A model generated the notes under the pieces. It was not told the origin of the DNA. It made no database searches and saw only the letters and a list, made by a program, of their open reading frames with translations. Source: a bacterium (GTDB lineage: Bacteria > Planctomycetota > UBA1135 > GCA-002686595). Taken from it: 64,000 nucleotides of DNA. The position numbers and the translations under genes are program-made. The stretch lies in contig JAUIDW010000001.1 of the NCBI GenBank assembly GCA_030428395.1, positions 1-64,000 on the forward strand, in the 5' to 3' direction. Numbering within the stretch: the stretch's first letter is position 1; every line of letters starts with the position of its first letter. Shown here piece by piece: positions 1 through 64,000 of the stretch.

Positions 1-294
1 GACGGCGGGTTCGAGGGCTTCGGCATCGTGTACCTGGAGGCCGGGGCCAGCGGGACCGCCTGCGTCGGCACGACCGAGTGCGGCGCCGAGGACGCCATCG
101 TGGACGGCCGCACCGGGCTGCTGGTGCCCGCCGACGCGGGCGCCGTCGAGGGCGCCCTGCGCCGGCTGCTGGGGGACGCGGAGCTGCGCGCGTCGCTGGG
201 GGCGGCGGGGCGCGAGCACGCGCGGTCGAGCGCCGCCGGCTGGGAGCGCAACGCGCGCGCCGTGCTGGACCTGTACGACGAGGCCCTGCGTTGA
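1..294 (+). CDS. Glycosyltransferase family 4, C-terminal fragment
   Basis: This is the C-terminal 97 residues of a GT-B fold glycosyltransferase whose 5' part lies outside the window. The visible residues begin with an E-x7-E motif (EGFGIVYLE), the usual nucleotide-sugar contact of GT4 enzymes. They continue with the typical region around DGRTGLLVPADAGAVEGAL and a C-terminal helix. The donor and acceptor sugars cannot be told. Its TGA stop overlaps the TTG start of the downstream flippase (TTGA), so the two are probably translationally coupled and act in the same glycan pathway. Confidence 0.85.
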   Translation, partial: DGGFEGFGIVYLEAGASGTACVGTTECGAEDAIVDGRTGLLVPADAGAVEGALRRLLGDAELRASLGAAGREHARSSAAGWERNARAVLDLYDEALR

Positions 295-1658
295 GCCTCG
301 GGTCGGCGCTGGACCGCGTCCGCGGCAGCAAGTTCCTGCGCGACGTGGTGACCCTGCAGGCCAGCGGGGTCCTGATCCAGGGCAGCCAGTTCGTCTCCTC
401 GGTCGCGATCGCCTACCTGCTGGGCGCGCGCGGCCAGGGCGCCTTCAACGTGGCGCTGATGCTGCAGGCGCTGACCTTCTTCGTCGTGTCGGTCGGCCTC
501 GTGCCCGCGACCGTCAGCCAGGTCGCCGCGGCCAGCGCGCGCGGCCTGGACGACAAGGTCACGCAGTGGCTGGCCTTCCTGCTGAAGGCGGTGCTGCTGT
601 TCAGCCTGCTGATCTTCGCCGTCGGCTACGTGGTGCTGCCGACCGCCGGCGAGCGCTTCTACGCCGACCGCGAGCTCGGCGTGTGGGCCTGGTGGCTGAC
701 CGCCATGCCCCTGCTGGACCTGCCGCGGTGGATCGCGGTCGTGGCGTTCCAGGGCACCCGGCGCATGCGGGCGCTGGGGGCCATGGACAACGGGCAGGAG
801 CTGCTGCGGGCGTTCCTGGTGATCCTCGGGGCGCTGCTCACCGGCTCGGCGCGCGGCGCCGTGCTGGGGATGATCGCCGGCACGGTGCTGACGAACCTGA
901 TCGCGATCGACCTGTACGTCGCCGCCCGGCGGGACGGGGGCTCGTGGCTACCCGGGCTGAAGGACCTGCTGGCCCACGTCCGCGACGTCCCGCTGCGCCA
1001 GGGCATGCGCCTGGGGGTGCGGGTCGGGCTCGTGAAGAACACGAACGTGATGGTCCTGACGATCCTGCCGCGGCTGATGATCGGCGCGGCCGCGGACATG
1101 GAGTGGGTGGCCTACTTCCACATCGCCCAGCGCATCATGGGCCTGCCGCTGACGCTGATGCAGGGCGTGACGCGCACCATGCTGCCGGCCCTGAGCGAGC
1201 TGAAGGGCGTCCGCGACCCCGTGGCCTTCCGGCGGCTGTGGACGCGCGTCACGTTCGCGGGCGGCGGCCTGATCGCGGCGGCCGTGCTGGCGTGCCTGCC
1301 GTTCGTGAAGCCCGTGGTCGGCCTGGTCTTCCCGGCGGACTACGCCGAGCCCGTCTTCGTCAACGCGGCGATCCTGGCGCTGGGCTTCGTGCCCTTCGCC
1401 TTCGCCCTGGCGCTCGAGCCGTTCTACGTCGCCACGGCCCGGCTGCGCGTGGCCCTGACCCTGACGATCGTGGGGGGCGTGCTGACGATCCCGACCAACG
1501 TGCTGCTCGTGTGGGCCTTCCCGCACCACGGGGCGGCCTGGGGGATCGCGCTGTACATGTCCTGGGTGCTCGTCCACCTCGCGTACGTCACGACGTACTT
1601 CCGGCGCTCCCGGGCCGGCGAGGTGGCGGAGCCGGCCGAGGCGGCGGGACCGTCCTGA
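291..1658 (+). CDS. Wzx-type polysaccharide flippase (MATE/MOP superfamily)
   Basis: A protein of about 455 residues made almost entirely of hydrophobic helices (12 or more predicted by eye) with short Arg-rich loops. The N-terminus (ALDRVRGSKFLRDVVTLQ, then a glycine/serine-rich first helix) resembles lipopolysaccharide O-unit flippases. Such proteins move undecaprenyl-linked oligosaccharides across the inner membrane. I chose the TTG start at 291 because it overlaps the upstream stop and places the first helix near the N-terminus. The open frame extends upstream only as a shadow of the glycosyltransferase. It is the last gene before a 341-base gap. Substrate is unknown. Confidence 0.82.
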   Translation: MSLGSALDRVRGSKFLRDVVTLQASGVLIQGSQFVSSVAIAYLLGARGQGAFNVALMLQALTFFVVSVGLVPATVSQVAAASARGLDDKVTQWLAFLLKAVLLFSLLIFAVGYVVLPTAGERFYADRELGVWAWWLTAMPLLDLPRWIAVVAFQGTRRMRALGAMDNGQELLRAFLVILGALLTGSARGAVLGMIAGTVLTNLIAIDLYVAARRDGGSWLPGLKDLLAHVRDVPLRQGMRLGVRVGLVKNTNVMVLTILPRLMIGAAADMEWVAYFHIAQRIMGLPLTLMQGVTRTMLPALSELKGVRDPVAFRRLWTRVTFAGGGLIAAAVLACLPFVKPVVGLVFPADYAEPVFVNAAILALGFVPFAFALALEPFYVATARLRVALTLTIVGGVLTIPTNVLLVWAFPHHGAAWGIALYMSWVLVHLAYVTTYFRRSRAGEVAEPAEAAGPS

Positions 1659-1999
1659 GCCGGGCCCGCCGGAGGGGCGAGGCCCCGAGGGGTCCCGGTG
1701 CCCCGCGAGGGCCTGGCGCCCTCCCCGGGGGGCGAGGGCCCGCGCAGCGGCGGGCGCGGCCGCCCCCGGGGGCCCCGGGCGGGCCGGGCCGGGTCGCCCG
1801 GAGAGATCCGGGGCGCGGCGGGGCCGCCGGGGCGGATTGCGCGCACCCCGCCCGGGGGTAGACTTGGGGGCGTCTCCCCCCGACCGCGCCGGGAATCCCG
1901 GATCCGCGAACCTCCCGCTCGCGTAAGCCGCCGATACAGGGGCGCGCGGGCGCCGCGGCATCCGGTCGCCCGGCCCTTTCACCGCGAAGCACACCACCG
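1659..1999. other. Intergenic region, no gene
   Basis: A 341-base stretch with extreme GC content and many short G and C runs. No convincing gene is seen on either strand, and no U-tract terminator is visible after the flippase stop. The only element I can support is the promoter-like pair at 1837-1864. Confidence 0.6.
1837..1864 (+). promoter_or_regulatory. Candidate sigma-70-type promoter for the radical SAM gene
   Basis: TTGCGC (1837-1842) is separated by 16 bases from TAGACT (1859-1864). The leader would run about 130 bases to the ATG at 2000. The same TAGACT hexamer precedes rfbB further along the window. Confidence 0.4.
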
Positions 2000-3403
2000 A
2001 TGCGCAGCACCCTGATCTCGTACGTCAAGCCGCACGTCCAGGAGGACCCCCTGGCGATGATCCTCGGCATCGCCTACCTCGGCGCCAGCCTCGAGAAGGA
2101 GGGGCTGCCCGTGGAGCTCGCCGACGAGCGGATCCTGAACGACCAGGAGATGAAGGCGGCGATCGAGCGCAACGACGTGATCGGATTCGGCGCCCTGACG
2201 CCCAACATCCGGCGCGCCATCGCGTGGGCCAAGTACGCCAAGGAGAAGGGCAAGATCACCCTGATGGGCGGCCCGCACGCGTCCGTCGACCAGGGCATCT
2301 TCCTCGACAGCGGGCACTTCGACTACGTCCTGAAGGGCGAGTGCGAGGAGACCCTGCCCCAGTTCGTGCGCGCCCTCGAGGGCGGCCGCGACGAGGACCT
2401 GCAGGCCGTCCCCGGCCTGGCGGCCAAGCGCGACGGCGAGCTGTGGATCGACAACGCCGCCCCGCCGCTGATCAAGAAGCTCGACGAGGTCCCCATGCCG
2501 GCGCGCCACCTGCTGCCGATGGAGACCTACTTCAAGCACAACCCCGAGCGCCTGGCGTACATCTTCACGACGCGCGGCTGCCCCTTCAAATGCATCTTCT
2601 GCCAGAAGGAGCTGACCGGCCGCGGGTTCCGGGTGCGCTCGACGCAGCTGATCGTCGACGAGCTCGAGCACATCGTGAAGACCTACGACCCCGGCGTCGT
2701 GCTGTTCGTGGACGAGATCCTCACCCTGCGGCGCAAGCGCATCCACGAGATGTGCGACGAGATCCTGCGCCGGGGTCTGAAGTTCCAGTGGATCGCGAAC
2801 ACGCGCGCCGACTGCGTCGACTACCCGCTGCTGAAGCACATGCACCGCGCGGGGTGCCGCCGCATCTACTACGGCTGGGAGTCGGGCAGCCAGCGCATGC
2901 TGGACGTCCTGAAGAAGGACCTGACGCCCGAGGAGATCGTCGAGGCCGCCAAGATGACCCGCCGCGCGGGCATCTGGGCCAAGGTGTACCTGATCGTCGG
3001 CAGCCCGGGCGAGACGCCCGAGGACATCGTCGAGACCGAGAAGGTCCTGAAGCTCGCCGGCCCGGACCTCGTGCGCGTGTCGGTGTTCAACCCGCTCATC
3101 GGGACCGAGTCCTGGGACAACTACCAGGCCAACATCGACCTGACGGACCTGCGCGAGAACTACGTCTCGTCGAACCGCTCGGCCTACCAGCACGAGCACT
3201 TCAACCAGGTCGAGCTCGAGGAGCTGCGCAAGAACATGGTGCGCTCCTACGAGCGCTGGTACTACGGCTACGGCCAGCGCGCGCGCCGCTTCATGGAGCG
3301 CACGCTGTACTACCTCGAGAACCCGCAGTTCGGGCGCAAGCGCCTGGGCCGGGCCCTCGGGCTGGTGCCCCCGCCGGAGCGTCCGGGCAGCATCGCCTCC
3401 TGA
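2000..3403 (+). CDS. B12-binding domain radical SAM protein
   Basis: A 467-residue protein. Residues 1 to about 140 look like a cobalamin-binding Rossmann domain (LGIAYLGASLEKEG, then VIGFGALTPN and LMGGPHAS). It is followed by a radical SAM domain with the cluster motif CPFKCIFC at Cys194, Cys198 and Cys201, and by a SPASM-free C-terminus. Family members (BchE, HpnJ/HpnP and many unknowns) do methylations, cyclisations or rearrangements using S-adenosylmethionine. It stands alone after a glycan flippase and before a GNAT/deacetylase pair, so modification of a lipid or glycan is possible, but the substrate is unknown. ATG start at 2000; no strong ribosome binding site. Confidence 0.85.
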   Translation: MRSTLISYVKPHVQEDPLAMILGIAYLGASLEKEGLPVELADERILNDQEMKAAIERNDVIGFGALTPNIRRAIAWAKYAKEKGKITLMGGPHASVDQGIFLDSGHFDYVLKGECEETLPQFVRALEGGRDEDLQAVPGLAAKRDGELWIDNAAPPLIKKLDEVPMPARHLLPMETYFKHNPERLAYIFTTRGCPFKCIFCQKELTGRGFRVRSTQLIVDELEHIVKTYDPGVVLFVDEILTLRRKRIHEMCDEILRRGLKFQWIANTRADCVDYPLLKHMHRAGCRRIYYGWESGSQRMLDVLKKDLTPEEIVEAAKMTRRAGIWAKVYLIVGSPGETPEDIVETEKVLKLAGPDLVRVSVFNPLIGTESWDNYQANIDLTDLRENYVSSNRSAYQHEHFNQVELEELRKNMVRSYERWYYGYGQRARRFMERTLYYLENPQFGRKRLGRALGLVPPPERPGSIAS

Positions 3404-3431
3404 CGGCCGGCGCGACGGCCGTTCGCCGGCG

Positions 3432-4196
3432 TCAGCGTCCCTTGCGGGCCGAGCGCAGGCGCGCCTCGAGCTTGTCGAGGTAGCGGGCGTTGCGGCGCGC
3501 CTCGCCGTCGAGGCGCTGGACCGTGCGCGCCAGCTCGGCGGCCTCGGAGCGCGAGGCGCGCAGGTCGCGCAGCAGCTGCTGGCGCTCCTCCGCGCGGACC
3601 CGCAGCTCCTCGCGCAGGTCCTCGGCCAGCCGCGCGCGCTCGCGCTCGGCGCCGAGGTCCGCCTCGAGCAGGTCGAGCTCCTGGCGGGCGGCCTCGAGCT
3701 GCGTCTCGGCCGTCTGGGCCCGCGCCGCCAGCACCTCGGCGTGGGCGGCGGCGGCGCGCGCGCGGTCGCGCTCGTCGCGCAGCTCGCGCACCTCGGCTCC
3801 CAGGGCCTCCAGGCGGTCGGCGAGCTGGCGCTGCTCGCGGCGGGCCGCGCGCAGCTCGGACTCCAGCGCCTCGTTCGCGCGCGCCGGCGGGGCCGGGCCC
3901 TGGAGCACGCGGCCGGTAGGGCGGGGCTCGGCCGGGGCGGCCCGCACGCGCAGGGAAGGCGACCGCGGCGGCTCCGGGGGCGGCGGGCGCAGCGCCAGGA
4001 CGTCGCGGCGGACGGCCGCGACGACGGTGCGGCCCTCCCACTCGACGCGGTGGAGGACGACGCCCGCGGACTCCAGGAGGGGACGCGCCTCGCGCACCCC
4101 GCAGCCCAGCATCCGCGCGGCCTGCTCCAGGGAGACGAGCTCCTCGCGCCGCGGGGGCCGCGGCTCGGGGGTCGGGGACGAGGCGGCGCTGCTCAC
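3432..4196 (-). CDS. Coiled-coil protein with N-terminal MerR/excisionase-like helix-turn-helix
   Basis: About 254 residues. The first 25 are disordered and Pro-rich. Residues around 20-70 (SLEQAARMLGCGVREARPLL, then EGRTVVAAVRRDVLAL) resemble an excisionase/MerR-type helix-turn-helix plus wing, where the wing reads a short instruction to bind DNA. A Pro-rich linker follows, then a continuous Glu/Arg/Ala coiled coil of about 140 residues to the end. The GTG at 4196 is chosen; a TTG two codons upstream at 4202 is also possible. It faces its neighbours on both sides, so it is monocistronic. Function is not known; a DNA-associated scaffolding or segregation role would fit the architecture but is speculation. 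Confidence 0.65.
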   Translation of the reverse strand: MSSAASSPTPEPRPPRREELVSLEQAARMLGCGVREARPLLESAGVVLHRVEWEGRTVVAAVRRDVLALRPPPPEPPRSPSLRVRAAPAEPRPTGRVLQGPAPPARANEALESELRAARREQRQLADRLEALGAEVRELRDERDRARAAAAHAEVLAARAQTAETQLEAARQELDLLEADLGAERERARLAEDLREELRVRAEERQQLLRDLRASRSEAAELARTVQRLDGEARRNARYLDKLEARLRSARKGR

Positions 4197-4351
4197 GCGC
4201 AAGCGTACCCCGCCCGGGAGCGCGCGGCGGCGCGACCCGCCGCGCGCGGGAAGCCGGCCGGCGCCGTGTGGAAAGAACTTCCGCCGCGGGGTGCGGCGCC
4301 CCGGACCGCGCGCGCTTGCGGCGGGGCCGCGCGGGCCGGAAGATCCCGGCG

Positions 4352-5461
4352 GTGGACGCTTCGACCTCCCGGCCCGACGCCGCCGTCCCGGCGGGCTTCT
4401 CCGTCGCGGCCTGCGGGCCCGCGGAGCGCGCCGAGCAGGTCGCGCTGTACAACCGCTGCTTCCGCAAGCCGATCGACCTGCGCGGGCTCGCGTGGCGCTA
4501 CGACGAGAACCCCCACGGCGCGACGGTGAGCTTCGTGTGCCGTCCGGACGGCGAGCAGGCGGTCAGCGGCTACGCCTGCAACCCGCGGCGGGCCCTGGCG
4601 CACGGCGACGAGGCCACGCTCGCCGTGGTGGGCGAGACGGGGGACGTCATGACCGACCCCGCCTGGCGCAAGCGGGGGCTCTTCAGCGGCCTCGACCGGG
4701 CCTGCATGGCCGAGACGACGCGGCTCGGCTGGCCGCTGGTGTTCGGGTTCCCCAACCACCGCTCGGCCCACATCTTCCTGGAGCTCGGCTGGGAGCGCAT
4801 CGGGCAGTGCCGGCCCTGGACCCTGCTGCTGCGCGGCGCGCCCGCCCTGCGGCGCTCCGAGGGGCGCCTGCGGGCGCTGCGCGCGCCGCTGGAGGCCTGG
4901 GCGGGCCGGCGGGCCCTCGCGCGGCTGCGGCGCACCGCGGCGCCCCTGGAGGCGCGTCCGCTGCGGGCCTTCCCGCCGGCCGTCGAGGACGTGGCCCGGC
5001 GCGTCGAGCCGCGCTTCGCCTGGATGGTGCGCCGGGACGCCGCCTACCTGGACTGGCGCTTCCTGCGCAGCCCCTCGGGCCTGCACCGCGCCCTGGGGCT
5101 GCACGACGCCGCGGGCGAGCTGCGCGGCTACGTCGTGGTCCAGGTCCCGCGCCCCGGGGAGGCCGGGGGCTTCCTGGTGGACGTCCTCGCCGAGGCCGAC
5201 GCCGAGGTCGACGCGGCGGTCCTCGCGGGCCTCGCGGCCCTGGAGGCGGCGGGGGCCGGCGCCGTGCGGGCCACGGCGATCGTCGGGTCCTGGTGGGAGC
5301 AGCGCCTGCGGCGCGCGGGCTTCGCGCCGTCGCGCCCCGAGGCCACCATGGACGTCATCCTGCACCCCGGCGACGCCTCCCACCGGCTGACGGTGGCCGC
5401 GCGCGACGCGACGCGTTGGTATTTTACCGACGGCGACCGCGACGACGAGACGATGGGATAG
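4352..5461 (+). CDS. GNAT-family N-acyltransferase-like protein
   Basis: About 369 residues. The first 170 residues read as a GNAT fold: a YNRCFRKP start, a central strand (ATLAVVGETGDVMTDP), then the acetyl-CoA loop region WRKRGLFSGLDRACM and GFPNHRSAHIFLELGW. The second half (DVARRVEPRFAWMVRRDAAY) resembles a second, partner GNAT domain, as in FemAB-like and polysaccharide-cluster acyltransferases. I chose the GTG at 4352, which has GGAAGA eight bases upstream, over a GTG at 4268. It is 47 bases upstream of a polysaccharide deacetylase on the same strand, suggesting de-N-acetylation and re-acylation of a sugar, which is an inference. Confidence 0.68.
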   Translation: MDASTSRPDAAVPAGFSVAACGPAERAEQVALYNRCFRKPIDLRGLAWRYDENPHGATVSFVCRPDGEQAVSGYACNPRRALAHGDEATLAVVGETGDVMTDPAWRKRGLFSGLDRACMAETTRLGWPLVFGFPNHRSAHIFLELGWERIGQCRPWTLLLRGAPALRRSEGRLRALRAPLEAWAGRRALARLRRTAAPLEARPLRAFPPAVEDVARRVEPRFAWMVRRDAAYLDWRFLRSPSGLHRALGLHDAAGELRGYVVVQVPRPGEAGGFLVDVLAEADAEVDAAVLAGLAALEAAGAGAVRATAIVGSWWEQRLRRAGFAPSRPEATMDVILHPGDASHRLTVAARDATRWYFTDGDRDDETMG

Positions 5462-5508
5462 GGGCGCGAGCCCGGCTCCCGCGCGCACCCCCCGGCGGAC
5501 CTCCCCCC

Positions 5509-6582
5509 GTGAAGCACCTCCTGAAGACCCGCCTGCGCGACCTGTACGCGCGCACGCTGTTCCACACCGGCCTCCACGCCGTCGTCGACCGGCTGATGCC
5601 GCGGCGGCTGACGATCCTGGCCGGGCACTGCGTGGCCGGGCCGGGCTCGAACGGGGTGCTGCCGCCGGACATGAAGATCTCGAGCGGGCGGCTGGAGGAG
5701 ATCCTGACGTGGCTCGGCCGGCGCTACGACCTGCACACCGCCTCGAGCGGCTGGCGCGCGCTGCGGGCCGGCGAGGGGCGGCGCGGGCTCGTCGCGCTGA
5801 CGATGGACGACGGCTACCGCGACAACGCGACCGCGATGCTGCCGCTGCTGCGGCGGCTGGGCGCGCCGGCGACCGTGTTCCTCGAGACGCGGCCGCTGGA
5901 CGAGCGGCGCGTGAACTGGACGCACAAGTACTTCTGGATCGCGGGCAAGCTCGAGCCGGAGCCGTTCCTGGACCGCTACCGGCGGACCTGCGCGAAGAAG
6001 CAGCGCCAGGGGCTCCTGAAGGTGCTCGAGGCGATGGTCCGGCCGGGCTTCAAGTTCGACTACCACTTCAAGCGCTACCTGAAGTACGACGCCGACCCCG
6101 AGGACCGCGACCGCACGATCGACGCGCTGTTCGCGGAGCTGGGCGGCGACGAGCGCGCGCTCTGCGACGAGCTCTACCTGGACTGGGACGAGGCCCGGGA
6201 GCTGCGCGACGGGGGCTGCGAGCTGGGCTGCCACACGCGCGGGCACGTGATCCTGTCGCGGGCCGCGGACGACGAGGCTCTCCGCGCGGAGACCGCCGGG
6301 GCGGCCGAGGACATGCGCGCGGCGCTGGGCGCGCGCGCGGGTGCCTTCGCCTATCCCTTCGGGCGCCGCTGGGACTTCGACGACGCCTCCGTGGAGGCCG
6401 TGCGGGCCGCGGGGTTCGACCTGGCCGTCACCACGCACGCGGGGACGAACGGCCCCGGCGACGACCCGTTCCGCCTGAAGCGCCTGATGATCGACGACGG
6501 CGCGCAGCTGCACCTGCTCGTGGCGGAGGCCTGCGGCGGCTTCGACCTCCTGCGCCTCTTCGGCGTCGACCTGTCGGAGTGA
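5509..6582 (+). CDS. Polysaccharide deacetylase (NodB/CE4-like)
   Basis: 357 residues from a GTG at 5509. The NodB-type motif 1 is visible as LTMDDGYRDN, with the paired aspartates (catalytic base and metal ligand). Motif 2 follows as HTRGH (metal histidines), and motif 3 as FAYPFGRRWDFDD. CE4 enzymes remove N- or O-acetyl groups from glycans using a divalent metal. There is no signal peptide, and a roughly 100-residue insert sits between motifs 1 and 2, so it may act on cytoplasmic or lipid-linked precursors. It probably forms an operon with the GNAT gene upstream. Confidence 0.85.
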   Translation: MKHLLKTRLRDLYARTLFHTGLHAVVDRLMPRRLTILAGHCVAGPGSNGVLPPDMKISSGRLEEILTWLGRRYDLHTASSGWRALRAGEGRRGLVALTMDDGYRDNATAMLPLLRRLGAPATVFLETRPLDERRVNWTHKYFWIAGKLEPEPFLDRYRRTCAKKQRQGLLKVLEAMVRPGFKFDYHFKRYLKYDADPEDRDRTIDALFAELGGDERALCDELYLDWDEARELRDGGCELGCHTRGHVILSRAADDEALRAETAGAAEDMRAALGARAGAFAYPFGRRWDFDDASVEAVRAAGFDLAVTTHAGTNGPGDDPFRLKRLMIDDGAQLHLLVAEACGGFDLLRLFGVDLSE

Positions 6583-6621
6583 GGCCCCGCGCCGCGCGCG
6601 CGGGGACCGCCGACGGCGGCG

Positions 6622-6753
6622 CTAGAAGATGTTGTAGATGAACGGCGCCGACTCGTCCCCGCTGCCCAGCATGGCGACGACGACGAGCAGGATCGCGACG
6701 AGCACGATCGGGGCGACGATCCAAATCCAGTTTTCCTTGAGGAACTTGCCCAT
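6622..6753 (-). CDS. DUF5989-like small membrane protein
   Basis: A 43-residue protein: MGKFLKENWIWI, one transmembrane helix (VAPIVLVAILLVVVAML), a short SGDES turn and the C-terminus APFIYNIF. The pattern (amphipathic start, one helix, terminal APFIY-x-hydrophobic-F) is that of the DUF5989 family, which is repeatedly found next to carbamoyltransferase and SGNH hydrolase genes. It is the last gene of the minus-strand module, 47 bases after the hydrolase, whose own C-terminus ends APFIYTLF. Role unknown; it may hold or recruit module partners at the membrane. Confidence 0.72.
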   Translation of the reverse strand: MGKFLKENWIWIVAPIVLVAILLVVVAMLGSGDESAPFIYNIF

Positions 6754-6800
6754 CGCGGGGGCCTCGGGGCGCGTGGCGCCGGTTGCGGAACGGTGCGGTC

Positions 6801-8372
6801 CTAGAACAGCGTGTAGATGAACGGGGCGACGAGCGGGGAGCTGGCCGCGACGACGAGCAGGCTGCCCACCGTCAGGAGCACGACGACCAGCGGCATCAGG
6901 TACCAGTGGCCGCGCAGGGTGAAGGCCTTGAGCAGCTCGGTGATCGTGAGCAGGCGGCGGCCCAGCTTGTAGGCGACGAAGCCGAGGATGGCCGCGACGG
7001 CCAGGACCCCGACCAGCGACGAGAAGGCGGGCGGCAGGTTCCCGAGCAGGGCGCCGCCGCCGAGGACGATGGCGAAGACCGCGGAGAGCAGCAGGCCGAC
7101 CTTGATCGGCGGCTGCCAGACGGGCTCGTCGCGGTAGGTCGCGATGTACAGGCCCGACAGGGCGACCCACAGCACGGCGAAGAGCTTCATCCAGCCGGGG
7201 ATGCCGCCCTCGTCGGGGGGCGTCGGGAGCTGCGCGACGACCTGCTTCGGCGTGCGGTCGCCCAGGGCGCCCAGCTTGTCGAGCTCGTCGTGCAGGAAGG
7301 AGGCGAAGGCGCGGTTGCCCGCGGCGTTCAGGTGCCAGTCGCGCTGGTAGTAGACGTCCTCGCCGGAGCGCTGCAGCGCCTTGAGGGTCGAGCGGGCGTC
7401 GAGCGTCTCGAGGCCCGCGGCCGCGGACATCCGCAGGAAGTCGTCGACGGGCTTGTCGGGCGCGAAGCCGGCGCCGTCGGACAGGCCCAGCGCGCCGGCG
7501 GCGAAGCCGGCGGCGTAGTCGGCGTCGACCACGCTGTGCGAGGGGATCGGCGCGACGACGCAGGCCGCCCCGAGCTCGTCGCACTTGGTCTTCAGGGCCT
7601 TCAGCGCGCCCTCGGTGCGGGCGTAGGCGTCGGCCATGAACTCGGGCGCGGGCTCGAGCGCGGCGCCGAACTCGCGCAGGATCGGGCGGGAGCCGCCGGC
7701 CGGCGTGAACAGGAAGGACTCGTCCGGCGCCTGGCCGCCGGAGAACAGGCGCAGCGTGGCGACCTTGTCCGTCCACGGCTTCTCGGACGGCGCGGCGAGC
7801 TCACCCGTCGCCAGGCCGCCGTCGGGCCGGAACATGGGCTTCGCCTGGCCGCCGGCGTAGGTCAGCTGGCCGTTCCAGTAGAGGTCGTTCTCGTAGGGGA
7901 ACAGCAGCACGAGGTCGGGGTCGTAGGCGTCGCCGTGCTCGAGCAGCCAGGCGACCTGCTGGTCGGTCGAGTAGCCCTCGGTGCCGGCGTTCACGACGTC
8001 CACCTCGCGGCCCTCGGCGGCCCACCAGTGGCGCAGCTGGTCCACGAACAGGTCGCGCCGGTTCACGGAGAAGCCCTGGGTGAAGGAGTCGCCCAGCATG
8101 ACCACGCGGAACGCGCCGTCGGGCTTGACCTTCGAGGGGCGCTCGTCGTCGCGCAGGCCGTCGGAGTTGATGGCGAAGTCGACGGTGTAGGAGGTGCCGA
8201 GCACCTTGCGGCTGCCGGTCATGCCCGGCACCAGCTGCCAGCCCAGGCGGGCGTGCGGCTCGAGCCGGGTGGGCGGCGGGCCCATCCCGATCAGGCGCAG
8301 CCCGCCCTCGAAGACGAGCAGGCCCATGAGGAGGCTGACGAGGATCGCCAGGACGACGTTGATGGCTCTCAC
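6801..8372 (-). CDS. SGNH/GDSL hydrolase with multi-helix C-terminus and fused DUF5989-like tail
   Basis: 523 residues from a GTG. A signal-anchor helix (4-24) leads into an SGNH domain: block I GDS with Ser96, and block V D345-W-H347 (RDWHLNAAGN). Helices follow at about 397-413, 424-446, 450-470 and 488-511. The last 45 residues (LLKAFTLRG through APFIYTLF) are homologous in pattern to the 43-residue DUF5989-like protein just downstream, so that domain appears both fused and free. SGNH enzymes in glycan clusters act as O-acetyltransferases or esterases, here on the periplasmic side. It begins 13 bases after the carbamoyltransferase stop, in the same operon. Confidence 0.8.
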   Translation of the reverse strand: MRAINVVLAILVSLLMGLLVFEGGLRLIGMGPPPTRLEPHARLGWQLVPGMTGSRKVLGTSYTVDFAINSDGLRDDERPSKVKPDGAFRVVMLGDSFTQGFSVNRRDLFVDQLRHWWAAEGREVDVVNAGTEGYSTDQQVAWLLEHGDAYDPDLVLLFPYENDLYWNGQLTYAGGQAKPMFRPDGGLATGELAAPSEKPWTDKVATLRLFSGGQAPDESFLFTPAGGSRPILREFGAALEPAPEFMADAYARTEGALKALKTKCDELGAACVVAPIPSHSVVDADYAAGFAAGALGLSDGAGFAPDKPVDDFLRMSAAAGLETLDARSTLKALQRSGEDVYYQRDWHLNAAGNRAFASFLHDELDKLGALGDRTPKQVVAQLPTPPDEGGIPGWMKLFAVLWVALSGLYIATYRDEPVWQPPIKVGLLLSAVFAIVLGGGALLGNLPPAFSSLVGVLAVAAILGFVAYKLGRRLLTITELLKAFTLRGHWYLMPLVVVLLTVGSLLVVAASSPLVAPFIYTLF

Positions 8373-8385
8373 GGCTGCGGGACCT

Positions 8386-10176
8386 CTAGCTGACGAGCTC
8401 GGTGACGGTGTCGCCTTCGTGGCGCAGGACGAACTTCGTCTCGGCGATCTTCTTCTTGGCCTTGTCGCTGACGACGTAGTTGTTCAGGAAGAGCAGGTCC
8501 ATGCCGGACAGGCTGAACGTGTTGAAGGCGTGCGAGGGGTGGTCGACGATGGGCTCGCCCTTCAGGTTGAAGGACGTGTTCATCACGACCGGGACGCCGG
8601 TCAGCTCGCCGAAGCGCTCCACCATGCGGTGGTAGACCGGCGCGCTCTCCTTCATGATCGTCTGCAGGCGGCCGGAGCCGTCCTCGTGCGTGATGGCCGG
8701 CAGCACGTCGCGCTTCTCCTCGCGCACGGGCGCGACGAACAGCATGAAGCGCGCCGGGATGTGGCGCGAGGCCTGCGGGAACTCGAAGAACTCGTCGGCG
8801 CGCTCCTCGATGACCGAGGGGGCGAACGGGCGGAAGGCCTCGCGGAACTTGATCTTGGCGTTCAGCTTGTCCTTCATCTCGGCCTTGCGCGGGTCCGCGA
8901 TGATCGAGCGGCTGCCCAGCGCGCGCGGGCCCCACTCCATGCGGCCGCGGAACCAGCCGCAGACCTTGCCGTCGACCAGGGCGCGCGCGACGTAGTCGGC
9001 GAACTCCTCGTCGTCGTCGATCTTCTCGAAGGGGATCTCGTACTTCCGCAGGAAGTCCTCGATCTCCGCGTCGGTGTACTCGGTGCCCAGGTACGAGTGG
9101 TCCAGCACCGGCCCGCGCGGCTGGTCGAGCAGGTGGTTGTAGGCCCAGTAGGCCGCGCCGACCGCGCCGCCGTCGTCGCCGGGGGCGGGGTGGATGTACA
9201 GGTCCTCGAAGGGCCCGTCGCGCAGCAGCTTGTAGTTGGCGACCGAGTTCAGCGACACGCCGCCCGCCATGACCACCTTGTCCATGCCGGTGGTCTCGTG
9301 CAGGTAGCGGTGCATCTTCATGAGGATCTCCTCGGTGACCCTCTGGATCGACGCCGCGATGTCGCAGTAGAACGGGTCGAGCGACTTGTCGCTCTTCTTC
9401 GGGTCCCGCGGCGGGCGGCCGAAGTGCTCGCCGAACGCGTCGGTCAGCGTCGTGTCGCGCGAGTAGTGGTACGCGAAGTACCGCATGTCGTGCCACACGC
9501 TGCCGTCCTCGGCGACGTCGATCAGCTCGTAGATCTTGTCGACCATCGTGGGCTTGCCGTAGGGGTGCATGCCCATCAGCTTGTACTCGCCCTCGTTCAC
9601 CTCGAAGCCGCAGTAGGCGGTGAACGCGGAGTACAGGAGCCCCAGGGAGTGCGGGAAGCGCAGCTCCTTGAAGATCTCGATCTTGTTGTCGCGCCCGACG
9701 CCCATGGTGCCGGTGCTCCACTCGCCGGCGCCGTCGACGGTCAGGATGGCGGCGTCCTTGAACGGCGACGTGAAGAAGCTGCACGCCGCGTGCGACATGT
9801 GGTGGTCGGCGAACAGGAACTTGGACGCAGGGATGCCCAGCTCGCGGGACATCATCGACTTGATCCAGAGCTTGTCCGAGATCCACCGCTGCATCGACTC
9901 GCGGAACACGGCGGCCGACTTCGGGAAGGTCGCCATGGCCGTGAGGAGCATGCGCTCGAACTTCACGAACGGCTTCTCGTAGAAGACGACGTAGTCGACG
10001 TCCTGGATCGTGACCTTGCCCTGCTTCAGCACGAAGTCGATGGCGAGCTTGGGGAAGCCCGAGTCGTGCTTGCGACGGCTGATGCGCTCCTCGGCGATCG
10101 CCGCGACCAGGACGCCGTCCTGGACGAGGGCGGCGGCGGAGTCGTGGTAGTAGAACGAGAGCCCGAGGATGTTCAT
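8386..10176 (-). CDS. Carbamoyltransferase (NodU/CmcH/TobZ family)
   Basis: 596 residues. The N-terminal Kae1-like ATPase half starts MNILGLSFYYHDSAA with the metal histidine His11, and has H125-H126-M-S-H129 and the phosphate loop TVDGAGEWSTG. The C-terminal carbamoyltransferase half has GRMEWGPRALGSRS (YrdC-like Arg-rich substrate site) and NTSFN. The enzyme makes carbamoyl-AMP from carbamoyl phosphate and ATP and transfers the carbamoyl group to a hydroxyl, often on a sugar. The ATG at 10176 shares one base with the preceding stop (TGATG), so an upstream extension of this frame was rejected. The acceptor is likely a glycan or glycolipid, by context. Confidence 0.92.
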   Translation of the reverse strand: MNILGLSFYYHDSAAALVQDGVLVAAIAEERISRRKHDSGFPKLAIDFVLKQGKVTIQDVDYVVFYEKPFVKFERMLLTAMATFPKSAAVFRESMQRWISDKLWIKSMMSRELGIPASKFLFADHHMSHAACSFFTSPFKDAAILTVDGAGEWSTGTMGVGRDNKIEIFKELRFPHSLGLLYSAFTAYCGFEVNEGEYKLMGMHPYGKPTMVDKIYELIDVAEDGSVWHDMRYFAYHYSRDTTLTDAFGEHFGRPPRDPKKSDKSLDPFYCDIAASIQRVTEEILMKMHRYLHETTGMDKVVMAGGVSLNSVANYKLLRDGPFEDLYIHPAPGDDGGAVGAAYWAYNHLLDQPRGPVLDHSYLGTEYTDAEIEDFLRKYEIPFEKIDDDEEFADYVARALVDGKVCGWFRGRMEWGPRALGSRSIIADPRKAEMKDKLNAKIKFREAFRPFAPSVIEERADEFFEFPQASRHIPARFMLFVAPVREEKRDVLPAITHEDGSGRLQTIMKESAPVYHRMVERFGELTGVPVVMNTSFNLKGEPIVDHPSHAFNTFSLSGMDLLFLNNYVVSDKAKKKIAETKFVLRHEGDTVTELVS

Positions 10177-10385
10177 CAGTCCTGCCTCCGCGCGGCCTGC
10201 AGGGTCGAGTTGTCCTCCTCCCACGTGACCCAGTTGCCGTTCGCCTGCTTGGCGATGTGCAGCGGGTCGGCGAACAGCCGGTAGAGGAGCGCGAACGGTC
10301 CCAGGAGGACGAAGTAGAGCAGGGTCAGGAGCACGCGGGACAGCATGTTCCCGAAGCGCTCCGTGAACTCGATGAGGAGCTTCAT
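10176..10385 (-). CDS. Small membrane protein of the carbamoyltransferase module
   Basis: 69 residues: an amphipathic start (MKLLIEFTERFGNMLSR), one hydrophobic helix (VLLTLLYFVLLGPFALLYRLF), then a conserved-looking cytoplasmic tail containing NGNWVTWEED and ending LQAARRQD. Similar small proteins regularly precede NodU-type carbamoyltransferases together with DUF5989 genes; I recall the pattern but know no experimentally assigned function. It is the first gene of the four-gene minus-strand operon and is coupled to the carbamoyltransferase by a TGATG overlap. Confidence 0.7.
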   Translation of the reverse strand: MKLLIEFTERFGNMLSRVLLTLLYFVLLGPFALLYRLFADPLHIAKQANGNWVTWEEDNSTLQAARRQD

Positions 10386-10731
10386 GCGGGGGGAGGTGAA
10401 GGACCTCGAGGGTGGCGGGACGGTGGAGAGGAGAGTGGGCGGTCGGGCCGCCGGACGGGGTGCGCGGCGGCCCGGGGCCGGGCCGGAGGGCGGGGCGGCC
10501 CGGGGCGGCCGGCGGGGCCGCCGGAGACCGGGTTCACCCGCGCGCCGCGGGGGCTGCGGGCCGCACGAACGCCAGGATCGACGGCGAGGAGCGGAGAAGT
10601 ATAGCGGGGGCGGGAACCGGGCGTCAGACCCGGGTCCCGCGGTCCGGGAAAACCTACCCCGTGCGGCGGCGTCCGGCCGGGCCGCGGTCGCGGGGTCGTC
10701 CCGGGCGGGAGCATCGGGTCGCCGGAGGGCC
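10386..10731. other. Intergenic region upstream of the carbamoyltransferase operon
   Basis: 346 bases without a convincing gene. It holds the minus-strand promoter described at 10598-10627 and the roughly 200-base leader of the carbamoyltransferase operon. No terminator hairpin with a T tract was seen. Confidence 0.6.
10598..10627 (-). promoter_or_regulatory. Candidate sigma-70-type promoter of the carbamoyltransferase operon
   Basis: Reading the minus strand, CTGACG (10627-10622), an 18-base spacer and TATACT (10603-10598), the last preceded by GC. This is the best -35/-10 pair in the window. It would start a leader of about 200 bases. Confidence 0.45.
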
Positions 10732-12069
10732 TCACCGGATCGCCAGCGAGCCCTTGTACAGCTCCCCCCACTCCAGGTGCCCGTTGCCGTTGTCGTCCCG
10801 CAGGATGTCGACGCTGAGCTGGGTCCCGGGCTCGGCCGAGGCGACCAGCTGGGCCAGGTCCAGGGGCGACTCCACGCTCCAGGCCTGCGAGTGCCCCTGG
10901 AGGCGGACCGCGTCGATCACGTCCCCCTGGCGCAGGCCGAGCTCGGCCGCGGCCCCGGCGGCGTCGACCCGCAGCACCTGGACGAAGGGGCGCCGGCCGA
11001 TGGCGAGCTGCCCGACGACGAGGCCCAGGCGCTCGAAGAGGATGGCGTCGACCCGGTTCCAGCCCTGCACGCGGACCGTCGCCCGGCGGCCGTCGCGCAC
11101 CACCTCGAGCCGGACGGGGCGCCCGGGGTGCTGGGCGGCGCGGAGGCGCTGGAACTGCTCGAGGCCGTCGCGCAGCGGCTCGCCGGCGAAGGCGACCGGG
11201 CGGTCCCCCGGCAGCAGCCCGGCCAGGCCCGCCGGCCCGCCGTGGACGACGGCCGCCACCAGGAGGCCCTCGGCGTCCGCCTCGACCTCGAAGCCGAACC
11301 AGGCGCGGGCCGCCGCGGCCCCGAGCAGCTGGTCCTGGAGCACCCGCGCGACCGTGTCGACGGGGATGGCGTACCCCATGTTCTCGGCGCCGATCTTGGC
11401 GACGGTGGTGATGCCGATCAGCTCGCCCAGCATGTTCAGCAGCGGCCCGCCGCTCGTGCCGGGGTTGATCGAGGCGTCCGTCTGGATCAGGTCGCTGAAC
11501 AGGAACCCCTGCCCGGCGGAGATGTTGCGGTGCAGGCCGGACACGATGCCCGACGAGACGCTCAGGCCCTTGCCGTAGGAGTTCCCGATCACGAGCACGC
11601 GCTCGCCGATCTCCACGTCCGACGAGGTCCCCAGGCGCACGGTCTGCAGCGGGCGGTCGACCTCGACCTTCAGCAGCGCGAGGTCCTGGTCCGCGTCGAA
11701 CGACAGCAGGCGGGCCTCGTGCTCGTCCTCGTGCACCTCCGGGTCGAAGCGCACGCGCAGCGGGCCGACCGCGCCCGCCACGACGTGGTAGTTCGTGACG
11801 ATGTAGCCGTCCTCGTAGACCACGACGCCGGAGCCGGTCGTGGTACGCGTGGTGTGGCGCGGCTCGCCGCCGAGGGAGAAGCCCTGGTGGACCGCGAGGT
11901 CCGCCTCGACGCACACCACGGCGGCGCGGGCGTCGCGGACCACGAGCACCTCGGGCGAGATGCGCGGGTTGCCCGTGCGGTACGAGTCGACCTGGGCGCG
12001 GGCGGGCGGGGTCGCGCCGAGCGCGAGCAGCGCGGCGAGCGCGGCGGTGGGAGTGCGGGCCGGGTGCAT
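10732..12069 (-). CDS. HtrA/DegP-like serine protease with PDZ domains and a C-terminal EF-hand loop
   Basis: 445 residues with a signal peptide (MHPARTPTAALAALLALG, cleavage near ARAQ). The trypsin-like domain has the HtrA triad His95 (TNYHVVAG), Asp129 (DQDLALLKV) and Ser206 (NPGTSGGPL, where GNSGGP is more usual). Two PDZ-like regions follow (GGPAGLAGLLPGDRPV and AAAELGLRQGDVIDAV). Residues 425-436, DDNGNGHLEWGE, match a 12-residue EF-hand calcium loop at positions 1, 3, 5, 6, 8 and 12. It is a periplasmic or surface quality-control protease, perhaps calcium-responsive. The ATG at 12069 is chosen because it starts the signal peptide. Confidence 0.88.
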   Translation of the reverse strand: MHPARTPTAALAALLALGATPPARAQVDSYRTGNPRISPEVLVVRDARAAVVCVEADLAVHQGFSLGGEPRHTTRTTTGSGVVVYEDGYIVTNYHVVAGAVGPLRVRFDPEVHEDEHEARLLSFDADQDLALLKVEVDRPLQTVRLGTSSDVEIGERVLVIGNSYGKGLSVSSGIVSGLHRNISAGQGFLFSDLIQTDASINPGTSGGPLLNMLGELIGITTVAKIGAENMGYAIPVDTVARVLQDQLLGAAAARAWFGFEVEADAEGLLVAAVVHGGPAGLAGLLPGDRPVAFAGEPLRDGLEQFQRLRAAQHPGRPVRLEVVRDGRRATVRVQGWNRVDAILFERLGLVVGQLAIGRRPFVQVLRVDAAGAAAELGLRQGDVIDAVRLQGHSQAWSVESPLDLAQLVASAEPGTQLSVDILRDDNGNGHLEWGELYKGSLAIR

Positions 12070-12345
12070 GGTGTCTGCGCGGCGGGGTCGGCCGCCGCCG
12101 GGCCGGGCAGCGCCGCCCCGCCGGATCGTCGTCCGGGGCCGGGGCGCGCCTGGAGGGGCTACGCGGGGCGGGCCCGATCGTGAGCACGCCCGGGCGGGAA
12201 GGGGCGCGGGGAGGGCCGCCGGGGCGTCGTCGGCGCGGCGGGGGACACGCGGCAGGCCGCGGCCGGGCGGGCCCCGGGGGTCCGGACGCCGGCCCGCTGG
12301 GCGGGGCACCGGGGAGCCGGGGGGGGAGCCGGGGGCGGCGCGGAG

Positions 12346-12422
<77 letters not shown>

Positions 12423-12444
12423 ACTTCGCGTTCCGCGGCCGCGG

Positions 12445-12450
12445 AAGATA
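12445..12450 (-). promoter_or_regulatory. Candidate -10 element for tRNA-Val
   Basis: TATCTT on the minus strand, preceded by CCC, 22 bases upstream of the mature tRNA 5' end. No good -35 hexamer is visible 16-18 bases further upstream. Confidence 0.35.
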
Positions 12451-12482
12451 GGGCTCCGGACGCCCGAGGGCGAGCCCTTTTT
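12451..12482 (+). terminator. Plus-strand intrinsic-terminator-like hairpin upstream of ald
   Basis: GGGCTC (12451-12456) pairs with GAGCCC (12472-12477), with an alternative inner CGCCC/GGGCG pairing. It is followed directly by five T (12478-12482). No plus-strand gene lies within 2 kb upstream, so it would stop antisense or stray transcription before ald. Confidence 0.4.
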
Positions 12483-12568
12483 CGGGGGGCCCGCGAGGCC
12501 GGGCGAACGGGCCGCGCGCGGGCCGCCGGGAGGGCCGCTCCGCTGGAGCCAACGGGCCGGTCCGCCGC

Positions 12569-12574
12569 TACACT
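12569..12574 (+). promoter_or_regulatory. Candidate -10 element for ald
   Basis: TACACT preceded by GC (CCGCTACACT), about 57 bases before the ald start. No clear -35 partner. Confidence 0.35.
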
Positions 12575-12630
12575 CGGCCGCCCTTCCCCGCGGGGCCCGC
12601 GCTCCGCCCTGTCCGCCCGGAGGTCGTCCG

Positions 12631-13749
<1,119 letters not shown>

Positions 13750-13926
13750 GGGCCCCGGGCGCGTCCACCGCACGACCCCCGCCACCCCGGATCCCGGGCC
13801 GCGCGGCTCAGGACCGCCCCGCCCGTCGTCCGAAAGGGCCGAGGCGGCCCCCGCGGTCCGCCCCACCTTCGCCCGGCCCGGCCCTCCGCGGTACGCCCCA
13901 GCTCCATCCGGCCCGGTCCGCCCTCC

Positions 13927-14796
13927 GTGCTCGACTCCCCCGTTCCCCTCGACCTGTCCTCCGCCGGCGCCGAGCCGGGGCTCGGGCCGGCCGGCGTGCT
14001 CGCCCTGGCCGTGGTCCAGGGGCTGGCGGAGTTCCTGCCGATCAGCTCGTCGGGCCACCTGGTGCTCGCCCAGACGGCCATGGGGCTCACCCGCGGCGGC
14101 CTCACGCTCGACGTGGCGCTGCACGTGGGCACGCTGGTGGCCGTCGTCGCGTACTACCGCCGCGACCTGGCCTTCCTGGTGCGCGAGGCGCTCGCCGGCC
14201 GCGTCCAGCTCGTGCTGTCCCTGGCGGTCGGCACGCTGCCCGCCGCCGTGGTGGGGCTGGCGCTGCGGGGGCGCTTCGAGGCGCTGTTCCACTCCGTCCG
14301 GCCCGTGGGGGCGTTCCTGCTCGTCACGGCGGGGCTGCTCGTGTGGGGCGAGGCGGCGCGCCGCCGGCTCGCGGCGGGCGCCGCGGCGCCTCCCGCGGGA
14401 GTGCCGGGGCCGGCGGGGATGCGGGACCCGGGGCTCCTGGACGCGCTGTGGATCGGCTGCGCGCAGGCCCTGGCGATCCTGCCCGGGATCTCGCGCGCCG
14501 GGGCGACGATCGCGGTCGGGCTCGCCCGCGGGCTGTCGCCGGAGAGCGCGGCGCGCTTCTCGTTCCTGCTGAGCCTGCCCGTGGTGCTCGGCGCCGCGCT
14601 GCTCGAGCTGCCGCGGGCGGTCGAGGAGGGCTTCCAGGCCTGCTCGCGCGGCAGCGCCCTGCTCGGCATGGCGCTCGCCGCGGGCGTCGGCTGGGCCTCC
14701 CTGGCCCTGCTCGTCACGACCCTGCGGCGCGGGGCCTTCCGCTGGTTCGCGGTCTACTGCGCGGTCGTCGGCGTGGCGGCCCTGCTGCTCGGCTGA
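13927..14796 (+). CDS. uppP: Undecaprenyl-diphosphatase (BacA/UppP)
   Basis: 289 residues, all membrane helices. Motif 1, GLAEFLPISSSGHL, carries the conserved Glu and the PISSSGH phosphate-binding run. Motif 2 is PGISRAG, with Ser and Arg near the second repeat. The protein dephosphorylates undecaprenyl pyrophosphate at the periplasmic face, recycling the carrier used by peptidoglycan and by the glycan pathways in this window. Slightly longer than average because of a 16-residue N-terminal extension and an inserted Ala/Pro-rich loop. GTG start at 13927. The stop is only four bases from the convergent amidase stop. Confidence 0.93.
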   Translation: MLDSPVPLDLSSAGAEPGLGPAGVLALAVVQGLAEFLPISSSGHLVLAQTAMGLTRGGLTLDVALHVGTLVAVVAYYRRDLAFLVREALAGRVQLVLSLAVGTLPAAVVGLALRGRFEALFHSVRPVGAFLLVTAGLLVWGEAARRRLAAGAAAPPAGVPGPAGMRDPGLLDALWIGCAQALAILPGISRAGATIAVGLARGLSPESAARFSFLLSLPVVLGAALLELPRAVEEGFQACSRGSALLGMALAAGVGWASLALLVTTLRRGAFRWFAVYCAVVGVAALLLG

Positions 14797-14800
14797 GCGC

Positions 14801-15793
14801 TCAGCGCCGCAGGTCGCGCACCCACGCGTCCAGCGCGGGGCCCGGGCACACCGTGGGCCGGAACTGCTTGTGGGCGTACACGCGCGAGTTGCTGATGCGG
14901 TACGTGCGGCGCAGCTCGCGCACCAGCAGCTCGAGCGACTTCATCGCCGCCGGCGTGGGCGAGCGGCGGCTGAAGTCGCCCAGCACGCAGATGCCGATGT
15001 TCTGGTTGTTGTTGTTGCCGCTGGCGTGCGCGCCCTGCCACTCGAGCGTGCGGCCCTCGTAGATGCGGCCGCTGGCGTCGATGAGGAAGTGGTAGCCGAT
15101 GTCGCCCCACCCCTGGTTCTGCATCTGGTGGCGCTGGATCTTGCGCAGCGCGGCCGCGGTCTCGTCCAGGCTGCCGCCCTCGGGGTCGGTGGCGGTCTCC
15201 GCGGAGTGGTGCACGGTGATCCGGCTCCAGGCCCCGCGCAGCGGCGTCATGCGCGCGGCCACGGCCGGGCTGGCGCCCCAGCGCGAGCGCGGGATCGGCG
15301 TGACGCCGATCGACGTCGGCACGCGCAGCAGCGCCGAGCTGCCGTCGAGCGCGATCTGGGCCCGCGCGGTCTGGCCGGGCGTGGCGCGGGCGTCGGCCAG
15401 CACGTCCTCGAGCAGGGAGCGGGCGCGCTCGAGCCGGACCTCGAGGCTCTCCGTGGGGACGCTCTTCTCGCGCAGGTCCCGCCGCGTGAACTCGATCCAG
15501 CCCTCGGCCAGCTGCAGCTCGCCCTCCAGGCGCAGGGAGTCCTGGGCGCGCTCGCCCTCGGCCTCCAGCCACTCTTCAATGGCGGCCAGCTTGTCCCAGG
15601 AGAGGCCCTGGAAGCGCCAGTCCGGCGCCGCCGAGCGCGCCGACGACGTGGGGGCGCCCGGGTCGCCGGGGCGGGGCTGGGGGTGCGGCGAGCGAGTCGT
15701 GCACGCAGTGAGCAGCAGCGCGAGCGCGCCGACCGCCCACGCGGCGGCCGGGCGAGCCGCGCGACCGAGTTCCCGCCTGTCGGGGCGCATCAT
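14801..15793 (-). CDS. Lipoprotein N-acetylmuramoyl-L-alanine amidase (amidase_2/PGRP fold)
   Basis: 330 residues. Signal sequence with lipobox LLTAC, so the mature protein is probably lipid-anchored. A helical linker (about 60-150) leads to an amidase_2/PGRP domain: VHHSAE (first zinc His), GWGDIGYHFLI, GNNNNQNIGICVLGDF, and HKQFRPTVCPGPAL (second His and zinc Cys). It cleaves the amide between MurNAc and L-Ala in peptidoglycan. Two adjacent ATG codons (15793, 15790) are possible starts. It is divergent from the large TPR protease and convergent with uppP. Confidence 0.88.
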   Translation of the reverse strand: MMRPDRRELGRAARPAAAWAVGALALLLTACTTRSPHPQPRPGDPGAPTSSARSAAPDWRFQGLSWDKLAAIEEWLEAEGERAQDSLRLEGELQLAEGWIEFTRRDLREKSVPTESLEVRLERARSLLEDVLADARATPGQTARAQIALDGSSALLRVPTSIGVTPIPRSRWGASPAVAARMTPLRGAWSRITVHHSAETATDPEGGSLDETAAALRKIQRHQMQNQGWGDIGYHFLIDASGRIYEGRTLEWQGAHASGNNNNQNIGICVLGDFSRRSPTPAAMKSLELLVRELRRTYRISNSRVYAHKQFRPTVCPGPALDAWVRDLRR

Positions 15794-15805
15794 GAGCGAC
15801 GGGGA

Positions 15806-15811
15806 TACATT
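15806..15811 (+). promoter_or_regulatory. Candidate -10 element for the TPR protease gene
   Basis: TACATT within GATACATTAG, 53 bases before the GTG start, in the short divergent gap between the amidase and the TPR protease. Confidence 0.3.
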
Positions 15812-15863
15812 AGCCGGGCCGCGCGGGCAACCGCCGCGGTCGAACCAACCGAGGAGTCGAACC

Positions 15864-18863
15864 GTGCCGAAGCCGATGCGCAGCGCCTGGGTGCTCCTGC
15901 TCGCCGTGGCGGGCCTCGACGTCGCCGCGGGCGCGCCCCCGGTGGCCGCGCCCCGCGCCGGCGTCTCGCCCGCGGCGCCGCAGGAGACCGACGCGGAGCT
16001 GGACGCGCTCGTCGCCGCGGAGCGCGCGGAGGCCGACCGGGAGCGCCGGCGGGGCAACCTGCGGCAGGCGCGCTCCCGCCTGGGCGAGCTGCTGGAGGAC
16101 GACCCCGAGGACGTCGCGTCGCGCGCCCTGCTCGCGCGGGTGCGCTGGGAGGAGGGCCAGCACGAGCGGGCCTTCCGCGAGGCCCGGCGGGCCTTCGACC
16201 AGGCGCTCGAGCGCCCCGGACCCGAGCACCGCGAGCTGCGCGCGGAGGCCGCGCGCACCCTGGCGGAGCTGCTGCTGGAGGCGGGCCGCACCGGCGAGGC
16301 GGACGAGACCCTGCGGCGCGTGCTCGCCGACCTGCGCCCGGCGGAGGACGCGCGCGACGCCCTCGCGCTGGGCCGGCTGCGCGGCGCGCTGGGGGAGGCC
16401 GAGTCCGCCGAGGAGGTCCTGCAGCAGGGCGCCAACACGCCCGCGGACGCGAGCTGGGACCGCCTGCTGGCCAAGGCCCGCTGCGAGCGCGAGCTGGACT
16501 GGCTCGAGCGCGCCTCGCGGACGCTGGTCCTGGCCGACGCCCGGGCGCGCGCCGACGGCGACGGGCTGGAGCCCGACGTGCTGGCCGAGCTGGCCGACAT
16601 CTACTTCGAGGCCGACGCCGAGGTCGACCACGCGGAGGCCCGCGGGCGCTCGCCGGGCGAGCTGTACCGCGCCGCGCTGGACCGCCACCCGACGCACGCG
16701 GCCGCGCTCCTGGGGCTGTACCGGCTGGGCCGCTTCAACTGGCGGCGGCAGAACCGCGCGCCGACGCAGTACCTCGAGGACCTCCTGCGGGCGAACCCCA
16801 ACTCGATCCCCGGCTGGGTCGCGGCGGCGGCCGCCGACCTCGAGGACGGGCAGCTGCCCTCCGCGCGGGCGCGGCTGGCGCGCCTCGAGGAGCTGGCGCC
16901 GCGCCGCCGGGACGTGCGCACGCTCCGGGCCGCGCTCGCCTGGGTCGAGCACCGCCGCGAGGAGGCCGAGCAGCTGCTGGCCGAGCTGGCGCAGGAGGAC
17001 CCCGGCGACGGCCTCCCCGAGCGCGAGGTGGGCCGCGTCCTGTTCGAGCTCTACCGCTTCGCCGAGGGGGTCCCGTTCCTGCGCCGCTCGCTCGAGCGCG
17101 ACCCGTTCGACCCGCTGGCCTGGATGCAGCTCGGCAAGGGCCTGGCGAACACCGGCGACGAGGAGGGCGGGCTCGAGGCGCTCGAGCGCTCGATCGAGCT
17201 GGCCGCCGGCCGCGCCAACGCGTGGCGGCACAACACGACGCTCGTGCTGCGGCGCCTGGACCGCGAGTACGTCGAGCGCACCTCCGGCGACCTGACCTTC
17301 GTGTACCGCCCCGAGGAGGCCGACGTCCTGTTCGCCTACCAGGAGCCGTTCTTCCAGGCCGCGCGCGAGGAGCTGTCCGCCCGCTACGGCTTCACGACCG
17401 GACCGGTGCGCATCGAGGTGTTCCACCGCTTCGACGACTTCTCGGTGCGCTCGACGGGCTTCCAGGGCTTCCCTGCCCTGGGCGTCTGCTTCGGGCCCGT
17501 GGTCACCGCGGTGTCGCCGCTGTCGGAGATGCGCGGCGGCTTCTCCTGGGCGCGCACCGCCTTCCACGAGTTCACCCACGTCATCCACCTGGGGTTGTCG
17601 CACAACCGCTGCCCGCGCTGGATCACCGAGGGCCTGGCGACGTGGGAGGAGGCGCAGAAGAACACGGCCTGGGCCCGCAACATGCGGCTCGATCTGGTCA
17701 ACGCCCACGCCAACGACGACCTGATCCCGACGCGCGAGCTGAACCGCGCCTTCCGCGGCCCGCGGATCCTGTTCGGGTACTACCAGGGCGGGCTGCTCTG
17801 CCGGATGCTGATCGACCGGCACGGCTTCCAGCCGATGGTGCGCCTGCTCGAGGCCTTCGACCGCGGGCTCGACCTCGACGCCGCCTTCGCGGAGGTGTTC
17901 GAGACCACGCCGGAGGAGGTCGACGCAGCGTTCCGCGCGTTCGTCGCCGAGGAGATCGGCGGCCTGCGGATCGAGCCCACCTGGCAGCCGTCGGTGGCCC
18001 GCGCGCTGCGGCGCTCGCTGCCGGACGCGCCCCCCGACGACCCGGGCGAGCGCGCGGCCTGGGCGGACGGCTGGAGCACGGTCGCCTGGGCGGCCTTCCA
18101 GCAGGGGCGCCGGGTCGACGCCGAGCAGGCCCTGCGCGCGCTGACCCAGGCCGGCGAGGCGCCGCCGCGCGCGCTGTTCCTCCAGGGCCGCCTGGCCTTC
18201 GCCGACGAGGACGAGGACCGGGCGATGGAACTCTGGAAGCGCGGCCTGGAGGCGGGCGGCGACGACTTCCGCGTGCGCATGCGCCTGGGCTCGCTGGCGG
18301 CCACGAAGTCCGACTGGGACACGGCGGAGCAGCACTACCTCGCGGCGGAGGCCTGCTTCCCGGGCTTCCCGATGCGCGAGAGCGCCGCCGAGCTCGCGCT
18401 GGCCGAGCTGTACGGGCGCACGGACCGCATGGAGGAGCGCGCCCAGGCGCGCCGGCGCTGGCTGCGCTACGAGGACGGCGACGTCTCGCTGCGCGAGCGC
18501 GTGGCGCTGCACTTCCTGCAGACCGAGCGCTACGAGGAGGCCGCGGAGCTCTACGCCGAGGCCAACCAGGTCGACCCCTTCCGCCGCAAGCTGCACCACC
18601 GCTGGGCGCTCGCCCTGCGGGGCGCCGGGCGGACGGAGCAGGCGCTGTTCGAGGTCCGCATGGCCGGGCGCGTCCCCGACGAGCTCGAGGCCAGCGACCA
18701 GGGCCCGCCGGACGACACGGAGCGCGCGGAGCTGCTGGCGCTCGAGGCCGACCTGCTGCTGGACCTGGGCCGGCGCGAGGAGGCCGCGGAGGCCGCGCGG
18801 CGCGCCCTCGAGCTGGACCCCGACTCCGAGGCCGCCGCCGAGGTGCTGGACCGGCTCTCCTGA
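15864..18863 (+). CDS. Secreted TPR protein with central MA-like gluzincin metalloprotease domain
   Basis: 999 residues from a GTG with GAGGAG seven bases upstream. A signal peptide (PKPMRSAWVLLLAVAG...) is followed by about 450 residues of TPR-like helical repeats. A zinc metalloprotease core follows: H568-E-F-T-H572 and, 17 residues later, Glu589 (RWITEGLATWEEA), the HExxH...E pattern of the peptidase MA-like family. More TPR repeats fill the C-terminus. The protease may be active, since all three ligands are present. Extracytoplasmic location is expected; the substrate is unknown. Its stop is 18 bases before tmk, so read-through is possible. Confidence 0.82.
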   Translation: MPKPMRSAWVLLLAVAGLDVAAGAPPVAAPRAGVSPAAPQETDAELDALVAAERAEADRERRRGNLRQARSRLGELLEDDPEDVASRALLARVRWEEGQHERAFREARRAFDQALERPGPEHRELRAEAARTLAELLLEAGRTGEADETLRRVLADLRPAEDARDALALGRLRGALGEAESAEEVLQQGANTPADASWDRLLAKARCERELDWLERASRTLVLADARARADGDGLEPDVLAELADIYFEADAEVDHAEARGRSPGELYRAALDRHPTHAAALLGLYRLGRFNWRRQNRAPTQYLEDLLRANPNSIPGWVAAAAADLEDGQLPSARARLARLEELAPRRRDVRTLRAALAWVEHRREEAEQLLAELAQEDPGDGLPEREVGRVLFELYRFAEGVPFLRRSLERDPFDPLAWMQLGKGLANTGDEEGGLEALERSIELAAGRANAWRHNTTLVLRRLDREYVERTSGDLTFVYRPEEADVLFAYQEPFFQAAREELSARYGFTTGPVRIEVFHRFDDFSVRSTGFQGFPALGVCFGPVVTAVSPLSEMRGGFSWARTAFHEFTHVIHLGLSHNRCPRWITEGLATWEEAQKNTAWARNMRLDLVNAHANDDLIPTRELNRAFRGPRILFGYYQGGLLCRMLIDRHGFQPMVRLLEAFDRGLDLDAAFAEVFETTPEEVDAAFRAFVAEEIGGLRIEPTWQPSVARALRRSLPDAPPDDPGERAAWADGWSTVAWAAFQQGRRVDAEQALRALTQAGEAPPRALFLQGRLAFADEDEDRAMELWKRGLEAGGDDFRVRMRLGSLAATKSDWDTAEQHYLAAEACFPGFPMRESAAELALAELYGRTDRMEERAQARRRWLRYEDGDVSLRERVALHFLQTERYEEAAELYAEANQVDPFRRKLHHRWALALRGAGRTEQALFEVRMAGRVPDELEASDQGPPDDTERAELLALEADLLLDLGRREEAAEAARRALELDPDSEAAAEVLDRLS

Positions 18864-18881
18864 GCCGGCCACGATGGGGCG

Positions 18882-19541
18882 ATGGCGGCGGGCGCGGGCA
18901 CCTTCGTGGTCCTGGACGGGGTCGACGGCTGCGGCAAGACGACGCAGGCGCAGCGCCTCGTGACGGACCTCGCCGCCGCCGCGTCGCGCGCCGGCACGCC
19001 GCCGCCGCTGCACGTCCGCGAGCCGGGCACGACCGCGGCGGGCGAGCGCATCCGCGCGGTGCTGCTGGACCCCGACGTGCACCTGGGCGCCGCGGCCGAG
19101 GCGCTGCTGTTCGCGGCGGCGCGGCGGCAGATGCTCGACGAGCTCGTGCGCCCCGCGCTGGCGGCCGGGCGCGACGTCGTGTGCGAGCGCTTCCACCCCG
19201 CGACGTTCGCCTACCAGGCCGTGGCGGGGGAGCTCGACGAGGACCGCGTGCTGGCGCTGCTGGAGACGTGGTGCGGCGACCCGCGCCCCGACGTGGAGCT
19301 CATCCTCGACGTGGACGTGGCCGAGGCGGCGCGCCGGCGCGGCCCCGCCAGCGACCGGATCGAGGGCAAGGGCCTGGGCTTCCAGGAGCGCGTGGCCGAG
19401 GGCTTCCGCCGCTACGCGCAGCGGGCCGAGCGCGCGCGCGTCGTGGACGGCCGCGGCGAGCCCGACGAGGTCGCCGCGCGCGTGCGCGCCGCGCTGGAGT
19501 CCAGCGTCCCGGGCCTCGTGCCCGCGGAGGGCGCGCGGTGA
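18882..19541 (+). CDS. tmk: Thymidylate kinase
   Basis: 219 residues. Phosphorylates dTMP to dTDP with ATP. P-loop GVDGCGKTT near the N-terminus, the REPGTT substrate loop, the DVVCERFHPATFAYQ block (usually DRY/DRF) and a lid-region RGPASDRIEGKG. The GTGA overlap with holB's start couples the two. The order tmk-holB is common in bacteria, and a third coupled gene follows. Confidence 0.95.
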   Translation: MAAGAGTFVVLDGVDGCGKTTQAQRLVTDLAAAASRAGTPPPLHVREPGTTAAGERIRAVLLDPDVHLGAAAEALLFAAARRQMLDELVRPALAAGRDVVCERFHPATFAYQAVAGELDEDRVLALLETWCGDPRPDVELILDVDVAEAARRRGPASDRIEGKGLGFQERVAEGFRRYAQRAERARVVDGRGEPDEVAARVRAALESSVPGLVPAEGAR

Positions 19542-20668
19542 GCGCCGCCCCCGCTGGACGCGACGCCGGAGGCCGCGGCGACGTCGGCGGCCTGGTCGCC
19601 CACGGCGAGGTGCTGCGGGGCCTGTGGCGCGCGGCCGCGGCCGGGCGCCTGCCCCACGCGCTGCTCTTCGCCGGACCGCGCGGCATCGGCCGGTTCCGCG
19701 CGGCGGAGCTGCTCGCCCGCGGCCTGCTGTGCGAGCGCGGGCCCGACGCGCCGTGCGAGGCGTGCGGGGCCTGCACGCGGACGCGCACGGGCAACCACCT
19801 GGACCTCTTCGTGCTCGACCCGCTGGCCGAGGGGCGCGAGAGCCTGCAGGTGCACCGCTTCGCCTACCGGCCGGCCGAGAAGCGGCCGCCGGAGGACCGC
19901 GACCGCCCGTGCGCCGAGGAGTTCTTCGCCCTGCGGGCCGCCGAGCGCGGCTGGCGCGTGGCGATCGTGCGCGAGATGGAGCGCGCCCGGCCGGAGGCCC
20001 AGAACGCGATGCTGAAGATGCTGGAGGAGCCCGCGCCGGGCTGCCTCTGGATCCTGGAGTGCTCGCGCCTGGAGGCCCTGCTGCCGACGATCCACTCGCG
20101 CTGCATCCGGGTCGACTTCCCGCCGCTCGGTGCGGACGACGCGGCGCGCGTCCTGGCGTCGAGCGGGGTGCCGGCCGAGGAGGCCGCGCGCCTGGCGCGC
20201 TGGAGCCGGGGCTCGCCCGGCGTCGCGCTCGAGCTGCGCGAGCGCGGCGGCGCGGCGCTGCGCGAGCTCGTGGCCGCGGCCCTGGCGGGGCGCGGCGGGC
20301 TCGACGGCGCCGTCGAGCGCGCCCGCGACGTCTGGGACGTCGAGGGGAGCTTCCCGCCCGGCACGCCGACCGCCCAGGCGCGCGAGCGGGCCCGGACGAC
20401 GCTCGGCCTGCTGCTCGCGGTCGCCGGCGACGGCCTGCGCTGGGCGGCCGGCGTCGCGCCCGACGAGCTGGCCCACGGGGACCTGTTCGCGCCGGGCGGC
20501 GCGCTCGCCGGGCTGCCGCGCGTCGAGGCGCGCTGGCGCGGGGCCTTGCACACGGCCCTGGTCGCCCGCGAGGATGTCGAGCACAACCTCGCCCCCGACG
20601 CGGCGCTGGACCGGGCCTTCGCGGCCCTGCCCGGGGTCGGCGCGGCCGCCGAGGTGCCCGCCCGATGA
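19538..20668 (+). CDS. holB: DNA polymerase III delta' subunit-like protein
   Basis: 376 residues, clamp-loader subunit. An AAA+ core starts HALLFAGPRGIGRFRAAELLA, with the P-loop lysine replaced (GIGRFR), as expected for the non-hydrolysing delta' subunit. A four-cysteine zinc module follows (CERGPDAPCEACGACTRTRTGNH). AQNAMLKMLEEPAPGC and the sensor-1 region SRCIRVDFPPL are typical. An acidic, Arg-rich insertion (residues about 90-130) carries YRPAEKRPPEDRDR. GTG start overlapping the tmk stop; its own stop overlaps the next start (ATGA). Confidence 0.9.
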   Translation: MSAAPAGRDAGGRGDVGGLVAHGEVLRGLWRAAAAGRLPHALLFAGPRGIGRFRAAELLARGLLCERGPDAPCEACGACTRTRTGNHLDLFVLDPLAEGRESLQVHRFAYRPAEKRPPEDRDRPCAEEFFALRAAERGWRVAIVREMERARPEAQNAMLKMLEEPAPGCLWILECSRLEALLPTIHSRCIRVDFPPLGADDAARVLASSGVPAEEAARLARWSRGSPGVALELRERGGAALRELVAAALAGRGGLDGAVERARDVWDVEGSFPPGTPTAQARERARTTLGLLLAVAGDGLRWAAGVAPDELAHGDLFAPGGALAGLPRVEARWRGALHTALVAREDVEHNLAPDAALDRAFAALPGVGAAAEVPAR

Positions 20669-21063
20669 AGGACCCGTTCCGAGAGCTCGCCCGCGAGGAC
20701 GGGCGCTACTCGCCCGAGGCGTTCCGCTTCCTGTTCGAGTCCCTCGAGCACGCGGTGCGGCTGGCGGGCAAGGAGGGCGCCGAGGGCACGGAGCGACACG
20801 TCAGCGGCCAGGAGGTCCTGGCCGGGATGCGCGAGTACGCGCTCGAGACGTTCGGCCCGCTCGCCGCCCACGTCTGGCGCTCCTGGGGCGTGCACGACTC
20901 CCTGGACTGGGGCCGGATCGTCTTCCTGCTGGTCGACGCGGGGATGCTGAAGCGCCAGGACGAGGACTCGATCGAGGACTTCCGCGACGGCTTCGACTTC
21001 GAGGAGAGCTTCGTGGAGGGCTACCGCGCCAGCCTGCCGGCGCTGGGCGAGTCGGGCGCCTGA
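20665..21063 (+). CDS. Minf_1886 family protein
   Basis: 132 residues, cytosolic, no membrane segment. The pattern EDGRYSPEAFRFLFESLEHAV, HVSGQEVLAGMREYALETFGPLA, and the WGVHDSLDWGRIVF/LVDAGMLKRQDEDS/DF blocks match the Minf_1886 family (a model I recall as largely restricted to Planctomycetes, Verrucomicrobia and a few related phyla). Function is unknown. Coupled by ATGA to holB, so a role connected to replication or nucleotide metabolism is possible by context only. Confidence 0.78.
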   Translation: MKDPFRELAREDGRYSPEAFRFLFESLEHAVRLAGKEGAEGTERHVSGQEVLAGMREYALETFGPLAAHVWRSWGVHDSLDWGRIVFLLVDAGMLKRQDEDSIEDFRDGFDFEESFVEGYRASLPALGESGA

Positions 21064-21076
21064 GGCGCCCCTCCCC

Positions 21077-21112
21077 GGCTGGAGCGCGAAGCCGCGGCAC
21101 GACGGTCCAGCC
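21077..21112. terminator. Inverted repeat between convergent genes
   Basis: GGCTGGA (21077-21083) and TCCAGCC (21106-21112), a perfect seven-base inverted repeat with a 22-base loop, lying between two convergent stops. No T tract, so only a weak bidirectional-terminator candidate. Confidence 0.25.
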
Positions 21113-21195
21113 GCAACGCGGCGCGGCGGCCGCCCCGGAGGGAGACCGCCGCGTTTGGGTCCCGACCCGCGAGCGCGCGCGGGGTGGGGGCCGGC

Positions 21196-23685
21196 CTACT
21201 CGAGCGAGCCCTCGAGCAGGTGCTTGAGCCGGTCGAGCGTCTCGGGGTCGAGCTTGCCGTCGCCCTCGCGGGCCTTCGAGACGGCCTCGAGGGTCTCCTC
21301 GACCTCGCGGCGCTCGCCGTAGGCGACGTTGACGCCCACCGAGGCGCGGGGCTTGAAGGTCGTGGCGTACTCGGGGACGGAATCGGGGGTCGTGCCGAGC
21401 TTGGCCAGCAGCGCCGTCACGGCCTCCTGGACCTGCGGGTCCTCGACGTAGTCGGCGTTGCCGAACTGGCGGCCGCGCTCGTCCTGGACGCGCCGGCGGA
21501 TCTCCTGGCGCAGCACGAAGCGCACGTCGTCCACCGGCAGGGGCGTCGAGAGGCCCTGGTAGAACTCCTCGAAGCCCGGGTAGCGGGCGGGGTCGCGGTC
21601 GTCGTTGACGGCGAGCTCGACGAACAGCTCGCGGTGCTCGTCCCAGTTCGCGTCCACGTACTCGCGCGCCTTGCGCTGGCGGTTGATGCGGTTGATCTCC
21701 TCGAGGCGCCACGTGTCGATGTCGCGGGCGCCGACCTCGACGTCGGGCTGCACGCCGCCGGGGTTGATCATGTTGAGGTCGCGGTCGAACTCGCGGTGGA
21801 TCGAGCGCCCGCTGGGCAGCAGGTACTTGGCCACGGTGAGCTTGATCCGCGGGGCGAAGTCGAACTGGCCGTCCTTGTCGGCGTCGTACGTCAGGGTCTC
21901 CCAGCTGTCGTAGCGCCGGTTGCCGTTCTCGTCGCGCCATTGATCGTCCCGCACGCCGGGGATCGGCCGCAGGTTCTGGACCGAGCCCTTGCCGAAGCTG
22001 CGCTCCCCGACGACGACGGCGCGCTCGTGGTCCTGCAGGGCGCCCGAGACGATCTCGGAGGCCGAGGCGCTGAAGCGGTTGATCATCACGACGACGGGCA
22101 TGTCCATGGGGACGACGGGCTCGTCCTCGGTGAAGTGCTTGTCGTCGGGGCCGATCTTGCTGCGCGTGGTCACGACCAGGCTGTTCTTCGGCAGGAAGAG
22201 GCCGGCCACGGAGGTGGCCTCCTCGAGCAGGCCGCCGGGGTTGTTGCGCAGGTCGAGGATCACGCCCTTGGTGCCGCTGGCGAGCAGCTCCTCGAGGGTC
22301 TTGCGCAGCTCGCGCGTGGCGGTGCGGCTGAACTCGCGCAGGTCGACGACGGCGACGTCCCCGGGCAGCGTCTCGTAGTTCAGCGGCGGGATCGTGATCC
22401 GCGCGCGGGCCACGGTGACGGCCATGTCCTCGGTGGGGCGGTCGATCTTGCGCAGGTCCATGCCCTGGCGCCAGACGTACAGCTTCACCTTGGTGCCGGG
22501 CTTGCCCTTGAGGCGCTTGATGATGTCCTCGAGCGGCTGGCCGATCGTGGACCACTCCTCGATGCGCACGATCTTGTCGTCGGTGCGCAGGCCGGCCTCG
22601 TAGGCGGGCCCGGAGTAGATCGGGCGGGTGATCGTGAACAGGCTGTCGGCGCGGTCGACGGACACGTAGGCGCCGATGCCGCCGTACTCGCCCTCGAGGT
22701 CCTGCTCGAAGCGCTCGAACTCCACCGGGGCGAAGTACGCGGAGTGCTCGTCGAGGTACCGCAGCATGCCGTCCATGGCGGCGTCGAGCAGGCGGTCCTC
22801 CTCGACCTTGTCGCCGTCCAGGTGGTAGCTCTTCACCATCTCGAGGATGGTGCGGAACTGGCTCTCCGGGCTGTCGCTGCGCTGGTCGACGCGCACGTCG
22901 GCGGGGTTCGCCTCGTAGTAGCGCCGCTGGTTCTTCAGCTTGCGGTCGTACAGCTCGCGGTCGCGCTCGCGCCGCAGGTACGAGTCGGCCAGCACCCCCT
23001 GCGGGCCGGGCAGGGCGGCGAGGCGCTCGAGCTCGTCCATCAGGTCCCCGGTGATCTCGGCGCCGGAGCGGGCCAGCGCGAGGGCGCCGAGGGCCCGCAG
23101 CTCGGGGTCGGCCGAGCCCAGGAAGGCGCGCATCTGGCGGGCGGCCAGGCGCTTCTCGTTGCCGTCGCCGTGGACGTGCAGGGCGCCGGCGGCCTCCAGG
23201 CGCAGCGCGGGGTCGCGCTCGCCGTCCTCGACGACCGTGCGCAGCGCCTCGCGGGCGTCCTCGCGGGCGTCCGAGGGCAGGCGCGCGAAGCCGGGCGAGG
23301 CCAGCATGCCGGCGGCGCCGCGGGCCACCGCGCGGTCGTCGGAGTCGAGCAGCGCGACCAGGCGACCGGAGAGGTCCTCGAGGTCGGGGTCCTCGCCCTG
23401 CAGGCTGAGCCCGCTGAGCAGCAGGACCGCGCGGCCGCCGGTCTCCTGGGCGAGCAGGCTGGCGACGGTCGAGTCCACACGCGCCCCGTCGAACTCGCGG
23501 GCCAGGCCGCGGACGGCGGCGGCGCGCGACCAGAGCTCGTCCGGCGAGGCGCTCTCGACGGCGGCGAGCTCCTGGCGCAGCAGCTGCTCGAACTCGTCCT
23601 GCGCGACGGCGGTGGGGGTCGCGGCGGGCGCGGCGAGCGGAAGGAGCGCGAGGGTCGCGACGGCCAGGGCGCGGGGCTGGATCAT
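21196..23685 (-). CDS. S41 carboxy-terminal processing protease with N-terminal HEAT-like region
   Basis: 829 residues, larger than typical CtpA. Signal peptide (MIQPRALAVATLALLPLAAPAA), then about 230 residues of alpha-helical HEAT/armadillo-like repeats, a YYEANP linker region, and a PDZ domain around GIGAYVSVDRADSLFTITRPI. The tail-specific protease core has LDLRNNPGG, catalytic Ser in NRFSASASE (residues about 535-541) and Lys in RSFGKGSVQ (about 565). A helical C-terminus follows. Cuts C-terminal tails of periplasmic proteins. It stands alone, divergent from moaC. Confidence 0.9.
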   Translation of the reverse strand: MIQPRALAVATLALLPLAAPAATPTAVAQDEFEQLLRQELAAVESASPDELWSRAAAVRGLAREFDGARVDSTVASLLAQETGGRAVLLLSGLSLQGEDPDLEDLSGRLVALLDSDDRAVARGAAGMLASPGFARLPSDAREDAREALRTVVEDGERDPALRLEAAGALHVHGDGNEKRLAARQMRAFLGSADPELRALGALALARSGAEITGDLMDELERLAALPGPQGVLADSYLRRERDRELYDRKLKNQRRYYEANPADVRVDQRSDSPESQFRTILEMVKSYHLDGDKVEEDRLLDAAMDGMLRYLDEHSAYFAPVEFERFEQDLEGEYGGIGAYVSVDRADSLFTITRPIYSGPAYEAGLRTDDKIVRIEEWSTIGQPLEDIIKRLKGKPGTKVKLYVWRQGMDLRKIDRPTEDMAVTVARARITIPPLNYETLPGDVAVVDLREFSRTATRELRKTLEELLASGTKGVILDLRNNPGGLLEEATSVAGLFLPKNSLVVTTRSKIGPDDKHFTEDEPVVPMDMPVVVMINRFSASASEIVSGALQDHERAVVVGERSFGKGSVQNLRPIPGVRDDQWRDENGNRRYDSWETLTYDADKDGQFDFAPRIKLTVAKYLLPSGRSIHREFDRDLNMINPGGVQPDVEVGARDIDTWRLEEINRINRQRKAREYVDANWDEHRELFVELAVNDDRDPARYPGFEEFYQGLSTPLPVDDVRFVLRQEIRRRVQDERGRQFGNADYVEDPQVQEAVTALLAKLGTTPDSVPEYATTFKPRASVGVNVAYGERREVEETLEAVSKAREGDGKLDPETLDRLKHLLEGSLE

Positions 23686-23782
23686 GGGCTCTGCTCTCGT
23701 TTCGGATCGCGGGATCGCGTCGCGGGCTGCCGGCCGTCCGGCCGGCTGCCGCTGCGGGCGTATCGGCGGTTCTACGGGGGAT

Positions 23783-23812
23783 TTGGAGCGAAAGTGAGAG
23801 GTACTGTAGGAT
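23783..23812 (+). promoter_or_regulatory. Candidate promoter for moaC
   Basis: TTGGAG (23783-23788), an 18-base spacer and TAGGAT (23807-23812). The moaC ATG lies about 94 bases downstream. On the opposite strand the same gap must also serve the S41 protease gene. Confidence 0.4.
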
Positions 23813-23905
23813 GCCTTTTCGCGCCCTGCCGCCGGGAAGGTCCTTAACTTGGGGCCGCGGACGGGAGGGCGCGAGCGCGCGCCGCCGCACCCTGGAGCCC
23901 CCCCG

Positions 23906-24505
23906 ATGCCCGACGACCCCGGCGAACGCCTCTCGCACGTGCGGGCCCGGGCCGTTGCCGGTCCCGCGGACGGGGCGCACGAGCCCGGCGAGGGCGGCGC
24001 GGAACCCGGCGTCGTTTACGAATCCCGTATGGTCGACGTCGGCGCCAAGGAGGTCACGGAGCGCACGGCCCTCGCCCGGGCGCGCGTGCGCTTCCCCGCC
24101 GGGTGCCTCGCCGGCGTGCTCGCCGGGCGCGGTCCCAAGGGCCCGATCGAGGAGGTCGCGCGCGTCGCGGGGATCCTGGCCGCGAAGCGGACCGGCGAGC
24201 TCGTGCCGATGTGCCACCCGCTGGCGCTCGACGCCGTCGACGTGTCGTTCCGCGCGGTCGGCGAGGACGTGCTCGAGGTGCGCTGCCGCGCGAGCTGCCG
24301 CGGCCGCACGGGCGTCGAGATGGAGGCCATGGTGGGCGCGGCCACGGCGGCGCTGACCGTCTACGACATGACCAAGGCGCTGGACAAGGGCATCCGCATC
24401 GAGGACGTCGAGCTGCTCGAGAAGAGCGGCGGGCGGTCGGGTGTCTGGACCGCCGGGCCCGGGGCGGGCGCCGGCGGGGACCGGGCGGCGCCCGCCGACC
24501 GCTGA
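23906..24505 (+). CDS. moaC: Cyclic pyranopterin monophosphate synthase
   Basis: 199 residues. Converts the radical-SAM product of MoaA to cyclic pyranopterin monophosphate in molybdenum-cofactor synthesis. Motifs: [15 protein letters not shown], the active-site PMCHPLALD, then [25 protein letters not shown] with the conserved lysine. The ATG at 23906 is chosen; an upstream extension would be Pro/Arg-rich junk. The first 40 residues are a non-conserved, Gly/Ala-rich extension. No other molybdopterin gene is in the window. Confidence 0.92.
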
Positions 24506-24606
24506 GGGCGCGGCCCCGGCCGGTCCGGCGACCGCGGCCGGCCCCGCCCGCCCGGGGTCCCCGTACCCGTGGGGGCGCGGGTGGAGAAGCGGCCCCCCCG
24601 ACCCGC

Positions 24607-24612
24607 TATGCT
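24607..24612 (+). promoter_or_regulatory. Candidate -10 element for accB
   Basis: TATGCT preceded by GC (CCCGCTATGCT), 63 bases before the accB ATG. No clear -35. Confidence 0.35.
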
Positions 24613-24674
24613 GCCGGGCGCTGCCCCCCGGCGGGGCGGCTCCCCGAAACCGCGAGACGGAGGACGCCCCGGAC

Positions 24675-25163
24675 ATGGACCTCGGTTGGATCGAGCACCT
24701 GGTGAGGCTGATGGAGACGGCCGACCTCTCCGAGGTCGAGATCGACGACTCCGCGAAGGGCATCCGCGTGCACCTCAAGCGCGGCGCCGAGCCGGAGGCC
24801 GCGCCCGCGACCCCCGTGGTCCAGCTGCAGCCCGCCGGGGCGCGGCCGGCGGAGGCCGACCCGGCGCCGGCGGTCGGGGCGGGCCCCGCGCCCGCGCCCG
24901 CGGACGGCGGCGCGGACGGGGGCGACGTGCCCTTCCTGAGCCCGATGGTGGGGACGTTCTACCGCGCGGCTTCGCCCGAGTCGGAGCCCTTCGTCTCGGT
25001 CGGCGCCCACGTGGAGGACGAGACCGTCGTCTGCATCATCGAGGCGATGAAGGTGATGAACGAGATCAAGGCGGAGACGCGCGGGCAGGTCGTGCGCGTG
25101 CTCGTCGAGAACGGGGAGGCCGTGGAATTCGGCCAGCCGCTGTTCCTGCTCCGACCCGCCTGA
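24675..25163 (+). CDS. accB: Biotin carboxyl carrier protein of acetyl-CoA carboxylase
   Basis: 162 residues. N-terminal helix ([21 protein letters not shown]), then a long Ala/Pro/Gly linker (about 36-85), then a biotinyl domain starting [20 protein letters not shown]. The biotinylated Lys126 lies in EAMKVMNE, followed by the [14 protein letters not shown] end of the fold. It carries carboxybiotin from biotin carboxylase to the carboxyltransferase for malonyl-CoA synthesis. Stop and next start overlap as TGATG. Confidence 0.96.
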
Positions 25164-26527
25164 TGTTCCACCGCATCCTGATCGCGAACCGCGGGGAGAT
25201 CGCCCAGCGGATCATCCGCACGTGCCGCGAGATGGGCATCGAGACGGTCGCGGTCTACTCCCAGGCCGACGCGGACGCCATCTACCTGCGCCAGGCCGAC
25301 GAGACGATCTGCATCGGGCCCGCGCCGGGCGCGCAGTCGTACCTGAACATTCCCTCGATCATCGCGGCCGCCGAGGTGGCGGACGTGGAGGCGATCCACC
25401 CCGGCTACGGCTTCCTGGCCGAGAACGCGCACTTCGCCGAGGTCTGCAACACCTGCAAGATCCAGTTCATCGGGCCCGAGCCGGAGACCATCGCCGCCCT
25501 GGGCGACAAGGCGCGCGCCCGCGCCATCGCGATGGAGGCGAAGGTGCCGGTCGTGCCCGGCTCCGACGGCCCGGTCGAGAGCGAGGACGAGGCGCGCGAG
25601 GCCGCGCAGCGCATCGGCTACCCGATCATGATCAAGGCGGCCGCCGGCGGCGGGGGTCGCGGCATGCGCATCGCGCGCAACGAGCCCAACCTGAAGTCCG
25701 GCTTCCACGCGGCCATGGCCGAGGCCCAGGCGGCCTTCGGCGACGGTCGGGTGTACCTCGAGAAGTTCGTCGAGAACCCGCGGCACATCGAGTTCCAGAT
25801 CCTGGGCGACCGCGAGGGCAACGTGATCCACCTGGGCGAGCGCGACTGCTCCGTCCAGCGCCGCCACCAGAAGCTGATCGAGGAGGCGCCGTCCCCGTCC
25901 CTCACGCCCCGCCAGCGGGCCAAGATCGGCGCGGACGCGGTCAAGATCGCCAAGGCCGCCAGCTACCACAACGCGGGGACCGTCGAGTTCCTGCTGGACG
26001 GCTCCGGCCAGCACTACTTCATCGAGGTCAACGCCCGCATCCAGGTCGAGCACGCCGTCACCGAGCTCGTCACCGGCCTGGACCTGATCGAGCAGCAGCT
26101 CCGGCTGGCCTCGGGCGAGAAGCTCTCCCTGCGCCAGAAGGACGTGGACATCCGCGGGCACGCCATCCAGTGCCGGATCAACGCCGAGGACCCCGACCAC
26201 GACTTCCGGCCCTCCCCGGGCCTGGTGGACACCTTCGTGCCTCCCGGGGGACCGGGCGTGCGGGTCGACACGCACGGCTACAGCGGCTACCGGATTCCGC
26301 CGAACTACGACTCGATGGTCGCCAAGCTCCTGGTCCACCGCCCCAACCGCGAGGGAGCCATCCAGGGCATGCTGAGGGCCCTGGACGAGTTCGTGATCGA
26401 GGGCGTGAAGACCACCATCCCGCTGCAGCGGCGCATCCTGAACCACCCCGATTTCCGCATGGGCCGGCACGACACCGGGTTCGTGGAGCGCTACCTTGCG
26501 GGCGCCGTTTCCCGGGATCAGGAATGA
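25163..26527 (+). CDS. accC: Biotin carboxylase of acetyl-CoA carboxylase
   Basis: 454 residues, the family length. ATP-grasp enzyme that carboxylates biotin on AccB using bicarbonate and ATP. N-domain [23 protein letters not shown], the ATP glycine loop [12 protein letters not shown], and [20 protein letters not shown] are typical. The usual EMNTRIQVEHPVTE reads [14 protein letters not shown] here, a mild substitution that keeps the catalytic Arg. Followed through an ATGA overlap by a lipoprotein. The carboxyltransferase subunits are not in the window. Confidence 0.96.
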
Positions 26528-27405
26528 GCCACCGCGACCTCCCCGGGCACGCCCGCCCCGCGCTCCGCGGCGCCGGTGCGGTCGTCGCCCTCGCCTGCGC
26601 GCTGCTGGCGCCCGCCTGCATCTTCGACGCCCGGCGCTACCCCGGGCCGGTCGAGGCCGAGGTGCTGCCCCTGCCGCCGGGCGCCGAGCCGCTGATGCAG
26701 CGCGGCCCGGAGGAGGTCCTCGTGATGCGGCACTCCGACCCGGTCCAGGTCCGGCCGGCGGGCTCGGCGGGGGCCTACCCGCTGACCTTCTACAGCAAGC
26801 GCGTGCGGATCAACGCCGGCTCGGCCGTGTTCGTCGCCCCCGGCGGCCGCGCGGAGATCCTGTGGCCCAACGGTACCTCGCTGGTCCTGTCCGACGAGAG
26901 CGTGGGCCTGATCGGCTCGCCCAGCCGGGGCCAGCCGATCTTCCTGCTCGCGTCCACCGACCACGCCACGCTGCAGCTGGTGCCCGGCGACGAGGTCATG
27001 CTGCAGGGCGGCGCGATCCTGACGGGGGAGTCGGGGCCCTACGTCCTCGACCGCCTCTACGCGGACATCCTGCGCGTCCACAACCAGAGCAAGGGCACGC
27101 TCGAGATCGCCTACCGCGACGCGATCTTCGAGCTAGGCCCGGGCCACGCGGTCGACCTGCCGCTGCTGGAGGCGGGCTCGGTCCCGCTGGACCCGGTGGG
27201 CTTCCGGCGCATCCCGGCGACGGGCTTCGAGGTGGGCGTCCGCGGGGACGCGCGCAGCGAGGTCCAGGGCACGGCGCTGCTGCTCAGCGCCGGTGAGCCC
27301 GCCGAGGTGGACGCCCTGGGCCTGCGCCTGCGCCTCGCCGCCGGCGAGGAGGTGCTCCTCGACGGCCTCGCCCCCCAGGGGGCCCCCAACCTGATCCCGG
27401 AGTAG
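26524..27405 (+). CDS. Predicted lipoprotein with a FecR-like beta domain
   Basis: 293 residues. Signal sequence ending ALLAPACIF, a plausible lipobox with Cys near residue 32. A beta-rich segment (about 80-200), including [28 protein letters not shown], resembles FecR-type domains that sit in extracytoplasmic regions. Not recognised beyond this. It overlaps accC (ATGA) and is five bases from the UDP-xylose synthase gene, so it is transcribed with lipid and sugar-nucleotide genes. Confidence 0.62.
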
Positions 27406-27410
27406 ACGAG

Positions 27411-28379
27411 TTGCGCCAACGAGTCCTGATCACGGGGGGCGCCGGTTTCCTCGGCAGCCACCTCTGCGACCGCTTCCTGTCGGAAGGCTACGAGGTGTTC
27501 TGCATGGACAACCTCGTCACCGGCGACCTGCGCAACGTGGAGCACGTGGCGAGCGAGCCGCTGTTCCACTTCATCCACCAGGACGTCACGGAGTTCATCC
27601 ACGTCCCGGGGCGCCTGGACGCGATCCTGCACTTCGCCTCGCCGGCGAGCCCGATCGACTACCTCGAGCTGCCCATCCAGACCCTCAAGGTCGGCTCGCT
27701 GGGGACCCACAAGGCCCTGGGGCTCGCACGGGCGAAGGGGGCGCGGTTCCTGCTGGCCTCGACGTCGGAGTGCTACGGCGACCCGCTGGTCCACCCGCAG
27801 CGCGAGGACTACTGGGGCAACGTGAACCCGGTCGGCCCGCGGGGCGTCTACGACGAGGCCAAGCGCTTCGCCGAGGCGATCACGATGGCGTACCACCGCT
27901 ACCACGGGCTGGCGACGCGCATCGTGCGCATCTTCAACACCTACGGGCCGCGGATGCGCATGAACGACGGCCGCGCGCTGCCGGCCTTCATGAGCCAGGC
28001 GCTGCGCGGCGAGCCGCTGACCGTGTTCGGCGACGGCAGCCAGACGCGCTCGTTCTGCTACGTCGACGACCTGGTCGAGGGCATCTGGCGCCTGCTGAAC
28101 TCCGACGAGGTCGAGCCCACGAACATCGGCAACCCTCACGAGATGACGATCCTGGAGTTCGCGCAGGAGGTGCTGCGCCTGACCGGGTCGAAGTCCGAGG
28201 TCTCCTTCAAGCCGCTGCCGGTCGACGACCCGAAGGTGCGCCAGCCCGACATCTCCAAGGCGCGGCGCGTGCTCGGCTGGGAGCCGCGGGTGCCGCTGGC
28301 CGAGGGCCTGGAGCGCACGCTGGCGGACTTCCGCGCCCGCCTCGCCGAGCCCGAGCCCGCGGGGACGCGGCGGAGCTGA
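27411..28379 (+). CDS. UDP-glucuronate decarboxylase (UDP-xylose synthase)
   Basis: 322 residues, short-chain dehydrogenase fold. NAD-binding [14 protein letters not shown], the SDR Tyr-x3-Lys in GVYDEAKR, the STSECYGDP loop and the UXS-specific [14 protein letters not shown] block. It converts UDP-glucuronate to UDP-xylose, a donor for exopolysaccharide. TTG start. It is followed by glmS after four bases, so an operon of envelope-precursor genes is likely. Confidence 0.88.
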
Positions 28380-28383
28380 GGCC

Positions 28384-30225
<1,842 letters not shown>

Positions 30226-30284
30226 CGCGGTCTCGCGGCGCCCCCTCTCGACCCCCCCGACTTCACCTCCGACCCCCCGGCCCC

Positions 30285-31271
30285 ATGCCCCACATCCTCG
30301 TCACCGGCGGCTCCGGCTTCATCGGCTCGCACGTCTGCCAGGCGCTCCTCGCGCGCGGCGACCGCGTGACGGTGCTGGACAACTACAACGACTTCTACGA
30401 CCCCGCCATCAAGCGCAGGAACGCGGAGCTGCTGCGGGGCGCCGAGATCGTCGAGGGGGACATCCGCGACCGCGAGCTGGTCGCGCGGCTGCTCGGCGAG
30501 GGCGCGGACGTCGACGTGCTGGTCCACCTCGCGGCCATGGCGGGGGTGCGCCCCAGCGTCGAGGACCCGCTGCTCTACGAGGACGTCAACGTGCGCGGCA
30601 CCACCATCCTGATGGAGGAGCTGCGGCGGCGCCCCGGGACCCGCTTCGTGTTCGCGTCGTCCTCCAGCGTGTACGGCTCGAACGAGAAGATCCCGTTCCG
30701 CGAGGACGAGGACATCCACCACCCCGTGTCGCCCTACGCGGCGACCAAGCGGGCGGGCGAGCTGCTGGCCTACACGTACCACCACCTGTACGGCATCCCG
30801 ACCACGTGCCTGCGGTTCTTCACGGTGTACGGGCCGCGGCAGCGCCCGGAGATGGCGATCCACAAGTTCGTGCGCGCCGTGCTGCGGGGCGATCCCATCC
30901 CGTTCTTCGGCGACGGCACCACGCGGCGGGACTACACGTACGTCGACGACATCGTCGACGGCGTCGTGCGGTCGATCGACCGCTGCGAGGGGTACGAGAT
31001 CTACAACCTCGGCGACTGCGCCACGACGTCGCTGGCCGACCTCGTGCAGCAGATCGGGGAGCTGTGCGGCCGCGAGCCGGTGCTGGACCGCCAGCCGCTG
31101 CACCCCGGCGACGTGAAGGTCACCTGCGCGGACATCGAGAAGGCCCGCACGCGGCTGGGCTACGACCCGCGGACCCCGCTGAAGGACGGCCTCGCCAAGT
31201 TCGTGGCCTGGTACCGGGGCCCGGAGGGTCCGGAGCAGGTCGACGCCCAGGTCGGCGCCTCCAGCCGCTGA
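30285..31271 (+). CDS. NAD-dependent epimerase, UDP-glucuronate 4-epimerase-like
   Basis: 328 residues. Extended SDR: LVTGGSGFIGSHVCQALL, active-site SSSSVYGSN, and SPYAATKRAGE (Tyr-x3-Lys). The DNYNDFYDPAIKRRNAELL segment after the second strand is typical of UDP-GlcA C4-epimerases (and WbpP/Tyv relatives), giving UDP-galacturonate. Placement beside UXS gives two outlets for UDP-GlcA. Substrate is an inference from sequence. Confidence 0.72.
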   Translation: MPHILVTGGSGFIGSHVCQALLARGDRVTVLDNYNDFYDPAIKRRNAELLRGAEIVEGDIRDRELVARLLGEGADVDVLVHLAAMAGVRPSVEDPLLYEDVNVRGTTILMEELRRRPGTRFVFASSSSVYGSNEKIPFREDEDIHHPVSPYAATKRAGELLAYTYHHLYGIPTTCLRFFTVYGPRQRPEMAIHKFVRAVLRGDPIPFFGDGTTRRDYTYVDDIVDGVVRSIDRCEGYEIYNLGDCATTSLADLVQQIGELCGREPVLDRQPLHPGDVKVTCADIEKARTRLGYDPRTPLKDGLAKFVAWYRGPEGPEQVDAQVGASSR

Positions 31272-31303
31272 GCGCGGCCGTGGCCGGACCCGCGGGACCG
31301 GGC

Positions 31304-31309
31304 TAGAAT
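31304..31309 (+). promoter_or_regulatory. Candidate -10 element for rmlA
   Basis: TAGAAT preceded by GC (GGGCTAGAAT), 53 bases before the rmlA ATG. No good -35. Confidence 0.4.
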
Positions 31310-31361
31310 CCCCGGCCCTCCTCCTCGCCTCCCCCCCGATTCCAGGAGCCTCGAAGCTGCC

Positions 31362-32102
31362 ATGAAGGGCGTCATCCTCGCCGGCGGACTGGGCACGCGC
31401 CTGTTCCCGCTGACCAAGATCACGAACAAGCACCTGCTGCCGGTCTACGACCGGCCGATGATCTACTACCCGATCCAGTGCCTGGTGAACGCCGGGATCA
31501 CGGACATCATGATCGTCACCGGCGGTCGCAAGTCCGGGGACTTCCTGAGCCTGCTGGGCAACGGCAGCGCCTTCGGGCTGAAGCACCTGAACTACACGTA
31601 CCAGGAGGGCGAGGGCGGCATCGCGGACGCCCTGCGCCTGGCGCGCCACTGGGTGGGGAACGACAGCATCGCCGTCGTGCTGGGCGACAACATCATCGAG
31701 CGCAACGTCAACAAGGCGGTGCGCGACTTCCGCAAGCAGGGGCGCGGCGCCAAGATCCTGCTGAAGGAGGTCCACGACCCCGAGCGCTTCGGCGTGGCCC
31801 GCGTGCAGGGCGACAAGGTCGTCGAGATCGTCGAGAAGCCGAAGGAGCCGGCCTCGAACCTGGCGGTGATCGGCATCTACATGTACGACTCGCGCGTCTT
31901 CGAGGTGATCGAGAAGCTCGAGCCCTCCGACCGCGGCGAGCTGGAGATCACCGACGTCAACAACTGGTACATCCGCGACGGCTCGATGAGCTACGAGGTG
32001 CTCGAGGGCTGGTGGACCGACGCGGGCACGTTCGAGTCGCTGCACCGCGCGAGCTCGCTCGTCGCCGACGGCGGGGCCAACCTGGTCTCCGAGGACGACT
32101 GA
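31362..32102 (+). CDS. rfbA: Glucose-1-phosphate thymidylyltransferase-like nucleotidyltransferase
   Basis: 246 residues, shorter than most RmlA (about 290) but the length of the short archaeal/bacterial variant. MKGVILAGGLGTRLFPLTKITNKHLLPVY is the nucleotide-binding signature; VLGDNII is the metal Asp motif, EKPKEPAS and GIYMYDSRVF the sugar-binding part. Makes dTDP-glucose from dTTP and glucose-1-phosphate. First of the dTDP-sugar genes: rfbA, rfbD, rfbB. Confidence 0.88.
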   Translation: MKGVILAGGLGTRLFPLTKITNKHLLPVYDRPMIYYPIQCLVNAGITDIMIVTGGRKSGDFLSLLGNGSAFGLKHLNYTYQEGEGGIADALRLARHWVGNDSIAVVLGDNIIERNVNKAVRDFRKQGRGAKILLKEVHDPERFGVARVQGDKVVEIVEKPKEPASNLAVIGIYMYDSRVFEVIEKLEPSDRGELEITDVNNWYIRDGSMSYEVLEGWWTDAGTFESLHRASSLVADGGANLVSEDD

Positions 32103-32109
32103 GCCGGCC

Positions 32110-32988
32110 ATGACGCGGGTGCTCGTCACCGGCGCGGCCGGCATGCTGGGCAGCCAGCTGCTGCTCGACGCGCCCGCCGGCGTCGAGGCGCTCGGCGTCG
32201 ACCTGCGCGAGGGGCCGGGCGTCGCGGCGGCCGGGGTCGACCTGGCGGAGCCGGAGGCGGTCGAGGGCCTGCTCGAGCGCCTCGCGCCCGTCGACGGCGT
32301 GATCCACGCCGCGGCGTACACCGCGGTGGACAAGGCCGAGTCCGAGCCCGACCTGGCGCACCGCGTGAACGCCACGGCCTGCGGCGTGCTGGCCGAGGCC
32401 TGCGCGCGGCGGGGGACTCGCCTGGTCGCGGTGGGGACCGACTTCGTGTTCGACGGCACGCGCCGCGAGCCCTACCGGCCCGACGACGAGCCGTCCCCGC
32501 TGGGGGTCTACGGGCGGACCAAGCTCGAGGGCGAGCGGCTGGCGCTCTCGGCCTGGGCCGACGGCACCGCGGTCGTCCGCACCCAGTGGCTCTACGGCCC
32601 GCGGGGGGCCCACTTCCCCGGGACGATCGTGCGCCTGGCCCGCGAGCGGGGGCAGCTGAAGGTCGTCTCCGACCAGGTCGGGTCGCCGACCACCACGCTG
32701 GAGCTCTCCCCGGCCCTCTGGGACGTCCTGGCGAGCCGCGAGACGGGGATCTTCCACGCCGCCTGCGAGGGGGCCTGCAGCTGGTACGACCTGGCGGTCG
32801 CCACCCTCGAGCTGGTCGGGCTCGGCGCGGTCCCCGTCGAGCCCTGCGGCACCGACGAGTTCCCCCGGCCGGCCCCGCGCCCGGCCTACAGCGTGCTGGA
32901 GTGCTCGCGCCTGACCGCGCAGCGCGGGCGGCCCCTGGCCGGCTGGCGCGAGGCCCTCGAGGCCTTCGTCGCCGTCGAGCCGCTCTGA
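32110..32988 (+). CDS. rfbD: dTDP-4-dehydrorhamnose reductase
   Basis: 292 residues. N-terminal VLVTGAAGMLGSQL, the HAAAYTAVDKAE block and YGRTKLEGE (Tyr-x3-Lys), and VVSDQVGSPTTT, all hallmarks of RmlD. Reduces the keto intermediate to dTDP-L-rhamnose with NAD(P)H. It starts eight bases after rfbA. Another possible reading, a dTDP-6-deoxy-talose-type reductase, cannot be excluded because the rmlC epimerase is not in the window. Confidence 0.87.
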   Translation: MTRVLVTGAAGMLGSQLLLDAPAGVEALGVDLREGPGVAAAGVDLAEPEAVEGLLERLAPVDGVIHAAAYTAVDKAESEPDLAHRVNATACGVLAEACARRGTRLVAVGTDFVFDGTRREPYRPDDEPSPLGVYGRTKLEGERLALSAWADGTAVVRTQWLYGPRGAHFPGTIVRLARERGQLKVVSDQVGSPTTTLELSPALWDVLASRETGIFHAACEGACSWYDLAVATLELVGLGAVPVEPCGTDEFPRPAPRPAYSVLECSRLTAQRGRPLAGWREALEAFVAVEPL

Positions 32989-33045
32989 TCCGCGCGGACC
33001 GGGGACCCGGCGCGGACGCGCCCGGCGGACCCGCGGGCTCGTATC

Positions 33046-33060
33046 GCCCCGAATCGGGGC
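33046..33060. promoter_or_regulatory. Palindrome overlapping the -35 region of rfbB
   Basis: GCCCCGA-A-TCGGGGC, a perfect seven-base palindrome, centred about 30 bases upstream of the TAGACT -10 element. It could be an operator for the dTDP-sugar gene. In so GC-rich a genome a chance palindrome is possible. Confidence 0.3.
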
Positions 33061-33082
33061 AGGCTCCCCGCGGGAAGCCGGC

Positions 33083-33088
33083 TAGACT
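33083..33088 (+). promoter_or_regulatory. Candidate -10 element for rfbB
   Basis: TAGACT preceded by GC (CCGGCTAGACT), 166 bases before the ATG. The hexamer is identical to that of the radical SAM gene promoter. Confidence 0.4.
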
Positions 33089-33137
33089 GCTGCGTCCACG
33101 GGGGCGTGCCGCCCCCGCCCCGCGCCCCCCCGGCGAG

Positions 33138-33194
33138 CGGGGCCCCGAAGGACCGTCCCGGTCGCCCTCCCCGGAGCCGCGCGGCCCCGTTTTT
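33138..33194 (+). terminator. Terminator-like structure in the rfbB leader
   Basis: CGGGGCC (33138-33144) can pair with GGCCCCG (33183-33189), directly followed by five T (33190-33194). Inside the loop GACCG-TCC-CGGTC (33151-33163) is a second, competing hairpin. It sits between the -10 element and the rfbB ATG, so an attenuator is possible. Confidence 0.33.
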
Positions 33195-33253
33195 CCGGCT
33201 TGCCCGAAGCGAAAGCGCCCAGGGCGGTCCCGGAATCCACGCCCGACCTCTTC

Positions 33254-34291
33254 ATGCCCCAGACCCCGATCCAGACCGTTCTCGTCACCGGCGGCGCCGG
33301 CTTCATCGGCAGCAACTTCGTCCACACGCTGGTGGAGGAGCGCCCCGACTGGCGCATCGTCAACCTCGACGCGCTGACCTACGCCGGCAACCTCGACAAC
33401 CTGGAGGCCGTCGAGGGCCGCGAGGGCTACGCCTTCGTGAAGGGCGACGTCTGCTCGCGCGAGGACGTCGACCGCGCCCTGGACGCGGCCGAGGCCTTCG
33501 GCGGGCCCCTGGGCGTGGTCCACTTCGCCGCCGAGAGCCACGTCGACCGCTCGATCGAGTCCGGCCTGCCCTTCGTGCAGGCCAACGTGATGGGGACCCA
33601 GGTCCTGCTCGACGCCTGCCGCGCCCGCGGCGTGGGGCGCTTCGTGCACGTGTCGACCGACGAGGTCTACGGCTCGCTGGGGAAGGAGGGCTTCTTCACC
33701 GAGGAGACCCCCCTGGCCCCGAACTCGCCCTACGCGGCCAGCAAGGCGGCCAGCGACCTGCTGGTCCGGGCGGCCTGCCACACCCACGGGTTCCCGGCCT
33801 GCATCACGCGCTGCTCGAACAACTACGGGCCCTACCAGTTCCCGGAGAAGCTGATCCCGCTGATGATCGCCAACGCGGCGGAGGACAAGAAGCTGCCCGT
33901 CTACGGCGACGGGATGAACATCCGCGACTGGCTGTACGTCCGGGACCACTGCGAGGCGGTCCTGCGGGTCCTCGAGGACGGCCGGGCTGGCGAGGTCTAC
34001 AACATCGGCGGGCACAACGAGTACCCGAACATCGAGATCGTGAAGGCCATCCTGGCCACCCTGGGCAAGCCGGACACCCTGATCGAGTACGTGCGGGACC
34101 GGCCCGGGCACGACCGGCGCTACGCGATCGACGCGGCCAAGATCGACAACGAGCTGGGCTGGCGGCCGCGCTTCACCTTCGAGGAGGCGCTGCCCTTGAC
34201 CATCCGCTGGTATCAGGCGCAAACTACGTGGCTACAACGGGTTAGAGATGGTGCCTACCGCGAGTACTACGCGCGGCAGTACGGTTCCTGA
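33254..34291 (+). CDS. rfbB: dTDP-glucose 4,6-dehydratase
   Basis: 345 residues. NAD-binding VLVTGGAGFIGSNFVH, STDEVYGSLG catalytic loop with the DE pair, SPYAASKAASD (Tyr-x3-Lys) and the substrate loop NNYGPYQFPEKLIPLM. Converts dTDP-glucose to dTDP-4-keto-6-deoxyglucose. The ATG at 33254 is preferred over a TTG 54 bases upstream because conservation begins at IQTVLVTGG. Separated from rfbD by 265 bases holding its own promoter-like element. Confidence 0.94.
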   Translation: MPQTPIQTVLVTGGAGFIGSNFVHTLVEERPDWRIVNLDALTYAGNLDNLEAVEGREGYAFVKGDVCSREDVDRALDAAEAFGGPLGVVHFAAESHVDRSIESGLPFVQANVMGTQVLLDACRARGVGRFVHVSTDEVYGSLGKEGFFTEETPLAPNSPYAASKAASDLLVRAACHTHGFPACITRCSNNYGPYQFPEKLIPLMIANAAEDKKLPVYGDGMNIRDWLYVRDHCEAVLRVLEDGRAGEVYNIGGHNEYPNIEIVKAILATLGKPDTLIEYVRDRPGHDRRYAIDAAKIDNELGWRPRFTFEEALPLTIRWYQAQTTWLQRVRDGAYREYYARQYGS

Positions 34292-34451
34292 GCGGCCGAT
34301 CAACCTCCGGGGGTTTTCGGCCGATGCAACCGATACGCGGCGAACGCCAGGAGCCCCCGCGAACCCCCCTCGGCGCCTGCCCGGCGCCGTCCCCGGGGCG
34401 CGTGGCCGGGCCCTCCGTGCCCGCGGCGCCCCCTCCGCCGACCGGCTCCCC

Positions 34452-35228
34452 ATGACCCCGACCACCGCACGCACGCTGCTCCTGGCCCTGCTCGGGCTGC
34501 TCCTCGCCGGCTGCTACTCGGAGCCGGACAAGCGCATCCTCCAGTACCTCAACACCGAGGGCTTCGGGAAGCGCTACACGGGCAACGCGGAGGAGGCGAA
34601 CTACATCACGATCGGCGACTCGATGTCGATCACCGACCTCTACCACACCGAGCTCACGATCACGCAGACCGTCGACATCGACGGGACCGTGGTGCTGCCG
34701 GAGATCGGCGCGGTGCACGTCGCGGGCATGACGCGCACGGAGCTCGAGGCGTTCCTGATGGAGAAGTACTCGCCGTACTACGAGCAGCTCGACATCAAGG
34801 CCCGCCTGACGACCCGCGGCAAGAACTACTTCATCTACGGCGAGGTCGGCGGCGCCGGCCAGAAGCCGTTCCCCGGGGACCTGACCGTCTTCGAGGCGGT
34901 CATGGGCGCCAACCCCGACACCGCCGGGGCGAACCTGGGCCGCGTGCGCCTGATCCGGCCCGACCCGCGCGACCCGATCGTGATCACCGTCAACATCGAC
35001 GAGATCATCCGGACGGGGGACTCGACCTACAACGTCCACGTCCTCGAGAACGACATCATCTACGTCCCGCCGACCGTCCTCGCCGCGCTCGGCAACTTCC
35101 TCACGGCCCTCATCCAGCCGTTCACGCGCGTCCTCCAGGAGATCTCCCGAGCAGCAGGTCGCTTCGGGTTCTGGGGCGGCGCCGGCCGCGGCCGCGGCCG
35201 GAACAACAACTTCGGAACCATCTTCTAG
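34452..35228 (+). CDS. Polysaccharide export outer-membrane lipoprotein (Wza-like)
   Basis: 258 residues. Lipobox LLLAGC, then a poly_export-type beta domain (YITIGDSMSITDLYHTE, then VDIDGTVVLPEIGAVHVAGMTRTELE) and SLBB-like segments (KNYFIYGEVGGAGQKPFPGDLTVFEAV). A Gly/Arg/Asn-rich tail closes the protein. It probably forms or lines the outer-membrane channel for the polysaccharide made by the surrounding genes. Shorter than Wza (about 380), more like the short OPX proteins of other phyla. Confidence 0.86.
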   Translation: MTPTTARTLLLALLGLLLAGCYSEPDKRILQYLNTEGFGKRYTGNAEEANYITIGDSMSITDLYHTELTITQTVDIDGTVVLPEIGAVHVAGMTRTELEAFLMEKYSPYYEQLDIKARLTTRGKNYFIYGEVGGAGQKPFPGDLTVFEAVMGANPDTAGANLGRVRLIRPDPRDPIVITVNIDEIIRTGDSTYNVHVLENDIIYVPPTVLAALGNFLTALIQPFTRVLQEISRAAGRFGFWGGAGRGRGRNNNFGTIF

Positions 35229-35252
35229 GGGCCCCGCCCCAGGTCTCGTCCC

Positions 35253-36887
35253 TTGGCATTCCAGGTCCAGCAGCAGAGTCAGTTCCAGGAGCTGCTCGGC
35301 GTCCTGCGCCGGCGGCTCTGGCAGATCATCCTGCCGATGGCGTTCGTGCTCTCCCTCGGGATCGCGGCGGCCATCTTCGTGCCGTACAAGTACAAGGTGC
35401 GCACCGTCATCGAGCTGCGCCCCGTGCAGGTCTCGAGCTTCGAGGACGTCGGGCGCGACCAGCTGATGGCGTACAACCGCAGCTTCGCGAACCCGAACCT
35501 GCAGATCATGCACTTCGAGCGCGTGCGCCGCGTGCTCGAGAAGCAGGAGTGGGACGACTACGTCACCCTGCCGCGCGACGAGCAGATCGACTACCTGCAG
35601 CGCGTCCTGCGCAACATCAACGTGCGGGTGCGGGGCGGCAACACGAAGAACCTCGACGCGCCGACCTTCATCGACATCCTGTACACGGACACGAGCGGCG
35701 CGCGCGCCGAGGTGTTCGTGAACAGCCTGCGCGACGCCTACGTCGAGGACGTGGTCGAGCGGTACCGGCGGGAGATGCGCGAGGAGCGCGACAAGCTGCA
35801 GGAGCTGCGCACCGAGGCCGACATCCGCCTGCGCGAGGCGGAGAAGCGCCTGTCGGACTACCGCCGCGAGCACGGCCTGTCGCTGACGCGCATCACCGAC
35901 CAGGAGGAGGACTTCGTCTTCAAGGCCTACGAGGAGGCGCGGCTCGAGCTGGACCGCACCACCCGCAAGCTCGAGGGCCTCCTGGCGACCCGCGCCAAGC
36001 TCGAGGAGCAGTACGAGGACGCGCCCGAGGAGGTCCTCGACCGCGTGATCGACGCCGGCACCTCGACCGCGGTCGAGGAGTCGCAGCTCGAGCTCGACAT
36101 CCTGCGCCTGAAGCGCGAGCAGGAGGGCTACCGCCCGCTGCACTCGCGCTACAAGCAGCTCGAGTACGAGATCCTCGACAAGGAGCAGGAGCTCGAGCGC
36201 GTCCGCGCCGTCCAGCGCCGCGCCACGGTCGAGGAGAAGTACGTCCCCAACCCCGACAAGCCGAGCCTGTACCAGGAGCTGCTGGCCTCCGACCGCGAGA
36301 TCGAGCGGCTGCGCGCCGAGAAGGAGCGCCTGGACTTCGTCATCAGCAGCAAGTTCATCGAGCACACCGAGCAGGCCGAGGTGCTGCGCGAGGTCAAGCT
36401 GATGCGCCTGGACGTCGACGCCAAGCAGGAGGCCTACCAGGACGCCAACCGCGCGTACCGCCGGATGGCCGACTTCGTGTCGCTGATCCAGGGGCCCGAG
36501 GGCGACCCGTTCGACATCGAGCGCGAGGGGTACGCCCCGCGGTCGCCCAGCGAGCCCAGCCGCGTGATGATCATCGGGCTGGCCGCCTTCCTGGGCCTCG
36601 GCGTCGGCATCGGCTCGGCCATGCTGGCCGAGTACAGCCGCAGCTGCTTCCGCAGCGTCAACGACATCGCGCGCGTGATGAGCGTCCCGGTCCTCGGGGC
36701 GATCAACGTGATCGAGACCCGCCTCGAGCTGCGCCGCAAGCTGCTCATGCGCTTCGCGATCGGCTCCTCCAGCATCGCGCTGATCGGCAGCATCCTGGTC
36801 GTCGCGGTGATCTGGCAGCGCCAGCCCAACCTCCTTCCGCTGCAGGTCCAGGAGGTGATCGAGGACCTCCGCCTGAACTTCCGGTAG
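35253..36887 (+). CDS. Chain-length determinant protein (Wzz/GNVR-type), no kinase domain
   Basis: 544 residues from TTG 35253. First transmembrane helix at about 22-44, a long periplasmic coiled coil (Glu/Arg-rich, to about 410), and a last helix pair around FLGLGVGIGSAMLAEYSRS and SSSIALIGSILVVAVIW. A GNVR-like beta region lies before the second helix. The terminal part (NDIARVMSVPVLGAINVIE) resembles the junction normally leading to a BY-type tyrosine kinase, but no Walker motif or Tyr cluster follows, so it is the co-polymerase part only. Controls glycan chain length with the Wza-like protein upstream. Confidence 0.83.
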   Translation: MAFQVQQQSQFQELLGVLRRRLWQIILPMAFVLSLGIAAAIFVPYKYKVRTVIELRPVQVSSFEDVGRDQLMAYNRSFANPNLQIMHFERVRRVLEKQEWDDYVTLPRDEQIDYLQRVLRNINVRVRGGNTKNLDAPTFIDILYTDTSGARAEVFVNSLRDAYVEDVVERYRREMREERDKLQELRTEADIRLREAEKRLSDYRREHGLSLTRITDQEEDFVFKAYEEARLELDRTTRKLEGLLATRAKLEEQYEDAPEEVLDRVIDAGTSTAVEESQLELDILRLKREQEGYRPLHSRYKQLEYEILDKEQELERVRAVQRRATVEEKYVPNPDKPSLYQELLASDREIERLRAEKERLDFVISSKFIEHTEQAEVLREVKLMRLDVDAKQEAYQDANRAYRRMADFVSLIQGPEGDPFDIEREGYAPRSPSEPSRVMIIGLAAFLGLGVGIGSAMLAEYSRSCFRSVNDIARVMSVPVLGAINVIETRLELRRKLLMRFAIGSSSIALIGSILVVAVIWQRQPNLLPLQVQEVIEDLRLNFR

Positions 36888-36925
36888 GGGGCCCGTGCGC
36901 CCGGGGTCCCCCGGCCGCCGGAACC

Positions 36926-38317
36926 ATGCGCGACGTCATCTTCAGCCTGATGATCCTGGGGGTCGTCCCGGTCTGCTACAAGCGACCGTTCATCGGCCTC
37001 CTGGTCTTCTCCTGGCTGGCGTACATGCGTCCGCAGGACCTCTGCTGGGGCTTCGCGCGCAACCAGCGCTGGTCGCTGCTGATCGCGCTGGTGATGTTCG
37101 CGGGCTGGGTCGTGAACAACCCCGGGAGGATGTTCATCAGCGACCCACGGACCTGGGCGATGGTGGCGCTGGGGGTCCTGGTCGGCCTGGGGATATCCCA
37201 GGCGCAGGCCGTCCAGAAGTACGAGATCAACCGCTACATCGAGTACGTGAAGGTCCTCGTGATCGCGATCTTCACGACGTCGGTCATCCGCCACAAGGGC
37301 CACCTGCGGATGATGGTGTGGGTCATCGCCCTGTCGTTCGGGTTCTACGGCGTGAAGGTGGGGTTGGCGGGGGTGCTCTCGGGCGGCTCCCTGGTCGTGC
37401 GGCAGGGGCCGGGCGGCATGCTCGAGGACAACAACGACTTCTCGCTGGCGCTCGTGACCGCGCTGCCGTGGATCCTGCACCTCAGCACGACGGAGAACCG
37501 CCCGGTCTTTCGCAAGGGGCTGCGGATCGTGGTGCCGCTGACGGCGCTGACGGTCATCCTGACGCACTCCCGCGGCGCGTTCCTGTCGCTGTGCGTCGTG
37601 ATCTTCGCGCTGACGTGGCGCTCGAAGAACCGCGTGGTGGCCTTCGCGGCCATGTTCGTGGTCGCCGTGATCGGCGTCATCTTCGCCCCGCAGTCGTACA
37701 AGGAGCGCATCTCCACGATCGGCAACTACGAGGAGGACGGCTCGGCCATGGGCCGCCTGCGGGCCTGGAAGGTGGCCATCACGATGGCCAAGGGCAACCC
37801 GATGCTCGGCGTCGGGATGAACAAGTTCCAGCAGCACTACCTCGAGTACAGCGACCTGGGCAACCGCGACCACGTCCGCGTGGCGCACAACAGCTACCTG
37901 CAGATCTGGGCGGAGTGCGGCACGCCCGCGTTCCTGCTCTACCTGTTCCTCATCGCCTGGTCCTTCCACGACATCTGGAGGACGCGACGACGAGCCAGGA
38001 AGCTCTTCCGCACCAGCTGGATCATCCAGTACGGGACGATGTTCGAGACGTCCCTGGCGGGCTTCATCGTGGGCGCGGTCTTCCTGAACCGCGCGCACTT
38101 CGACCTCTTCTACCACATCGTCGCGGTCATCCTGGCGTACGGGCGCGTCGCGCGCGCCGAGATGGACGAGTTCGAGCGCGAGCGCCCGACGGTCGCCTCG
38201 CCGGTCCGCAGCGGGCGCCGCGGCGAGCTGCGCTTCCAGCCGCGCTCCGGGTTCGACCGCCGCCCCGCGGTGCGCAGCGGCTACGGCGGCCAGCTGCCGG
38301 TCGGCCGCGCGTTCTGA
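36926..38317 (+). CDS. O-antigen ligase/polymerase-like protein, exosortase A-associated type
   Basis: 463 residues, 10 or more helices. The N-terminus (MRDVIFSLMILGVVPVCYKR, then PFIGLLVFSWLAYMRPQDL and WGFARN) matches the DUF5935 head of the probable O-glycosylation ligase found in exosortase A/PEP-CTERM loci, where a Wzy/WaaL-like core follows. The core has THSRGAFLS and the long periplasmic loop containing GNPMLGVGMNKFQQHY, then VAHNSYLQIWAECG, which carries the conserved His of the Wzy/WaaL family. It would polymerise or transfer lipid-linked glycan in the inner membrane. C-terminus is a Arg/Gly-rich tail. Confidence 0.8.
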   Translation: MRDVIFSLMILGVVPVCYKRPFIGLLVFSWLAYMRPQDLCWGFARNQRWSLLIALVMFAGWVVNNPGRMFISDPRTWAMVALGVLVGLGISQAQAVQKYEINRYIEYVKVLVIAIFTTSVIRHKGHLRMMVWVIALSFGFYGVKVGLAGVLSGGSLVVRQGPGGMLEDNNDFSLALVTALPWILHLSTTENRPVFRKGLRIVVPLTALTVILTHSRGAFLSLCVVIFALTWRSKNRVVAFAAMFVVAVIGVIFAPQSYKERISTIGNYEEDGSAMGRLRAWKVAITMAKGNPMLGVGMNKFQQHYLEYSDLGNRDHVRVAHNSYLQIWAECGTPAFLLYLFLIAWSFHDIWRTRRRARKLFRTSWIIQYGTMFETSLAGFIVGAVFLNRAHFDLFYHIVAVILAYGRVARAEMDEFERERPTVASPVRSGRRGELRFQPRSGFDRRPAVRSGYGGQLPVGRAF

Positions 38318-38327
38318 GCCAGGGCCC

Positions 38328-40217
38328 ATGTGCGGACTGTGCGGCATCGCCTACGCCGACCCGCGTCGGCGCCCGGACGAGGACGCCGTCCTCGCGGCCG
38401 TCCGCACCCTCGAGCACCGCGGGCCCGACGACGAGGGCGTCTACGTCGCCGGCTCGACGGCCGTCGGCTTCCGGCGGCTCTCGATCATCGACCTCGCCGG
38501 CGGCCACCAGCCGCTCCACAACGAGGAGGGCGACGTCGCGCTCGTCTTCAACGGCGAGATCTACAACTTCCGCGAGCTGCGCACCGAGCTGGAGGCCCGC
38601 GGCCACCGCTTCCGCACCGGCAGCGACGCCGAGGTCGTCCTGCACCTCTACGAGGACCGCGGCGACCGGCTGTGCGACGAGCTGGTGGGCATGTACGGCT
38701 TCGCGCTGCTCGACCACCGCGACCCCGACCACCCGGTGGTCGTGCTGGCCCGGGACCGGCTCGGCATCAAGCCGCTCTACTACGCCGAGACCGCTGATGG
38801 GCTCCTGTGGGGCAGCGAGGCCAAGGCCGTGCTGGCCTGGGAGGCGACCCCGCGGCGGCTGCGCGCGCCGAAGCTGCTGGACTACCTGGTGCAGGGCTAC
38901 GTCGGCGGCGAGGACGCGGCCTGGGAGGGCGTGAAGCGGCTTCCGCCGGGCCACGTGCTGACCTGGCGTCCGGGCCGGCCGCTCGAGCTGCGCCGGTACT
39001 GGGACCTGCCGACCGACGGCCTGCGCGAGGCGGCGTCGCGCGAGGAGATCCTGGACCTGCTCGACACCGTGGTGCGCGACCGGCTCGTGGCCGACGTGCC
39101 GCTCGGCGCGTTCCTGTCCGGCGGCATCGACAGCACGGCGGTCGTCACGAGCATGGCGCGCACGAGCGCCGATCCGGTCGTGGCCTGCTCCGTCGGCTTC
39201 CGCGAGCGCAGCCACGACGAGCTGGCGGTGGCCGTCGCCACCGCGAAGCGCCTGGGCGCGGTGCACCACACCGAGGTGCTCGAGCCCGACCCGGCCGTCG
39301 CGGTCGACGTGCTGCCCTGGTTCTACGACGAGCCGCTGGCCGACCCCTCGACCGTGCCGACCTGGCTCGTGTCGCGGATGGCGCGCGAGCACGTGACCGT
39401 GGCGCTGTCGGGGGACGGGGGCGACGAGACCTTCGCGGGGTACCGCCGGTACGTGCACGACGTGGCCGAGAACCGCCTGCGCAGCTCGGTGGGGCGCGCA
39501 GGGCAGGCGGCCTTCCGCCTGGCGGGGCGGGCCTACCCGAAGCTGGACTGGGCCCCGCGCGTGCTGCGCGCGCGCAGCTTCCTGTCCAACGTCGGCCGCG
39601 ACCCGGCCCGGGCCTACTGGTCCAGCGTCACGCAGCTCGCCGACGACGACGCGCGCGCCCTGCTGGCCGACGACGTGCGCGCGGCGCTGTGCGAGCACGA
39701 CCCGTTCGAGGCCTTCGAGCGCCACTACGCGCGGCCGGCGGTCGACGACCCGCTGTACCGCGCGCAGTACGCCGACTTCCACACGTACCTGCCCGACCAG
39801 ATCCTGGCCAAGGTGGACCGCGCCTCCATGGCCGTGTCGCTCGAGGTGCGCGTGCCGATCCTGGACCACCGCTTCGTCGGGGCCTTCGCGAACCTGCCGG
39901 CGGCCGAGAAGGTGCGCGGCGGCCGCGGCAAGCACGCCTTCCGCGAGGCGCTGCGCGGCCGGCTCCCCGACGACGTCCTCGACGGGCGCAAGCGCGGCTT
40001 CGACACGCCGCTGGCGGCCTGGCTGCGGGGCCCGCTGCGCGCGGCGGCGGCGGAGGCGGTCGAGAGCCTCCCGGCCGACTGGTTCGACCGGGCCGCGCTG
40101 CGCCGGCGGCTGGCCGAGCACGAGGGCGGGGCCCGCGACCACGGGCGCCTGCTGTGGAGCCTGCTGGTGCTCGAGCACTGGCGCCGCCGTCACGGCGTGA
40201 CCGGCCTGGCGGGATGA
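38328..40217 (+). CDS. Glutamine-hydrolysing asparagine synthase-like amidotransferase (XrtA-associated type)
   Basis: 629 residues. Cys2 nucleophile (MCGLCGIA), amidotransferase residues NGEIYNFRELR and GSDAEVVLH, then the synthase domain with PP-loop SGGIDSTAV (Ser264 starts it). The domain order and length match exosortase A-associated amidotransferases (TIGR03108, from memory). In glycan loci such enzymes amidate a uronic acid or another carboxyl on a glycan. Seven bases after the ligase; overlaps the next glycosyltransferase by ATGA. Confidence 0.87.
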   Translation: MCGLCGIAYADPRRRPDEDAVLAAVRTLEHRGPDDEGVYVAGSTAVGFRRLSIIDLAGGHQPLHNEEGDVALVFNGEIYNFRELRTELEARGHRFRTGSDAEVVLHLYEDRGDRLCDELVGMYGFALLDHRDPDHPVVVLARDRLGIKPLYYAETADGLLWGSEAKAVLAWEATPRRLRAPKLLDYLVQGYVGGEDAAWEGVKRLPPGHVLTWRPGRPLELRRYWDLPTDGLREAASREEILDLLDTVVRDRLVADVPLGAFLSGGIDSTAVVTSMARTSADPVVACSVGFRERSHDELAVAVATAKRLGAVHHTEVLEPDPAVAVDVLPWFYDEPLADPSTVPTWLVSRMAREHVTVALSGDGGDETFAGYRRYVHDVAENRLRSSVGRAGQAAFRLAGRAYPKLDWAPRVLRARSFLSNVGRDPARAYWSSVTQLADDDARALLADDVRAALCEHDPFEAFERHYARPAVDDPLYRAQYADFHTYLPDQILAKVDRASMAVSLEVRVPILDHRFVGAFANLPAAEKVRGGRGKHAFREALRGRLPDDVLDGRKRGFDTPLAAWLRGPLRAAAAEAVESLPADWFDRAALRRRLAEHEGGARDHGRLLWSLLVLEHWRRRHGVTGLAG

Positions 40218-41407
40218 GGGTCGCGGTCCTGACGTCCCTCTACCCGTCGGCGGCGCGGCCGTTCGAGGGCATCTTCGCCGAGCGGCGCTGGCTCGGCATG
40301 CGCGCGCGCGGGCACGACGTGCGTGTGGTCCAGCCGCTGCCCTTCGCGCCGCCCGCCGCGCTCGCGCGCGCGCTGGGACGCGCCGACTGGGCCGCCGTCG
40401 CGGCCAGTCCGCGGGTCGAGCAGCGCGGGGACCTCCGCGTCGAGCGCCCGCGCTACCTGCACCTGCCCGGCCGCGCGCGGGGCAACGCCGAGCGCTTCGC
40501 GGCCCGCGGCGTGGCGGCGATCGCCGCGGAGCCGGCGCCCGACGTCGTCGTGTGCGACTACGCCTGGCCGGCGGCGGCGGCGGTCCCGGAGCTGGCGGCC
40601 CGCGGCGTCCCCGCGGTCGTGTCGGGGCGCGGCAGCGACGTATTGCAGGTCGCCGGCGAGGCCGGCCTGGGCGACGAGCTGGCGCGCTGCCTGCGGGCCG
40701 CGCGCGGCTGGTGCGCCGTGTCCGCCGACCTGGTCCAGCGCATGGACGTCCTCGCCGGACCGCCGGGCCGCGGCGTCCTCGTGCCCAACGGCGTGGACCT
40801 CGAGCGCTTCGCCCCCGGCGACCGGGGGGCGGCGCGCGCGCGCCTGGGGCTGCCCGCAGCCGGCGTGCTGGTGCTGTGCGTCGGCCACCTGATCGAGCGC
40901 AAGGACCCCCTGCTGGCCCTGGCCGCCTTCGTGCGCGGCGCGCCCGAGGGGGCGAGACTCGCCTGGGTCGGGCGCGGCCCGCTCCGGGACACGCTGCGCC
41001 GCGCGGCGGACGAGGCCGGGCTGGGCGAGCGGCTGCTGCTCCCCGGCGAGCAGACCCCCGAGCAGCTGGCCGGCTGGTACACGGCCTGCGACGCGCTGCT
41101 CCTGACCAGCCGGCGGGAGGGACGCCCGAACGTGGTGCTCGAGGCGCTGGCGAGCGGCCGGCCCGTGGTGGCCACCGCGGCCGGCGGCACGGGCGAGCTG
41201 CTGGACGGGCTGCCGGGCCTGCTGGTCGAGTCGCGCCACCCCGAGGCGGTCGGCGACGCGCTCGCCGCCGCGCTGGCGGGTGCGGGCCAGGGGGCCCTGG
41301 CGCCCGCGGCGCTGCGCGCGCGCGTCGAGCCGCTGTCCTGGGACGCCAGCTTCGAGCGCCTCGAGGCTTGCCTTCGCGCCGCGATCGAGGAGGCTCGGGC
41401 GGCGTGA
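40214..41407 (+). CDS. Glycosyltransferase family 4
   Basis: 397 residues, GT-B fold. VAVLTSLYPSAARPFEGIFAERR is the N-terminal signature; VPNGVDLERFAPG and the EGRPNVVLEALASGRPVVAT block (E-x7-E) mark the donor site. Adds a sugar to a lipid-linked glycan at the cytoplasmic face. It starts inside the previous stop (ATGA) and ends inside the next start (GTGA). Specificity unknown. Confidence 0.88.
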   Translation: MRVAVLTSLYPSAARPFEGIFAERRWLGMRARGHDVRVVQPLPFAPPAALARALGRADWAAVAASPRVEQRGDLRVERPRYLHLPGRARGNAERFAARGVAAIAAEPAPDVVVCDYAWPAAAAVPELAARGVPAVVSGRGSDVLQVAGEAGLGDELARCLRAARGWCAVSADLVQRMDVLAGPPGRGVLVPNGVDLERFAPGDRGAARARLGLPAAGVLVLCVGHLIERKDPLLALAAFVRGAPEGARLAWVGRGPLRDTLRRAADEAGLGERLLLPGEQTPEQLAGWYTACDALLLTSRREGRPNVVLEALASGRPVVATAAGGTGELLDGLPGLLVESRHPEAVGDALAAALAGAGQGALAPAALRARVEPLSWDASFERLEACLRAAIEEARAA

Positions 41408-42651
41408 GGATCCTGTACCACCACCGCACCCAGGCCGAGGACGGCCAGGCCGTGCACATCCGCGCGCTCCAGCGGGCGTTCGAGCAGGAGGGGCACGAGG
41501 TCCACGAGGTCAGCCTGGTCGCCCGGCGACCCGACGCGCCGGCGCCCGCTCCGGAGACGGTGCCCGCCGATGGAGCGGGCCGCGACGGCCGGGAACCGGA
41601 GAAGGGCGCGGGCTCGCGCTGGGGCTGGGTCACGCGCATGCCGCGCTTCGCCCGCGAGCTGGCGGAGTACGCCTACGGCGGCCTGGCGCGCAGCCGCATC
41701 GTCGGCGCGGGCGCGCGCTTCGACCCGGACTTCCTGTACGAGCGCTACGCCTTCGGGAACGTCGCGGGCGTGCTGGCCGCCAGGCGCCTGGGCGTGCCCC
41801 TCGTGCTGGAGGTCAACTCGCCGATGGTGCTCGAGCTGGGCCGGACGCGCGGGCTCTCGTTCCCCGACATGGCGGCGCGGGTCGAGCGGTTCGTGTTCCA
41901 GAACGCCGACCTGGTCTGCGTCGTGACCGGCGTGCTGCGCGACATGCTCGTCGACATGGGGGTCGACCCGGCGCGCCTGCTCGTCACGCCCAACGGGGTG
42001 CACCCCGAGCTGTACGCGGAGCCCGGCAGCGCCGTCGCGCGCCGGTCCGCGCGGGCGTCCCTGGGCCTGCCGGAGGAGCCCGGCGACGAGCTCGTGCTGG
42101 GCTTCGTCGGCTACTACCGCGACTGGCACCGGCTGGACCTGGTGGTCGACGCCCTGGCCGACCCGGCGCTGGCGCGCGCCCGGCTCGTGCTGGTGGGCAC
42201 GGGGCCGGCGCACGAGGGCCTGGCGGCGCGCGCGGCGGAGCGGGGCGTCGCGGAGCGCGTGCTGTTCGCCGGCCCGCGGCCGCACGACGCGATCCCCGGC
42301 CTGCTGCCGGCCTTCGACGTCGCGCTGGTGCCCGCCATCAACCCGTACGCCTCGCCGCTGAAGCTGCACGAGTACATGGCGGCGGGCCTGGCCGTCGTCG
42401 GGCCCGACCAGCCGAACATCCGCGAGGTGCTGACCGACGGCGAGAACGCGCTGCTGGTGCCCGCGGGGGACGGCGAGGCCCTGCGCGGCGCGCTCGTGCG
42501 CCTGGCGGGCGACGCGGCGCTGCGCGCGCGCCTGGGCGCCGCGGCGCTCGACACCGTGCGCGCCCGCGACCTGACGTGGCGCGGCAACGCGCGGCGCGTG
42601 GTGGGGGCGGTCGAGTCGCTGCTGGCCCGGCGCCGGGAGGGAGCGGCGTGA
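41404..42651 (+). CDS. Glycosyltransferase family 4
   Basis: 415 residues. VRILYHHRTQAEDGQAVHIRAL and TPNGVHPELYAEPG, then the donor region PAINPYASPLKLHEYMAAGL and NIREVLTDGENALLVPAGD. GT-B fold, probably the exosortase-associated GT4 type. In the acidic E-x7-E site the first Glu is replaced (SPLKLHEYMAA), typical of GTs of this branch. Overlaps the deacetylase start (GTGA). Donor and acceptor not deducible. Confidence 0.85.
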   Translation: MRILYHHRTQAEDGQAVHIRALQRAFEQEGHEVHEVSLVARRPDAPAPAPETVPADGAGRDGREPEKGAGSRWGWVTRMPRFARELAEYAYGGLARSRIVGAGARFDPDFLYERYAFGNVAGVLAARRLGVPLVLEVNSPMVLELGRTRGLSFPDMAARVERFVFQNADLVCVVTGVLRDMLVDMGVDPARLLVTPNGVHPELYAEPGSAVARRSARASLGLPEEPGDELVLGFVGYYRDWHRLDLVVDALADPALARARLVLVGTGPAHEGLAARAAERGVAERVLFAGPRPHDAIPGLLPAFDVALVPAINPYASPLKLHEYMAAGLAVVGPDQPNIREVLTDGENALLVPAGDGEALRGALVRLAGDAALRARLGAAALDTVRARDLTWRGNARRVVGAVESLLARRREGAA

Positions 42652-43514
42652 GCGGCATGCTGCACGCGGTCTCCTTCGACGTGGAGGAGTTCTTCCAGGT
42701 CGCCAACCTGCGCGCGTTCGTCTCGCGCGAGCAGTGGGACGACGTGCCCTCGCGCCTGGACGTCGGGATGGAGCGCATCCTGGACTGCCTGGCGCGGCGC
42801 GACGCGAAGGCGACCTTCTTCTTCCTGGGCTGGATCGCCGAGCGCCACCCCGAGTGGGTGCGGCGGTGCGTGGAGGCCGGCCACGAGGTGGCGAGCCACG
42901 GCTACGAGCACGAGTTCCTGCAGGACATCGGGCCGGAGAACCTGGCGCGCGACCTCGAGCGCACCGAGGAGGCGCTGGAGGCGGCCGGGGCGCCGCGGCC
43001 GGTGGGCTTCCGCGCCTCGACCTTCACGCTGACGCGCGCGACGTGGTGGGCCGTCGACGTGCTGACCGAGCGCGGCTACCGGTACGACTCGAGCGTGCAC
43101 CCCGTGCACCACCCGACCTACGGGATCCCCGACTTCGAGCCGGGCATCTCGCGCATCGCGGGGCCGTCCGGGCGCGAGCTGGTCGAGTTCCCCGTGGCCA
43201 CCTGGCCTCTGGCCGGTCGCAACCTCCCGATGGGGGGCGGCGGCTACTTCCGCCTGCTCCCGGGCTGGCTGCTGCGGGCGGGCGTGGCGGGGCTCGAGCG
43301 GCGCGGGCGGCCTGCGGCGATCTACCTGCACCCGTGGGAGTTCGACCCCGACCAGCCGCGCTACCCGGCGCCCGCGCTGAAGCGCTTCCGGCACTACCTC
43401 AACCTGGACCGCACGCTGTCGCGGCTGGACCGCCTGCTGGAGCGCTTCCGCTTCGGCAGCCTGCGCCAGGTGCTCGAGGAGCGCGGCGAGCTGCAGCCCG
43501 GCCGGCCGGCCTGA
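42648..43514 (+). CDS. Polysaccharide deacetylase (XrtA/PEP-CTERM-associated type)
   Basis: 288 residues. NodB domain starting HAVSFDVEEFFQVANL (catalytic/metal Asp pair region with DVEE), the metal motif SHGYEHEFLQ, and FRASTFTLTRATWWA. This head is characteristic of deacetylases in exosortase A loci (TIGR03006, from memory). Removes an acetyl group from an exopolysaccharide, probably in the periplasm or cytoplasm; no signal peptide. GTG at 42648 overlaps the upstream stop; an ATG at 42657 is an alternative. Ends nine bases from the convergent TPR gene stop. Confidence 0.87.
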   Translation: MSGMLHAVSFDVEEFFQVANLRAFVSREQWDDVPSRLDVGMERILDCLARRDAKATFFFLGWIAERHPEWVRRCVEAGHEVASHGYEHEFLQDIGPENLARDLERTEEALEAAGAPRPVGFRASTFTLTRATWWAVDVLTERGYRYDSSVHPVHHPTYGIPDFEPGISRIAGPSGRELVEFPVATWPLAGRNLPMGGGGYFRLLPGWLLRAGVAGLERRGRPAAIYLHPWEFDPDQPRYPAPALKRFRHYLNLDRTLSRLDRLLERFRFGSLRQVLEERGELQPGRPA

Positions 43515-43523
43515 GCCGGCGGG

Positions 43524-46500
43524 TCACTGGCTGGCCGGGTCGCGGCCCGTGGGCCGGCGGCGCACGGGGATCTGCTTGCCGAGGTTCGCGAGCGCCAGCA
43601 CGAGGTTGCGGCGCGCGGAGTCCTCGATCACCTGCGCGGTCTCGGTCAGCACGGCGTGGCTGATGTCGCGGTCGGCGGAGTCGCCGCGGTGCACCAGGAG
43701 CGTCCCGTAGGTCTGGCCGAGCTCGTCCTTGCCCAGGACGGTCGTCTGGTCGCGGCCGCGCCACAGCGTGGCGAGCATCTGCAGCGCCGTGGCCTGGCTC
43801 TCGCCGGGGCTGTTGAACAGCGAGCGGGCGGTGATGAACTGCAGGCGCGCGCCGCGGGAGACGAGCGGGTCGAGCTCCTCGGCGGCGGCGAGGTGGTCCT
43901 CGATGCGCTCGTGGGGCTCGCCCAGCGTGGCCTGCAGCCAGGCGATCCGCAGGCGGCCGCGCGCGTCTGGGACCATCTGCTGGACGGTCTCGTACAGGTC
44001 GATGGCCTCGCGCAGGCGCCCCTGGGCCTCGTAGGTCTCGCCCAGCATGGTCCAGAGGTCGAGCGAGCCCGGCCGCGCGCGCAGCTCGGTGCGCACGAAG
44101 CGCTCCGCGCGCTCGGGGTCGAGGCCCGCGAAGAAGTCCTTCCACAGGCGCGACGTGCCCGGGCGCAGCTCGTCGATGGGCAGGTTGCCCGTCGTGGCGC
44201 GGAAGCCGTCCAGGCGGCGGTAGGCGCGGTCGATGGCGAGCGCCGGCGACAGGCCCACGGTCTCCAGGTCGCCGCGCGCGAGGTGCAGGGCAACCAGCGG
44301 GTCGCGCGGCAGGCGCAGCGCGAGGCTCTCGAGCTCGGACTGCACGAGCGTGTCGGGGAACTGCTCGGGGTCGGCCGCGTGCGCCTCGGAGAGCACGCCG
44401 AGGAATTCCTCGGCCAGCTCGAAGGCGTTCTCCTCCGGCGCGATGGCGAAGGCCTCCTGGTACGCCTCGATCGACGGCGCGTACTTCTCGCGCTCGCGCA
44501 GCAGGTGGGCCAGCTTGAAGCGCGCCGGGAGGAACTCCTCGTCCAGCTCGACCGCCTCGCGCGCCTTCTTCACGGCGCGATCGAGGGCGCCCGCCTGCTC
44601 GGCCGCCCAGGCCGCCGTCAGCGCCTCCTCGGCCTCCTCGCCCGGGCGCAGGCCCAGCTTCTGGCGGCGCTGGTGGCGCAGGCGGACGAGGTCGAGGTGG
44701 TCGATGCGGCCGAGCCGCTCGAGCTCGAGCTCCTCGCGCAGGTCCCAGGCTGGGGCGAAGGTCGGCCAGCGCTCGTTGATGCGCTCGAGCAGCTGCGTGG
44801 CCTCGTCCGCGAGGCCCAGGTTGCGGTAGCCGCGGGCCGACAGGTAGGCGGGCCACATCGTCCCGTCGGGGTCGATGCCCTCGCGCATCATCTCGGCGAC
44901 CGCCCAGACGGTCCAGGGCGGCGACTCGACCGCGGCGACGCGGACGAGCAGGCGGCGCGGGTCGCGCTTGCCGCTGCCCAGGCCGTGGAGCGCCAGGCGC
45001 GTCTCCTCCGCGGTCTCCTCGCCGAACTGGGGGGCGGGCACGAAGTCGATCGCGCGCAGGACGTCGGCGGCGTGCTCGAAGAGGACCCAGAGCGGGTCGC
45101 GGTCGTCCTCCTCCTCGATCTTGCGCTCGGCGATGTCCCGGGCCTCCTCGAGGCGCTCGTCGAGCAGCGCGACGGCGGCCCGCTGGACGGCCGTGGTGCG
45201 CAGCTCGCTGCGGACGAGGTCGGCCATCTGGAGCGGCAGCGTGCCCCAGGCCTCCGCCTCCGTGGCCAGCAGCGCGCGCCCGAAGGCGGCCATGCCGGAC
45301 TCGGTCAGGGCCTCGGCGCGGTCGAGCGTCTTCTGCGCCTCCTCGCGGCGGTCCAGCAGGATCTGCACCATGGCCAGGCGCAGGACGACGCCGCCGCTGC
45401 GCGTCTCGGCGAAGCGGTCGAGCTGCTCGAGGAAGGCGAGCGCCTGCTCGAAGTAGCCCGCGCACAGCATGCGGTCGACGACCGGCAGCAGCGCCTCGCG
45501 GTCGAGGTGCTCGTGCCGGCTGGGCTCGGTCGAGAGCTTGCGCATCCAGGCCTCGTGCCCGATCTCCAGGGCGGCCTCCAGGCGCATCGCCAGGGCCTGG
45601 CCGAAGCGCGGGTTGCCCTTGTTGATCGCGCCGAGGGTCTCGAGGGCGTTGGCGTAGTGGCCGAGCTCGAGCATCAGCTCGCCGGCCAGCAGGGAGCCGT
45701 CGCCGCCCAGCGGCTCGAGGCCGAGCGTGGTGAGCCCCGTCAGCGCCTGGGCGTAGCGGCCCTCGCGCGCCAGCGCCTCGGCCACGATGAGCCGGCCGGT
45801 CACGCCGGGGTCGAGCTGCATGAAGCGCAGCTGCTGCTCGCTGTCGAGCACCTCGGCCGGCAGCCGCGCGACGCGTGCGATGCTCTTGCGGTCGGCCCCG
45901 AAGCGCTCCATGCGCTCGAGCGCCAGGCGCGCGACCTGGTCCTGCTTGTCGAGCTGCTGGGTGGCGCGGATCGACAGGTCGATGGCCGGCAGGAACCCGG
46001 GGAACTTCAGGAGGATCTTGTCGCAGGCGTAGACGACGCCGGTGGGCTCGCCGTTCTCCTCGTGCAGCTGCGCGAGCTTGAATAGCTCGTAGGGCCCGGT
46101 CTCGCTGAGCGGCGTGAACAGGTTCTGCGCGCGGAGGTCGCGGCGCAGCAGGTCGACGTGGACGCCGGCCGCGGCCAGGGCGGCCTCGCCGAGCTCGACC
46201 CACTGGGGCATGAGCTCGTCGACGCGGTCGGGCATCAGGCGGATGGCGTGGGCGAGGGACGTCTCCGCATCGACCAGCGACGGGTTGTCCATCGCGATCA
46301 GCAGGGTCGCCTTCCGCAGCCACAGCTCGCCGTCGATCTCGGGGTCGAGCTTCAGCGCCTCGAGCAGGGCGGTCCCCTCGGCGAAGCCGTCGCCCAGCTG
46401 GCGGGCGGTGATCGCCAGCATCCGCCACGCCCGGGCCAGGGCGCCGGGGAAGGGCTCGACGGTGACCTCCTCGACGAAGCTCTCCAGCGCGATGCGGGCC

Positions 46501-47615
46501 TGCAGGTACTCGCCGAGCTCGAAGCGCGCCAGCCCGTAGTAGTACTCGGCCACGGCGCGGAAGTCGTCGTCGGTGGCCTGCCGCATGCGGTCGGAGATGA
46601 ACAGCAGCGTCTTCCAGCGCTCGGCCTGGCGCAGCGTGTCGCACCAGCTCAGGTAGAAGTCCTGGTCGGGGAAGACGCGCTTGCCGAGGTACCGGTCGAT
46701 CAGCAGCGCGGCGTCCTGGGGCCGGCCGGACTCGGTCAGCGCCTCCATGAGGAGCTGCATGGTGCCGACGTTCGAGTTGGCCGCCGCGTGGTGGACGACC
46801 GCCAGGCCGAAGTCGAGCGCGTCCTGGGTGCGGCCCGAGCGCAGCAGCAGACGCAGGTACATCTCGACGGCGTCGGCGTCGAGCTGGCCGCCGAAGGACT
46901 CGGCGAACGCCTCGCGCGCGCTGGCGATGGCCTCGGAGGCGTAGTCGACCATGCGCAGCGCCTCGCGCGCGAGGTTCTCCTCCTCGGGCTCGAAGTAGCC
47001 GCGCAGCTCGAGCAGGAGCGACACCCGGTAGGGGTCGTCCAGGTCCATCCCGGTGATGCGGTTGACGAGCTCCATCCCGCCCTCGGCCGTCTCCGCCGGG
47101 ACCGCCGAGCGCAGCACCGTCTCGCAGCGCTGGATGTACTCGTCGGAGATGAGCATCAGGATCTGTCCGCGGTACGTCCACGCCGGCGTGTACGCCGGGT
47201 CGCGCTGCAGCACGTCGGTGGCGCGGTCCAGCGCGTCGTCGTACTGGCCCGCGAGCATGTCGATCGCGACGAGCTCCATCTCGACGGCCTTGTCGCCCGG
47301 GCGGTACTCCTCGAGCACGGCCAGCAGGTCCTCGCGCGCGGGGCTCAGCAGCTCGAGCTCGCGCTGGACGCGCCCGCGCTCGATCAGCACCTCGGCGACC
47401 AGCTGGTCGTCCTTCTCGACCTGCAGGGCCTGCACCAGGGCGCGCTCGAGGTCGCTCAGCGCGCCCTCGAGGTCGGGGTCCCCCTGCAGCTGCCGGCGCT
47501 GCGCGGACTCCAGCAGCTCCTGGGCCGTGCGGTCGGCGCCGCTCATCAGGAGCCCGCCCAGGCTGCCCATCACGACCAGGGCCGCGAGGACGAGGAGCCA
47601 CGCCGTGATCTTCAT
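43524..47615 (-). CDS. Giant TPR-repeat protein with N-terminal membrane anchor
   Basis: 1363 residues. One hydrophobic helix (about 4-27), then a near-continuous series of 34-residue TPR-like helical repeats. Typical repeat residues (A at 8, G/A at 20, A at 27) recur, for example VLQRDPAYTPAWTYRG. It is by position and architecture the counterpart of PrsT, the large TPR lipoprotein of exosortase A systems, though it has no lipobox. It probably holds other factors of the glycan machinery at the membrane. Third of a three-gene minus-strand set, 155 bases after the sigma-54 regulator. Confidence 0.72.
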   Translation of the reverse strand: MKITAWLLVLAALVVMGSLGGLLMSGADRTAQELLESAQRRQLQGDPDLEGALSDLERALVQALQVEKDDQLVAEVLIERGRVQRELELLSPAREDLLAVLEEYRPGDKAVEMELVAIDMLAGQYDDALDRATDVLQRDPAYTPAWTYRGQILMLISDEYIQRCETVLRSAVPAETAEGGMELVNRITGMDLDDPYRVSLLLELRGYFEPEEENLAREALRMVDYASEAIASAREAFAESFGGQLDADAVEMYLRLLLRSGRTQDALDFGLAVVHHAAANSNVGTMQLLMEALTESGRPQDAALLIDRYLGKRVFPDQDFYLSWCDTLRQAERWKTLLFISDRMRQATDDDFRAVAEYYYGLARFELGEYLQARIALESFVEEVTVEPFPGALARAWRMLAITARQLGDGFAEGTALLEALKLDPEIDGELWLRKATLLIAMDNPSLVDAETSLAHAIRLMPDRVDELMPQWVELGEAALAAAGVHVDLLRRDLRAQNLFTPLSETGPYELFKLAQLHEENGEPTGVVYACDKILLKFPGFLPAIDLSIRATQQLDKQDQVARLALERMERFGADRKSIARVARLPAEVLDSEQQLRFMQLDPGVTGRLIVAEALAREGRYAQALTGLTTLGLEPLGGDGSLLAGELMLELGHYANALETLGAINKGNPRFGQALAMRLEAALEIGHEAWMRKLSTEPSRHEHLDREALLPVVDRMLCAGYFEQALAFLEQLDRFAETRSGGVVLRLAMVQILLDRREEAQKTLDRAEALTESGMAAFGRALLATEAEAWGTLPLQMADLVRSELRTTAVQRAAVALLDERLEEARDIAERKIEEEDDRDPLWVLFEHAADVLRAIDFVPAPQFGEETAEETRLALHGLGSGKRDPRRLLVRVAAVESPPWTVWAVAEMMREGIDPDGTMWPAYLSARGYRNLGLADEATQLLERINERWPTFAPAWDLREELELERLGRIDHLDLVRLRHQRRQKLGLRPGEEAEEALTAAWAAEQAGALDRAVKKAREAVELDEEFLPARFKLAHLLREREKYAPSIEAYQEAFAIAPEENAFELAEEFLGVLSEAHAADPEQFPDTLVQSELESLALRLPRDPLVALHLARGDLETVGLSPALAIDRAYRRLDGFRATTGNLPIDELRPGTSRLWKDFFAGLDPERAERFVRTELRARPGSLDLWTMLGETYEAQGRLREAIDLYETVQQMVPDARGRLRIAWLQATLGEPHERIEDHLAAAEELDPLVSRGARLQFITARSLFNSPGESQATALQMLATLWRGRDQTTVLGKDELGQTYGTLLVHRGDSADRDISHAVLTETAQVIEDSARRNLVLALANLGKQIPVRRRPTGRDPASQ

Positions 47616-47769
47616 CGGTGGGAGGGAGCTGGAGGGGACGGGGAAGCGGGCGGAGGGGGCACGATAAGGTGCTGACGCGGGACGGGGCGATCAAGGCGAC
47701 AGGTCGCTCCGGCTTCCCCTCGGGAACCTCTAGGGGCCACGGCGGCGCGTTTCGACCCGGAGACGCGCA

Positions 47770-49137
47770 TCACGGCTCCTCCCTACGGGCGGCGTCGTCC
47801 TCGAACAGGCCGTACTTGCGCATCTTGTTGAAGAGCGTCGTGCGGTTGATGCCGAGCTGCTCCGCGGTGGCCTTGCGGTTGCCCGCGTTGCGGCGCAGGG
47901 CCCGCTGGATCAGGCGCCGCTCGGGGCCCTCGAGGGCCTGCTTGAGGGGCAGGATCGGGCCCGCCTCGGGGTCGTCGGCCGCCGGCGGCGCGTCGGCGCG
48001 CGCCGGGCCGACCACCAGGTCCGCGGCGCGGACACGGGGGCCCGGCGCGAGCAGCAGGGCGCGCTCGACGGCGTGCTGGAGCTCGCGCACGTTGCCCGGC
48101 CAGTCGTGGGCCACGAGCTTCGCGAGCGCCTCGGGCTCGAAGCCCTCCAGCGAACGGCCGTGCTCGCGGCCGAGGCGCTCGAGGAAGTGCCGGGCCAGCA
48201 GGGGCACGTCGCCGGGCCGGTCCCGCAGCGGCGGCAGCTCGAGCGCGATCACGTGGATGCGGTAGTAGAGGTCCTCGCGGAAGCGCCCCGCGGCGACCTC
48301 CGCGCGCAGGTCGCGGTTCGTGGCGCACACCAGGCGGACGTCGGCGCGGCGCGTGCGCGTCTCGCCGACGCGCTCGAACTCGCGGTCCTGCAGCACGCGC
48401 AGCAGCTTGACCTGCAGGTCCGGCGGCGCGGTGGCGATCTCGTCCAGGAACAGCGTGCCGCCGTCGGCGGCCTCGAAGCGCCCGGGCTTGTCGCGCACGG
48501 CTCCCGTGAAGGCGCCGCGGGCGTGGCCGAACAGCTCGCTCTCGAGCAGCTGGGGCGGCAGCGCGCCGCAGTTCACCGTCACGAGCGGGCCGTCCCGCCG
48601 CGACGAGCGCGCGTGGAGGGCCTCGGCCAGCAGCGACTTGCCCGTCCCGCTCTCGCCGGTCAGGAGGACCGTCGCGCGCGTGTCGGCGACGGCCTCGAGC
48701 GTGCGGAAGATCGCCCGCATGCCCGGGTCCCGGCTCTTGACGTTGCCGAGGTCGCCGCGCTCGTCGAGCGACGCGCGCAGCCGCTCGTTCTCCGCGCGCA
48801 GCGAGCGGCGGTCCAGGGCGCGGCGGGCGGCGACGCGCACCTGCTCGTCGGAGAGCGGGTGCGCCAGGGTCTCGAACTCCGCGGGGTCGGGGTCGGCGCA
48901 GTAGCCCAGGCCGGCCAGGCGCAGCACGGCCGGCGCGTCCTCGCCCAGCGCGAGACGCGCCAGCTCGGCGGCGTTCGCCAGCGAGGCCTCGACCAGCAGC
49001 AGGTCCACGTCCCCCAGGGCCGCCAGCTCGTCGAGGTCGGCGGCCGAGGTCACGCGGTGGCCCTCGCCCGCCAGGACGCCGGCCAGGCGGCGGGCGGTGT
49101 CGGGGTCGGGGTCGAGGACGGCGACGCGGGCGGCCAT
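47770..49137 (-). CDS. Sigma-54-dependent activator with degenerate receiver domain
   Basis: 455 residues. The N-terminal receiver fold keeps the acidic pocket (Asp9, Asp11) but Glu50 (DLLLVEAS) stands where the phosphoacceptor Asp belongs, and the usual Lys in KPF is not there. The AAA+ domain has GESGTGKS, the GAFTGA sigma-54 contact motif, GGTLFLDEI (Walker B) and the usual R-finger region. A Fis-type helix-turn-helix ends the protein (NRKATAEQLGINRTTLFNKM). Activates sigma-54 RNA polymerase, possibly without phosphorylation. Between the kinase-like gene and the TPR gene, the position of PrsR in exosortase A loci. Confidence 0.85.
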   Translation of the reverse strand: MAARVAVLDPDPDTARRLAGVLAGEGHRVTSAADLDELAALGDVDLLLVEASLANAAELARLALGEDAPAVLRLAGLGYCADPDPAEFETLAHPLSDEQVRVAARRALDRRSLRAENERLRASLDERGDLGNVKSRDPGMRAIFRTLEAVADTRATVLLTGESGTGKSLLAEALHARSSRRDGPLVTVNCGALPPQLLESELFGHARGAFTGAVRDKPGRFEAADGGTLFLDEIATAPPDLQVKLLRVLQDREFERVGETRTRRADVRLVCATNRDLRAEVAAGRFREDLYYRIHVIALELPPLRDRPGDVPLLARHFLERLGREHGRSLEGFEPEALAKLVAHDWPGNVRELQHAVERALLLAPGPRVRAADLVVGPARADAPPAADDPEAGPILPLKQALEGPERRLIQRALRRNAGNRKATAEQLGINRTTLFNKMRKYGLFEDDAARREEP

Positions 49138-49228
49138 GGGCTCCGGCGGGCGCGCCGGCGTCCATCTTTCTCGACATCCGCGGCGCGGGATCTGAACGCC
49201 CGCCGCGGGCGCCGGGGAGGGGGGCGCC

Positions 49229-50347
49229 CTAGGCGACCGACTCGGCCACGGGCGTCGCGCCGGGGCCGTCGGAGGCGCCCCCGCGGCCCAGGGTGACCCG
49301 CAGGCGCTGGCGGCCGGCGGACGAGGGTCCGCCCTCGAGCCGGCCGTGCAGCTCGCGCAGCGTCGCGAAGGCGGCGCTCAGCGTCTCGGCCTGCACCTCG
49401 GGGAGGCGGCGGGCGAGCGTGGCCGGGTCCAGCCACTCGCGGCGCGCGAGGCCGGCCAGCGGGCCGAGCGGCGCGTCGACGTCGATGGCCACCGCGCCCT
49501 CGGGCTCGGCGCGGGCCTGCACGCGGATGACGTCGCCGGCCGACGAGGCCGCGCGGGCCAGCAGCAGCACCTCGCGCAGGGCCTCGCGCAGGCGCTCGGG
49601 GTCGCTCGAGACCAGCAGGTCGCCGGCGCTCTTGAACAGGTACCGGGGCGCGTCGGCGCCGCGCACGGTCAGGCCCGTCAGCTCCTCCTCGATCAGGGAG
49701 CCCAGGTCGAAGTCGCCGGTCTGCCCGGCCTCGCCCTCGCCGCGCAGGCCGCGGGTGAACTCGCGCAGGCGGTGGAGCTCGGCGGAGCAGGCCTCGGCCT
49801 CGTCCCCGGACAGGTCGGCCGCCTCGCGGAGGGCCGAGTAGGCGAGCTCCAGGCGCTGGACGGCGTCGGCCAGGTCGCTGGCCTGCTCCCGCAGGATGCG
49901 GGGCTCGCGCGTCAGGGCCCGGGGCGGCGCCGGCGTCCAGGTGGGGGCGTGGGGGTCCCGGACCAGCGCCTTGAGCTGGTCGAGGTCCGGCGGCCAGGCC
50001 AGCCAGGAGGTGCGCTCGAGGGCCAGGACCGTGCGGGCGGTCTGCCGGGCGGCGTCCTCGCCGACCAGGATGAGGGACCAGTCCGGGTTCCGGCTCAGGA
50101 AACGGCGCACGAAGCCGATGTCCTCGACCAGCAGATGGTCTCCGTCCAGAACCACGCGCCCCGAGGCGGGGAACGGGTCGACGAGCTCGTCGAGGTCCGC
50201 GAGGGTGTGCACGTCGGCCGCGCCGGGGCCGTTCACGGTCCCCGCCAGCGAGGCGAGCAGGGGCTCGAGGCCCTCCAGCCGGGGCCCCGGCCCCAGCCGC
50301 ACCGCCCAGGTGCCTCCCGGGCCCGCGGCGCGTCGTCCGTCGCTCAT
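49229..50347 (-). CDS. Degenerate histidine-kinase-like protein
   Basis: 372 residues. N-terminal half resembles a pseudo-receiver (ADVHTLADLDELVDPFPASG, then WSLILVGEDAARQTARTVL). It is followed by a helical hairpin region and a C-terminal fold with a kinase N-box-like segment DPERLREALREVLLLARAAS, but no H-box His, no Asn in the N-box and no DxGxG or GxGL motif. I therefore read it as a pseudokinase-type partner of the neighbouring degenerate receiver. ATG at 50347 with GAGGGGAAG just upstream. Could also be an unrelated scaffold. Confidence 0.5.
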   Translation of the reverse strand: MSDGRRAAGPGGTWAVRLGPGPRLEGLEPLLASLAGTVNGPGAADVHTLADLDELVDPFPASGRVVLDGDHLLVEDIGFVRRFLSRNPDWSLILVGEDAARQTARTVLALERTSWLAWPPDLDQLKALVRDPHAPTWTPAPPRALTREPRILREQASDLADAVQRLELAYSALREAADLSGDEAEACSAELHRLREFTRGLRGEGEAGQTGDFDLGSLIEEELTGLTVRGADAPRYLFKSAGDLLVSSDPERLREALREVLLLARAASSAGDVIRVQARAEPEGAVAIDVDAPLGPLAGLARREWLDPATLARRLPEVQAETLSAAFATLRELHGRLEGGPSSAGRQRLRVTLGRGGASDGPGATPVAESVA

Positions 50348-50371
50348 CTTCCCCTCCTTGACTGCGCGAAG

Positions 50372-50388
50372 CTCGACGTCGCGTCGAG
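50372..50388. promoter_or_regulatory. Inverted repeat in the leader of the kinase-like gene
   Basis: CTCGACG-TCG-CGTCGAG, a perfect seven-base inverted repeat with a three-base centre, between the promoter-like pair and the ATG. It could be an operator or an RNA hairpin. Confidence 0.3.
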
Positions 50389-50394
50389 AGCCCG

Positions 50395-50422
50395 ATCCTA
50401 TCGCGGTCCCGCCGATGGGCAA
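50395..50422 (-). promoter_or_regulatory. Candidate promoter for the kinase-like/regulator/TPR gene set
   Basis: On the minus strand TTGCCC (50422-50417), 16 bases, TAGGAT (50400-50395). ATG lies about 48 bases beyond the -10. Confidence 0.42.
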
Positions 50423-50531
50423 GCCCGACGGGCCGCCCGCGGGACCTCGGCCGGGCTCCGCGCGGCCACCGCCGAGGCCGCGGGACGGCCCCCGGGGCCC
50501 GCGCAGCGGGGACGCGGGGCCGGTCGGGTGC

Positions 50532-50537
50532 TACCTT
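50532..50537 (+). promoter_or_regulatory. Candidate -10 element directly before the GT2 gene
   Basis: TACCTT preceded by GC (GGTGCTACCTT), only 10 bases before the ATG at 50548. If used, the messenger would be nearly leaderless. No -35 is clear. Confidence 0.3.
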
Positions 50538-50547
50538 CGACCCCGCC

Positions 50548-51501
50548 ATGCCGCCGCCCCTGAAGCTCTCCGTCGTGGTCCCGGTCTTCAACGAGGTCGA
50601 GAGCCTGCCGGAGCTCCACGCGGAGATCACCCGCGCCCTGGAGCCCACGGGCTGGACCTGGGAGGCGGTCTACGTGGACGACTGCTCCACCGACGGCAGC
50701 CTGGAGGCCCTCCTGGACCTCCGCCGGGCCGACCGGCGGGTGCGGGTGGTGCACTTCCGGCGGAACTTCGGCCAGACGGCCGCCATGAGCGCGGGCTTCG
50801 ACCACTCGCGCGGCGAGGTCGTGGTGACCCTCGACGCGGACCTCCAGAACGACCCGGCGGACATCCCGCGGCTGGTCGGCGAGATCGACGCGGGGCACGA
50901 CATCGTGGCCGGCTGGCGCAAGTCGCGGCGGGACGGCTTCCTGCTGCGCCGGCTGCCCTCGGTGGCCGCCAACCGCCTGATCGGCTGGATCATGGGCACC
51001 GACGTGCACGACACGGGGTGCACGCTGAAGGCCTTCCGGCGTGAGCTCGTGCGCAACCTGCCGATCTACGCGGAGCAGCACCGCTTCCTGCCCGCCATGT
51101 CGACGGGCAGCGGGGCGCGCGTCACCGAGCTGGTGGTGAACCACCGCGCGCGCCGCTACGGGCACAGCAAGTACGGCATCGGCCGCCTGAGCCGCGTGCT
51201 GCTGGACATGCTTTCCATCAAGCTGATCGCGCAGTTCTCGCACCGGCCGCTGCACTACTTCGGCCTGCTGGCGCTGATCATGATGGGCGCCACGCTGGCG
51301 TTCCTGTGCCTGGGCGTCGTGAACTACTCGACCTGGGAGATGATCGCGGGCTGGCCCGCCTTCGTCATGTTCATCGCGGCGCTCTTCTTCTTCGTCGCGA
51401 TCTACTTCGTGCTGCTGGGGCTGCTGTCCGAGCTGGCGATCACGGCGAGCGGCATGCACCGCCACCGGGTGCTCGACCGCATCCTGACGGAGCTCTCCTG
51501 A
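50548..51501 (+). CDS. Glycosyltransferase family 2 (DPM1/GtrB-like) with two membrane helices
   Basis: 317 residues. GT-A fold: VVVPVFNEVESLP, VDDCSTDG, and the metal motif D96-A-D98 in VTLDADLQNDP. Then the GWRKSRRDGFLLRRL loop typical of polyprenyl-phosphate glycosyltransferases and two C-terminal helices. It likely moves a sugar from a nucleotide donor to undecaprenyl phosphate. Followed, one base after its stop, by a paralogue that has lost the DxD motif. Confidence 0.88.
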   Translation: MPPPLKLSVVVPVFNEVESLPELHAEITRALEPTGWTWEAVYVDDCSTDGSLEALLDLRRADRRVRVVHFRRNFGQTAAMSAGFDHSRGEVVVTLDADLQNDPADIPRLVGEIDAGHDIVAGWRKSRRDGFLLRRLPSVAANRLIGWIMGTDVHDTGCTLKAFRRELVRNLPIYAEQHRFLPAMSTGSGARVTELVVNHRARRYGHSKYGIGRLSRVLLDMLSIKLIAQFSHRPLHYFGLLALIMMGATLAFLCLGVVNYSTWEMIAGWPAFVMFIAALFFFVAIYFVLLGLLSELAITASGMHRHRVLDRILTELS

Positions 51502-51502
51502 C

Positions 51503-52540
51503 GTGACCTCGCCCGCCCTGCAGCCCGCCGCCAGGGAGTCCGGCGAGGCGACGGCCCGGGACCCCGGCGCCGCGCCCCGCCCCGACGGCGAGGACGAGCC
51601 GCCGCGCCTCGACGTCAGCATCGTCGTGCCGGTGCAGGTCGCCGACGCCGAGGTCGACCAGGTCGTGGCCGCCCTGGGCGGCGAGCTCGACCGGCTCGGC
51701 CGCACCTGGGAGTGCATCCTGGTCTTCGACGGCGTCCGCGGGGCGGCCTTCGACAAGGCGCGCGCGCTGCGCGACCGGCTCGGGGACCAGCTGCAGATCG
51801 TCTCCTTCAAGAACCCGTTCGGCGAGTCGATGTGCCTCTCGGCGGGCTACGAGACCGCCCGCGGCCGCTACGTGCTGACCTCGCCGCAGTACGTGCAGGT
51901 GGACCCCGCGGAGCTCGGGCCGATGCTCGAGCAGCTCGAGGAGGGCGCCGACTTCGTCACGCCGTGGCGCAAGCCGCGCGTCGACCCCGTGCTGAACCGG
52001 ATCCAGTCGAGCCTCTTCAACTGGCTGATGCGGCGCATCATCCGGATGGAGTTCCACGACATGAACTGCTACCTGCGCATGATCCGGCGCGAGGTGCTCG
52101 ACGACGTCTCGATCTACGGGGACATGTACCGCTTCCTGCCCGTGATCGCCTTCCGCCAGGGCTTCCGCGTGGTCGAGGTCCCGGTGCGCCACCTGAAGGA
52201 GTGGGGCCAGGGCGGCTTCTACGGCTTCGGCGTCTACGTGCGGCGCTTCCTGGACATCCTCGGCGTGATGTTCCTGACCAAGTTCACGATGAAGCCGCTG
52301 CGGTTCTTCGGGACCATCGGGGCGCTCTTCGTGCTGGTCGGGGGCGCCATCCTGTCCGTCGTGGTCTGGCAGCGCATCTTCCTGGGCGCGGGGCTCTACG
52401 GCCGGCCGATCTTCCTGCTGGCGATGATGTCGGTGGTGCTGGGCGTGCAGATCATCGGCTTCGGTCTGGTGGGCGAGATCATCATCTTCACGCAGGCGCG
52501 CAACCTGCGCGAGTACCGCATCGAGCGCATCTACGAGTGA
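51503..52540 (+). CDS. GT2-like membrane protein lacking the DxD motif
   Basis: 345 residues. The same fold and the same two C-terminal helices as the upstream GT2 (VSIVVPVQVADAE, PWRKPRVDPVLNR, IIRMEFHDMNCYLRMIRREVL). At the DxD position the residues are S127-P-Q129 (VLTSPQYVQVDP). The first nucleotide-loop Asp is kept (VFDGVRG). It could be an inactive regulatory partner or use another metal-independent mechanism. GTG start; stop overlaps the FemAB-like start (GTGA). Confidence 0.75.
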   Translation: MTSPALQPAARESGEATARDPGAAPRPDGEDEPPRLDVSIVVPVQVADAEVDQVVAALGGELDRLGRTWECILVFDGVRGAAFDKARALRDRLGDQLQIVSFKNPFGESMCLSAGYETARGRYVLTSPQYVQVDPAELGPMLEQLEEGADFVTPWRKPRVDPVLNRIQSSLFNWLMRRIIRMEFHDMNCYLRMIRREVLDDVSIYGDMYRFLPVIAFRQGFRVVEVPVRHLKEWGQGGFYGFGVYVRRFLDILGVMFLTKFTMKPLRFFGTIGALFVLVGGAILSVVVWQRIFLGAGLYGRPIFLLAMMSVVLGVQIIGFGLVGEIIIFTQARNLREYRIERIYE

Positions 52541-53637
52541 CGCCCGCCTCCTCCGAGCTCGCGACCGGCAAAGGCGCCTCCCCCGCGACGGGGGCGGCGG
52601 GCGCGGTCGACGTCCGCGCGTCGCGGCCGGCCGACGACGAGGCGCGCGACGCCCTCGTCGAGCGGCTGCCCGCGGGGACGTTCTTCCACCTGTCCGGCTG
52701 GCGCCGCGTCGTCCAGCGCGTGTTCGGCCACGCGCCGCGCGACCTGCTGGCCTGGCGCGGGGACGAGCTGGTGGGCGTCCTGCCGCTCATGGCCACGCGG
52801 CGACCGAGCGGGCGCGCGAACCTGATCTCGATGCCGTACGCGGTCTACGGGGGCCCGGTCGCGGTCGACGACGCGGTCGAGCGTACCCTGGTCGACGCCG
52901 CCGTCGCGCAGGCCGAGCGCGCGCGCGTGGGCCGGCTCGAGCTGCGCTACGCCGGCGAGGCCGCGGTCGACCTGCCCGCCTCCGACCTCTACGCCACGTT
53001 CGTGGCCGACCTGCCCGAGCGCGTCGAGGACGTGCTCGCCCGGATGCCGAAGAAGGCGCGGGCCGAGGCGCGCAAGGCGCGCGACCGCCACGACCTGGTG
53101 CTGGCGCCGGGGCTCTGGTACCTCGACGACCTGGTGCGCATGTTCCACGTCAACAAGCGCAACCTGGGCTCGCCGGGCCTGCCCCCGAAGCTCTTCACCA
53201 GCCTGTGCGACGAGTTCGGGGACGCCGTGACCGTCCACCTGGTGCGCCGCGGGCGCGAGCCGCTGGCGGCGGTCATGTCGTTCCTGTGGCGCGGCACCGT
53301 CTACGCCTACTACGCCGGCACCGCCGAGGGCGCGGACCGCGCGTACAGCGCCAGCAACTTCATGTACATGGCCCTGCGCGAGTGGGCCGTCGAGGCCGGC
53401 TTCCGGACCTTCGACTTCGGGCGCAGCCGGCGCGACTCCGGGGCCTACCGGTTCAAGACCCACCAGGGCTTCGAGGGCCGCGACCTGGCGTACCGCTTCC
53501 ACCTCGTGCGCGACCAGGGGCTGCCGACGTTCACGCCGTCGAACCCGCGCACCAAGGTGCTGCGAGACACCTGGAGCCGGCTGCCGCTGTGGGCCACGCG
53601 GCGCCTGTCGACGGCGCTGGCGCGCTACCTGCCCTGA
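52537..53637 (+). CDS. FemAB-like (GNAT) protein, exosortase A-associated type
   Basis: 366 residues. Two GNAT-like halves; landmarks are FFHLSGWRRVVQRVFGHAP, the LISMPYAVYGGPVA strand, MPKKARAEARKARD, and FDFGRSRRDSGAYRFKTHQGF near the end. This is the pattern of FemAB-family proteins associated with PEP-CTERM/exosortase A systems (TIGR03019, from memory). Likely transfers an acyl or aminoacyl group onto a glycan. Its 3' end overlaps by 13 bases the convergent GspG-like gene. Confidence 0.78.
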   Translation: MTPASSELATGKGASPATGAAGAVDVRASRPADDEARDALVERLPAGTFFHLSGWRRVVQRVFGHAPRDLLAWRGDELVGVLPLMATRRPSGRANLISMPYAVYGGPVAVDDAVERTLVDAAVAQAERARVGRLELRYAGEAAVDLPASDLYATFVADLPERVEDVLARMPKKARAEARKARDRHDLVLAPGLWYLDDLVRMFHVNKRNLGSPGLPPKLFTSLCDEFGDAVTVHLVRRGREPLAAVMSFLWRGTVYAYYAGTAEGADRAYSASNFMYMALREWAVEAGFRTFDFGRSRRDSGAYRFKTHQGFEGRDLAYRFHLVRDQGLPTFTPSNPRTKVLRDTWSRLPLWATRRLSTALARYLP

Positions 53638-54119
53638 GCGCGCCGGTCGGGCGTCGGGCGCAGGCGACGGTGGTCGAGGTCGGCGTCCTCGCCGCGTCCG
53701 CCGGGCGTGCGGTCGCGCCCCTGGGTGAAGAACAGGAATTCGCGCGCGCCGGCCGGCCCGGCGTAGCGGTAGGGCCGGCCCCAGGGGTCCTCGGGGACCG
53801 CGTCGAGGTGCGGCGAGGCCAGCAGCTCGGCCAGGGTGGCCGGCGGGGCGCCGTGCTCGGCGGCGTACGCACGCGCCGCCTCGGCCAGCGCGCGCAGGTC
53901 GGCCGCGACGTCGGCCGCCTCCGGGTTCGAGCGCGGGCCCAGCTTGCGCTCGATGCGCGGCACGTAGTTGGCGAGCTCCATGCCGACGCCCACGACGGCC
54001 AGCCCGCCGGCCGCGAGCCACAGCCAGCGCCGCCAGCGCGCGGTCCACGAGACGGGCCGCCGCGGCGGGGCGGCACCCGCGTCCGGGCGGGGCTCGGGCG
54101 GGTCGGGCAGGCGGGTCAT
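53625..54119 (-). CDS. GspG-like (T2SG C-terminal domain) protein with signal-anchor
   Basis: 164 residues. A Pro-rich start, one membrane helix (WLWLAAGGLAVVGVGME), and a C-terminal pseudopilin-like domain: AADLRALAEAARAYAAEHG, LAELLASPHLDAVPEDPWGRPYRY, EFLFFTQGRD. It resembles the major pseudopilin GspG but without the usual GFTLIE prepilin cleavage site. Coupled by ATGA to gmhB upstream. Role unknown; may be a structural or secretion-associated component. Confidence 0.68.
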   Translation of the reverse strand: MTRLPDPPEPRPDAGAAPPRRPVSWTARWRRWLWLAAGGLAVVGVGMELANYVPRIERKLGPRSNPEAADVAADLRALAEAARAYAAEHGAPPATLAELLASPHLDAVPEDPWGRPYRYAGPAGAREFLFFTQGRDRTPGGRGEDADLDHRRLRPTPDRRAQGR

Positions 54120-54712
54120 CGGGTCCCGGCGCCCCGGGGGTCCGCCGCCGCGAGGAGGTGGTCGACCGCCGCAGCGAGGTCCGGGAAGAGCGGCGGCGCC
54201 TCGGCGCCGGAGGCCGCCAGCGCGGCGTGCTCGCGCGCGCCCTTGCCGGTGGCCACCATCAGCGAGCGCACGCCGGCCGCGCGGGCGGCGGCGACGTCGC
54301 GGGCGGCGTCGCCGACGGCCCAGCTGCGCTCCAGGTCGAGGTCGAGCTCGCGCGCGGCGCGCAGGAGCATGCCGGGGGCCGGCTTGCGGCAGTCGCACGC
54401 GACGCGCAGCTCGCCGACGCCCTCGGTCGGGTGGTGCGGGCAGGCGTAGACGCGGACCGGGCACGCGCCCGCGGCGGCGAGCAGCTCCGCCAGGCGCTCG
54501 TGCACCGCGGCGAGGTCCTCCGGCGTCATCCAGCCGCGCCCGACGGCGCTCTGGTTGGTGATCACGACGACGACCCGGCCGGCCTCCTGCAGGCGGGCGA
54601 CGGCGGCGGCGGAGCCCTGGATCAGCTCGAGGTCGTCGGGGTCGCGCAGCGCGCCCTGGCGCTCGACGTTCAGCGTCCCGTCCCGATCCAGGAAGACCGC
54701 GGGGCGGCTCAC
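54116..54712 (-). CDS. gmhB: D-glycero-D-manno-heptose 1,7-bisphosphate phosphatase-like HAD protein
   Basis: 198 residues. HAD motif I FLDRDGTLN (Asp9, Asp11), motif II TNQS, motif III CDCRKPAPGM, motif IV VGDAARDVAAA. A zinc-binding cysteine/histidine cluster (ACPHHPTEGVGELRVACDC) is the GmhB hallmark. Removes the phosphate at C7 of the heptose bisphosphate on the way to ADP-heptose. The GTG start overlaps the stop of the lipoprotein upstream (GTGA). Confidence 0.9.
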   Translation of the reverse strand: MSRPAVFLDRDGTLNVERQGALRDPDDLELIQGSAAAVARLQEAGRVVVVITNQSAVGRGWMTPEDLAAVHERLAELLAAAGACPVRVYACPHHPTEGVGELRVACDCRKPAPGMLLRAARELDLDLERSWAVGDAARDVAAARAAGVRSLMVATGKGAREHAALAASGAEAPPLFPDLAAAVDHLLAAADPRGAGTR

Positions 54713-55119
54713 TCCTCCCCGGAGATGCGCATGCGCACGAACACCCGCTGGGGGGCCAGGCTGGTGGTGCGCCAGAAGGGGAAGATGAAGCGGATCCACT
54801 CGAGCCACAGCGGGTTGCGCCACGTGTCGTTGGAGACCGACATCTCCTTCCACAGCACGGCGTCCCACTCGACGTCGGGGGAGAAGTACCGCGTGGCCGT
54901 CTCGTAGCCGGGCAGCTCCAGGTCGACGCGCTGCGGATCGCGCGGCAGGTCGATCCGGCAGGGGGTCACCATGCCGGAGTCCGCTCCGTCGACGATCACC
55001 CGCGCGCCGGGCGGATCGGAGGCGAGCAGCACGCCCGGCTCGCTCTCGAGGGCGAGGCAGCCGGCGAGCGGCAGGAGCGCGAGCAGGACGAGGGTGAGGC
55101 GGAGCTTCACGGGGGTCAT
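54709..55119 (-). CDS. Lipoprotein with PEGA domain
   Basis: 136 residues. Signal sequence with lipobox LPLAGC. The mature protein starts near LESEPGVLLASDPPGARVIVDG, a PEGA-type beta domain usually found in envelope proteins, ending at LPGYETATRYF. Then a segment EWIRFIFPFWRTTSLAPQ whose hydrophobic stretch could sit at the membrane. ATG at 55119; a GTG three codons downstream is the alternative. First of a three-gene minus-strand operon with gmhB and the GspG-like gene. Confidence 0.75.
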   Translation of the reverse strand: MTPVKLRLTLVLLALLPLAGCLALESEPGVLLASDPPGARVIVDGADSGMVTPCRIDLPRDPQRVDLELPGYETATRYFSPDVEWDAVLWKEMSVSNDTWRNPLWLEWIRFIFPFWRTTSLAPQRVFVRMRISGEE

Positions 55120-55219
55120 TCTCGACCTGGCGCGGGGGGGCTGCAAGGTCGCGTCGGGGGCGCCGGGGAGCGCGCGGACCGCGGTTGCCATCGTCGGCCG
55201 GCTGTGGAACTCTCCTGAA

Positions 55220-56779
55220 GTGGCGCCGCCCGATTCCGACCCCCGGGAGCCCTCCGGCGAGCCGGCGGCGGCCCCGGCCGCTGGCGCGGTCTCTCGGCCG
55301 GCAGGCGCGGTCCACCAGCCGGTCGGCGCGGTCCACCGGACCGCGGGCGGCGAGCCCACGGACCGCCTCGCCAGCGCGCTCCTGGGCCTGGCGCTCGTCT
55401 TGGCCGCGGCCCGCTTCCTGCGCCTCGGGGAGTGGAGCCTCTGGCACGACGAGGCCCTGACGCTGCACGACCTGAGCGACCTGCTGGCGGGGCGCGCGAC
55501 GCCGAGCCACCCCCTGGGGGTCGGGCTCGTGGCGCTGTGGACGCGCGCGGTGGGCGCCGCCTGGCCGTCGGAGGTCGACCTGCGGCTGCTCCCGGCCCTG
55601 GCCGGGGCGCTGTCCATCCCGCTGACCGCCTGGGCCTTCCGGCCGTTCGCGGGCCGGCGCCGCGCGGCCCTGGCGGCGCTGCTGGTGGCGGCTAGCAGCT
55701 GGCACCTGTACTGGTCCCAGAACGCGCGCTTCTACACGTTCGCGCTCACGCTCTCGCTCCTGGGCGGCGGCCTCTACCTGCGCGGCCTCTGGCGCGGTCG
55801 CTTCGGCCCGCTGGCCGCGGGGCTGCTGGCCTGGGCGCTGACCCCGGGCATGCACCTCTCGGGGCTGCTCGTCCCGGTCGGCCTGGTGGCCGGCACGGCG
55901 GTGCTGCCGTGGCTGCGCGTCGGGCTGCCGCCGGAGGCCGCGCGGGTGCGGCGGCGCCTCCTCGCCGGCGCCGCGCTGCTGGTGCTGGTGGGCGCCGCGG
56001 TCGCCGCGCCTCGCTGGGGCGAGTACCTGGGCAAGAAGGGCATCGCCAGCCTCGGCGCCGGCGTCGTGCACTTCGGGCTGACGACCGGATGGTACGTCAC
56101 GCCGCTGCTCGGGACGGCGGCGCTGGCCGGCGCGTGGGTGGCGCTGCGGCGGCGGGACCCGTTCGACGCGCTGGTGCTCGCGGGGGTCGTCGCCGCGCTG
56201 GCCGCGGCCGCCCTGGCGTCGACCGTCGCCGTGGTCAGCGCGCAGTACGTCTTCTGCCTGCTGCCCTGGATCGCCGTGCTGGCGACGGCGCCGCTCGGCG
56301 CGCTGGACCGGCCCGGCGAGGGCGCGCGCGCGGCGCCGGCCGTCGTCTACGCCGCGCTGCTCGTGCTGCCGGCGCTGGCGGGGCTCGCGATGTACTTCGG
56401 GCCCTACGCGGGCGAGCGGCCGCGCTGGCGCGACGCGTACCGCTACGTCTGGAACGAGCGCGGGCCCGACGACCTCGTGCTCGGCGCGAACTCCCCGGTG
56501 GGGGAGTACTACCTGAACCCCGGCCACGAGGCGCTGCGCACGCCGCGGCGGGTCGTGCGGCACGACGGCTACACCTCGGAGATCCCGGTCGAGTGGCTGC
56601 GCCACCCGCGGCGCACGTGGCTCGTCGTCCAGCGCGAGCGCTTCGAGGCGGCCACGTGGTGGCCCGAGGACCGCGCCGACACGCTCGCCATGCTGCGCGA
56701 GCAGTTCCGCATGGTCGAGGCCTTCCCGCTGCAGGTCGGGACCCGCGACCTGTCGGTCTGGGTCTACGTGCGCGACTGA
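55220..56779 (+). CDS. GT-C-type membrane glycosyltransferase (ArnT/PMT-like)
   Basis: About 519 residues, 11 or so helices. WSLWHDEALTLHDL after the first helix carries the acidic Asp-Glu pair of polyprenyl-phosphate-dependent GT-C enzymes (ArnT, PMT, GT39 family). The long C-terminal domain (from about 430) is soluble, with GPDDLVLGANSPVGEYYLNPG. It transfers a sugar from a lipid carrier to a lipid or protein in the periplasm. The first 55 residues are Ala/Pro-rich and probably cytoplasmic. GTG at 55220 is my choice; frames further upstream are uncertain. Confidence 0.78.
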   Translation: MAPPDSDPREPSGEPAAAPAAGAVSRPAGAVHQPVGAVHRTAGGEPTDRLASALLGLALVLAAARFLRLGEWSLWHDEALTLHDLSDLLAGRATPSHPLGVGLVALWTRAVGAAWPSEVDLRLLPALAGALSIPLTAWAFRPFAGRRRAALAALLVAASSWHLYWSQNARFYTFALTLSLLGGGLYLRGLWRGRFGPLAAGLLAWALTPGMHLSGLLVPVGLVAGTAVLPWLRVGLPPEAARVRRRLLAGAALLVLVGAAVAAPRWGEYLGKKGIASLGAGVVHFGLTTGWYVTPLLGTAALAGAWVALRRRDPFDALVLAGVVAALAAAALASTVAVVSAQYVFCLLPWIAVLATAPLGALDRPGEGARAAPAVVYAALLVLPALAGLAMYFGPYAGERPRWRDAYRYVWNERGPDDLVLGANSPVGEYYLNPGHEALRTPRRVVRHDGYTSEIPVEWLRHPRRTWLVVQRERFEAATWWPEDRADTLAMLREQFRMVEAFPLQVGTRDLSVWVYVRD

Positions 56780-56791
56780 GCGGCGGCCGCG

Positions 56792-57361
56792 CTAGTCGTT
56801 CGCGCGGCCCTGGAACTCGCCGTCGCTGGTGCGGATCTTGATCACGTCGCCCTCGCCGACGTGCAGGGGCACCTTGACGGCCATGCCGGTCTCGACGACC
56901 GCGTCCTTCTTCACGTTGGTCGCGGTGTTGCCCTTCACGGCCGGCTCGGCCTCGGTGACGGTCAGCGTGACCGTCGCCGGCAGCTCGACGCCGATGGGCG
57001 TCGTGTTGTGGAACGTGACCTCGACGGCCGTGTTCTCGCGGACGTAGCCCATCTTGTCGCCGACGAACTCCTCGCTGAGCGGGAACTGCTCGTAGGTCTG
57101 GGTGTCCATGAACACGTACGAGCCGTCGCCCTCGCGGTACAGGTACTCGCAGTTCTTGCGGTCGAGGTAGGCGACCTCGAGGACGTCCCCGGAGCTCAGC
57201 CGCATGGCGTTCGCCTGGCCGGTGCCGAGGTTCTTCGTCTTGATGTTGATGATCGCGCGCAGGTTGCCGGGCGTGTGGTGGTGGAACTCGGTCACGAGCA
57301 GCAGCTCGCCGTCCTTCTCGATCACCATCCCCTTCCGCAGTTCGGTCGCTCGCGTTCCCAT
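56792..57361 (-). CDS. efp: Translation elongation factor P with Asn at the modification site
   Basis: 189 residues, three OB-like domains: KOW-type N-domain, the OB domain (LSEEFVGDKMGYVRENTAV), and a C-domain ending KIRTSDGEFQGR. Relieves ribosome stalling at poly-proline. The loop normally carrying Lys34 (KPGKG in E. coli) reads HHHTPGNLRA with Asn33 here, so neither EpmA nor EarP chemistry can apply; no modification enzyme gene is nearby. It follows rpoN on the same strand, 149 bases after its stop. Confidence 0.95.
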   Translation of the reverse strand: MGTRATELRKGMVIEKDGELLLVTEFHHHTPGNLRAIINIKTKNLGTGQANAMRLSSGDVLEVAYLDRKNCEYLYREGDGSYVFMDTQTYEQFPLSEEFVGDKMGYVRENTAVEVTFHNTTPIGVELPATVTLTVTEAEPAVKGNTATNVKKDAVVETGMAVKVPLHVGEGDVIKIRTSDGEFQGRAND

Positions 57362-57444
57362 GGCAGTCCTTCGGCGTCGTCTCGTTCCTCGGCGTGGTCT
57401 CCGGCCGGCTCCGCGGGTCCTTCGCGGCCCGCGCCGGATCGCCC

Positions 57445-57450
57445 AGGGTA
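57445..57450 (-). promoter_or_regulatory. Candidate -10 element for efp
   Basis: TACCCT on the minus strand, preceded by GC (CTGCTACCCT), 84 bases before the efp ATG. Confidence 0.3.
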
Positions 57451-57510
57451 GCAGTCGCGGCGCCGGGGTCCGCGCGCGGGGGCCGGGAAATTCCGCGGCG
57501 CGCGGCGCGC

Positions 57511-58968
57511 TCAGAAGCTCTTGCGCTGGCTCGAGGACGGGATCTCGAGCGCCTTGCGGTACTTCGTGACCGTGCGCCGGGCGATGGCGATCCCGTCCAG
57601 CTCCTTCAGCTTGGCGGCCAGCTGGTCGTCGGACAGCGGGTGGGCGCTGTCCTCCTGCTCGACCAGCTCGGCGATGCGCTGCTTGATGCTGGCCTGGCTC
57701 GCGACGCCGCCGGTCGAGCGCGGCGTCCCGCCCGTGAAGAAGAACTTCAGCGGGTAGATGCCCCGGGGCGTCTGCGCGTGCTTGCCCGAGACGGCGCGGC
57801 TGACCGTCGAGATGTGCACGCCGACCTCGTCGGCGACCTCCTGCATGCGCAGCGGGGCCAGGCCGCGGACGCCGCGGTCGAGGAAGCCGCGCTGGCGGTC
57901 GAAGATCACCGTGGCGATGCGCTGCAGCGTGCTCTGGCGCTGCTGGATCGCGTCGATGAACCAGCGCGCGGACTCGACGCGCTTCTTGACCCACTCCTGC
58001 ACGCCGTCGCCCTTGCGGGCCTCGCGCAGCAGGCGCTTGTACATCGGGTTCAGCGTCAGCTCGCGGGTGCGCTGGCGGGTCAGGCGCACCTCGTACTGGC
58101 CGTCGACCTCCTCGACGACGACGTCGGGGACGATGACGGCCGCCAGCTCCTCCCCGAACTCGGCGCCGGGGCTCGGGTCGAGCGAGCGGATCGTCTCGAG
58201 GGCCGCCTTGATGTCCTCGATCGGGTGCCCCGTGGCCTTGGCGATGCGCGGCAGGCGGTTGGTGACGATGTCGTCGAGGTGGTGCTCGACCAGGGTGTGC
58301 GCGAGCGGGTCGTGGAACTCGAGCGCCTCGAGCTGCAGCAGCAGCGCCTCGGCCAGGCCGGTGGCCCCCAGCGCCGGGTGGGTGACGCGCCGGAGCTCGG
58401 CCAGGATCCCGTCGAGCTCGGCGGGGGTGACGCCCCCCAGCGGACAGCCCGCGGCGACGTCCTCGAGCGACTCCTGGAGGTAGCCGCGGCCGTCCAGCGA
58501 GTAGATCAGGAACTCGGCGACCTCGCGGGCGCGCTCGTCGAAGTCGAGGAAGGCGAGCTGCTCGATGACCGCCTCGGCCAGGGTCGACCCCGAGGCCGGC
58601 GTGTTCTTCATCGCCTCGTACTTGCGGTCGCCCTCGCCGTCGTCCGGCGCGGGGCGCGGCGAGGAGCTCTCGCCGAAGTCGCGCTCGTAGCGCTCGAGCT
58701 CCTCGAGCATGCTCTCGACGCCGCTCGACTCGGCGTCGTTCTTCTCGCGGTCCCGCTTCTCCGGCGCGGCCTCGTCGCGCCGCTCGGAGTCGCTCTCGGG
58801 CGTCTCGTTCTCGGCCAGCTCGAGGAACGGGTTCTCCGTCAGCTCCTGCTCGATGCGGCCCTCGAGCTCGAGGGCCGGCAGCTGCAGGATCTGCATCGCC
58901 TGGATCATCTGCGGCGACTGCACGAGCCGCTGCTCCATCCGGACGTTCTGGTGCAGGCCGAGTTTCAT
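57511..58968 (-). CDS. rpoN: RNA polymerase sigma-54 factor
   Basis: 485 residues. Region I starts MKLGLHQNVRMEQRLVQSPQMIQAMQILQLP; an acidic linker (about 50-115) follows; the core-binding domain, the helix-turn-helix VADEVGVHISTVSRAVSGKH and the RpoN box ARRTVTKYR are all present. Directs transcription from -24/-12 promoters with help from the NtrC-type activators in this window. Not followed by the common hpf/ptsN operon; efp comes next. Confidence 0.97.
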   Translation of the reverse strand: MKLGLHQNVRMEQRLVQSPQMIQAMQILQLPALELEGRIEQELTENPFLELAENETPESDSERRDEAAPEKRDREKNDAESSGVESMLEELERYERDFGESSSPRPAPDDGEGDRKYEAMKNTPASGSTLAEAVIEQLAFLDFDERAREVAEFLIYSLDGRGYLQESLEDVAAGCPLGGVTPAELDGILAELRRVTHPALGATGLAEALLLQLEALEFHDPLAHTLVEHHLDDIVTNRLPRIAKATGHPIEDIKAALETIRSLDPSPGAEFGEELAAVIVPDVVVEEVDGQYEVRLTRQRTRELTLNPMYKRLLREARKGDGVQEWVKKRVESARWFIDAIQQRQSTLQRIATVIFDRQRGFLDRGVRGLAPLRMQEVADEVGVHISTVSRAVSGKHAQTPRGIYPLKFFFTGGTPRSTGGVASQASIKQRIAELVEQEDSAHPLSDDQLAAKLKELDGIAIARRTVTKYRKALEIPSSSQRKSF

Positions 58969-58987
58969 GGCGATGGGGGCCGCCCCC

Positions 58988-58993
58988 AGTATA
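58988..58993 (-). promoter_or_regulatory. Candidate -10 element for rpoN
   Basis: TATACT on the minus strand (GATCTATACTGGG), 20 bases before the ATG, giving a very short leader. No good -35. Confidence 0.38.
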
Positions 58994-59063
58994 GATCACG
59001 CCCCGGGCGGACCCGCCGGGGTGGGCGGATCGCCGCGCGGGGACCGGTCGGGCGGCCGCGGCG

Positions 59064-60686
59064 CTACGGGTCGAGCACGAGGCGGGCGGACAGCCCCGGC
59101 GCCGCGGCCCCGGAGTCCAGGCCCGCGCCGACGAGGGCGTGCGGCGCGCCGTCGGCCGGCACGCTGCCGGCGCCGGGCGACCACGTGCGCCGCAGCAGGT
59201 CGAGGCGCGCGATCCCGAGCTTCGCGCGCGGGATCTCCTCGGAGCGCGCGCTGGCGGCCCACCAGCTCGTGTGCCAGAAGCGCTCCCCGGAGAGGTGTCC
59301 CTGGACCAGGGCGCCGTCCAGCCGACGCGCGACGAGCGGCGCGGGCATCCACGTCTCCGGCGCGACCTGCACCTCGTACTCGGTGACCACGGGCTGCTCG
59401 AGGACGGCGAGCACGCGCGCGGGCAGGCCCTCGGTCACGGGCAGGCGCACGGTGGCCGCGCCGCTGCGCACCACGAGCTCGGCGCCGCGGCAGCGCGCGC
59501 GCTCGGCCGCGGCGACGAGCGCCTCGACCTGCGCCCAGGCCGCGTCGTCGTCGGGGACGGCCAGCAGCAGCGCGGGCGCGAACGAGACGAGCGGCCACGA
59601 GCCGCGGCCGATCTTCTCGGAGCGCGCGCTGCGGCTCTGCTCGAACACGGCGGCGAGCGTCGACGAGGTGATCGCCTCGAGCCGGACCGGCGGCCGCCGC
59701 GGCGCGTCGTGGGTCGGCAGGCCGGCGCCGGGCGTGGGGAGCGGCAGGTCGGTGGCGCGGCTCTCGACCAGCGCCAGGTCGAGGGCCCGCAGCTCCTGCG
59801 CCGCCGCCGGCGTGGTCGTGGCGCGGATCCAGAGCGACCAGTCCGCGGGCTCGAAGTCGGTGCCGCGCAGCTCGACGCACAGCAGCCCGCCGGAGTCCAC
59901 GGCGCCGGCGAACGCGACCTGCATGCCGCGCACGAGGGGCTGCTCGACCAGCCCGAGGTCGGGGGTGCCGGGGTCGAACGTCTCGGTGCGCGAGGGGACC
60001 GAGAGGTCCAGGAAGCCCTCGACGTGCACGCGGGTCCCGCGCGCGACCCGGCACGGTCGCAGGTGGACGGTGCGGCCGGTCAGGCGCCGGCCGAGGTTCG
60101 GAGTCGCGACGCCGCTGTCGGCGGCCACCTCGACGCGGTAGTCGGCCACGAACTCGCTGGTGCGGCGGTCGCCGAGGGCGGCCCACTCGCCGGAGCGCAC
60201 GCGCGCCACGCCCAGGGAGGGCGCGTCGCCGATGAGGCTGGCGAAGGCGGCCTCGTCGGGGCGCGTGGTGCCGGGGCCGGGCGCGGCGGTCAGCCACACC
60301 TCGAGCTCGACGTCGAAGGACCTGGCGTGCGCCTCGAGCTCCGCCAGCCGGGACTCGACGGCCTGCAGCGCCTCGGCCCGGCCGCGGCCGAGCAGCGGGG
60401 GGGCCGTGGGGTGCAGCGCCACGTCGAGGTCGCGGCGGCGGGCGTCCTCGCGCAGGAGCTCCAGCAGCGAGGCGCGCGTGAGCCGCGGGCTGGGCGACGC
60501 CTCCGCCTCGTCCAGGTGGTCCTCCGGCAGCTCGAGGTGCGAGCCCTGGACCAGCCGCCGCAGCGCGGGCGCGGCCGGCGGCTCGGCGGTCAGCGACGGC
60601 AGCGGCAGGACGCGCCAGCCGGCGTCCTCCTGGGGGAGCGGGGCGGCGGGGAGCGCGAGGAGCAGGGGCGCGACGAGGAGCTTCAT
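59064..60686 (-). CDS. Unknown secreted protein, 540 residues
   Basis: Signal peptide MKLLVAPLLLALPAAPLPQ. The N-terminal third has two Arg-rich helices (LLELLREDARRRDLDVALH and AVESRLAELEAHARSF); the rest reads as beta-rich, with repeated segments such as HVEGFLDLSVPSRTE and GLLCVELRGTDFEPADWSL. Not recognised. A secretin-like or beta-sandwich organisation is possible but I see no family motif. Between rpoN (same strand) and a divergent gene. Confidence 0.55.
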   Translation of the reverse strand: MKLLVAPLLLALPAAPLPQEDAGWRVLPLPSLTAEPPAAPALRRLVQGSHLELPEDHLDEAEASPSPRLTRASLLELLREDARRRDLDVALHPTAPPLLGRGRAEALQAVESRLAELEAHARSFDVELEVWLTAAPGPGTTRPDEAAFASLIGDAPSLGVARVRSGEWAALGDRRTSEFVADYRVEVAADSGVATPNLGRRLTGRTVHLRPCRVARGTRVHVEGFLDLSVPSRTETFDPGTPDLGLVEQPLVRGMQVAFAGAVDSGGLLCVELRGTDFEPADWSLWIRATTTPAAAQELRALDLALVESRATDLPLPTPGAGLPTHDAPRRPPVRLEAITSSTLAAVFEQSRSARSEKIGRGSWPLVSFAPALLLAVPDDDAAWAQVEALVAAAERARCRGAELVVRSGAATVRLPVTEGLPARVLAVLEQPVVTEYEVQVAPETWMPAPLVARRLDGALVQGHLSGERFWHTSWWAASARSEEIPRAKLGIARLDLLRRTWSPGAGSVPADGAPHALVGAGLDSGAAAPGLSARLVLDP

Positions 60687-60781
60687 GGCTCGACCATAGT
60701 CGCGCCGGCCGGCCGGGACTACGTTGGCGGCCCCGGCCCGCGGACCGGCGCCGCGCGGGCGCCCCGACGGGCCGTCCTCCG

Positions 60782-61264
60782 ATGCCCGACCTCCCCGAAG
60801 CCGACCTCCAGCCCGTCGACCCGCCGGAGGCCTCCGCCGCCGGCGCCGGGAGCGAGGCGCGCCGCGTGCGCGCGGGGCTGCTCGTCGAGCTCGGCCTCGC
60901 GCCGCGCGACGTCGCCCGGCGCTGGCAGAAGGCGGTCGTCGAGGGCCGCTTCGAGCCCGACGCCTGCGCGGACGAGGTGATCGCGGCCAGCCGCCTGAAG
61001 CCCGACGCCGAGTCGCGGCTCGCCGGGCGCGCCGCGCGCCTCCAGCGCGACCTGGTGATGGCGCCGACCCTGCGCGGGCTGCGCGGCGCCGGCCGCAAGG
61101 CGCGGGAAGGCGCGCGCGGGCTGGTCGCCTTCGTCGTGGCGCAGGTGGTCACGCTGACCGTGCTCGCGGCGATCCTGCTGGTGGGCGCCCTGGTGGGTCG
61201 CGTGGTGTTCGACGTCAGCTACGACGGCTTCCTGGACTCGATCGCGAGCCTGCTGCCGGACTGA
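60782..61264 (+). CDS. Unknown protein with C-terminal membrane helix
   Basis: 160 residues: an acidic, Pro-rich start, a helical cytoplasmic part with RRVRAGLLVELGLAPRDVARRWQKAVVEG, and a hydrophobic stretch (FVVAQVVTLTVLAAILLVGALVGRVVF) followed by 15 residues. No recognised family. ATG start at 60782. A hairpin candidate lies immediately downstream. Confidence 0.55.
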   Translation: MPDLPEADLQPVDPPEASAAGAGSEARRVRAGLLVELGLAPRDVARRWQKAVVEGRFEPDACADEVIAASRLKPDAESRLAGRAARLQRDLVMAPTLRGLRGAGRKAREGARGLVAFVVAQVVTLTVLAAILLVGALVGRVVFDVSYDGFLDSIASLLPD

Positions 61265-61272
61265 GCGCGGGG

Positions 61273-61290
61273 CCCGCTCCCGCCAGCGGG
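61273..61290 (+). terminator. Hairpin after the membrane-helix gene
   Basis: CCCGCT (61273-61278) and AGCGGG (61285-61290) with a six-base loop, nine bases after the stop. No T tract follows (TGTAAGG), so termination is uncertain. Confidence 0.22.
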
Positions 61291-61366
61291 TGTAAGGGGG
61301 GATTTCGAGCAACCTCCGGCCCCGGAACGGTCGATCCTGGTACAACCCGCTGCCCAGGAGTCCGCG

Positions 61367-61900
61367 TTGCCCGAGTTCCGAGAAGCCCCCGGCGCCCCGG
61401 CCGATCCCGGCCTGTTCTCGCTCTCCCAGATCATGCATCTGATGCGGGTGGAGTACGGCCGCTCGCAGCGCTACCGCTACCCGCTCGTCTGCATGATGGT
61501 GGGCGTCGACCGCCTGACGCACCTGCGGGACCTGTACGGGTACGACTCCAAGGAGACCATCCTCGACGAGGTCGTGCGCCTGCTGCAGGCCGAGACGCGC
61601 AGTTGCGACTTCCTGGGCCGGCTGGTCGACGACCGCCTGCTCTGCGTGGCGCCGCACACCGACCCGCAGGGCGCCCGGGCGCTGGCGAACCGCCTGCTCG
61701 AGGGCGTCCGCAAGCTGCACTTCGACGGCGGCGGCCGGCCGCTCCAGGTGACGGTCTCGATCGGCTCCTCCCACACGACGGGGGAGGACACGCTGTTCTT
61801 CGATACGCTGCTCGCGGCGGCGGAGAGCGCGCTGTCCGAGGCGGGCAAGGCGGGGGGCGATCGCTTCGTCCACCGTGACCCCACGCCGCACCTGCGCTAG
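61367..61900 (+). CDS. GGDEF-like domain protein with degenerate signature
   Basis: 177 residues from a TTG start with AGGAG six bases upstream. Diguanylate-cyclase fold (VCMMVGVDRLTHLRDLYGYDSK... , LFFDTLLAAAESAL). The GGDEF site reads LVDDR at residues 86-90 (LGRLVDDRLLCVAPH), and the I-site is not visible, so cyclic-di-GMP synthesis is unlikely. It may be a binding or regulatory relic. Next to an NtrC-type regulator gene. Confidence 0.7.
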   Translation: MPEFREAPGAPADPGLFSLSQIMHLMRVEYGRSQRYRYPLVCMMVGVDRLTHLRDLYGYDSKETILDEVVRLLQAETRSCDFLGRLVDDRLLCVAPHTDPQGARALANRLLEGVRKLHFDGGGRPLQVTVSIGSSHTTGEDTLFFDTLLAAAESALSEAGKAGGDRFVHRDPTPHLR

Positions 61901-61976
61901 GGTGCCACGGTAGAGGCTCCGGCCGGCGCGCTCGCCCCGGGCCGCGAGTCCCCCGGCCGCCCCGGCGGCCCTCCCC

Positions 61977-63365
<1,389 letters not shown>

Positions 63366-63396
63366 AGCCCCCGCGGGGCTGGGCGAAACTCTGCCC

Positions 63397-64000
63397 ATGC
63401 GCGCCGCCGCGGCCACCTGGCCGGAGATCCCCCTCGAGGAGGGCACCCGGATCATCGCGGACCTGCACCTGGACCTCGGGCGGGACGACCCCGGTCCGGG
63501 CTTCGCGGGCTGGCTCGAGGCCCTGCGCGCGCCCCGCCTGGTCGTGCTGGGGGACCTGTTCGACTTCTGGGTCGGCCCCGGGCAGGAGCGCCTGCCGGGT
63601 GGCGCCCCGGTCCTGGACGCGCTCGCGCGGCTGACCGCCGGCGGCACCGCCGTGGACGTCGTCCCCGGGAACCGGGACTTCCTCCTGGGCGCCTGGTTCG
63701 AGCGCCGCACGGGGGCGCGGGTGCACTCGAGCGGGGCGGTGGGCCTGCTGGACGCCGGCGCGGGGTCCCGGCCCGGGGACCGGCGCGTCGCCCTGGTCCA
63801 CGGGGACGAGCTCTGCACGCGCGACCGGGGCTACCTGCGGCTGCGGGCGGTGCTGCGCTCGGCGCCCCTGCGCTGGGCGGCGCCGCGGCTGCCGGCGGCT
63901 GCGGGCATCGCGGTCGCGCGGAGGATCCGGCGCGCCTCCGTCGCGTCGGTCCAGGCCAAGCCCGCCGAGGAGAAGGCCCAGCAGGTCGACGCCGTCGTCG
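63397..64000 (+). CDS. LpxH-like UDP-2,3-diacylglucosamine hydrolase, 5' part
   Basis: The first 201 codons of a calcineurin-type phosphoesterase that runs off the window. Motifs IIADLHLD, VLGDLFDFW, VVPGNRDFLLG and VHGDELC give the metal ligands, in the order and spacing of LpxH. LpxH hydrolyses UDP-2,3-diacylglucosamine to lipid X in lipid A synthesis, so this is evidence for an outer membrane. ATG at 63397; 31 bases after the regulator stop. Confidence 0.8.
   Translation, partial: MRAAAATWPEIPLEEGTRIIADLHLDLGRDDPGPGFAGWLEALRAPRLVVLGDLFDFWVGPGQERLPGGAPVLDALARLTAGGTAVDVVPGNRDFLLGAWFERRTGARVHSSGAVGLLDAGAGSRPGDRRVALVHGDELCTRDRGYLRLRAVLRSAPLRWAAPRLPAAAGIAVARRIRRASVASVQAKPAEEKAQQVDAVV

What the first reader, a model, noticed from the sequence alone, without database searches (positions are those of the whole stretch)
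6622..10385. Carbamoyltransferase module with DUF5989 both fused and free
Four minus-strand genes from one promoter-like site: small membrane protein, NodU-type carbamoyltransferase, SGNH hydrolase ending in a DUF5989-like tail (APFIYTLF), and a free 43-residue DUF5989-like protein (APFIYNIF). The conserved terminal APFIY motif suggests an interaction surface. The enzyme pair would carbamoylate and esterify or de-esterify a surface glycan. The role of these small proteins is undescribed as far as I know.
Basis: partly seen in the sequence, partly recalled or inferred. Interest (0 to 1): 0.65.

Follow-up and report, generated by a model that had tools for sequence, protein, structure and literature searches.

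The report
Tyrosine-tailed carbamoyl relay operon
A planctomycete operon pairs a carbamoyl-adding enzyme with an outward-facing esterase-like enzyme and tiny membrane proteins whose tails carry the same tyrosine motif that other bacteria use to hand acetyl or alanyl groups across the membrane, so it is probably a new version of that relay that moves carbamoyl groups onto surface molecules.

Summary
In detail: four minus-strand genes at 6622-10385, with DUF5989 (PF19451) both fused to an SGNH protein and free. The first gene is related to SxtJ. The operon is therefore a variant of the known but unexplained sxtI-J-K-L gene group.

The tails FIYTLF and FIYNIF match FXYXXF, the C-terminal 'acyl shuttle' hexapeptide whose tyrosine carries the acyl group from an MBOAT enzyme to an SGNH enzyme (PatA, DltX). 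Only the tail tyrosine and one transmembrane proline are invariant across divergent DUF5989 proteins.

In 294 planctomycete genomes, 115 of 117 with DUF5989 have the carbamoyltransferase family. 28 have no MBOAT, including three single-contig genomes. All six MBOATs of this genome carry or adjoin their own shuttle tail. The linked carbamoyltransferases form one clade, and clade members without a local DUF5989 carry it elsewhere wherever I looked.

Best reading: a tyrosine relay for carbamoyl groups (carbamoyltransferase to tyrosine to SGNH serine to an extracytoplasmic acceptor). Carbamoyl-tyrosine and the membrane crossing are inferred, not shown. The SGNH keeps the hydrolase-type glycine that PatB and OatA have replaced, so an esterase or decarbamoylase role remains open.

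The parts
10176..10385 (-). SxtJ-like small membrane protein, 69 aa; corresponds to the C-terminal half of the canonical ~139-aa SxtJ
   Evidence: No Pfam hit on its own. An HMM grown from it retrieves canonical SxtJ proteins, and it matches that HMM at 1.9e-24; two canonical members found that way hit PF19588 directly.
8386..10176 (-). NodU/TobZ-type carbamoyltransferase, 596 aa
   Evidence: PF02543 4e-82 and PF16861 8e-68; NovN, GdmN and TobZ structures as nearest PDB relatives.
6801..8372 (-). SGNH protein (N-terminal TM, ALGX/GDSL ectodomain, three further helices, C-terminal DUF5989), 523 aa
   Evidence: PF13472, PF16822 and PF19451; AlphaFold2 model pLDDT 90, pTM 0.85.
7254..8204 (-). 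SGNH ectodomain; Ser96 codon 8085-8087, His347 codon 7332-7334
   Evidence: G94-D95-S96-F97, N162-D163 and H347 invariant in 45 homologues.
6804..6956 (-). fused DUF5989 segment ending APFIYTLF; Tyr520 codon 6813-6815
   Evidence: PF19451 42 bits; tail residues 516-523 invariant in 45 fusions.
6622..6753 (-). free 43-aa DUF5989 microprotein ending APFIYNIF; Tyr40 codon 6634-6636
   Evidence: PF19451 39 bits; Pro15 and Tyr40 are the only invariant columns in 36 relatives.
10598..10627 (-). sigma-70-like promoter match upstream of the operon (CTGACG-18-TATACT)
   Evidence: a consensus match only.

Best explanation
The operon encodes a tyrosine relay that works like the DltB-DltX-DltD and PatA-PatB acylation machines, but with a NodU-type carbamoyltransferase in place of the MBOAT. 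The carbamoyltransferase makes carbamoyl-adenylate from carbamoyl phosphate and ATP, which is established chemistry for TobZ and GdmN. [quoted passage not shown] The tail, on the extracytoplasmic face, passes the group to the catalytic serine of the SGNH domain, to which it is fused here (inferred). The SGNH domain then carbamoylates a hydroxyl on an envelope or exported molecule (inferred). The free 43-aa protein would be a second shuttle. How the group crosses the membrane is unknown.
For: (1) FIYTLF and FIYNIF match FXYXXF, shown in PatA and DltX to carry the acyl group on its Tyr; the genome's own MBOATs end PFIYFRF, PFVYFQF and PFIYFQF. (2) In divergent DUF5989 proteins only a TM proline and the tail Tyr are invariant. 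An HMM without the tail finds 72 free microproteins; 70 have a Tyr within seven residues of the end, nearly all at position 3 or 4, while the flanking F, A, P and final F vary. (3) Charge bias puts the N-terminus inside and the tail outside (K+R 3.2 against 0.06 in the canonical set). (4) Natural fusion to an SGNH domain in 50 of 80 carbamoyltransferase loci, with S96, N162, D163 and H347 invariant. (5) 115 of 117 DUF5989 genomes carry the carbamoyltransferase family (Fisher p 1e-34). (6) 28 have no MBOAT, 17 of them at least 96% complete and three in one contig. (7) Linked carbamoyltransferases fall in one clade; none of those sampled outside it is linked. Clade members L154, L156 and L176 have DUF5989 elsewhere in the genome. 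(8) The 45 DUF5989 loci with a carbamoyltransferase all have SxtJ and 27 have an SGNH; the 15 loci without it have neither.
Against: No acyl- or carbamoyl-tyrosine has been shown for DUF5989. Known relatives of the carbamoyltransferase are soluble and act on cytoplasmic substrates, and no multi-pass channel accompanies the module: no other multi-TM family besides the synteny neighbours recurs. The SGNH block II glycine that PatB and OatA replace is retained here (alignment), which fits a hydrolase. Profile similarity to DltX itself is weak (6 of 36, best 0.0029, no better than other TM families). 15 of 60 DUF5989 loci lie away from any carbamoyltransferase gene. The tail is modelled at low confidence and not docked. 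MBOAT presence also correlates with DUF5989, less strongly (odds ratio 5.6).
Confidence: 0.47

Rival explanations
1. Membrane anchor. SxtJ and DUF5989 hold the carbamoyltransferase at the inner leaflet, where it carbamoylates a lipid-linked or exported substrate directly in the cytoplasm. The tail is a binding motif, and the SGNH domain is an independent esterase or decarbamoylase.
For: Solved relatives are soluble cytoplasmic enzymes. It needs no membrane crossing by the group. The SGNH keeps a hydrolase-type glycine. The sxt literature lists SxtL as decarbamoylation.
Against: The tail is predicted extracytoplasmic, so it could not contact a cytoplasmic enzyme. A binding motif would keep its flanking residues, whereas only the Tyr is kept. 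It does not explain why the tail equals the MBOAT shuttle hexapeptide or why it is fused to the SGNH.
Confidence: 0.27
2. DUF5989 is an acyl (for example acetyl) shuttle served in trans by an MBOAT encoded elsewhere; the neighbouring carbamoyltransferase modifies the same glycan separately.
For: FXYXXF is the MBOAT/DltX motif; DUF5989 genomes are enriched in MBOATs.
Against: 28 of 117 DUF5989 genomes have no MBOAT, including three single-contig ones. In this genome five MBOATs end in their own hexapeptide and the sixth is followed by its own FVYRAF microprotein. MBOAT is absent from all 80 carbamoyltransferase loci.
Confidence: 0.1
3. The SGNH-DUF5989 protein runs the relay for removal or quality control: it hydrolyses carbamoyl (or acyl) groups, with the tail Tyr as a product-side or regulatory element.
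For: Intact SGNH residues with a hydrolase-type block II; fold matches are mostly esterases.
Against: Fold matches cannot separate esterases from SGNH transferases. A hydrolase would not need a membrane-tail Tyr so strictly tied to the carbamoyltransferase.
Confidence: 0.1

Closest known systems
sxtI-sxtJ-sxtK-sxtL gene group of cyanobacterial saxitoxin clusters (sxtJ, K, L also in suomilide clusters)
   Same: Carbamoyltransferase, SxtJ, a very short third protein and a GDSL/SGNH protein together; J and K are of unknown function. PF19588 is named after SxtJ. That SxtK is DUF5989 is inferred from position and size and was not tested.
   Different: Here SxtJ is cut to its C-terminal half, DUF5989 is fused to the SGNH protein, an extra free DUF5989 is present, and there is no alkaloid cluster.
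DltB-DltX-DltD (teichoic acid D-alanylation)
   Same: A membrane microprotein with a C-terminal FXYXXF tail, and an SGNH partner outside.
   Different: A carbamoyltransferase and SxtJ replace the MBOAT DltB and the carrier DltC; DltX profile similarity is below cut-off.
PatA-PatB and other MBOAT-SGNH O-acetyltransferases
   Same: Tail hexapeptide at the end of a TM helix; ALGX/SGNH partner; Tyr strictly kept.
   Different: The tail is fused to the SGNH protein rather than to the donor-side enzyme; no MBOAT; the SGNH block II glycine is retained.
TobZ, GdmN, NovN O-carbamoyltransferases
   Same: Same two-domain enzyme family.
   Different: Those act on soluble antibiotics; the window enzyme lies in a separate SxtJ/DUF5989-linked clade (the solved enzymes themselves were not in the tree).

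Membership tests
DUF5989 (PF19451) | profile score above gathering cut-off | tested here: met
   42.0 and 39.0 bits against 27
NodU/CmcH carbamoyltransferase | Carbam_trans N and C domains | tested here: met
   276.8 and 227.7 bits
NodU proper (NF041651 equivalog) | equivalog cut-off of 1000 bits | tested here: not met
   156 bits
SxtJ (PF19588) | profile score above cut-off | tested here: not met
   No hit for the 69-aa protein or this genome; related through a transitive profile covering only the C-terminal half
SGNH hydrolase superfamily | catalytic Ser, Asn and His blocks | tested here: met
   S96, N162 and H347 invariant in 45 homologues
PatB/OatA-type SGNH transferase | block II Gly replaced by Ser or Asn | tested here: not met
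   Gly retained in the window protein (alignment; criterion)
DltX (PF12459) | profile score above cut-off | tested here: not met
   16.8 bits against 25; 6 of 36 members weakly
MBOAT-SGNH tyrosine relay | C-terminal FXYXXF hexapeptide on an extracytoplasmic TM end | tested here: met
   Motif; topology by charge bias
MBOAT-SGNH tyrosine relay | MBOAT partner | tested here: not met
   None in 80 loci; absent from 28 DUF5989 genomes
MBOAT-SGNH tyrosine relay | acyl-tyrosine intermediate | not testable with these tools
   Needs mass spectrometry or labelling

The most novel reading that the evidence does not exclude
This is an MBOAT-independent transmembrane relay for carbamoyl groups: a cytoplasmic carbamoyltransferase and SxtJ load an extracytoplasmic tyrosine on DUF5989, which feeds an SGNH transferase. 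It would give DUF5989 and SxtJ a function in many bacterial phyla and explain the conserved sxtI-J-K-L gene group.
Probability: 0.42. Interest if true: 0.85.

Novelty: new variant of a known kind. Interest (0 to 1): 0.64.

Why it matters
Two protein families of unknown function (DUF5989 and SxtJ) get a concrete, testable chemical role. If right, the tyrosine shuttle known from acetylation and D-alanylation also carries carbamoyl groups, with a donor enzyme unrelated to MBOATs, and something other than an MBOAT must let the group cross the membrane. It would also mean that some SGNH genes beside carbamoyltransferases, now called lipases or decarbamoylases, may be carbamoyl transferases.

Tried and rejected
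Tested whether the extra helices of the fusion are the missing N-terminal half of SxtJ, using profile-profile alignment: no support (P 0.16 and 0.27). Tested DltX homology by profile: weak and not above background TM matches. Searched PDB for DUF5989 relatives: only chance TM matches. Looked for a conserved multi-pass partner next to the module: the only recurring multi-TM neighbour was an UppP-like gene, seen in the family's own synteny. Rfam: nothing in 6000-11200. Followed the top fold match, CgnD of crocagin biosynthesis: it is a leader-peptide hydrolase and its carbamoyltransferase neighbour acts separately, so it was not informative. Searched the literature for DUF5989: no paper; no paper was found linking the acyl shuttle to carbamoyl. 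The second structure job was not used.

Full report
What is there. The window lies in a planctomycete assembly (G000; the nearest named relatives are Planctomycetota MAGs and bacterium Poly30). At 10385-6622, minus strand, lie a 69-aa membrane protein, a carbamoyltransferase, an SGNH protein ending APFIYTLF and a 43-aa protein ending APFIYNIF. The two tails both pass Pfam's cut-off for DUF5989. The carbamoyltransferase has both family domains, with NovN, GdmN and TobZ as its solved relatives. The SGNH protein has GDSL and ALGX matches plus DUF5989.

The small first gene. It has no Pfam hit. A profile grown from it gathers the ~139-aa neighbours of other DUF5989 loci and matches their C-terminal halves. 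Two of these tested members hit PF19588, SxtJ. So the operon is a variant of the sxtI-J-K-L gene group that papers describe beside carbamoyltransferases with J and K unexplained (sxtJ, K and L also cluster in suomilide producers). Equating DUF5989 with SxtK rests on position and size, since I did not fetch the toxin-cluster sequences.

The tail. FIYTLF and FIYNIF fit FXYXXF. In PatA the Tyr of this C-terminal hexapeptide is acetylated and feeds the SGNH protein PatB; in the Dlt system the same motif sits on the microprotein DltX. In this genome five of six MBOATs end in this motif (PFIYFRF, PFVYFQF, PFIYFQF), and the sixth, which lacks it, is followed by a 34-aa protein ending FVYRAF. Every MBOAT here therefore already has a shuttle. 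The three DUF5989 copies sit beside carbamoyltransferases instead.

Conservation. In 33 canonical or fused DUF5989 segments and in 36 free microproteins, the only invariant columns are one transmembrane proline and the tail tyrosine. In canonical loci 74 of 74 have the Tyr 3 or 4 residues from the end. To limit bias I built a profile without the last 14 residues: of 72 hits, 70 have a Tyr within seven residues of the end, nearly all at position 3 or 4, although the rest of the tail varies widely (SPFQYNVF, GEFHYDLF, GPTGYETH). One exception is cut by a contig end. The seeds for that profile had been found with a tail-containing profile, so some bias remains. Charge distribution (K+R 3.2 on the N side, 0.06 on the C side, canonical set) places the tail outside. 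The fusion alignment keeps S96, N162, D163 and H347, and the whole APFIYTLF tail, in all 45 members. The AlphaFold2 model (pLDDT 90, pTM 0.85) has an N-terminal helix, the ectodomain and four more long helices; the last three residues are below pLDDT 50.

Association. Of 60 DUF5989 loci, 45 have a carbamoyltransferase nearby. All 45 have SxtJ and 27 an SGNH, while the other 15 have neither. From the other side, 80 loci found by the carbamoyltransferase alone hold SxtJ in 76, DUF5989 in 71, SGNH in 62, an SGNH-DUF5989 fusion in 50 and MBOAT in none. Seven of the eleven incomplete loci are cut by contig ends. Three others (L154, L156, L176) lack local DUF5989 but have it elsewhere in the genome, in two cases as another SGNH fusion. 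Hits reach Chloroflexi, Elusimicrobia, Armatimonadetes, Omnitrophota, Acidobacteria, Rokubacteria and cyanobacterial MAGs.

Genome level. In 294 planctomycete genomes, 117 have DUF5989 and 115 of these have the carbamoyltransferase family (p 1e-34); the two exceptions are G220, where the DUF5989 hits lie at contig ends, and G277, a fragmented assembly. 28 of the 117 have no MBOAT, 17 of them at least 96% complete and three in a single contig. This argues against DUF5989 depending on MBOATs. Linked carbamoyltransferases fall in one clade with support 92; none of the sampled enzymes outside it is linked (a quick tree).

Mechanism. The simplest account is a relay: carbamoyltransferase to tail Tyr to SGNH Ser to acceptor. 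Chemically an aryl carbamate is a good carbamoyl donor to serine hydrolases (general knowledge, not tested here). Shown: gene set, motif, invariance, association, MBOAT independence, intact SGNH residues. Inferred: carbamoyl on Tyr, direction of transfer, acceptor, membrane crossing. The weakest step is the crossing, because no channel-like partner was found. The SGNH also keeps the hydrolase-type block II glycine. A membrane-anchor role with direct cytoplasmic carbamoylation is the main rival.

Novelty. The gene association is known. No paper in the library mentions DUF5989, and none was found tying the acyl shuttle to carbamoyl transfer. I file it as a new variant of the tyrosine-relay kind, failing the MBOAT membership feature.

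Noticed in passing
L138 and L151, about 9750-10660; also L108-L167: Fusion loci carry up to five extra free DUF5989-like microproteins in a row downstream, with quickly diverging tails that keep the tyrosine; 35 of 50 fusion loci have at least one.
   Followed up: partly
L016:5060-6357 (G000:C177): A planctomycete MBOAT without the C-terminal hexapeptide is followed at once by a 34-aa protein ending FVYRAF, a DltX-like arrangement that Pfam's DltX model does not recognise.
   Followed up: no
L010:620-5575 (G000:C317): A second, divergent module in the same genome: 54-aa DUF5989 (FVYTVF), a carbamoyltransferase on a long branch, a 261-aa protein with weak ferritin-like matches and an SxtJ-like C-terminus, and an SGNH protein.
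   Followed up: partly
L079, L085, L087, L092: DUF5989 genes without a nearby carbamoyltransferase lie next to a nadD-like gene in several families; the reason is unknown.
   Followed up: no
L052, L053, L058, L059, L069: In another family (f23) the DUF5989 gene has separated from SxtJ and the carbamoyltransferase, which sit together on another contig of the same genomes.
   Followed up: partly
window 10732-14796: Downstream synteny is shared by many relatives: trypsin-like protease, alanine dehydrogenase-like protein and an UppP-like undecaprenyl-diphosphatase.
   Followed up: no
L013:11041-11997: A 318-aa membrane protein ends GYVYTLF, close to but not matching the shuttle motif; possibly chance.
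   Followed up: no
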